Shown here piece after piece: positions 1 to 32,083 of a DNA stretch of 32,083 nucleotides (positions are counted from its first letter, which is position 1; each line of letters opens with the position of its first letter). The position numbers and the translations under genes were made by a program. This DNA is from Candidatus Amesbacteria bacterium GW2011_GWA1_47_20 (lineage in GTDB: Bacteria; Patescibacteriota; Microgenomatia; CAZETR01; Amesbacteraceae), in assembly GCA_001002405.1 (NCBI GenBank), contig LCOA01000003.1, positions 1 through 32,083 of the forward strand, in the 5' to 3' direction. The notes under the pieces were generated by a model, which was given only the letters and a program-made list of their open reading frames with translations, was not told where the DNA came from and did not search any database.

Positions 1-423
1 ACGGCCAAGATGAAAGTGATAGAACTGGGGACAATTTCCGTGCCGGATGCTCAATCCTTAACAATTACTCCATACGACCAATCGATTATTGGCGATATTA
101 GGCGGGATATTGAGGCGGCTAATGTGGGCTTGACGCCGGTGATTGATAACAACGTGATCAGAATTGCGGTGCCGGCGTTAACGGCCGAGCGGCGGATGGA
201 GTATGTCAAGATGCTGCACGTCAAATTGGAAGACGGGCGGGTGAAGGTGCGCCAAACCCGGCACGAGCTGATGACAGAAGTAAAACGCCAATTTGAGGAT
301 GGCAGTTTGCCGGAGGATGACCGCAGACATACGGAAGACGAACTACAAAAAATTACGGATTCCATGATGGAAGAAATTGAAAAAATTGGCAAAGCAAAAG
401 AAGCGGAACTATTGGTGGTATGA
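1..423 (+). CDS. frr: Ribosome recycling factor, C-terminal part (5' end outside window)
   Basis: Frame open from base 1 (TAKMKVIELGTISVPDAQSLTITPYDQSIIGDI...); RRF-like VPDAxxLTIxPYD, VIRIAVPALTAERRMEYVK and C-terminal DELQKITD...AKEAEL patterns. Confidence 0.93.
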   Translation, partial: TAKMKVIELGTISVPDAQSLTITPYDQSIIGDIRRDIEAANVGLTPVIDNNVIRIAVPALTAERRMEYVKMLHVKLEDGRVKVRQTRHELMTEVKRQFEDGSLPEDDRRHTEDELQKITDSMMEEIEKIGKAKEAELLVV

Positions 424-424
424 T

Positions 425-586
425 ATGCGTATGGACATGATGGAGATGAGGTCGTTGCAGGATGGTCACCGATTTCCGGTTCAACGTGAGACCGCGAGGG
501 ATAAAGTGGTGGGATTGCTAAGAATATTGGCATACCTAGCGGCAGGTGGGGTTCTGGTTGGAATGCTGAGAATAATTATTAGGTGA
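425..586 (+). CDS. Small single-TM protein, unknown
   Basis: ATG just after frr stop; hydrophobic stretch VVGLLRILAYLAAGGVLVGMLRIII near C-terminus. Confidence 0.5.
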   Translation: MRMDMMEMRSLQDGHRFPVQRETARDKVVGLLRILAYLAAGGVLVGMLRIIIR

Positions 587-604
587 TGTGGTAGACTGGA
601 AGTC

Positions 605-1750
605 ATGACGTTTTGGATTTTTTTGGGAGTGTTGTCGGTGTTGGTGCTGGTGCATGAGCTGGGGCATTTTTTGATGGCACGATTCTTGGGGATTAAAGTA
701 GAGGAGTTTGCTTTTGGACTGCCGTTTACCAAGCCGCTGTTTACGCTAAAGATTAAAGAGACGGATTATTCTGTGTATCCGCTGCTGTTTGGGGGGTTTG
801 TGAGATTGTACGGGGAAGAAAGCGAAGTAAAAGAAAAAGGGAAAGATTTCTGGAGTCGAGGCAGAAAACAGAGAATGATTGTAGTGGCGGCTGGGGTGGT
901 AATGAACGTGATGTTGGCGATAGGGGGTTTTGTGGCTTTGTACGCGGCTTTGGGGGTGCCGGTGGGACAGGAAAATCAGGTGACAATATTGAAGATTGAA
1001 AAAGGGAGTCCGGCAGAAACGGGGGGATTGAAAGTAGAGGACCGGGTATTGAAAGTGGAAAGTAGAAAAGTGGAAAACGGAGACGAATTTGGCAGGTTGA
1101 TGCGGTCGTGGGCTGGGTTGGAAGTGAATCTGACGGTGAGGCGGGGGAATGGCACACAACTTTTGGAGGGCATTACTCAAGATAGTTTTTCAGACACAGT
1201 AGTCAAACTGACACCGCGGGAAAACCCGCCGGAAGGACAAGGTCCAGTGGGGGTGGCGATTGCGGATTTTCCTTATTTGCTGATGCAAAAATGCTCAGCG
1301 CTCAGCCCGCAATGCGCAGGGAATGCTGTGGTGGGTGGAGTGAGAGCCACGGGGGTATGGGTGGGTAAAGTGATGGAAGGGTTAAGAGGAATCGGTAAAA
1401 GTTTAGCGGTTGGAAAAGCGCCGGAGGGCGTGGCCGGACCAGTGGGGATTTATCAGCTGACAGATGTAGTGGCCAAAGGAGGTAAGTGGCCGTTGGTGGA
1501 GCTGGTGGCGGTGCTGTCTGTAAACCTGGCGGTATTTAACATCTTGCCCATTCCGGCTTTGGATGGGGGACGGATGTTTTTTATCTGGTTGGAATGGGTG
1601 AGAAGAAAAAGATTGCCGACAGAAGTGGAGCAAAAAATCAACGCTTGGGGTATGGCGGTGTTACTGGGTCTGTTGGCGCTAATTTCTCTGCAAGATGTGT
1701 GGCGGATGGGAGTGGTTGACAAGTTATTAAAAATTGTTAGACTAAAGTAA
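605..1750 (+). CDS. rseP: RIP metalloprotease, M50/RseP family
   Basis: HELGHFLMARFLGI zinc motif, PDZ region (GSPAETGGLKVEDRVLKVE), C-terminal NILPIPALDGGRMFF. Confidence 0.95.
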   Translation: MTFWIFLGVLSVLVLVHELGHFLMARFLGIKVEEFAFGLPFTKPLFTLKIKETDYSVYPLLFGGFVRLYGEESEVKEKGKDFWSRGRKQRMIVVAAGVVMNVMLAIGGFVALYAALGVPVGQENQVTILKIEKGSPAETGGLKVEDRVLKVESRKVENGDEFGRLMRSWAGLEVNLTVRRGNGTQLLEGITQDSFSDTVVKLTPRENPPEGQGPVGVAIADFPYLLMQKCSALSPQCAGNAVVGGVRATGVWVGKVMEGLRGIGKSLAVGKAPEGVAGPVGIYQLTDVVAKGGKWPLVELVAVLSVNLAVFNILPIPALDGGRMFFIWLEWVRRKRLPTEVEQKINAWGMAVLLGLLALISLQDVWRMGVVDKLLKIVRLK

Positions 1751-1752
1751 CA

Positions 1753-2220
1753 ATGAAGGTGCTTGCCGCGATTTTTTTAGTAGGATTGATGTTTGCTGCC
1801 CCAGTAATGGCTAAGAATGCGACTCCGGGGGCTAAAGTGCAGACGGTCAGGGACGAGCGGAAGAGAAAAATTGTGGAGCGGGTTGATGCTAAACTGGTGG
1901 AAATTAATAAGCGCAGGACGGACGCGATGACGAGGCACTTGGATAAGATGAGCGAAATTCTGGTTAAGGTCAAAGCCCGGGGAGGGGATACGGTGGTGGC
2001 GGAAGCAGCGGTGGCGGATGCTCGGATTGCGGTGGCCGCGCAGGCAGCTAAAATATATACCATGACTATTTCTACCGAGGATAAATTGAAAATTAATGTG
2101 GGGGAGACGATGAAAGCTTTGACGACGGATTTGCGAAACTTGCACGAGGGAAAAATAGTTCCGGCCCGGAAGGCGGTATCCGACGCTATTAAAAGTGTGA
2201 AACCTGTGAGTACACCATGA
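1753..2220 (+). CDS. Exported helical protein, unknown
   Basis: N-terminal signal-like MKVLAAIFLVGLMFAAPVMA followed by charged helical region. Confidence 0.7.
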   Translation: MKVLAAIFLVGLMFAAPVMAKNATPGAKVQTVRDERKRKIVERVDAKLVEINKRRTDAMTRHLDKMSEILVKVKARGGDTVVAEAAVADARIAVAAQAAKIYTMTISTEDKLKINVGETMKALTTDLRNLHEGKIVPARKAVSDAIKSVKPVSTP

Positions 2221-2420
2221 AGAAAGTTTTGATACTGATAGTTTTGGTTCTGGCGGCAGTGTTGCTTTGGGCGGGACTGACGAAAAAAACCGCAAGACCT
2301 CAAACTGGAGCGGTTATAGTAACTACAGAGGAAGATTTGAATAAAGAGCTGGATAGTACGGTGGATGATGGAGGGGCGGCGGACTTTGGGGAATTGCAGA
2401 ATTCAGCCGAGGGGTTGTGA
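2217..2420 (+). CDS. Small membrane-anchored protein, unknown
   Basis: ATGA overlap with upstream gene; N-terminal TM VLILIVLVLAAVLLWAGL. Confidence 0.6.
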   Translation: MKKVLILIVLVLAAVLLWAGLTKKTARPQTGAVIVTTEEDLNKELDSTVDDGGAADFGELQNSAEGL

Positions 2421-2626
2421 GTTTTCACGAAAAGATCTCAGATAGACAGTTCCGGCACGCGCTGTATCCTGGTATCGAAAGTACCTAACTGATGCGCCAA
2501 TTTAATATAATCGGATATATTTCGTTGCATGCTGTAATGGGAGTTAGGAGTCAGGAGCTAGTGAGAAAGAAACCCGAAGAGGATATCGAGAAGTCATACC
2601 CAAAAAAGCTGAGGTTTGTGGTGTCG

Positions 2627-2950
2627 CTATTTAACAAAATGGACAAGTGTTTGGGCGATGACGGCTGAGAAGAGAACCAGGTTAGCAACATAGATGGAGT
2701 CGTATTCAAGGTTATGGAGCCATTGATTGTATTCGTTGGACAAGGGAAAATTGGGGTCAGCACTCTGATCAATTTTTTTGTTTATGATTTGTAGGATCAT
2801 TGGGTATCCCAAAGAGAGTCCAATAAATATAGCTGCAAATTTAGGATCCTTGTCTAGTCCGGAAAAAAGTGCGAGGGCTAGAAGGTTAAGACGAAGAATA
2901 CCGTCACGCAGTATGGGTAGTGATTTCTCGGGATCTCCTAGTGGCTTCAT
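2627..2950 (-). CDS. Small membrane protein, two predicted TM helices, unknown
   Basis: From MKPLGDPEKSLPILRDGILRLNLLALALFSGLDKDPKFAAIFIGLSLGYPMILQII...NLVLFSAVIAQTLVHFVK; upstream part of the listed ORF looks non-coding. Confidence 0.55.
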   Translation of the reverse strand: MKPLGDPEKSLPILRDGILRLNLLALALFSGLDKDPKFAAIFIGLSLGYPMILQIINKKIDQSADPNFPLSNEYNQWLHNLEYDSIYVANLVLFSAVIAQTLVHFVK

Positions 2951-3066
2951 GATATGGGGGTTAGGTGGGAGGATTATACAACGGATTGGATGCAATGTTG
3001 ATTTGTTTAAGCGAGAGATGAAAGATGTGGGTGGACTGAGAGAGAGAAGAAGAAGATAGTAGTGCG

Positions 3067-3972
3067 TTAAGTAATTTTTTCTGCGGTTTTGATCATGACG
3101 CGCAGGTTGGCGCGGGTGTAGGTTTTGCAAGTGGAACAGTCGCAGGAATCGTCGATGGGTTTTTTGTCTAATTTGTATTTTGATTGATTGATGTCGATGC
3201 GTTCATTTTTTGATTCATGGTTGTAGAGCAGGCCGACCCGGGCCAGGCGGGTGGGGGCGACGCAATCGAACATATCCGCCCCGGCCTTGATAACAGAAAT
3301 AATGTCTGAAGGGCGGATGCCGACACCCATGGCGTAGAGCGGGATGCTAGACGGAAGAAGATCCTTGACACTAGAAATGGTATCGGCGGTTTGATGTGGA
3401 TCTGAACCGATGACGGCGCCGCCGATGGCGACGCCGGGCAAGTTTTGGTCGACGACGAATTTTGCAGATTCACGAAGCAGGTCAGGAAATTCACCACCTT
3501 GGATTATCCCAAAAAGCTTCTGTTTTTTATTTTTCCATGTTTTAATACAGCGAATGAGCCATTGGTGGGTGCGGGTGACGGCGGCGCGGGCATAAGAGTG
3601 AGAAGCGCCTTTGGGTACGCTGTGGTCAAAGGCCATAATAATATCTGCGCCGATGTCTATTTGAGACTTGGTGGCGCTTTCGGGAGTGAAGAAATGTTTA
3701 GAGCCATCTAGGTGAGACACAAATTCCGCGCCCTCATCGGTGATTTTGGGTTTGAGGCTTTGGATTTGAAATCCTCCAGAGTCAGTAAGAATAGTATGGG
3801 GCCAGTTCATGAATTTATGAATACCGCCTAGCTTTTTAATATTCTTTGACCCTGGACGCAGATATAAGTGGTAGTTATTGGCTAGGATAATGGTGGCCCC
3901 GATGCCCTCCAAATCCTCGCGGGACAACGACTTGACAGAAGCATTGGTCCCTACCGGCATAAAGACTGGCAT
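3067..3972 (-). CDS. tgt: Queuine/archaeosine tRNA-ribosyltransferase family protein, short at both ends
   Basis: MPVFMPVGTNASVKS, ILANNYHLYLRPG, ILTDSGGFQIQSL, LFGIIQGG, MGVGIRPSDI, MFDCVAPTRLARVG, CDCSTC. Start taken as ATG at 3972 preceded by TATAAT. Confidence 0.9.
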   Translation of the reverse strand: MPVFMPVGTNASVKSLSREDLEGIGATIILANNYHLYLRPGSKNIKKLGGIHKFMNWPHTILTDSGGFQIQSLKPKITDEGAEFVSHLDGSKHFFTPESATKSQIDIGADIIMAFDHSVPKGASHSYARAAVTRTHQWLIRCIKTWKNKKQKLFGIIQGGEFPDLLRESAKFVVDQNLPGVAIGGAVIGSDPHQTADTISSVKDLLPSSIPLYAMGVGIRPSDIISVIKAGADMFDCVAPTRLARVGLLYNHESKNERIDINQSKYKLDKKPIDDSCDCSTCKTYTRANLRVMIKTAEKIT

Positions 3973-3989
3973 GGTGCTATTATAAATGT

Positions 3990-4139
3990 ATGGCCATTCT
4001 GCCCGACGACCAATTGATGAACCTGGTGGTAAAAGCCAAACTTCTGGACGCAAAGAAAGCCGCGGAAATTTTGGAGTACGCCCGGAATTCAAATGGTGAC
4101 CGACGAGCAATTGGGACAAGCGTTGGCGGCCAATTTTAA
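3990..4139 (+). pseudogene. N-terminal GspE_N-like fragment of pilB in a different frame from the main pilB ORF
   Basis: MAILPDDQLMNLVVKAKLLDAKKAAEILEYARNSN resembles the start of PilB/GspE N-domains, then runs out of frame as the main frame continues MVTDEQLGQALAANF. Confidence 0.65.
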
Positions 4140-5646
4140 GCTGCCGTTTGTGAACTTGTCCAAGCTGGATATCCCCGAAGAAGTGTTTAATGTTATTCCG
4201 GACCGGGTGACCAGGAGACAAAAGATAGTAGTTTTTGCCAGAGACGCCGGGGGAGTAAAAGTGGCGGTGGCGGATCCGGCGACTAGCCGGCCGGTTTTGG
4301 AGATGGTAGCAAAGAAAACCGGGCAAAAGGTGCTGCCGCATTTGGCGACTCTGCGGGATATCCAAATCGCCCTGCGGGTATATCAGGGTGATGTGCAAAA
4401 ATTGGTAGACAACTTGCTGGCCGAAGATATTGGGAGGACAGCCGAAGCTGTCCTGGAAGATCCGCCGGTAGCCAGAATTGTGGACGCGATTATCGAAACG
4501 GCATATCAGAACCGGGCCTCTGATATTCATATTGAACCAGAAGAGTCTGGTTGTTTGGTGAGATATAGAATTGACGGAGTGTTGCAGGATGTGCTGCATG
4601 TACCCAAACGCCTGCATGACCGGTTGATGACCAGGATTAAGGTGCTCTCTAGTCTGCGGACGGATGAACACATGGCGGCCCAAGACGGGAAAATGCGGGT
4701 GAAGTTGGAAGAAGAACACCTGGACATTAGGGTGTCCATACTGCCGATTGCAGACGGAGAAAAAGCGGTGTTGCGACTGCTGTCTAGTAGATCCCGGCAG
4801 TATACTTTGCACGATCTGGGTATGAGCGAGGCGGATCTGGCTAAATTGACCCGGGCTTTTACTAAGTCATACGGAGCTATTCTGTGCACCGGGCCCACGG
4901 GGTCGGGAAAGACGACGACGATCTATGCTATTTTGAAAATTATTAATTCCCGGGAGAAGAACATTACAACTATCGAAGACCCGGTAGAATACCGCATCCG
5001 GGGAGCGAATCAAATTCAGGTTAACCCCAAAACTAATCTGACTTTTGCTTCGGGGTTGCGGTCAATTTTGCGGCAGGACCCGAATGTGATCTTTGTGGGT
5101 GAAATCCGGGATGGGGAGACGGCGGGCATTGCCGTAAACGCGGCTCTGACAGGACATTTGGTGTTGTCCACGCTGCACACCAATGATGCAGCCACCGCTA
5201 TCCCGAGGCTGATAGACATGAAAGTGGAACCATTTTTGGTGGCGTCGACGGTGTCGGTAATACTGGCGCAACGGCTGGTACGGCAAATTTGCCCGGCGTG
5301 TAAGTATGAAATGGAAATAACGGCTGAAGAAGTGACTAAGAGTTTTCCGCCTGAGGTGGTTAAGGAGAACTGGGGGGCAAAAAATAAATATCCAGTATTT
5401 AAAGGCAAGGGATGTAAAATATGCCGGCTGTCGGGATATTCGGGACGGGTGGGGTTGTTCGAGGTGCTGGAAGTGACGGCGGAAATCAGAAAGTTGATTA
5501 CCCAAAAAGCGGACGCGGACGTGATCGCCAAAGCGGCCACGAAAGAGGGGATGAAGACCATCCTGGGGGACGGATTTGCCAAAATTGCGGCTGGGGTTAC
5601 GACGGTGGAAGAAGTCCTGCGGGTAACCAAGTCGGAATTGGTATGA
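4093..5646 (+). CDS. pilB: Type IV pilus assembly ATPase PilB
   Basis: Walker A GPTGSGKTTTIYAIL, IEDPVEYRI, RSILRQDPNVIFVGEIRD, TGHLVLSTLHTND, CPACK...GKGCKICRLSGYSGRVGLFE. Confidence 0.96.
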   Translation: MVTDEQLGQALAANFKLPFVNLSKLDIPEEVFNVIPDRVTRRQKIVVFARDAGGVKVAVADPATSRPVLEMVAKKTGQKVLPHLATLRDIQIALRVYQGDVQKLVDNLLAEDIGRTAEAVLEDPPVARIVDAIIETAYQNRASDIHIEPEESGCLVRYRIDGVLQDVLHVPKRLHDRLMTRIKVLSSLRTDEHMAAQDGKMRVKLEEEHLDIRVSILPIADGEKAVLRLLSSRSRQYTLHDLGMSEADLAKLTRAFTKSYGAILCTGPTGSGKTTTIYAILKIINSREKNITTIEDPVEYRIRGANQIQVNPKTNLTFASGLRSILRQDPNVIFVGEIRDGETAGIAVNAALTGHLVLSTLHTNDAATAIPRLIDMKVEPFLVASTVSVILAQRLVRQICPACKYEMEITAEEVTKSFPPEVVKENWGAKNKYPVFKGKGCKICRLSGYSGRVGLFEVLEVTAEIRKLITQKADADVIAKAATKEGMKTILGDGFAKIAAGVTTVEEVLRVTKSELV

Positions 5647-6683
5647 CCACTCTTTCGAACTCGGAAAAGCTGTCGATCTTGAGAAATCTGGGGATCATGT
5701 TGGGGTCGGGCATTCCTCTGGCTGAGGCGGTAGAGTCGCTTCTGGAAGACACTAAAGGCAACCAACGGAAAGTACTTTTGAATTTGAGAGCAGATTTGCA
5801 GCAGGGTACGCAAATTTCGGAGTCATTTGCGAGTTATCCCAGAGTGTTTGACAAAGTGACTCTCAATCTGATTAAGGCCGCGGAGGAAGCGGGAACGCTA
5901 GAGACAACTCTAAAAGACCTGCAGGAACATATTCAAAAAGAGATTGAATTTACAGATAAGGTGAAGTTTGCCATGATTTATCCGGGACTGATTATGGCCT
6001 TGTTTGCCGGAGTGTTGCTCATGATTTTGACGGTGGTGGTGCCGCGGATTTCGGGAGTGTTTTCCCGGTTGCGGGTGGAGCTGCCGTTACCTACCAAAGT
6101 ACTAATTTGGGCGTCAAACTTACTTTTGCAAAATACGGCTCTAATCATTGTGGGAGTGGTAGTAGTAGTTGGGGGCGCACTTCTTTTGTATCGCATGCGA
6201 AGGCAATGGGTGTTGGCGTTGTTTTTTGGATTGCCGGGAATATCTGGCCTAGTACGGCAAATTGATTGGACTAGATTTAGCCGTAGCTTGTATCAACTGT
6301 TGTCTTCGGGGTTGCCGATTACTGTAGCCTTGGAACTGGCTGGAGATGTAGTGATGGATAGGCGAATAGCCAAGTTGATAGCCCGGTGCCGGGAGATGGT
6401 GATTGCCGGAAAGAAAGTGTCGGATGGATTGCGCATGGGTAAAAAAATAGTGCCGAATATGATGATCAAATTGGTAGAGGCAGGAGAAAGAACGGGGACA
6501 TTGGATAAATCGATGCAGGAGATCTCCGAACATCTAGATTATGAAGTGGGTAATTCACTAAAGGCCGCGACGGCACTTTTGGAACCGGTGCTTTTGGTGA
6601 TCGTGGGGATATCGGTGGGGGGAATGATGCTGGCGATTATCGCTCCCATTTACGGACTGATAGGTCAAGTGGGTGGTAGGTAG
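5643..6683 (+). CDS. pilC: Type IV pilus inner-membrane platform protein PilC
   Basis: ATGA overlap with pilB; two T2SSF-like repeats (LRNLGIMLGSGIPLAEAVES; LYQLLSSGLPITVALELAGD), GERTGTLDKSMQEISEHLDYEV. Confidence 0.93.
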   Translation: MTTLSNSEKLSILRNLGIMLGSGIPLAEAVESLLEDTKGNQRKVLLNLRADLQQGTQISESFASYPRVFDKVTLNLIKAAEEAGTLETTLKDLQEHIQKEIEFTDKVKFAMIYPGLIMALFAGVLLMILTVVVPRISGVFSRLRVELPLPTKVLIWASNLLLQNTALIIVGVVVVVGGALLLYRMRRQWVLALFFGLPGISGLVRQIDWTRFSRSLYQLLSSGLPITVALELAGDVVMDRRIAKLIARCREMVIAGKKVSDGLRMGKKIVPNMMIKLVEAGERTGTLDKSMQEISEHLDYEVGNSLKAATALLEPVLLVIVGISVGGMMLAIIAPIYGLIGQVGGR

Positions 6684-6690
6684 TAGAGAC

Positions 6691-6777
6691 ATTTACAACG
6701 ATCCATGCTATAGGCCCGAAGGCATATATGAATAAGGCCTTCGTGCCTTATTGCATATAGCGTAAGATGGTGTAAAT
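6691..6777. repeat. 87-bp imperfect palindromic element, copy A
   Basis: ATTTACAAC...GCTATAGGCCCGAAGGCATATATGAATAAGGCCTTCGTGCCTTATTGCATATAGCGTAAG...GTGTAAAT; ends pair with each other; near-identical core in inverted orientation at 13153-13239. Confidence 0.88.
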
Positions 6778-7357
6778 GATGAAGCAAAAGACGAAGCGAA
6801 AATTGAGAGTGGGGGTGATAACGATTCTGAAGATGCTGGATAGATATGCGGATTGGTTGGTAGTTCCGTCTAAATACGAATCATATCGAAGACTGAAACA
6901 AGGTTTTAATTTCGATGTGGAGGATGAGTTTTGGAAAGAGTACTATGCCAGTAGCGTTAAAGATGGAGTCGAAAGATTGTTGCGTAAGGGGAGGATCGAA
7001 ATGCGGGAAGTGGATGGGAAAACGGAGGTACGGATTACTGATAAAGGAAAAACGGAGATTATCAGGGGAAGTCTTGATGAGTTGGGTATTACTAAGCCGT
7101 CAACGTGGGACGGGAAATGGCGGATGGTATTTTTTGATGTAGACGAATTAAATAAGAGCCGGCGGGACGGATTAAGTAGATGGCTAAAAAAGTTAGGGCT
7201 GAGAAGAATGCAGAGAAGCGTATACGTATACCCGTACCCTTTAGAAAAAGAGATAAGTTTTCTGCGTGAGGTTTTGGGGGTGCCGCATGGAGTGAAGCTG
7301 GTGACGGCGGAAAAAATCGAAAACGATGAGGACTTGAGAGAAATATTCGATTTGTAA
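6776..7357 (+). CDS. PaaX-C/Cas2-like fold protein (solo; putative regulator or Cas2-like protein)
   Basis: N-terminal winged-helix-like region, then GKWRMVFFDVDELNKSRRDGLSRWLKKLGLRRMQRSVYVYPYPLEKEISFLREVLGV, as in PaaX C-terminal / Cas2-like proteins. Confidence 0.7.
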   Translation: MMKQKTKRKLRVGVITILKMLDRYADWLVVPSKYESYRRLKQGFNFDVEDEFWKEYYASSVKDGVERLLRKGRIEMREVDGKTEVRITDKGKTEIIRGSLDELGITKPSTWDGKWRMVFFDVDELNKSRRDGLSRWLKKLGLRRMQRSVYVYPYPLEKEISFLREVLGVPHGVKLVTAEKIENDEDLREIFDL

Positions 7358-7396
7358 TTTTACGACAAAGTACGCTATAGCGTAGGTTGGTGTAAT
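7358..7396. repeat. Short palindromic element, copy B
   Basis: TTTTACGACAAAGTACGCTATAGCGTAGGTTGGTGTAAT: perfect 14-bp palindrome TACGCTATAGCGTA plus outer arms like copies A/C, directly after the PaaX/Cas2-like stop. Confidence 0.8.
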
Positions 7397-7432
7397 GGGT
7401 GGGATCTGGTAGATTAGATATAGGAAGCAGAT

Positions 7433-7810
7433 ATGAAGCGAGGATTTACATTGATTGAAATGATTGTGGTGATGGCTATTGGAGCGGTGGTGATTACGGC
7501 CACCACCGTAAATTTGTTGGGTGGCCAGCGGCGGGTAGCTAAATTATCGGGAGTGGAACAGCTGGTAGCAGATATCCGGACGGCGCAAGTAAAGACCATG
7601 ATGGGGGCCGGGGCGGGGGTAATTGATTTGGCGGCGGTGGATTTGGATAACAATTTGACCGTGAGTTCCAGTTATCCGGACAACACCATTACACTTACTC
7701 CGATTTCTGGGGAAACAGAGGCGGGGACGGTGACATTGACGGATGATACAGACGGAACTGTTAAAACGTTATATATCAATGTCTATGGCGTGGTTACCCA
7801 AGTTGACTAA
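7433..7810 (+). CDS. Prepilin / pseudopilin
   Basis: MKRGFTLIEMIVVMAIGAVVITATTVNLLGGQRR: class III prepilin signal. Confidence 0.85.
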   Translation: MKRGFTLIEMIVVMAIGAVVITATTVNLLGGQRRVAKLSGVEQLVADIRTAQVKTMMGAGAGVIDLAAVDLDNNLTVSSSYPDNTITLTPISGETEAGTVTLTDDTDGTVKTLYINVYGVVTQVD

Positions 7811-9623
7811 AGGCCAGTCGCTGGTGGAACTCTTGGTGGCCATGGGCTTGGCGGCTATTCTAATTCCAGCATTTATGGCCGGGGTCATGGCTAGCCGGGA
7901 AGGGTGGGCCCAACAGGAGCAGAGGCTGGCGGGGACAGCCAGTTTACGGGAGGCGGTGGAAGCGGTGCGGGCGGTGCGGAATAGAGGCTGGACGAGCTTT
8001 GCGGTAAACGGGGTGTACCATCCAGTAGTGGCAGCTGGCAATTGGCAATTGGCAATTGGCAGTGAAGTGTTGGGAGATTTGACCCGGAGTGTAGTGATTT
8101 CAGACTATGTGCGTGGTGGCCAAGTAGATCCGTCGACAAAAAATGTCGTGGTGACGGTGAGCTGGTCTAGTCCATTGGCTAACAGTGTGGCTAGTGCTTT
8201 GGTAATGACTCGGTATTTGGACAATTTGGTGTACACGGAAACAACTGAAGCCCAATTTAATGCTGGTGTAAAATCCGCAACATTTGTTACAAACACAGCG
8301 GGGGGTGAGGTAGTGTTGGGAGCGGGTGGACAGGGAGACTGGTGCAATCCCAACTTGTCTATCGCGGCTCTGGATTTGCCTAAAAGCGGAGTGGCTAATG
8401 CGCTGACGGCCATTGAAGGCCGGGCGTTTGCGGGAACAGGGGAAAATGCCTCCGGAGTATCTTTTGCTAATGTGACTATTTCCAATGCTAACCCACCGGT
8501 GGCAGCTATCGCCGGGACTTTTGACGGGTTCAAAACAAACGGGGTATTTGGAGAGGCTGACTATGCATATTTGGCCACGGATTCAAATTCCAAGGAGATA
8601 GAAATCATAAACCTGACAACCAATCCGTATTCGGAGGCGGGGTATTTTAACGCTCCGGGTAACGGATCCGGAGACAGCGTGTGGGTGGCAGGAAATGTGG
8701 GATATATGACGGACGGGGCCAAGCTTTATACTTTTGACTTGTCCAGTAAGTCCGGATCTCGGGCCCAATTGGGAGTGGTGAATTTGGCGGATGAGGGCCG
8801 ACGAGTAGTGGTGTCCGGAACGTATGCCTATGTGGCGACGGAAGACACTTCTGGCCAGCTGCAGATTGTGGACGTGAGCAATCCGGCCGCGATGACGGTG
8901 GTGGGGCAAGCGGGTCTGGCCGGAGGAGGGGAGGCCACGGACGTGTATATCAACGCTTCGGCTTCGCGGGCGTATGTGACGGCGGGTAAATTATTTATAG
9001 TGGATATTTCTACAAAAACCGGTAGCCGGCCGACGGTGGGCAGCTACAATACGTCTGGCATGATGCCTAAAGGAGTGATAGGAGTGAGTGGGAATAAATT
9101 GATAGTAGTGGGTAGCGGGGGGGAGGAATATCAAGTGGTGGATGTAACGACAGAAGGCAGTCCCAGTCGATGCGGAGGGTTGAACGTGGACACGGGGGTT
9201 AATGGAGTGGCGTCGGTGATGGAACAGGACGGAGATGCGTATTCGTACATTATTACTGGGGACGCGGGGGCGGAGTTTAGGACGATTGCCGGCGGGCCCG
9301 GGGGCAGATATTCATCTTCCGGGACGTTTGAGTCGGCGGCCCTGGACCCGGGGTACTCCACGTCTTATAACCGCATAAGTTTTACGGGGGCGACTCCGTC
9401 AGAGACAACGCTTACCGCACAGACGGCGGTCTCGGTAGATTGTCAAAGTTATACATTTGTGGGACCGGATGGAACCAGTGGAACATTTTACTCGGTGACG
9501 GGAGGAAGTTTGCCTTTGGGGTACAACACTGGGCGGTGCTTTAAATATAAGTTGTATTTAACAACTACCGATGCGGGGACGACCCCGGTGTTTTATGATT
9601 TAACTGTGAATTATTCACCATGA
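7779..9623 (+). CDS. Minor pilin-like N-terminus fused to LVIVD-type beta-propeller and C-terminal beta domain
   Basis: KGQSLVELLVAMGLAAILIPAFMAGV prepilin segment; repeats such as YAYLATDSNSKEIEIINL, GTYAYVATEDTSGQLQIVDVSNP, ASRAYVTAGKLFIVDIS, NKLIVVGSGGEEYQVVDV. Confidence 0.8.
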   Translation: MSMAWLPKLTKGQSLVELLVAMGLAAILIPAFMAGVMASREGWAQQEQRLAGTASLREAVEAVRAVRNRGWTSFAVNGVYHPVVAAGNWQLAIGSEVLGDLTRSVVISDYVRGGQVDPSTKNVVVTVSWSSPLANSVASALVMTRYLDNLVYTETTEAQFNAGVKSATFVTNTAGGEVVLGAGGQGDWCNPNLSIAALDLPKSGVANALTAIEGRAFAGTGENASGVSFANVTISNANPPVAAIAGTFDGFKTNGVFGEADYAYLATDSNSKEIEIINLTTNPYSEAGYFNAPGNGSGDSVWVAGNVGYMTDGAKLYTFDLSSKSGSRAQLGVVNLADEGRRVVVSGTYAYVATEDTSGQLQIVDVSNPAAMTVVGQAGLAGGGEATDVYINASASRAYVTAGKLFIVDISTKTGSRPTVGSYNTSGMMPKGVIGVSGNKLIVVGSGGEEYQVVDVTTEGSPSRCGGLNVDTGVNGVASVMEQDGDAYSYIITGDAGAEFRTIAGGPGGRYSSSGTFESAALDPGYSTSYNRISFTGATPSETTLTAQTAVSVDCQSYTFVGPDGTSGTFYSVTGGSLPLGYNTGRCFKYKLYLTTTDAGTTPVFYDLTVNYSP

Positions 9624-9994
9624 AGAAAGCCTTTACTTTGATTGAACTATTGATATATATGGGTTTAGTGGGGTTGTTTTTGGTGGTGTTGACTAATATG
9701 CTGGCGACGATTTTGGAGACTCAAGAAGAATCGGCTGCAGCGTCTCTGGTAGACATTGACGGGCGATACATTTTGTCCAGAATCGCCTATGATGCAAACA
9801 TCATGGTTTTGACTCCCCAAGCCTACTCGCTCGTGGAGGGCAACTTGTTGGCAGGTGGAGTGAGATTAAATAGTTACGACAGTGTAATTAGTGAGTGGAG
9901 TGTGACCAGAGTGGATGATACAGCTAGAGTTAGTTTTACGGTGGCGTCGGGGGATCGGAGCCGAGCTTTTTCCACGGCGGTGGGACTAAGATGA
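9620..9994 (+). CDS. Prepilin-like protein
   Basis: MKKAFTLIELLIYMGLVGLFLVVLTNML; ATGA overlap with upstream gene. Confidence 0.82.
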   Translation: MKKAFTLIELLIYMGLVGLFLVVLTNMLATILETQEESAAASLVDIDGRYILSRIAYDANIMVLTPQAYSLVEGNLLAGGVRLNSYDSVISEWSVTRVDDTARVSFTVASGDRSRAFSTAVGLR

Positions 9995-10371
9995 CCCTTC
10001 GACTTCGCTCAGGGCAAACATTAGTAGTGCTTTTGGTATTTGTGGCTATGGCCATGGCAGTGGTATCGGCGGCGGTGGCGGTGGTAATTTCCAATACCCA
10101 AAGCGGAAGCCGGTATGAGCTGGGCCAGATGGCCTTGGGACTGGCGGAATCCGGGGCAGAGGAAGCCTTGTTGTTGCTCTTGCGGGATCCTAGTTTTGCC
10201 GGTGAGACATTGACAACGGTTGATGGGACGGCCACAATTAGTGTGACTGGGTCTGATCCAAAAACTATAAACTCTGTCGCAACCGTGGAGGGGGCCACCC
10301 GAAAGATTCAGGTGGTGGCGGATTATACGGTGGGAGTTTTGGAAGTTCAGACCTGGAGGGAGATTGAATGA
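9991..10371 (+). CDS. PilX-like pilus assembly protein
   Basis: GQTLVVLLVFVAMAMAVVSAAVAVVISNTQSG...LALGLAESGAEEALL-type arrangement. Confidence 0.65.
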   Translation: MTLRLRSGQTLVVLLVFVAMAMAVVSAAVAVVISNTQSGSRYELGQMALGLAESGAEEALLLLLRDPSFAGETLTTVDGTATISVTGSDPKTINSVATVEGATRKIQVVADYTVGVLEVQTWREIE

Positions 10372-11378
10372 AGAAAACAATACCGACTATAGTCAGTGTG
10401 TCTAGAGGGGGGCTGTCGGTGTGTGGCGCACAGATCAACGGATTGCTTAAGATGCCATTTGGGGTGGAGATGGTCAAGGACCTAAATGTGGTGGGGCTGG
10501 CGGAATTGACGGCGCAAATAAAGAAATTTGTGGAAACGAACAAAATTTCGGTATCTGATTTGGTAGTAGTTCTGGATGCGGAAACATACTTCGAGAGGCA
10601 GTTGACGGGAGGCACAGACGAGAAGATGGCGGAGGAAGTGCAGGAATTTGTGGACAGCGTACCCTTGGCTAGCTTGAGCTCCAAAGTGTTTAAGGCGAAC
10701 GGTAAATATCATGTGGTGGTAATTAACCGCAGACTATATGAATCGGTGCGGACGGCTTTTGAATCTCTGGGTTTCGTGGTTAAGGCAGTGGTGCCGGAAT
10801 TGGTGTTGGGAGTGGTGGGAGTTGGGTCTACATTTGATACCAATGCCTGCCGGTTGATCTTGAAGAAGATGGGGTACGTGATGGAAAACAGTTTTGTGGG
10901 AGTAACTCATGTGCACACAGATGACGAAAGTTGGGTAAATAAGAATCAGAAAACTGCCACTATTATGGCGGTTGGGGCGATTATGGTGGCGGTTTTGGGG
11001 GTGGGGTTGGTGGCATGGCAGACAATTTCTGCCCGGCAAGCGGCGGTTGCCCGGGCCAAAGCCAGACAGACCCGTGTGGTGCAGATTTCGCCTAGTCCAA
11101 CTCCTACTCCAGCTACTGTTGTTTTGACGATGCGGGTAGTCAACGCCACCGGGGTGGCCGGCGAGGCTCAAAAAGTGCGGGATGATTTGGTCCGATTGGG
11201 ATTTGCCAACATTGAAACGGCGACGGGAGCAAAGACCGATAAAACCTTGACGGTATTTTCCCCGCGGGTGAGCCAGGCGGACAGACAGAAGGTATTGGCT
11301 GTCGTGGGGGGAACGTCCCGAGAGAATACCCAAAGCCAATTTGACGTTTTGATCACCTTGGGACAAGTTACCCCTTGA
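10368..11378 (+). CDS. Divergent pilus-associated protein with central TM and C-terminal LytR_C-like domain
   Basis: N-terminal PilM-like pattern (weak), TM IMAVGAIMVAVLGVGLVAW, then MRVVNATGVAGEAQKVRDDLVRLGFANIE...FDVLITLG. Confidence 0.55.
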   Translation: MKKTIPTIVSVSRGGLSVCGAQINGLLKMPFGVEMVKDLNVVGLAELTAQIKKFVETNKISVSDLVVVLDAETYFERQLTGGTDEKMAEEVQEFVDSVPLASLSSKVFKANGKYHVVVINRRLYESVRTAFESLGFVVKAVVPELVLGVVGVGSTFDTNACRLILKKMGYVMENSFVGVTHVHTDDESWVNKNQKTATIMAVGAIMVAVLGVGLVAWQTISARQAAVARAKARQTRVVQISPSPTPTPATVVLTMRVVNATGVAGEAQKVRDDLVRLGFANIETATGAKTDKTLTVFSPRVSQADRQKVLAVVGGTSRENTQSQFDVLITLGQVTP

Positions 11379-11411
11379 CAAGGGTTATTAAGCAGGTCTT
11401 TAATTAAATTG

Positions 11412-11855
11412 ATGAGGAAGGCTTTTACGCTGATCGAACTGCTGGTAGTGATTGGGGTGTTGTCCGTACTTTTGGTAATTACACTGGTGGCTATTAATCC
11501 AGCTCGGCAGTTTTCATTGGCCAACAATACGAAGCGGCAGAGCGATGTGAACTCGATTCTGAACGCAGTCCATCAATATGCGGCTGATAACAAAGGAAGA
11601 TTGCCAGCTGGGATCACAGATGTGGTACAGGCTATTTCTACCGGAGCAGCAGATGTGTGCTCAGATTTAGTAACTGACTATTTGGCTGCGCTGCCTGTAG
11701 ACCCATTGACCAACAACGGAGCTTCGATAACCGATTGTGCAGCGGTAGGTGGGTATACTACTGGATATACGGTGGTCAAAAGCGCGACCAATAATCGGGT
11801 GACGGTGGCAGCTCCTGACGCAGAATTAAGCCAAGTGATATCGGTGATGCGCTAA
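11412..11855 (+). CDS. Type IV prepilin / pseudopilin (GspG-like)
   Basis: MRKAFTLIELLVVIGVLSVLLVITLVAINPARQFSLANNTKRQSDVNSILNAVHQY. Confidence 0.9.
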   Translation: MRKAFTLIELLVVIGVLSVLLVITLVAINPARQFSLANNTKRQSDVNSILNAVHQYAADNKGRLPAGITDVVQAISTGAADVCSDLVTDYLAALPVDPLTNNGASITDCAAVGGYTTGYTVVKSATNNRVTVAAPDAELSQVISVMR

Positions 11856-11876
11856 AGCCCCTGGTATAATAGACAT

Positions 11877-12278
11877 ATGCAGGATTGTATTTTTTGTAAG
11901 GTTGTGGCGGGGGAGGTACCGGCAGAAAAGGTGTGGGAAGATGAAAAATACTTGGCGATTTTGGATATCAACCCATATCGTGAAGGGCAAACATTAGTGA
12001 TGCCGAAGGCCCATTGGGACTCGTATGTGTTTGATATGCCGGAGGGGGAAATGGCGGGTTTGTATTTGGCAGCTAGAAAAGTGGCTAAAACGTTGGACAA
12101 GACATTGGGGACGCTGCGGACTTGTCAGCTGATGGAGGGTTTGGGGGTAAATCATGCCCATATAAAGTTGTATCCTACCCGTCCAAACGAGATGCAGGAG
12201 GGGTTGGTACCACTAGGGAGGAAAGCAGAGACGTTAAAGTTAGTGGAAATTGCTAAAAAAATAAGAGGGGAGGGGTGA
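11877..12278 (+). CDS. HIT family hydrolase
   Basis: MQDCIFCKVVAGEVPAEKVWEDEKYLAILDINPYREGQTLVMPKAHWDS...; C-terminal HAHIKLYP. Confidence 0.92.
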   Translation: MQDCIFCKVVAGEVPAEKVWEDEKYLAILDINPYREGQTLVMPKAHWDSYVFDMPEGEMAGLYLAARKVAKTLDKTLGTLRTCQLMEGLGVNHAHIKLYPTRPNEMQEGLVPLGRKAETLKLVEIAKKIRGEG

Positions 12279-12287
12279 AACAAATTT

Positions 12288-12482
12288 ATGCCTACAGTGG
12301 TACGCAGAAAACCTGGCCAATCCGATGACAAGTTGATTGCTGACTTTAGAAAGAAAGTTTTGGCAGACGAAGTGTTGTTGGAGCTAAAGAAACGGGAGTT
12401 TTACAAGAAACCCTCACTGGTCAAACAGGAAAAAATCAAAGAGAGGAGGGCCAACCGGTATGTCAAACGCAGATCGTATTAA
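12288..12482 (+). CDS. rpsU: Ribosomal protein bS21
   Basis: MPTVVRRKPGQSDDKLIADFRKKVLADEVLLELKKREFYKKPSLVKQEKIKERRAN. Confidence 0.88.
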   Translation: MPTVVRRKPGQSDDKLIADFRKKVLADEVLLELKKREFYKKPSLVKQEKIKERRANRYVKRRSY

Positions 12483-12891
12483 GGCTGATTTAACAGTAGC
12501 CATGAAATCAGGAGATGCCCTGAAGGTGTCTGTTTTGCGAATGCTGATCAGCGCCTTGGGATACAAACAGATAGATGTACAGCGCGACTTGACGGACGAG
12601 GACGTAGTGGTGGTGGTGCAAAATGAGGCCAAGAAACGCCGGGAGGCCATCGAATCGTTTGAGAAAGCCGGACGAGTGGAATCGGCGACCAAGGAGAAAC
12701 GGGAGCTGGAAATTTTACAAGCATATATGCCAAAACTTATGAGCGAGGAAGAAGTTCTGGCTGAACTGTCCAAGATGGATTTGCCTAAAGATTTTGGGCA
12801 AGCAATGAGAGTTGCCGCCCCATTGTTTAAAGGAAAAGCAGACGGAAGTTTAGTAGCTAGGCTAGTCAATGAAAAAATTAGCCAATCCTAG
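12460..12891 (+). CDS. yqeY: GatB/YqeY domain protein
   Basis: MSNADRIKADLTVAMKSGDALKVSVLRMLISALGYKQID...LQAYMPKLMSEEEV. Confidence 0.9.
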   Translation: MSNADRIKADLTVAMKSGDALKVSVLRMLISALGYKQIDVQRDLTDEDVVVVVQNEAKKRREAIESFEKAGRVESATKEKRELEILQAYMPKLMSEEEVLAELSKMDLPKDFGQAMRVAAPLFKGKADGSLVARLVNEKISQS

Positions 12892-13153
12892 TGTCGTAGA
12901 GAAAACAGTTAGGGAGCACGGAATAATGGGGAAATACGAAGTTGGAGTGTACCAGGCAAGTGAAGATGAGGTGAAGAAATTGTGGGATGGCCAGCCGCAC
13001 AATGTACTGTCGTTTCCACTGGAACTGGATAAAACATACCCTGACGGGGTGATTCGCTTGGGGGATATTGTGGTGTGCAAGACAGACATAGAACGGTTTG
13101 AATCTTTGGTCGAACACGCCTGCCTGCATCTCCTGGGCATTCACCACAACTAA
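12869..13153 (+). CDS. ybeY: YbeY-like endoribonuclease (reduced)
   Basis: NVLSFPLE...LGDIVVCKTDIE...LVEHACLHLLGIHHN, variant of the YbeY HGxLHLxGYDH motif. Confidence 0.78.
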   Translation: MKKLANPSVVEKTVREHGIMGKYEVGVYQASEDEVKKLWDGQPHNVLSFPLELDKTYPDGVIRLGDIVVCKTDIERFESLVEHACLHLLGIHHN

Positions 13154-13239
13154 TTTACAACAGCTTACGCTATATGCAATAAGGCACGAAGACCTTATTC
13201 ATATATACCTTCGGGCCTATAGCGGAGAGTGTCGTAAAT
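13153..13239. repeat. 87-bp imperfect palindromic element, copy C (inverted relative to A)
   Basis: Reverse complement ATTTACGAC...GCTATAGGCCCGAAGGTATATATGAATAAGGTCTTCGTGCCTTATTGCATATAGCGTAAG...GTAAAT; differs from copy A mainly in the outer flanks. Confidence 0.88.
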
Positions 13240-13276
13240 TTTGGGGTAGAGTGGAGATGATAGAATAATTGTAGAT

Positions 13277-14398
13277 ATGCCGGGAGATGAAGTGCGCCCA
13301 GAGAGTATTTGGGAAAAGTTGGGCATTAATCCTAGGAGTTCGAGAGGGAGGTTTTTAGTGTGGGCTCCTGCAGCGTTGGTTGGTTTGGCACTGGAAGTAA
13401 GGGAGTTAAGTAAGGCCATCATGAGGGGGGAGGCGTTAGTGCCTGAGGTGGAGGTTACAGAAAGGATGGAGGAAAATGTGGCGGTTGAGGGAGCCAATTT
13501 GCTGGAGGTTTTAGGTCAAAAGTGGAGTATTGGGATTAACAAGCAGGCATTGTTAGAAATGGCCCTGAAAGTGTCGGAAATCGAGGGAGGGCCAGCATTG
13601 GCCGGTAAGGTGGGGAAGTGGCTGGAACAAAATAAATGGAGAGTTTTCATTTCTCCCCTTCAAGGGGGGCTCATTTCTTCTATTTTTGGTTACCCGTACT
13701 TGGACGTAGGTTCTCTGGAGGCGAATGAGATGATAGTTGTTAAAGCGAGGGAGAAGGTGATGGGTGAAGCTTTAGAAGTACCAGAGTCGTTGATTGATGG
13801 TAAGTCGGGGTACGTTCTGGCAAGATATGGAGTTTTTTTCCATCCTGTAGATACCGTGGATGATGTACCGGCGGTAATGATTAATGCTGGAGTAGTATGG
13901 TTTGCGTTTCTCCAGAAGTGCTTAGATGGAAAAGTTGGAGAGTTCCCCGCAGTGTTGCTTTCAGAGACGGGCCATTTATTAAAATGGGGTGAAGACACCT
14001 TGGCTCATGAGTTATGGCATATGGTGCGGTGGATAAACAACCCTGAAAGAGAGGACTATTTAGCCTCTGATGGAGCTGGTGGGTATAAAGTTATGCCGGT
14101 AAAGGAGAGAGATTTGGTGGAAGATGCCGGATGGGAATATGCAGAGTCGACAGCAGCTGCCTTTCTGGGGGCCCTGACTGGAAAAGCGGCTAGTCGTGGT
14201 GATGGAAACAACTTGAAGCGGTTGGCGAGGGGAATAGCGACTTTTCTTGTTTCCAAGCAACTACTTGATCCAGTTCATGAACCATACGCGAGGACAGGTC
14301 ATCCTGAAAGAGAAAGAAGTAGGGTTGAGGACGCTTTTGCGAAAGATCTACACGCCAAGGAGTTGTTTTCAAATGTGTTCACTTTTAGGAGAGTTTGA
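13277..14398 (+). CDS. Putative zincin-type metallopeptidase-like protein, unknown family
   Basis: 373-aa ORF with HELWH (HExxH) in DTLAHELWHMVRW, followed by EDAGWEYAESTAAAF; TAGAAT upstream of ATG. Confidence 0.6.
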   Translation: MPGDEVRPESIWEKLGINPRSSRGRFLVWAPAALVGLALEVRELSKAIMRGEALVPEVEVTERMEENVAVEGANLLEVLGQKWSIGINKQALLEMALKVSEIEGGPALAGKVGKWLEQNKWRVFISPLQGGLISSIFGYPYLDVGSLEANEMIVVKAREKVMGEALEVPESLIDGKSGYVLARYGVFFHPVDTVDDVPAVMINAGVVWFAFLQKCLDGKVGEFPAVLLSETGHLLKWGEDTLAHELWHMVRWINNPEREDYLASDGAGGYKVMPVKERDLVEDAGWEYAESTAAAFLGALTGKAASRGDGNNLKRLARGIATFLVSKQLLDPVHEPYARTGHPERERSRVEDAFAKDLHAKELFSNVFTFRRV

Positions 14399-14460
14399 TT
14401 TTGGTTGAACAGATAATTTATACAGTTGATTTGTGAAAAGGACAGCGTAAACTCATTAGT

Positions 14461-15825
14461 GTGTCGCAGACGTTGTATTTGAAGTACCGGCCGCAAAAAA
14501 TTTCCGAACTGGATTTGGTATCGGCCAGAGAGATGCTGGAAAAAGTGTTAAAGGGCAAGAGCTTGCCTCACGCGTGGCTGTTTTCGGGACCGAGGGGGAC
14601 AGGGAAGACGTCGGCGGCGCGGATTCTGGCTAAGGAGGTCAACGGCAATGACAAAGACTTAAATTTAGAGATTGAAGTGGGAACGTGTACGGACGTAATT
14701 GAGATTGATGCGGCTTCAAATCGGGGCATTGATGAGATCCGGGAGTTGCGCGACAAAATTAAACTGGCGCCTATGCGAGCCAAGTACAAGGTATACATCG
14801 TAGACGAAGTACATATGTTGACTACGGAAGCGGCTAACGCACTTCTCAAGACCTTGGAAGAGCCGCCAGCGCACGCTATCTTCGTGCTGTGCACGACAGA
14901 CCCAGAAAAGCTGCCGGAAACGGTAATTTCCCGGTGCACCCGGGTGCAGTTTAAGCGGCCGACAATTGCCGAAATTGTGGCGAAATTAAAGATTGTGGCG
15001 AAGGGAGAGCAGGAGAGTATAAGAGTAGAAGAGCTGGAGATGATTGCCAAGGCGGCCAGAGGAAGTTTTCGGGATGCGATTAAAATTTTGGAACAAGTGA
15101 TACTATCTGACAAACCAGTGAAAGAGGTGCTGGGGTTGTTGGAATTTGCCGAACCCAGGACACTAATTGAACTGATTAAGACAAATGAAACGAAGAAGGC
15201 GTTGGAATTTATAAATAATTTTGTGGCGGAGGGGGTGGCCCCAAGAGAATTTATTGAAAGAGCAGTAGAGGAGCTGCGGGAGCAATTGCTGGAAACTATG
15301 GACAAGTCCCTGCTGCCGCTGATTGAAGGGCTGGAAAGGGCCTACGAGAGGACAAAAACAAGTGCAGTGCCGCAGTTGCCCCTGGAAATATTTGTGATAG
15401 AAAATTCTAAGCACGAAACTCTAAATCCGAAACAAGAGGATCCGAAACCAGTAAAGCATGGCTCAGGGAAAGGAAAATTTAAGCTGGAGGATGTGCAGGT
15501 GAGATGGGCGGATGTATTAAAGACGGTTAGGCCCCATAACCACTCTGTGGAGGCTTTGCTGCGATCTACGCGGCCGACTGATTATGATGGGGATACGCTG
15601 ACGCTGGAGGTATTTTATAAATTTCATAAAGATAAATTGGAAACAGATAAATGCCGGCAGATTGTGGGGCTGGCAGTGGGAGAGGTGTTTGGAACAGATC
15701 CGGCGAGATTGATTTTGCAGTTGGGACAGAGACTGCAGCCGGCGAAGGAGGAAGTGGTGGCAGACAGCGTGGATGAAGATTTAGTGGCGGCAGCGGCGGA
15801 GATATTTAAAGTGGAAGCGGTGTAG
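14461..15825 (+). CDS. dnaX: DNA polymerase III subunit gamma/tau
   Basis: GTG start; LYLKYRPQKISEL, GPRGTGKTSAARILAKEVN, DVIEIDAASNRGIDEIRELRD, KVYIVDEVHMLTTEAANALLKTLEEPP, TVISRCTRVQF. Confidence 0.95.
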   Translation: MSQTLYLKYRPQKISELDLVSAREMLEKVLKGKSLPHAWLFSGPRGTGKTSAARILAKEVNGNDKDLNLEIEVGTCTDVIEIDAASNRGIDEIRELRDKIKLAPMRAKYKVYIVDEVHMLTTEAANALLKTLEEPPAHAIFVLCTTDPEKLPETVISRCTRVQFKRPTIAEIVAKLKIVAKGEQESIRVEELEMIAKAARGSFRDAIKILEQVILSDKPVKEVLGLLEFAEPRTLIELIKTNETKKALEFINNFVAEGVAPREFIERAVEELREQLLETMDKSLLPLIEGLERAYERTKTSAVPQLPLEIFVIENSKHETLNPKQEDPKPVKHGSGKGKFKLEDVQVRWADVLKTVRPHNHSVEALLRSTRPTDYDGDTLTLEVFYKFHKDKLETDKCRQIVGLAVGEVFGTDPARLILQLGQRLQPAKEEVVADSVDEDLVAAAAEIFKVEAV

Positions 15826-15826
15826 C

Positions 15827-16258
15827 ATGGATGTGTATTTATTAGCGCGGGCAATTGGGGTGACAGCGTTTTCGCTCATGCTGGTGCAGATTATCTTGGC
15901 TACGTGGTTTAGAAAATACATCAAATGGCACATGTGGATTGGGAAGATAGCCTTTATTTTGGCTTGGATCCACCCGGCACTTCTGGAGTTTGGCAGGGGC
16001 TTGGGAGGGTATGTGTGGTGGGGAAAGATAGGGTTGGGCTTACTGACGCTGGCAGTGGCGGCGGCGATCTTTCGCATTAAACATTGGCGGTGGATTCACA
16101 GGTTGAATTATGTAGCGCTGGTGCTGATCTATGTGCACTCGTGGAATTTGGGGTCGGACGTGCGGCGTTTCCCTATAATTCTTCTTTATTGGCTGGCCCC
16201 GGTGGTATTGGTTTTGGCGATCTGGGAAAAACTACGCCAAAAAGAGATTCCGGCTTAA
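15827..16258 (+). CDS. Ferric reductase-like transmembrane domain protein
   Basis: Several TM helices with His in positions typical of heme-binding ferric reductase-like proteins (KWHMWIGKIAFILAWIHPALLEFGRG; WRWIHRLNYVALVLIYVHSWNLG). Confidence 0.75.
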   Translation: MDVYLLARAIGVTAFSLMLVQIILATWFRKYIKWHMWIGKIAFILAWIHPALLEFGRGLGGYVWWGKIGLGLLTLAVAAAIFRIKHWRWIHRLNYVALVLIYVHSWNLGSDVRRFPIILLYWLAPVVLVLAIWEKLRQKEIPA

Positions 16259-16312
16259 CATCGCTTCTTTTTGCCTCTTGTATATAATATTATAAATTCT
16301 AGACTATAGGGT

Positions 16313-16477
16313 ATGAGTGAACGTCAACCCAGGTCCACTGACGAATTAGTGCACGATCTTTATTTGACAGGATTTTTGATGTTGGTAAATGCGATAGTTT
16401 TGGGATTGGAGATGTCTGAACTTGTAAAACCTGGGTCAGTTAAGGCTTTTTTAAGCCATTTGCTCGGGGGTGAGTGA
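16313..16477 (+). CDS. 54-aa small protein, unknown
   Basis: MSERQPRSTDELVHDLYLTGFLMLVNAIVLGLEMSELVKPGSVKAFLSHLLGGE; TATA-rich promoter-like sequence upstream. Confidence 0.45.
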   Translation: MSERQPRSTDELVHDLYLTGFLMLVNAIVLGLEMSELVKPGSVKAFLSHLLGGE

Positions 16478-16613
16478 TTTAATATGGAAAATCCTAAAGA
16501 TTTCAAGGACGACAGTTTTCATTTGGGCTGGGTGCCGGGAGCATGCATTGAGATAGCTCGGAGATGGCATTAAGCGTTGACAAGGAAGTTACTAGAGCTT
16601 AGAATAACTGCAA

Positions 16614-16907
16614 ATGGGAATAGGTGACGCTTTTGGAAAATTGGGAGATCTGAATAAGCTGCGGCAGCAGGCTATGACTATGCAGAAGAATTTGGCTGGA
16701 CAACAGATTACAGTTGAGGAAAGCGGTGTAAAGGTGGTTATTTCTGGAGATCAGAAAATAATTGAATTGACCGTGCAGGGCATCGGCAATCCGGTATTGA
16801 ATGACGTGTTAAACAAGGCCATCCGCAAGAGTCAGGAGCTGGCGGCTAAGGAGCTGATGAACGTGTCAGGTGGCATGGGCGGCCTCATGGGCGGCGGCCA
16901 GTCCTGA
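16614..16907 (+). CDS. ybaB: YbaB/EbfC family nucleoid-associated protein
   Basis: LNKLRQQAMTMQKNLAGQQITVEESGVKVVISGDQKIIELTVQ...NKAIRKSQELAAKELMNVSGGMGGLMGG. Confidence 0.9.
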   Translation: MGIGDAFGKLGDLNKLRQQAMTMQKNLAGQQITVEESGVKVVISGDQKIIELTVQGIGNPVLNDVLNKAIRKSQELAAKELMNVSGGMGGLMGGGQS

Positions 16908-17091
16908 TTTAGAGAAATCGAAGAATTCAGTTACTGACGCTTTTTGGGGAATGGCGGGGGCTTTTAGCGGTCTGGCGGCTATGACAGCAGGAGCTGAAAG
17001 GGGGAGCTTTTTTGCAGTGGTGGTTGGCTTGGGGCTGATAGCGTTTGGGGCGGCGAAGATGTTTTTGGCGGGGATAAAAGTTGAGAGTTGA
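16870..17091 (+). CDS. Small membrane protein, unknown (start uncertain, probably downstream of 16870)
   Basis: TM-like GMAGAFSGLAAMTAGAERGSFFAVVVGLGLIAFGAAKMFLAG. Confidence 0.45.
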   Translation: MAWAASWAAASPDLEKSKNSVTDAFWGMAGAFSGLAAMTAGAERGSFFAVVVGLGLIAFGAAKMFLAGIKVES

Positions 17092-17106
17092 GGTAGAATT
17101 TAGAGA

Positions 17107-17703
17107 GTGAGAGTTGCCAGAGCGATTAGTAGTTTAATTGAGGCTTTTGAGCGGTTGCCGGGGGTGGGGCCGAAGTCGGCGGCCAGGCTGACGTATTACT
17201 TGCTGCATGTGCCGCAGGCGGAATTGGACCGGTTTGCGGAAGCTATCGGAAACCTGAAACGCGGGACCAAAGAGTGCTCGGAGTGCCATAATATTTCAGA
17301 ATCCGACCCATGTGATATTTGTGCTGACCTTAGCCGGGACAAGACGACGATTTGTGTGGTGGAGCAGCCGCTGGACGTGTTGGCACTGGAGAGAGGCAAT
17401 GGATACAAGGGCGTGTATCACGTGCTGCACGGGGTGATCGACCCGCTGCACAATATTGGACCAGACGAAATCAGGATTCAGGAGCTGTTGGCCCGCCTTC
17501 GCCAAGGCTTCGGCGAGGTAAAAGAGATAATTTTGGCTTTGAATCCCAATATGGAGGGAGAAGCGACTTGTCTTTACATAAGAAAACAATTGAAAGATGT
17601 CAAAGTGACGCGATTGGCGCATGGGTTGCCGATGGGAGCGGATATTGAGTACGCGGATGACCAGACGTTAACGCACGCTATGGAAGGAAGACGTGAGTAC
17701 TAA
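17107..17703 (+). CDS. recR: Recombination protein RecR
   Basis: GTG start; LIEAFERLPGVGPKSAARLTYYLL, CSECHNISESDPCDIC zinc finger, Toprim VVEQPLDVLALE, HVLHGVIDPL, LNPNMEGEAT. Confidence 0.96.
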   Translation: MRVARAISSLIEAFERLPGVGPKSAARLTYYLLHVPQAELDRFAEAIGNLKRGTKECSECHNISESDPCDICADLSRDKTTICVVEQPLDVLALERGNGYKGVYHVLHGVIDPLHNIGPDEIRIQELLARLRQGFGEVKEIILALNPNMEGEATCLYIRKQLKDVKVTRLAHGLPMGADIEYADDQTLTHAMEGRREY

Positions 17704-18106
17704 TTACAACAGATTTGGGGACCAGGGAATGGAAAAAATGGAGAAGGGCGTGGCGGCTGCGGCTAAACCGGTAGTCAAAACAGCGGAGGAAATGTTTAAG
17801 GATGCGGTGCAATCCTTGACGGGGAATTATGGAAAGCCGATCGAGCAATCTGGGCAACCAGAACAGATTAAGCAGGATGAGGCCAAACGACTGCAGGTGG
17901 CTAGGGCCAGGTTGGCGCAGATAAACAAAGAGATAGTAGAGGCGAGAAAGAAAAGAGAAGAGCGGGAGAGCAGGAGAGTGGAAGAGCCGGAGAAGAAGCA
18001 GGAGCAGAAGAAAGTGGTGGAGAAGAAGGAAAAAGAATCGGTGCTGGCAAAGATGATAAAATCAAGACAAGGAAGCAAGGAGGCAATGCAACGTGCCAGC
18101 GGATAA
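17693..18106 (+). CDS. Coiled-coil protein, unknown
   Basis: Starts within recR 3' end; long charged helix KREERESRRVEEPEKKQEQKKVVEKKEKES. Confidence 0.6.
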   Translation: MSTNYNRFGDQGMEKMEKGVAAAAKPVVKTAEEMFKDAVQSLTGNYGKPIEQSGQPEQIKQDEAKRLQVARARLAQINKEIVEARKKREERESRRVEEPEKKQEQKKVVEKKEKESVLAKMIKSRQGSKEAMQRASG

Positions 18107-18263
18107 CAAAGTTAAACCATCCAAACCGCCGCAGGTGAGCCGGTTTGACCGGGGCCCGCGGGATTTCTGGCGGGGGAGCCGGGGTAAATTGCCTATGCTT
18201 GGAGGAACAATGATTCCTGTTGGGGGTAAAAGCTTTATTGGCCTCCGTCGAGGAAGTAGATAG
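18093..18263 (+). CDS. Small basic protein, unknown
   Basis: GTG start overlapping upstream ORF; VPADNKVKPSKPPQVSRFDRGPRDFWRGSRGKLPMLGGTMIPVGGKSFIGLRRGSR. Confidence 0.4.
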   Translation: MPADNKVKPSKPPQVSRFDRGPRDFWRGSRGKLPMLGGTMIPVGGKSFIGLRRGSR

Positions 18264-18272
18264 GGGGAACAA

Positions 18273-18308
18273 TTTATCAAATACGCGCTATAGCGTATTT
18301 TTGATAAA
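18273..18308. repeat. Palindromic element, copy D, sharing the CGCTATAGCG core
   Basis: TTTATCAAATACGCGCTATAGCGTATTTTTGATAAA, between small ORF stop and cysS; arms differ from A-C. Confidence 0.7.
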
Positions 18309-18342
18309 AACGGAGGATTGGTTTTTCTGATAATATCAGGGT

Positions 18343-19758
18343 ATGAAATTGTTTAATTCGCTGACGAGAGAAGTCGGGGAGTTTGTGCCGTTGAAAAAGG
18401 GCAAAGTGGGAATGTATACCTGCGGACCGACGGTGTATGACTATGTGCATGTGGGTAATTTCAGAACTTACATGACTGCGGATTTGTTGGTGCGGCTATT
18501 GAGATACAACGGTTATGAAGTGAAGTATGTGATGAACATCACAGATGTGGGACATTTGACGGGAGATAACCTGGGAGACGCGGATTTGGGGCGTGATAGG
18601 ATTGAGGAGTCGGCGAGAAAGATGGGCAAGACTGCTCATGAGATAGCCGGGTTTTACACACGGCAGTTTTTGGATGATCTGGATAGTTTGGGTTTGCAGA
18701 GACCGGACGTGTTGTGCAAGGCGACCGATCATATAGCCGAGCAAATTGAGCTGGTAAAAAAGTTAGAAGAAAAAGGATTTGCCTACCGGATTTCGGATGG
18801 GATTTATTTCGATACGCGCAAGTTTCCTAGGTATGGAGAGCTGTCTACCCTGCGGGAAACTGCTGGGGCGGCCAGAGTGGAGGTAAATCCGGAAAAGAGA
18901 AATCCAAAGGATTTTGCTTTGTGGAAATTTTCGCCAAAGAATGAGAAGAGACAGATGGAGTGGGATAGTCCGTGGGGAGTGGGGTTTCCGGGGTGGCATA
19001 TTGAGTGTTCGGCCATGTCTATGAAATATCTGGGAGAATCATTTGATATTCATGCGGGTGGGGAGGATTTGCAGTCAACTCATCATCCTAACGAGATTGC
19101 TCAGAGCGAAGCGGTGACGGCGAAACCTTTTGTGAGGTATTGGGTACACGGAGCGTTTTTACTGGTGGATGGCGGGAGGATGAGCAAGAGTCTGGGAAAC
19201 AATTACACAGTAACCGACCTTGATGGTAAAGGTTTTGGGCCTATGGCTTTAAGATATTTATACTTGACGGCTAATTACCGGACGCCGTTAAATTTTACCT
19301 GGAGCAGTTTGGCGGCTGCCCAAAGTGCGTATGACAAACTCGCCGAGTTTGTTAGGAGCAGGAGAGCAGGAGAGCAGGAGAGCAGGAGAGAATTATCCAA
19401 AGAGAAATTGAAGAAGATTGATCAGTTTAGAACCAGATTTTTGGAAGCGGTGAATAATGATTTGAATTTCCCCCAGGGCCTGGCGGTGGTATGGGAGATG
19501 GTAAAAAGCAATATTCCGGATATGGATAAAGCCGATCTGATTTTGGATTGGGATCAGATTCTGGGGTTGGGACTGGCTAATGCCCAGGAGGGGGTTAAGG
19601 TGCCGGATGTAGTAACTAAGTTGGTGGGCGAAAGAGAGAGCTTGCGCAAGGCGGGAAAGTTTGTGGAGGGGGATAAGGCGAGAATGCAAATTGAGGCTCT
19701 GGGCTTTATAGTTAAAGATACGCCCACCGGGCCGATAATCAATGTCAAAAGAAGTTAA
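18343..19758 (+). CDS. cysS: Cysteinyl-tRNA synthetase
   Basis: MYTCGPTVYDYVHVGNFRTYMTADLLVRLLRYNGYEVKYVMNITDVGH; GWHIECSAMSMKYLG; HHPNEIAQSEA; GGRMSKSLGNNYT (KMSKS-like). Confidence 0.96.
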   Translation: MKLFNSLTREVGEFVPLKKGKVGMYTCGPTVYDYVHVGNFRTYMTADLLVRLLRYNGYEVKYVMNITDVGHLTGDNLGDADLGRDRIEESARKMGKTAHEIAGFYTRQFLDDLDSLGLQRPDVLCKATDHIAEQIELVKKLEEKGFAYRISDGIYFDTRKFPRYGELSTLRETAGAARVEVNPEKRNPKDFALWKFSPKNEKRQMEWDSPWGVGFPGWHIECSAMSMKYLGESFDIHAGGEDLQSTHHPNEIAQSEAVTAKPFVRYWVHGAFLLVDGGRMSKSLGNNYTVTDLDGKGFGPMALRYLYLTANYRTPLNFTWSSLAAAQSAYDKLAEFVRSRRAGEQESRRELSKEKLKKIDQFRTRFLEAVNNDLNFPQGLAVVWEMVKSNIPDMDKADLILDWDQILGLGLANAQEGVKVPDVVTKLVGERESLRKAGKFVEGDKARMQIEALGFIVKDTPTGPIINVKRS

Positions 19759-20374
19759 AATTTTGCTAGTTATTTTGGGTACGCTGGATCTGTTGGCTGT
19801 GAATGGGGCGGTTGGCTACTTGCTGACGAAAAAGCCGAAGCCGTCTGCGGCGCCGCAGGTGAGCTATATAGACCAGTGTGGAGATGAGTGTAAAAAATAT
19901 ATTGATGCTCAACTTAAAAGTCAAAACTTAAAAGTCAAAACCGAAACACCAACTCCGACGCCGGCGACGAAGATAGTCTATCAGACAGCGCCCAAAACTA
20001 AGGTTCGGTCTACAACGTATGTGACGTTGGCGGGGAGTGGAAATACGACTGCTACAGATTGGGTGAATGTATCCGGGAGTGATTTTTATTTCAATCCGGC
20101 GGATTATCCGGGGCTGGTGAGCGTGTATTTTGAGGCGAATATGAAACTTATGACCGGATCTGGACGGGCGTACGTGCGGTTGTATGACGTAACGCACGGT
20201 ATCGGGGTGCAGGGAAGTGAGGCGTCGACGCAAGCTGGGGTGGATACGGTAGTGGAATCCGGACAGGTGAGTTTCTGGGCCGGCAGGAATCTGATTAGGG
20301 TGCAGATGAAGTCACTGACTACCGAATCAACTTTCTACACTTCCGGTCGCTTGCGGATTATTACGGAAAACTAG
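19742..20374 (+). CDS. Membrane-anchored surface protein, beta-rich domain, unknown
   Basis: N-terminal TM, linker TPTPTPATK, beta-rich C-terminal domain. Confidence 0.65.
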   Translation: MSKEVKILLVILGTLDLLAVNGAVGYLLTKKPKPSAAPQVSYIDQCGDECKKYIDAQLKSQNLKVKTETPTPTPATKIVYQTAPKTKVRSTTYVTLAGSGNTTATDWVNVSGSDFYFNPADYPGLVSVYFEANMKLMTGSGRAYVRLYDVTHGIGVQGSEASTQAGVDTVVESGQVSFWAGRNLIRVQMKSLTTESTFYTSGRLRIITEN

Positions 20375-20399
20375 TTATTTATTCATTTGACAATAAAGA

Positions 20400-20723
20400 T
20401 TGGAGAAGTTTGCGGATGATGTGAACGTTTTGTGCAAGAAAGTGCCGTTTAATTTCGTAACTAAGGAAATAGTCGATCAGTTGTCTCGATCTGGATCATC
20501 ACCCGCCGCCAATTATATAGAAGCTATAGAGAGTCTAAGTAAGAAAGATTTTTATTTCAGAATTAGAATCTGTAGAAAAGAGAGTAGGGAAGCGGGATTT
20601 TGGTTGAGACGGTTGGCTAAAGTCTGTCCAGAGTTAGCAAAGGATTGTGTCATTTTAGAGGATGAAGCCAGACAGTTTTTATTGATTTTTTCGAAAATAT
20701 TAACTAAATATTCAAATGATTGA
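20400..20723 (+). CDS. Four-helix bundle protein (23S rRNA intervening-sequence protein family)
   Basis: TTG start; VPFNFVTKEIVDQLSRSGSSPAANYIEAIESLSKKDFYFRIRICRKESREAGFWLRRL. Confidence 0.85.
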   Translation: MEKFADDVNVLCKKVPFNFVTKEIVDQLSRSGSSPAANYIEAIESLSKKDFYFRIRICRKESREAGFWLRRLAKVCPELAKDCVILEDEARQFLLIFSKILTKYSND

Positions 20724-20759
20724 ACGAATGGATAAATGGCCAAATGATAAAATGTTGAA

Positions 20760-21422
20760 ATGGTAACGGCTGTGATTTTTGATTTGGACGGGACGGTGTT
20801 GGATAACGAACATAAATGGGAGATGGTTTTTGCCAGAGTTGCTCAGTTGAACAGCTTACCAGTTAATCAGGGACGATGGGTGCATACGCCGGGGATTGGA
20901 GTGCGGCCGAATTGGGAGAAACTGGTGGGGAAGGGGGAATTGGCGGAAAAGTTGACGAGTGAGACTTATTCCGAATATGCCAAACAGGACGACGAGGTAA
21001 AGGTAACACCGGGGGTAGAAGAAATGGTGGCGGAGGCAAAAGATCAAGGTTGGCTGACAGCGCTAGCCACGGGTACGAGCTGGAATGTAGTGGAAAAGGA
21101 GCTGGAGCAGTTGAATTTGTGGTTGGCGTTTGACGTGACGACGACGGGGGAGGAAGTGATCTTTAACAAGCCGGATCCGGAAATCTATACGTTGACGGTG
21201 CAGAAATTGGGAGTGGATCCTGAAAGTTGTTGGGTGATTGAGGATTCTCTGGCAGGAGTGAAATCTGCGGTGGCAGCAGGGATGACGGTGATGGGGCTGG
21301 TAAGTGATTACGCCAGTGCGGAAGAGCTGAAAAAGGCTGGGGCAAAAGAGGTAGTGGACAGCTTGGCGGAAGCGGTGGTATTATTGCGCGAGTATGGCGA
21401 AAAAGAACGAGGAAGTAATTGA
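20760..21422 (+). CDS. HAD-superfamily hydrolase
   Basis: MVTAVIFDLDGTVLDNEHKWE; ALATGTS; KPDPEIYTLTVQKLGVDPESCWVIEDSLAGVKSAVAAGM. Confidence 0.92.
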   Translation: MVTAVIFDLDGTVLDNEHKWEMVFARVAQLNSLPVNQGRWVHTPGIGVRPNWEKLVGKGELAEKLTSETYSEYAKQDDEVKVTPGVEEMVAEAKDQGWLTALATGTSWNVVEKELEQLNLWLAFDVTTTGEEVIFNKPDPEIYTLTVQKLGVDPESCWVIEDSLAGVKSAVAAGMTVMGLVSDYASAEELKKAGAKEVVDSLAEAVVLLREYGEKERGSN

Positions 21423-21900
21423 GTTGTGGGTGACTTGGCAGAAAGTGGCGGCGGTGGCATTACTATTGGGGTTGTTTTGGTACAGAACGAACTCGTGGCC
21501 GGTGGTAGCGGTGGTGAATGGTGTCCCGGTTACCAGGTTTGAACTAAATCAGTTGATGTATGAGAAAGTGGGTCAGGATGCGATTGAAGATCTGTTGACG
21601 GACAAGATTATAAACCAAGAAATTATCAGTCGGAGAATTAAAGTGACCGATGGTGAAGTGGCTGACAAGTTGAAAAACTTGAAACAACAGATTGGGTCAG
21701 AAGAAGGTTATCAGCAAGCGCTGGCGATTCAGGGCATGACTGAAGCTCAATTGCTGGGGAGGATTAAATTGCAACTAGCATTGGAAAAAATGGTAGATCC
21801 CTCGACTGATTCGGCTAAGCTGCAGCAGGCGGTGGGAGATTTGGTGCAATCTTGGAGAGAGAAAGCGATTGTGTGGAGAGTTACTTCCGGGCAAAAATAA
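21394..21900 (+). CDS. SurA N-terminal-like membrane-anchored protein
   Basis: TM followed by VVAVVNGVPVTRFELNQLMYEKVGQDAIEDLLTDKIINQEIISRRIKVTDGEVADKL. Confidence 0.75.
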   Translation: MAKKNEEVIELWVTWQKVAAVALLLGLFWYRTNSWPVVAVVNGVPVTRFELNQLMYEKVGQDAIEDLLTDKIINQEIISRRIKVTDGEVADKLKNLKQQIGSEEGYQQALAIQGMTEAQLLGRIKLQLALEKMVDPSTDSAKLQQAVGDLVQSWREKAIVWRVTSGQK

Positions 21901-22720
21901 TAGCGTTGGGGAGGGCCCGACCTGGGCCAAATACGTAGCGGCCGGTGTAGTAAAGTGTAGTAGAACCGCCGGTGTCTAAGTTGAGTGCGCCCGTGGCGCC
22001 GAGAGCCTTGAATATATAGGCAAACTGCTGCATATTGACGGAGGGGGCGATGACTACCAGGAGGCGGTTGGTGTCGATGACGCCGATGCCGACTTTGGTG
22101 CTTACGGCGCGCTGCTTGTCCGACAGGCCGGATTGGTTGTCGTCGATTTGGACGTTGCCCCCGTCTACCAGTCCTGGGTAATTGATGATGCCGGCGGTGA
22201 GTCCGCCGCCGAAGCCGGAGGAATTGTTGAGGTAGTGAGCTCCGCCGCCGTCAGTATAGACGATGGCCCGGCGATTGGACCAGCCCAACTTGTCTGCCTG
22301 GGACCATTTGGACAGTCTGGAGATGTATACCGGAAAATCGAAGGTGTTTTTCTTGGATTGACAATCGGGGTAAGTAGCTGGACAGAAATATGTACCGTTG
22401 ACACCGGCAAAGCCGCCATTTTTGGCCACAAACTCGGCCAAAGAGAGGACGGGACAGTTGTCTGAACAATCGGAGTCGGAAGATACGTCGGTGAGCATTC
22501 TGGTTCCGGTCATGTCCAGAGAGAGGATGGTGGCCCGGAAATTGCCTTTGTCGGTTTTGACGGTGGCGGTGGTAATGCCGGCTCCCGGGGGACCTTGGAT
22601 AACCGGTGGTATGGTAGGAGAGGGCTTGGGAGTGGGGGTAGGTGAGGGCGTGGGAATGGGAGAGGTTTGGAGGAGGGAGAGGATAAGAGAGAAAAAGGCA
22701 ATGAGGGTTGACATTGACAT
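21881..22720 (-). CDS. Phosphodiester glycosidase (NAGPA/DUF2233) family exported protein
   Basis: Signal/TM, PT-rich linker, GFAGVNGTYFCP, VGIGVIDTNRLLVVIAPSVNMQQFAYIFKALGATGALNLDTGGSTTLYYTGRYV. Confidence 0.85.
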   Translation of the reverse strand: MSMSTLIAFFSLILSLLQTSPIPTPSPTPTPKPSPTIPPVIQGPPGAGITTATVKTDKGNFRATILSLDMTGTRMLTDVSSDSDCSDNCPVLSLAEFVAKNGGFAGVNGTYFCPATYPDCQSKKNTFDFPVYISRLSKWSQADKLGWSNRRAIVYTDGGGAHYLNNSSGFGGGLTAGIINYPGLVDGGNVQIDDNQSGLSDKQRAVSTKVGIGVIDTNRLLVVIAPSVNMQQFAYIFKALGATGALNLDTGGSTTLYYTGRYVFGPGRALPNAIIFARK

Positions 22721-22749
22721 ATAGTAACAAATTCTTTAAGCTGAATGTA

Positions 22750-23373
22750 ATGCCTGCGAAGAAAGACAAAGTAAGTGAGGAAGTAATTACCGAAGTGGAG
22801 GTGGAGGAACCTGCAGAGGCGAAGCCGATTTTGGAGCCACAGGTAGTGGAGGCTCCTCCGACGGTAGAACCTGTGAAGGAAGACGTGCCGCCAGCGGTGC
22901 AGGTGGTTTCCGAAGAGCCCAAAAAGGAGAATGGGTGGTTGTGGATATTGGTGGCTTTTGTATTGGGGGCTTTGGTAGGAACTGTCTCTGGATATTTAGT
23001 TGCGAAAACTCAAAAACTCCAAAACGCAAAAACTCAAACTACTGTGGCACAGACCAGTCCCACCCCTTCTCCCAGTCCTGCCACTGACGTTAAAAGGGCA
23101 GATTTGAAAGTCCAGGTATTGAATGGGAGTGGAGTTGCGGGAGCCGCGGCTAAGGCCAAAACTATGTTGGAAGGATTGGGCTATGTGGATGTGGCAGCGG
23201 GTAATGCCGACGGTGATTTTGCCGAAACGGAAATTGCCGTTAAAGACGGCCAGACGGCGGTGTATGAACTAGTGAAGAAAGACGTTGAGGACGAATATAC
23301 CTTGGCTACGGAAGCGGCGAGTCTGGATGCGGATTCAGATTATGATGCGGTGATCACCCTGGGGGCGGAGTAA
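22750..23373 (+). CDS. Membrane-anchored protein with LytR_C-like domain
   Basis: TM WLWILVAFVLGALVGTVSGYLVA, PSPSP linker, LKVQVLNGSGVAGAAAKAKTMLEGLGYVDVAAG...DAVITLG. Confidence 0.75.
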   Translation: MPAKKDKVSEEVITEVEVEEPAEAKPILEPQVVEAPPTVEPVKEDVPPAVQVVSEEPKKENGWLWILVAFVLGALVGTVSGYLVAKTQKLQNAKTQTTVAQTSPTPSPSPATDVKRADLKVQVLNGSGVAGAAAKAKTMLEGLGYVDVAAGNADGDFAETEIAVKDGQTAVYELVKKDVEDEYTLATEAASLDADSDYDAVITLGAE

Positions 23374-23387
23374 AGTATAATTCGGGT

Positions 23388-23429
23388 ATGGGATTATCAG
23401 TAGGAATCGTGGGGTTGCCGAATGTGGGC
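23388..23429 (+). pseudogene. ychF: 5' scar of a second ychF (14 codons)
   Basis: ATG-start MGLSVGIVGLPNVG then unrelated sequence; compare intact ychF MGLEIGIVGLPNVGKST. I count 28/42 identical bases. Confidence 0.8.
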
Positions 23430-23446
23430 CCCACGCCAGCTTACCT

Positions 23447-23477
23447 CCTCCCGAGGTCTACGTCCTCGCGTCGGAGG
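23447..23477. other. GC-rich stem-loop in ychF scar/intact ychF spacer
   Basis: CCTCC-CGAGG-TCTACGT-CCTCG-CGTC-GGAGG: 10 potential pairs with a 4-nt bulge and 7-nt loop. Confidence 0.6.
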
Positions 23478-23533
23478 GGCGCTTTTGAGGGGCTCGACGT
23501 TTGCACACTGATTTAGGTAGTAAAATGTAGATC

Positions 23534-24397
23534 ATGGGATTAGAGATTGGTATAGTTGGTTTACCCAACGTCGGAAAGTCCACGTTGTTTAATGCGCTGC
23601 TGAAGAAACAACAGGCATTGGTGGCCAATTACCCATTTGCCACGATTGAGCCAAACGTGGGCATTGTGCCGGTGCCGGATCCACGTTTGGCAATTCTTGC
23701 AAACGTGGTAAAGACGGAAAAAATAGTTCCGGCGACGGTGAAGTTTGTGGATATTGCGGGGTTGGTTAAAGGAGCGAGTCAGGGTGAAGGACTAGGTAAT
23801 AAGTTTCTGGCTCACATTCGAGAAGTAGACGCGGTTTTGTATTTAATACGGGACTTTGACGATGAGAATATTATTCGTGCGGGATCAACAAATCCCAAAG
23901 ATGATTACGAGATTTTGAAATTGGAATTAGAACTGGGCAATATCGTTAACAAGCCGGAAATAGTGGTTTTAAATACCGATGAAGATAAACTGACGGGTGA
24001 GGGCCTAAGGATTTGTGCAAAGCTGGAAGAGGAGTTGGCGGCGCTTTCGGAGGAGGAACAGAAGGAGTACTTAAAGCAGCTGGGCATAGAGAAGACGGGT
24101 TTGGAGAGGGTGATTGCGGCTGCGTTTGATATTTTGGGATTGATGACATTTTTGACGGCGGGAGAGATCGAAGCTCGGGCGTGGACCATTAAAAATGGAA
24201 CTAAGGCTCCAGCGGCCGCCGGAGTAATTCATACTGATTTTGCCAAGAATTTCATTAAAGCAGATGTAGTAAATTGGGAGGATTTTGTGAAATTCGGGGG
24301 GTGGGTGGGGGCGCGGGAAGTGGGGAAAGTGCGGCTGGAAGGCCGGGATTACGTGATGCGAGAAGGCGACGTGGTTGAATTTAAGGTGGGAGTTTAA
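23534..24397 (+). CDS. ychF: YchF/OLA1-family GTPase, short form
   Basis: GIVGLPNVGKSTLFNALLKK, NYPFATIEPNVGIVPVPDPRL, VKFVDIAGLVKGASQGEGLGNKFLAHIREVDAVLYLIRDF, C-terminal TGS-like GTKAPAAAGVIHTDFAKNFIKADVV. Confidence 0.95.
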   Translation: MGLEIGIVGLPNVGKSTLFNALLKKQQALVANYPFATIEPNVGIVPVPDPRLAILANVVKTEKIVPATVKFVDIAGLVKGASQGEGLGNKFLAHIREVDAVLYLIRDFDDENIIRAGSTNPKDDYEILKLELELGNIVNKPEIVVLNTDEDKLTGEGLRICAKLEEELAALSEEEQKEYLKQLGIEKTGLERVIAAAFDILGLMTFLTAGEIEARAWTIKNGTKAPAAAGVIHTDFAKNFIKADVVNWEDFVKFGGWVGAREVGKVRLEGRDYVMREGDVVEFKVGV

Positions 24398-24726
24398 AGA
24401 CCTGGGGCCTCTGGAGGAGTATTATTGTTAGGTCTCATTAATATGGCATATATGAAGGCATACGGACCTATTTCCCAAAGTACATTTTTGATCGGACATA
24501 CATACTCAGCGTGCCCATCTCTATCTCCCTCATGACGATATAGAACTATACCCTCGTCGTCTTGTCTGCTTCCGCCAAATTTTGCGTCACAGGAAGCTAC
24601 AGGTTCCAGTCCAAGGTCGATGGCAAACCAAATGGCGTCTTGAGAATGAACCGTGGGGGGCAACGCCTCTATTGAGTCACCGCTAAATCCCATAGACTCA
24701 AGTGCGTCTTTAAAGCAATTAGCCAT
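24394..24726 (-). CDS. 110-aa protein of unknown function between ychF and the ychF 3' scar
   Basis: MANCFKDALESMGFSGDSIEALPPTVHSQDAIWFAIDLGLEPVASCDAKFGGSRQDDEGIVLYRHEGDRDGHAEYVCPIKNVLWEIGPYAFIYAILMRPNNNTPPEAPGL; convergent with ychF, stop codons overlapping. Confidence 0.65.
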   Translation of the reverse strand: MANCFKDALESMGFSGDSIEALPPTVHSQDAIWFAIDLGLEPVASCDAKFGGSRQDDEGIVLYRHEGDRDGHAEYVCPIKNVLWEIGPYAFIYAILMRPNNNTPPEAPGL

Positions 24727-24764
24727 GTTTTGAGTATAACCTATAGTAACGATTATTGCAATTG

Positions 24765-24788
24765 GTGGAATTTAAGGTGGGGGTGTAA
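24765..24788 (+). pseudogene. ychF: 3' scar of a second ychF (last 7 codons plus stop)
   Basis: GTG GAA TTT AAG GTG GGG GTG TAA = VEFKVGV*, same as the intact ychF C-terminus (GTT GAA TTT AAG GTG GGA GTT TAA). Confidence 0.75.
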
Positions 24789-24798
24789 AATCCCTCTC

Positions 24799-24999
24799 AT
24801 GGCAATTCGAGTAGAACTCGCTGGTTCCTTCTTGGAGGCGGCAGAATTTTTGGATGATGTGAGTGCCAAGATTCAGGGGAATGGTGACAATTTGCCGATT
24901 CAAGTTCTCCGACTTTTAGTCTCTGTACCGCCGTGGGTTATGTCGTATTTCTGCATTGAGATGCATCACACGTTGAGTAACACTAACACTGAGGTTTGA
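24799..24999 (+). CDS. Small protein, unknown
   Basis: MAIRVELAGSFLEAAEFLDDVSAKIQGNGDNLPIQVLRLLVSVPPWVMSYFCIEMHHTLSNTNTEV; TAAAAT 7 nt before ATG. Confidence 0.4.
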   Translation: MAIRVELAGSFLEAAEFLDDVSAKIQGNGDNLPIQVLRLLVSVPPWVMSYFCIEMHHTLSNTNTEV

Positions 25000-25032
25000 A
25001 ATTTTCGTTAAATTCTTGTTATAATCAGGGTC

Positions 25033-25299
25033 ATGAATAAGTATGACTTGACGGTTTTGGTTAAAAAGGCGGAGGGTGTCGAGGCAAAAATTGAGAAATT
25101 AGTAAAAGCCCTAGAGGGTAAACTGGGAAAGTTTACGGAGATGGGTAAGAAACAATTGGCGTATCCGATTGCCAAAACCCGGGAAGCGATATTTTTGAAT
25201 TGGGTGGTTGAAATTCCGGAGGCGGGGGTGGTACAATTGACCAAGAAGTTAACTATAGATAAAGAGATTTTGCGACATTTGTGTCTACGCGTTCGTTAA
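25033..25299 (+). CDS. rpsF: Ribosomal protein bS6
   Basis: MNKYDLTVLVKKAEGVEAKIEKLVKALEGKLGKFTEMGKKQLAYPIAKTREAIFLNWVVEIPE; upstream of ssb and rpsR. Confidence 0.88.
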   Translation: MNKYDLTVLVKKAEGVEAKIEKLVKALEGKLGKFTEMGKKQLAYPIAKTREAIFLNWVVEIPEAGVVQLTKKLTIDKEILRHLCLRVR

Positions 25300-25706
25300 A
25301 TAAAGTTCAGCTGATTGGAAATCTAACCCGGGATCCGGAGCTGCGGTATACGCCCCAGGGGACTGCTGTGTGTACTTTGGGTATGGCGACTAACCGGACG
25401 TGGGTGACGGAATCTGGGGAGAAGCGGGAAGAGACAGAATTTCACCGCATTGTGGCGTGGAACAAGCTGGCTGAACTATGCAGCCAGCTGCTGTTTAAGG
25501 GTCGGAGAGTGTACGTTGAAGGCCGATTGCAGACGCGGCAGTGGACGGGCCAGGATGGTCAACCTCGGCAGGCGACGGAAATTGTGATTGAGGATATGCT
25601 GGTACTTGATAATAAAAGACAAGATGGAGTTGAGGAAACACCTGTTGCTGAAGTAGCTCCTGCTCCTGCACCTGAAGCGGCAGTAGCCGAGGATATCCCT
25701 TTCTAG
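25281..25706 (+). CDS. ssb: Single-stranded DNA-binding protein
   Basis: GTG start; LNKVQLIGNLTRDPELRYTPQGTAVCTLGMATNRTW...EFHRIVAWNKLAELCSQLLFKGRRVYVEGRLQTRQW; C-terminal EDIPF. Confidence 0.96.
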   Translation: MSTRSLNKVQLIGNLTRDPELRYTPQGTAVCTLGMATNRTWVTESGEKREETEFHRIVAWNKLAELCSQLLFKGRRVYVEGRLQTRQWTGQDGQPRQATEIVIEDMLVLDNKRQDGVEETPVAEVAPAPAPEAAVAEDIPF

Positions 25707-25707
25707 C

Positions 25708-25938
25708 ATGTTGCAGAAGAAGAAAATTATCAGGGTGGCCAGGAATTGCCAGTTTTGCAAAGAGAAGAAAGAACCCAACTTTAAAGAAGTGGCGGGGCTG
25801 TCTAAATATATTTCAGAACGGGGACGGATTTTAAGTCACGACAGAACCGGGGTGTGTTCACGGCACCAAAGAGCATTGGCCACGGCAGTAAAGAGGGCTA
25901 GGCATTTGGCACTCTTGCCCTTTGTCTCCGGTCTGTAG
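25708..25938 (+). CDS. rpsR: Ribosomal protein bS18
   Basis: RNCQFCKEKKEPNFKEVAGLSKYISERGRILSHDRTGVCSRHQRALATAVKRARHLALLPF. Confidence 0.95.
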   Translation: MLQKKKIIRVARNCQFCKEKKEPNFKEVAGLSKYISERGRILSHDRTGVCSRHQRALATAVKRARHLALLPFVSGL

Positions 25939-25952
25939 TAGAGTAATTAAAC

Positions 25953-27122
25953 ATGCGCAAGAATTTATGGATTGTAGTGTTGGTGGTGCTGGCGGGTTAT
26001 GGTGGGTTTTTGGTTGGGGAGCAAAAGCTGAAGTTAGAGATTAGAAATTGGAAACTAGATGTAGTCACTCGGGAGACGCCGAAAAGTACGGCGGCTGATT
26101 TTGGTTTGTTTTGGACAGTATGGGACAAGTTGAACGAGCAATACGTGGATAAATCTAAACTGGTCCCGCAAAAGATGGTGGAGGGCGCGATTTCGGGAAT
26201 GGTAGCGGCGGTGGGAGATCCATACACGGTGTTTTTGCCAACAGCGCAGAATAAAGAAGCCAAAGACGAGCTGGACGGAGTGTTTGAGGGGGTGGGGATC
26301 CAATTGGGATTTAAAGATAGTAAACTGGCCGTGGTGGCTCCTCTGGAGGGGACGCCAGCCAAAAGAGCTGGAGTGAAGGCGGGGGACCTGATAGTGCGCA
26401 TCAAGGACAAGTCTACGGAGGGAATGACTTTGCCGGAAGCGGTGAGTATGATTCGGGGGCCAAAGGGGACATCAGTGGAGTTGACATTGGTACGTAAAGG
26501 TGAAGACAAGCCTATTGAGGTGAGCCTGACGCGGGATACGATTTTAGTCAAAAGCGTGACCGTAGAATTTAAAGACGGGGTGGCGATTTTGAAATTAAAT
26601 AGGTTTGGCGACCGGACGCAGGAAGAATGGAATGAGGCGGTGGCTAAAATTAGGGATGAAAAGATCGTTTTGGATCTGAGGAATAATCCGGGAGGGTATT
26701 TGGATGGAGCGGTGTATATGGCCGGTGAGTTTTTGGCGCCCGGAAAAACGGTGGTGGTGCAGCAGTATGGCGATGGAACTAAGGAAAACCGGAGAGTGGA
26801 CCGCAATGGCAGATTGCTTAAAGCCAAATTGGTGGTGCTGGTAAACGAAGGTTCGGCCTCGGCGGCGGAGATTCTGGCAGGAGCTTTGCAGGACTACAAA
26901 AGGGCTAAGATTGTGGGCGTAAAGACTTTCGGTAAAGGCAGTGTGCAACAACCGGAAGATTTTCCCGGCGGAGCGGGGTTGCATGTAACAATCGCCAAGT
27001 GGCTGCGGCCCAGCGGAGAGTGGATTGATAAAATCGGCGTCAAACCGGAAGTGGAAGTAAAACCAGATGACAAAGACGAATCCCATGATTTACAATTAGA
27101 AAAAGCCGTGGAGATGCTATGA
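25953..27122 (+). CDS. S41 C-terminal processing peptidase
   Basis: PDZ region (GTPAKRAGVKAGDLIVRIKDKS), VLDLRNNPGGYLDGAV, VVLVNEGSASAAEILAGALQDYKRAKIVGVKTFGKGSVQ. Confidence 0.95.
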   Translation: MRKNLWIVVLVVLAGYGGFLVGEQKLKLEIRNWKLDVVTRETPKSTAADFGLFWTVWDKLNEQYVDKSKLVPQKMVEGAISGMVAAVGDPYTVFLPTAQNKEAKDELDGVFEGVGIQLGFKDSKLAVVAPLEGTPAKRAGVKAGDLIVRIKDKSTEGMTLPEAVSMIRGPKGTSVELTLVRKGEDKPIEVSLTRDTILVKSVTVEFKDGVAILKLNRFGDRTQEEWNEAVAKIRDEKIVLDLRNNPGGYLDGAVYMAGEFLAPGKTVVVQQYGDGTKENRRVDRNGRLLKAKLVVLVNEGSASAAEILAGALQDYKRAKIVGVKTFGKGSVQQPEDFPGGAGLHVTIAKWLRPSGEWIDKIGVKPEVEVKPDDKDESHDLQLEKAVEML

Positions 27123-28006
27123 AGACACTAGTCAGACTTGCCGTAGCTATACTTGTTATTGGGGCGGTTTTCGGCGGAGCGGTGGGAGACAGAATCTGGG
27201 GATACAAAATACTGGATAAATATTGGCCTAGATTAAAAACTCAAGAACTCCAAAACTCAAAAACTCAAATTGTGACGGAGGAGAATGTGGTAATTGAGGT
27301 GGCGGAAAAAGTAAGCCCAAGCGTGGTCACGGTGGGGATTAAAAAAACCCAGATATTTAGGGAGATTGACCCGTTTGATTTTTTTGGAATGGGGAGAATA
27401 CAGCAGAAGAAGGTCGAGCAAGACATCGGGACCGGATTTATTTTGACGGAAGACGGGTTGGTGGTGACGAATAAACACGTAGTTGGGGATACGCAAGCGA
27501 CTTACAAGATTGTAACTAAAGATGACAAGACATATGAGGTGCAGAAGATTTATCGGGATCCGGCCAATGATTTGGCGATTTTGAAAGTTGACGCCAAAGA
27601 ATTGAAACCTGTTGAGTTGGGAGATTCCAGCAAGCTTAAAGTGGGGCAGATGGTGATAGCCATCGGAACTGCTTTGGGTGAATTTAGACATACAGTTACC
27701 ACCGGAGTTGTATCCGGCTTGGGAAGGGGAATTACTGCTGGTAGCCCGCTGGAGGGAGCTGTAGAGCGGCTGGATAACGTGATTCAGACGGATGCGGCAA
27801 TTAACCCAGGGAATTCGGGAGGACCATTACTTAACTCCTCGGGTCAGGTGATCGGAGTAAATACTGCTATTTCTCCGGAAGGACAGAATATCGGATTTGC
27901 CATTCCTATTAACGTCATAAAGGACGCGATTGATAACTTTAATAAAACCGGCCAATTTAGCCGACCATATTTGGGGGTGCGGTACAGAATAAAACCGCGC
28001 TATTAA
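27119..28006 (+). CDS. DegP/HtrA-like serine protease, protease domain
   Basis: TGFILTEDGLVVTNKHVV, NDLAILKVD, GNSGGPLLNSSGQVIGVNTAI. Confidence 0.92.
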   Translation: MKTLVRLAVAILVIGAVFGGAVGDRIWGYKILDKYWPRLKTQELQNSKTQIVTEENVVIEVAEKVSPSVVTVGIKKTQIFREIDPFDFFGMGRIQQKKVEQDIGTGFILTEDGLVVTNKHVVGDTQATYKIVTKDDKTYEVQKIYRDPANDLAILKVDAKELKPVELGDSSKLKVGQMVIAIGTALGEFRHTVTTGVVSGLGRGITAGSPLEGAVERLDNVIQTDAAINPGNSGGPLLNSSGQVIGVNTAISPEGQNIGFAIPINVIKDAIDNFNKTGQFSRPYLGVRYRIKPRY

Positions 28007-28029
28007 ACGAGGTACCGCAAGGGGCATAC

Positions 28030-28215
28030 GTGCAGGAAGTTATCAAAGACTCACCTGCTGAAAAAGTCGGTGTGGCAGAGGGAGATATTATAATCAAGCC
28101 CAAAGATATCGCTGGGGAAGTGGGAAAACATAAGGTGGGTGACAAGATAGAAGTGGAAGTGTGGAGGGATGGAGAATCCAAGACCATGACAGTGACCCTA
28201 GAAGAGGCTAAGTAG
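28030..28215 (+). pseudogene. PDZ domain of the same DegP/HtrA-like protein in a different frame
   Basis: Frame +1 reads VQNKTALLNEVPQGAYVQEVIKDSPAEKVGVAEGDIIIKPKDIAGEVGKHKVGDKIEVEVWRDGESKTMTVTLEEAK, a PDZ continuation of the upstream LGVRY. Confidence 0.8.
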
Positions 28216-28235
28216 GTTTGGTATAATTAGGGCGT

Positions 28236-28562
28236 ATGAAGGCTACAGGACATCCCACGTATTATCCCGATGCGAAGGTGGTGTGTGCGTGCGGGAACAC
28301 GTTTACAACCGGTTCTACCAAGCCGGAGATTCACGTGGAGATCTGCGCCAAGTGTCACCCGTTCTTTACAGGTGAAATGCGGTTTGTGGATACTCTGGGG
28401 CGCGTAGAGAGATTCCAAGCCCTTCGCGCTAGCGGCGCTCAGGGTAAACCAGTGTCTAAAAAACAAAAGAAATTGCTTAAAAAACAACAAGAAGAAGCAG
28501 AGGACGCTGCCAGACCCAAGACGATTCGGGAGATGTTGGAGAGAGTTAAAGCCCGTGCTTAG
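28236..28562 (+). CDS. rpmE: Ribosomal protein bL31 with C-terminal extension
   Basis: [56 protein letters not shown]. Confidence 0.94.
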
Positions 28563-28565
28563 ATT

Positions 28566-29336
28566 GTGGACTACTTTGAATGGAAAAAACTGCAGGAGAA
28601 CAAGAGCCCGGAAGAGCAGAGCTTTAATGCGGTGATTGTGGAGGTGCGGCCGGGAGTGGGGGGTGACGAGGCCAAAATTTGGGCGGGAGATTTGCTACGA
28701 ATGTACGACAGATACGCAGAAAGTAGAAAGTGGAAAATAGAGGTTCTTGATGATGGAGTGGTTAAGATAAAAGGGAAAGAGGCGTATGATCGGATGAAGT
28801 GGGAGACGGGGGTACACCGGGTGCAGAGGATTCCGGAAACGGAGAAGGCAGGGAGAATCCATACGTCTACCGCGTCGGTGGTAGTGTTACCGGAAGTACC
28901 GGAGACCCAGGTGGATATAAGAGAGGATGATTTGGCGTGGGAGTTTACTCGGGGTGGGGGGCATGGTGGGCAGAACGTGAACAAAGTGGCTACGGCAGTG
29001 CGGTTGACGCATAGGCCAACGGGGATCGTGGTTCAGTCCAGGCAGGAGAGATTTCAGGAGCAGAACCGGAAAATTGCCCTGGAACTCTTACGGGGGGAGT
29101 TGTGGGAGAGAGAGGACGAAAAGAAGCGTCTAGAGACTAGCGTTCAGCGTTCAGTGATTGGGAAATCAATGCGGGCGGAGAAGATCAGGACGTACAATTA
29201 TCCGCAGAACCGGGTGACGGATCACCGGTTGAAGAAAAGCTGGTACAAACTAGACAAGGTGATGGAGGGAGATTTACTTGATCTCACTAATAGTGACACC
29301 GGCAGCGATGATGACAGCTCCGATGACGAAGGGTAA
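28566..29336 (+). CDS. prfA: Peptide chain release factor 1, short form
   Basis: GTG start; VRPGVGGDEAKIWAGDLLRMYDRYAE, HRVQRIPETEKAGRIHTSTASV (PxT-type), GGHGGQNVNKVATAVRLTHRPTGIVV, RTYNYPQNRVTDHRL. Confidence 0.93.
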   Translation: MDYFEWKKLQENKSPEEQSFNAVIVEVRPGVGGDEAKIWAGDLLRMYDRYAESRKWKIEVLDDGVVKIKGKEAYDRMKWETGVHRVQRIPETEKAGRIHTSTASVVVLPEVPETQVDIREDDLAWEFTRGGGHGGQNVNKVATAVRLTHRPTGIVVQSRQERFQEQNRKIALELLRGELWEREDEKKRLETSVQRSVIGKSMRAEKIRTYNYPQNRVTDHRLKKSWYKLDKVMEGDLLDLTNSDTGSDDDSSDDEG

Positions 29337-30149
29337 AGTGATGGGTTCTTTGAGCCAAAAATAAGCCAGGGGAGTAGAGAAAAGGGGCATGAGATAGGTA
29401 AAAACATTAGCTTCTGATGTTTCGATAGATTTCTGGGCGCGCTGAAAGAGAAAGTAAGCAATAGCACCGGAAAAGACGGCCATATAAATTACGCCTAAGT
29501 GAGCGCCGAGAGGCTGATTTACGATTAATGATTTATGATTCACGAATAGTAATAATGACATGGAGAGGAAACCGATGAAGAAGTTTGAGGTGGTGATAAG
29601 CAGGGGTGAAAGTTGGTGCCGGAGAAGTTTTTTGGAAAGAATGAGGTAGGCTACCCAGACCACGTCGGCGGCTACAACTAGGAGGTTCCCCGCTAGCGAT
29701 CCGGAGAATGGTTGGAAGACAACGACTATGGAGCCAACAAAAGCGATGGCGATGCCGATTTTTTCGCGGCGGGTGATGTGATCGTGGAGTATCCACCAGC
29801 CGGCGAGAGTGGAGAGGATGGGAGAAGCCGACGAAAGCAGAGAAGCGTCGATAGATGTAGTGAGATTAAAGCCCCAGAAAAGCAGGCCTAGCTGTAAACT
29901 GGTGCCGGTGAGGCCACACAGGCCTAAATAGAACCAGTCGCGGGGGGTGAAGTGAGACAACTTGGTCCAGAAACGGGGTTCAAAGATAAAGAGTAAAGGG
30001 ATAAGAATTAAAGAAGTAAGCAAGAAGCGGTAGGTGAGAAAGACGACGGGGTCGAAATAATCTAGGGTAAATTTGATAACCGGGCCGGCAAAGCCCCAAA
30101 TGGCAACGGTTATGAGAAGAAGGATATAAGCTCTTGTTCTGGCAGACAT
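29274..30149 (-). CDS. EamA/DMT-family transporter
   Basis: Multiple TM helices; AVFSGAIAYFLFQRAQKSIETSEANVFTYLMPLFSTPLAYFWLKEPIT. Confidence 0.92.
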   Translation of the reverse strand: MSARTRAYILLLITVAIWGFAGPVIKFTLDYFDPVVFLTYRFLLTSLILIPLLFIFEPRFWTKLSHFTPRDWFYLGLCGLTGTSLQLGLLFWGFNLTTSIDASLLSSASPILSTLAGWWILHDHITRREKIGIAIAFVGSIVVVFQPFSGSLAGNLLVVAADVVWVAYLILSKKLLRHQLSPLLITTSNFFIGFLSMSLLLFVNHKSLIVNQPLGAHLGVIYMAVFSGAIAYFLFQRAQKSIETSEANVFTYLMPLFSTPLAYFWLKEPITLPFVIGAVIIAAGVTISEIK

Positions 30150-31318
30150 TTTTGCTCTCCGGTGGCCATGTTTTTAACTTTGACTTCGTTCTGGGCGGCT
30201 TCTTCCGGGCCGATGATAGCGACGTAGGGGATACCTTTGGCATTGGCGTATTTGAGCTGTTTGTCGAGTTTGGCGGAAGCGTCTGGATAGAGTTCGGTGT
30301 TGATGCCGGCGTCGCGCAGAGAGCTGGAGAGGATAAGAGCAGGAGAGTATAAGTCTTGAGAAAAAATTGTGACTAGAATTTTGGTAGCAGATTTGGGTAG
30401 ATCTGGCCAGAGAGTGAGCTCTTCGATGACATCACAGATGCGGTCCAGCCCCAGAGTCGTGCCAACCGCGGGCAGGTCAGGACCGCCCAAGGACTTGATC
30501 AAGTTATCGTAGCGGCCGCCGCCGGTAATGGAGCCAATCTTAGGTTCGGTAACCATAGTTTCAAAAATTACTCCGGTGTAATAATCCAGACCGCGCACCA
30601 AACGGGGGTCGAATTCAATATTTCTGGCCCCCAGTTTTTCGGCAATGTCCATAATTTGGGTTAGATTGGGGTCCGGTTTGGCCGAATCGAGACCGGCAAA
30701 AATGTTTTGGATTTCGTCCGGAGACAGGCCTTTTTGTGACAGCTCCTGTTTGACTTCGTTGGCAGATTTCTTGTCTAACTTGTCAATTGACTGTAGGACA
30801 GATAAATCCTTGGTTATGCCAAAGAGAATTTGCCGAGAGTTGACCCGAATTTTGAATTCTTTAAAACCAAGGCCAGTGAGAGCATCAGAGATAATGGCTA
30901 AAATTTCGGCGTCGGCTAGTGGGGAAAGAGTGCCAACTGTGTCTACGTCACATTGATATAATTCGCGATACCGACTTTTTTGGGTATTTTCGGCTCTGAA
31001 GGCCGGCTGGATTTGATACCGCTTGAAGGGTTTGGGAAGGTCGGGATATTGGGCCATGACTCGGGCCAGAGGTACGGTCATGTCATATTTAAGTCCAACT
31101 TTTCGGCCACCTGGATCCTGAAAAAGATACATCAACTTTTCGGCTTCCTGACCGTATTTGCCGGTGAGAACTTCGGCGTATTCTAGAGTGGGTGTTTGCA
31201 GCTCTGAAAACCCATATTTTTCAAAGACGGTTTTGAGGATATTTATGACCCGCGAACGGACTGCCATTGTTTCAGGCAAAAAATCCCGAAAGCCTTTTAA
31301 TGTTTGGATGGTTGACAT
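30110..31318 (-). CDS. hisS: Histidyl-tRNA synthetase
   Basis: LKGFRDFLPETM, FGFSELQTPTLEY-type motif 1, RYQIQPAFRAENTQKSRYREL motif 2, RGLDYYTGVIFE, GGGRYDNL motif 3. Confidence 0.96.
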   Translation of the reverse strand: MSTIQTLKGFRDFLPETMAVRSRVINILKTVFEKYGFSELQTPTLEYAEVLTGKYGQEAEKLMYLFQDPGGRKVGLKYDMTVPLARVMAQYPDLPKPFKRYQIQPAFRAENTQKSRYRELYQCDVDTVGTLSPLADAEILAIISDALTGLGFKEFKIRVNSRQILFGITKDLSVLQSIDKLDKKSANEVKQELSQKGLSPDEIQNIFAGLDSAKPDPNLTQIMDIAEKLGARNIEFDPRLVRGLDYYTGVIFETMVTEPKIGSITGGGRYDNLIKSLGGPDLPAVGTTLGLDRICDVIEELTLWPDLPKSATKILVTIFSQDLYSPALILSSSLRDAGINTELYPDASAKLDKQLKYANAKGIPYVAIIGPEEAAQNEVKVKNMATGEQKCLPEQELISFFS

Positions 31319-31328
31319 ATATGTAATT

Positions 31329-32033
31329 CTAACGTATTATAAAGCTTGAGAAGTCGGTGTATGTGCGGATAGCCATGGCCGGCTTTTCTGTAATTTTCTC
31401 AATTCTACTTTTTCCAACCACCCCGGAAAAGATCATACCCGCAATGGGAGCTAATGCATCGGCTATTTGGACATCTGGATCTAGATTGGTTTTTTTAACA
31501 AAACTAATAGACGTAACGCTATTTCTATAGTTTTGGTTTAGTGACTGTAGGCTAGCATGTGCTTCCATTAGGAACAAGTCTTGAGATGGGTCGGATTCGG
31601 CAATGATTTTCCCTCTCGATTGATCTTTGGTTAAATTGGTTAAAAAGAGTTCAGCAAGTCTGGAATATGACCTTTTTAAAATTGTTTTGGGCTGCCATCC
31701 TAGTTTTTTGGCCTTCAGTTTATTTGTAATGACGAAAATCAAGGATATTTCGTCGTTGTTTAAAATACTTATAAATTCTGACCAAAACAGAGTCTCATTC
31801 TTAGGATCACGCAGTAGCGAAAATTGGCCCTTCTTCCTAGACATGTCACGACTGTGGAAAACTATATCCTCGTTCTTAAAAAACTTCCTTTTTAGCTTTC
31901 TAATTTTTAAATCTAATTTTGGTTTGAATGATTCAGGAATTAAGACTGCCGAAAGTGTAAATAGATTCGAAGGATGATTAAAAGATGCTTTTCCGCTTTC
32001 GTCAATTGAGAGGATTTTATAATTATTAGACAT
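31329..32033 (-). CDS. DUF3800-type protein
   Basis: YKILSIDESGKASFN...LFTLSAVLIP; C-terminal DPDVQIADALAPIAGMIF, typical of DUF3800. Confidence 0.75.
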   Translation of the reverse strand: MSNNYKILSIDESGKASFNHPSNLFTLSAVLIPESFKPKLDLKIRKLKRKFFKNEDIVFHSRDMSRKKGQFSLLRDPKNETLFWSEFISILNNDEISLIFVITNKLKAKKLGWQPKTILKRSYSRLAELFLTNLTKDQSRGKIIAESDPSQDLFLMEAHASLQSLNQNYRNSVTSISFVKKTNLDPDVQIADALAPIAGMIFSGVVGKSRIEKITEKPAMAIRTYTDFSSFIIR

Positions 32034-32040
32034 ATTTTTT

Positions 32041-32082
32041 ATCAATTCTTGGCAATAAACCCCGAATGCCCTTGAGAGTTTG
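32041..32082 (-). pseudogene. hisS: 5' scar of a second hisS (window edge)
   Basis: Minus strand CAA ACT CTC AAG GGC ATT CGG GGT TTA TTG CCA AGA ATT GAT = QTLKGIRGLLPRID; intact hisS begins MSTIQTLKGFRDFLPETM. Confidence 0.75.
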
Positions 32083-32083
32083 G

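Follow-up and report, generated by a model that had tools for sequence, protein, structure and literature searches.

Organization of the locus

The window analyzed here is the whole 32,083-nucleotide stretch (contig LCOA01000003.1, positions 1 to 32,083) of Candidatus Amesbacteria bacterium GW2011_GWA1_47_20, a genome referred to as G000 where it is compared with others. It contains related copies of a palindromic repeat at the pilC gene and after ybeY, as well as a further palindrome between two genes, in the following arrangement:

5421–6683, forward strand: pilC (T2SSF, Pfam), upstream neighbour of the unit
6684–7432, forward strand: unit-bearing segment from the pilC stop to the pilin start, empty in 11/11 family relatives
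6691–6777, forward strand: upstream palindrome of the pilC unit, with the same nested insert as the solo copy (sequence comparison)
6713–6755, forward strand: 43-nt nested insert of the upstream palindrome, 41/43 identical to 13175–13217
6776–7357, forward strand: P0001, 193 aa, N-terminal winged helix and Cas2-like ferredoxin domain (PaaX_M), candidate nuclease binding the palindrome, and candidate mobiliser (Pfam, structure model)
7358–7396, forward strand: short-form palindrome on the downstream side of the unit (TTTTACGACAAAGTACGCTATAGCGTAGGTTGGTGTAAT; sequence comparison)
7433–7810, forward strand: pilin-like gene (N_methyl, Pfam), downstream neighbour of the unit
12869–13153, forward strand: ybeY (Pfam YbeY, E = 7e-7), upstream neighbour of the solo palindrome
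13153–13239, reverse strand: solo member of the 40-bp palindrome family, directly downstream of ybeY, with a hairpin insert nested in it
13175–13217, reverse strand: 43-nt hairpin insert of the solo copy, nested in its GCTATAGC core (GCTATA-insert-TATAGC)
14461–15825, forward strand: dnaX (Pfam, relatives' loci); in the relative G003 the orthologous unit directly precedes dnaX
18273–18308, no strand assigned: second solo palindrome in the window, between two genes (TTTATCAAATACGCGCTATAGCGTATTTTTGATAAA, GCTATAGC core), conserved in position in the sister species G001

The original prediction described 13153–13239 as an inverted, near-identical copy of the element at 6691–6777 with a conserved centre and diverged flanks. 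The reverse complement of the former indeed aligns with the latter without gaps over 87 nt (77/87 identical, 89%, E = 6e-27 in a whole-genome search), and only two of the 10 mismatches fall in the central positions 17–76, the remaining eight being located in the outer arms. The proposed overlap with the ybeY stop codon amounts to one base shared with the TAA at 13151–13153. A search of the 0.69-Mb, 37-contig genome revealed two full 87-bp copies only. Each of them is a composite: a 40-bp imperfect palindrome in whose GCTATAGC core a 43-bp hairpin and a 4-bp TATA repeat are nested, giving GCTATA, the 43-nt insert and TATAGC where the short forms have GCTATAGC. The 87-bp size is thus due to this second, smaller hairpin. 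A short third member, overlooked in the original prediction, lies at 7358–7396 and together with 6691–6777 brackets the gene at 6776–7357 almost to the base.

The two long copies are 95% identical in the insert (41/43) and about 82% in the arms, which suggests separate movement of the insert or its later exchange. Among the copies compared, it is common to the two long G000 copies and absent from 7358–7396 and from the G001 solo. This confinement shows that sequence passed between the pilC and ybeY loci within the G000 lineage.

The designation of the repeat as a non-autonomous, dispersed, MITE/REP-like element holds with respect to the empty sites and to the solo and intragenic copies described below. 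It has to be revised with respect to a simple 87-bp MITE, as the repeat is a composite palindrome with a nested hairpin, is low-copy in this genome and corresponds to the terminal palindrome of a unit that includes a PaaX/Cas2-like gene. An ancient pair kept at the same place in all relatives, mentioned along with the original prediction as a possible objection, is at odds with the lack of a palindrome after ybeY in most family relatives and at the pilC site in 11/11 relatives with pilC examined. A BLAST search with the 87-mer in 59 relatives produced chance matches only, because the palindromes diverge together with their units. An exact 16-mer scan of viral contigs returned a single match that reads as a tRNA 5' end on the other strand and is unrelated.

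P0001 and its protein family

The only Pfam matches of P0001 are to PaaX_M (1e-18) and, weakly, to Cas2 (8e-5). Its NCBIfam scores are 27.8 bits for TIGR02277 (PaaX; cut-off 264.55) and 22.1 bits for cas2 (curated cut-off 24.5). No transposase family was matched in Pfam or NCBIfam, and no viral relatives of the protein were found. The AlphaFold model, of moderate confidence (pLDDT 64, about 80 in the Cas2-like half), combines a helical/winged-helix front with a beta-alpha-beta-beta-alpha-beta Cas2-like back. Among known folds it matches E. coli PaaX (8a39) best, followed at lower rank by Cas2 structures, all these fold matches being taken as supportive only.

The Asp that closes the first strand, which we take to be the counterpart of the catalytic Asp of Cas2, is conserved in 62/62 short homologs (160–225 aa). 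The long homologs have D or E at this position, and Bacillota PaaX has T, S, N or K. The Q-x-S motif (Q-x-S-V, Cas2-like) is also conserved in the short homologs, and an HUH-like motif occurs in 1/62 of them. P0001 is a single-copy gene in this genome. Across genomes the PaaX_M-type family ranges from 0 to 10 copies, with at least one copy in 104/238 genomes of the class and 45/146 of the phylum; the carriers (about a third of the phylum genomes sampled) are mostly near 1 Mb in size.

Palindromes bracketing the gene

In relatives, the homologs typically have a 36–44-bp imperfect palindrome just 5' of the start codon and a second one just 3' of the stop codon, with a core that is mostly CGATCG, CGGCCG, CGGTCG or CTATAG. 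The two palindromes of one locus match each other, and palindromes differ between loci: for the 62 short homologs the median upstream-versus-downstream score was 38 in own pairs and 18 in cross pairs, and 46/62 own pairs exceeded the 99th percentile of the cross-pairs (p = 4e-24). About a quarter of the short homologs show no clear pair. At ten further loci across the phylum, own pairs scored above the largest cross score in 4/7 short homologs and 0/3 long ones, and no pairing was detected at the Bacillota PaaX genes (0/8). Pairs were present in 52/73 homologs with the Asp and in 0/14 without it (p = 4e-7, an indicative value only, as the sequences are related and so not independent).

The upstream palindromes, located just before the gene start, contain TTGACA-like boxes and overlap a plausible promoter. 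No T-run accompanies the palindromes, and no shared GTAG-type tetranucleotide was visible by eye in the listed unit palindromes.

Empty sites

In all 11 family relatives whose pilC-pilin junction was read, the two genes are separated by a gap of a few bases at most (e.g. CGCTAATGCTCCGAGG in the sister species G001), compared to 749 bp in this genome. The reciprocal situation was observed for two G001 units without a G000 counterpart, where 704 bp correspond to 20 bp (G000 C18:7392-7412) and 737 bp to none (G000 C10:15762-15766). Within another genus, the syntenic DNA of G070 lacks two unit-bearing segments found in G118. All these comparisons are between species, the genomes being mostly fragmented drafts, one per species. 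Judged by eye at three empty sites compared at the DNA level, the upstream palindrome lies 0–8 bp and the downstream palindrome 33–78 bp from the old flank. The same three sites were read for target-site duplications, for which their flanks (70–80% identical at best) are too diverged.

The ybeY-dnaX interval

An ortholog of P0001 with its own palindromes follows ybeY in G003, G006 and G009. In the tree, P0001 groups with the ybeY-site units of G006, G003 and G009, as well as with G001 C1, and is placed outside a nine-member clade with 100/99 support. Given the location of these orthologs and the grouping of P0001 with them, the usual site of the P0001 clade appears, from synteny and phylogeny, to be the one after ybeY. 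In G000 the gene is located at pilC and the ybeY-dnaX interval contains a solo palindrome; in G001 a short-form solo is located just before dnaX (L134 around 2848-2885).

Between the solo palindrome and dnaX the window contains a Pfam-negative ORF of 373 aa (13277–14398), at a place where the G001 sequence differs; in the relatives examined this ORF is not directly after ybeY. Elsewhere, closely related units are found in two genera next to unlike neighbours (G001 C8:6136-6558, locus L046, and G012 C89:1908-2330, locus L040), a pattern that suggests transfer between lineages.

Solo palindromes, dispersed and intragenic

G054, a near-complete genome in a single contig and the sole many-unit genome of that quality scanned, has 29 palindromes with a CG[AG][TC]CG core in 800 kb (versus 0.7 in shuffles); its dispersed solos number about 25. 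The core motif and the thresholds were picked after examples had been seen. In G039, the one gene-free relative scanned (same family as G054, no PaaX_M match), there were 0 palindromes among 18 core sites in the 400 kb of 1.1 Mb covered. The solo population of G000 is small, with five core palindromes of score 7 or more in 642 kb. The G054 solos form families matching resident units: for example, the family GGACAAAC...ACGGCCGT...GTTTGTCC comprises the unit at 567364-567882 and seven solos. The solo at 18273–18308 of the window matches a G001 unit (L131 around 11560-12190) that is missing from this genome. Copies within one genome are mutually diverged, with no recent burst visible.

Several G054 solos are located inside genes, in frame and free of stops, as 36-bp (12-codon) segments of the genes for YchF, TatD, ValRS, RecX, an HD-domain protein and a glycosyltransferase (GT4). 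In 5/6 genes, alignment with the G000 ortholog shows a gap of five or more residues in that ortholog, overlapping the residues encoded by the palindrome; in the sixth, GT4, the gap falls in the second aligned piece. Among the TatD orthologs of family genomes the extra residues occur chiefly in G054 and G241; TatD was ruled out as a clean 12-residue insertion, since the loop length varies across the family.

Contig C8 of G001 (L128, L129) contains at least six palindromes of the type CTTACAAATCC..ACGACCGT..TTTGTAAG within about 40 kb, a case in which a single palindrome family has expanded locally. Two of these copies bracket a gene of the PaaX/Cas2-like type (L042).

Proposed mechanism and alternatives

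The mobility of the palindrome units is well supported by comparative data: paired palindromes, empty sites, a gene clade whose members occupy different loci, solos that are dispersed or lie within genes, and the lack of solos in one gene-free relative. We infer that the P0001-type protein is the mover. The repeat at 13153–13239 is probably a solo, non-autonomous copy of the palindrome that terminates a minimal mobile unit (a single gene between two palindromes), with the winged-helix Cas2-like protein as the probable mobiliser of a REPtron-like but non-HUH system. An intact unit of this kind occupies 6691–7396 of the window. According to this scheme, the winged helix of the P0001 dimer would recognise the palindrome. 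The protein probably represses its own gene, given the position of the upstream palindrome at the promoter. The Cas2-like domain with its invariant Asp would cut the palindrome DNA, allowing either the complete unit or, in trans, a lone palindrome to be transferred or copied to another site, much as REP/TnpA-REP systems do.

The strongest competing explanation, which we nonetheless consider rather unlikely, interprets the palindromes as operators of a PaaX-like transcription regulator that would repress itself via the upstream palindrome and control neighbouring genes via the downstream and solo ones, the gene having spread by ordinary horizontal transfer. PaaX proteins are transcription regulators, and the winged-helix/PaaX fold and PaaX-like annotation of P0001, a location of the upstream palindromes that fits an operator, and the conservation of the solo 18273–18308 before the same gene in G001 are all consistent with this role. 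On the other hand, in most units the stop codon is directly followed by another, matching palindrome, and the in-frame solos inside the YchF, TatD, ValRS, RecX and HD genes are in poor positions for operators. Both features count against a purely regulatory role, albeit not decisively; the empty sites argue in the same direction, as do the Bacillota PaaX homologs, which lack both the palindrome pairs and the Asp. Less credible still would be ordinary MITE/REP repeats moved by an unrelated cellular transposase, with the PaaX/Cas2-like gene being a passenger or a regulator exploiting them. MITEs are usually moved in trans (PMC10969869), and target-site duplications may be hidden in the diverged flanks of the empty sites. 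However, the same gene family is present with locus-specific matching palindromes in every unit examined (the loci having been selected by that gene), and no such palindromes occur in G039, the one gene-free relative scanned.

Two other explanations would account for single features of the units, and we give either of them very little credence. A gene bracketed by imperfect palindromes of 40–87 bp resembles an attC cassette, so that the units could be viewed as integron-like gene cassettes with att-like palindromes and a site-specific recombinase; yet the gene is always of the same family, no cassette arrays were seen, and RYYYAAC/GTTRRRY boxes were not visible by eye in the unit palindromes. 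Immobile transcription terminators or structured RNAs would agree with the good RNA fold of the 87-nt copies (z -5.2), but not with the lack of a T-run, the occurrence of palindromes upstream of the gene and within coding sequences, or the absence of any Rfam match in the window.

Comparison with known systems

The closest parallel to the proposed mobile unit is the REP/TnpA-REP system (RAYT; REPtron, REPIN), which also features a single gene bracketed by imperfect palindromes along with dispersed solos (PMC8266576, PMC3116915). REPs are imperfect palindromes of 20–40 bp that carry a GTAG-type tetranucleotide and whose solo copies are thought to be moved in trans; TnpA-REP is an HUH/Tyr nuclease close to IS200/IS605 transposases (PMC8266576, PMC3116915). 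In contrast, the units described here encode a winged-helix and Cas2-like protein with almost no trace of an HUH-like motif, and their palindromes, in which the tetranucleotide tag was not seen, have a self-complementary core (e.g. CGATCG, CGGCCG or CTATAG). Rickettsia palindromic elements (RPEs) are likewise found in frame inside conserved genes of small-genome bacteria but are 105–150 bp long (reviewed in PMC10969869, PMC2229807). The palindromes of the present family are set apart from the described RPE families by size (36–40 bp), and a candidate mobiliser gene bears the same palindromes. Ordinary MITEs share with them the dispersed, partly intragenic distribution of short gene-free inverted-repeat DNA; unlike MITEs, they are palindromic to the centre and bracket a gene without a transposase match.

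On the protein side, PaaX (PaaX_M, TIGR02277) provides the best structural match, with a winged helix and a Cas2-like central domain. P0001 and the other short homologs differ from it in length (about 300 aa for full-length PaaX), in scores far under the TIGR02277 cut-off, in the palindromes at both ends and in the retention of the Cas2-type Asp and Q-x-S. With the Cas2 nuclease they have in common the ferredoxin-like fold, the Asp closing the first strand and the Q-x-S-V motif, whereas the winged-helix fusion, a score under the cas2 cut-off and a location next to pilC and pilin genes rather than cas genes distinguish P0001. Overall, the palindrome system works like a REPtron and its solos behave like RPEs, yet by the defining tests it is neither of them, because it lacks the HUH motif and any tetranucleotide seen and is much shorter than RPEs.

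The palindrome units may represent a previously undescribed kind of mobile DNA, a view based on a partial search of the literature (the open PMC set, with preprints and most subscription papers outside its scope), in which no account of palindromes associated with a PaaX/Cas2-like gene was found. We propose, tentatively and with somewhat more doubt than for the unit itself, a new class of mobile DNA in which a Cas2-fold winged-helix nuclease would mobilise the gene encoding it, located between paired palindromes, and would also disperse 36–40-bp palindromes that insert in frame into genes. We know of no explanation for the spread of protein-coding palindromes such as those of Rickettsia, and Cas2 is known to us as a Cas1 partner or a stand-alone nuclease, never as a DNA mover. 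If correct, the proposal would identify, for the first time, a mover of RPE-like protein-coding palindromes and would give the Cas2 fold an independent role in moving DNA. As the candidate protein is small and purifiable and its DNA substrate is defined, both the spread of palindromes and the role of Cas2 are amenable to testing at the bench.

Other repeats

Dispersed repeats of G118, G205 and G070 (L109:7560-7700 and 6885-7000) were considered as unit palindromes and rejected, as they belong to other repeat families. The one at L109:7560-7700 in G118 is of the GACTCTTGACTC type, about 70 bp long, with about ten copies in G205, and is unrelated to the palindromes. The window also contains an 8-bp tandem motif (GAGAGCAG-like) at 15005–15044, 17950–17997, 19354–19401 and 30319–30350, and tracts of another 8-bp motif (AAAACTCA/AAAACTCC) at 22997–23046 and 27228–27277, which are in part 94% alike.
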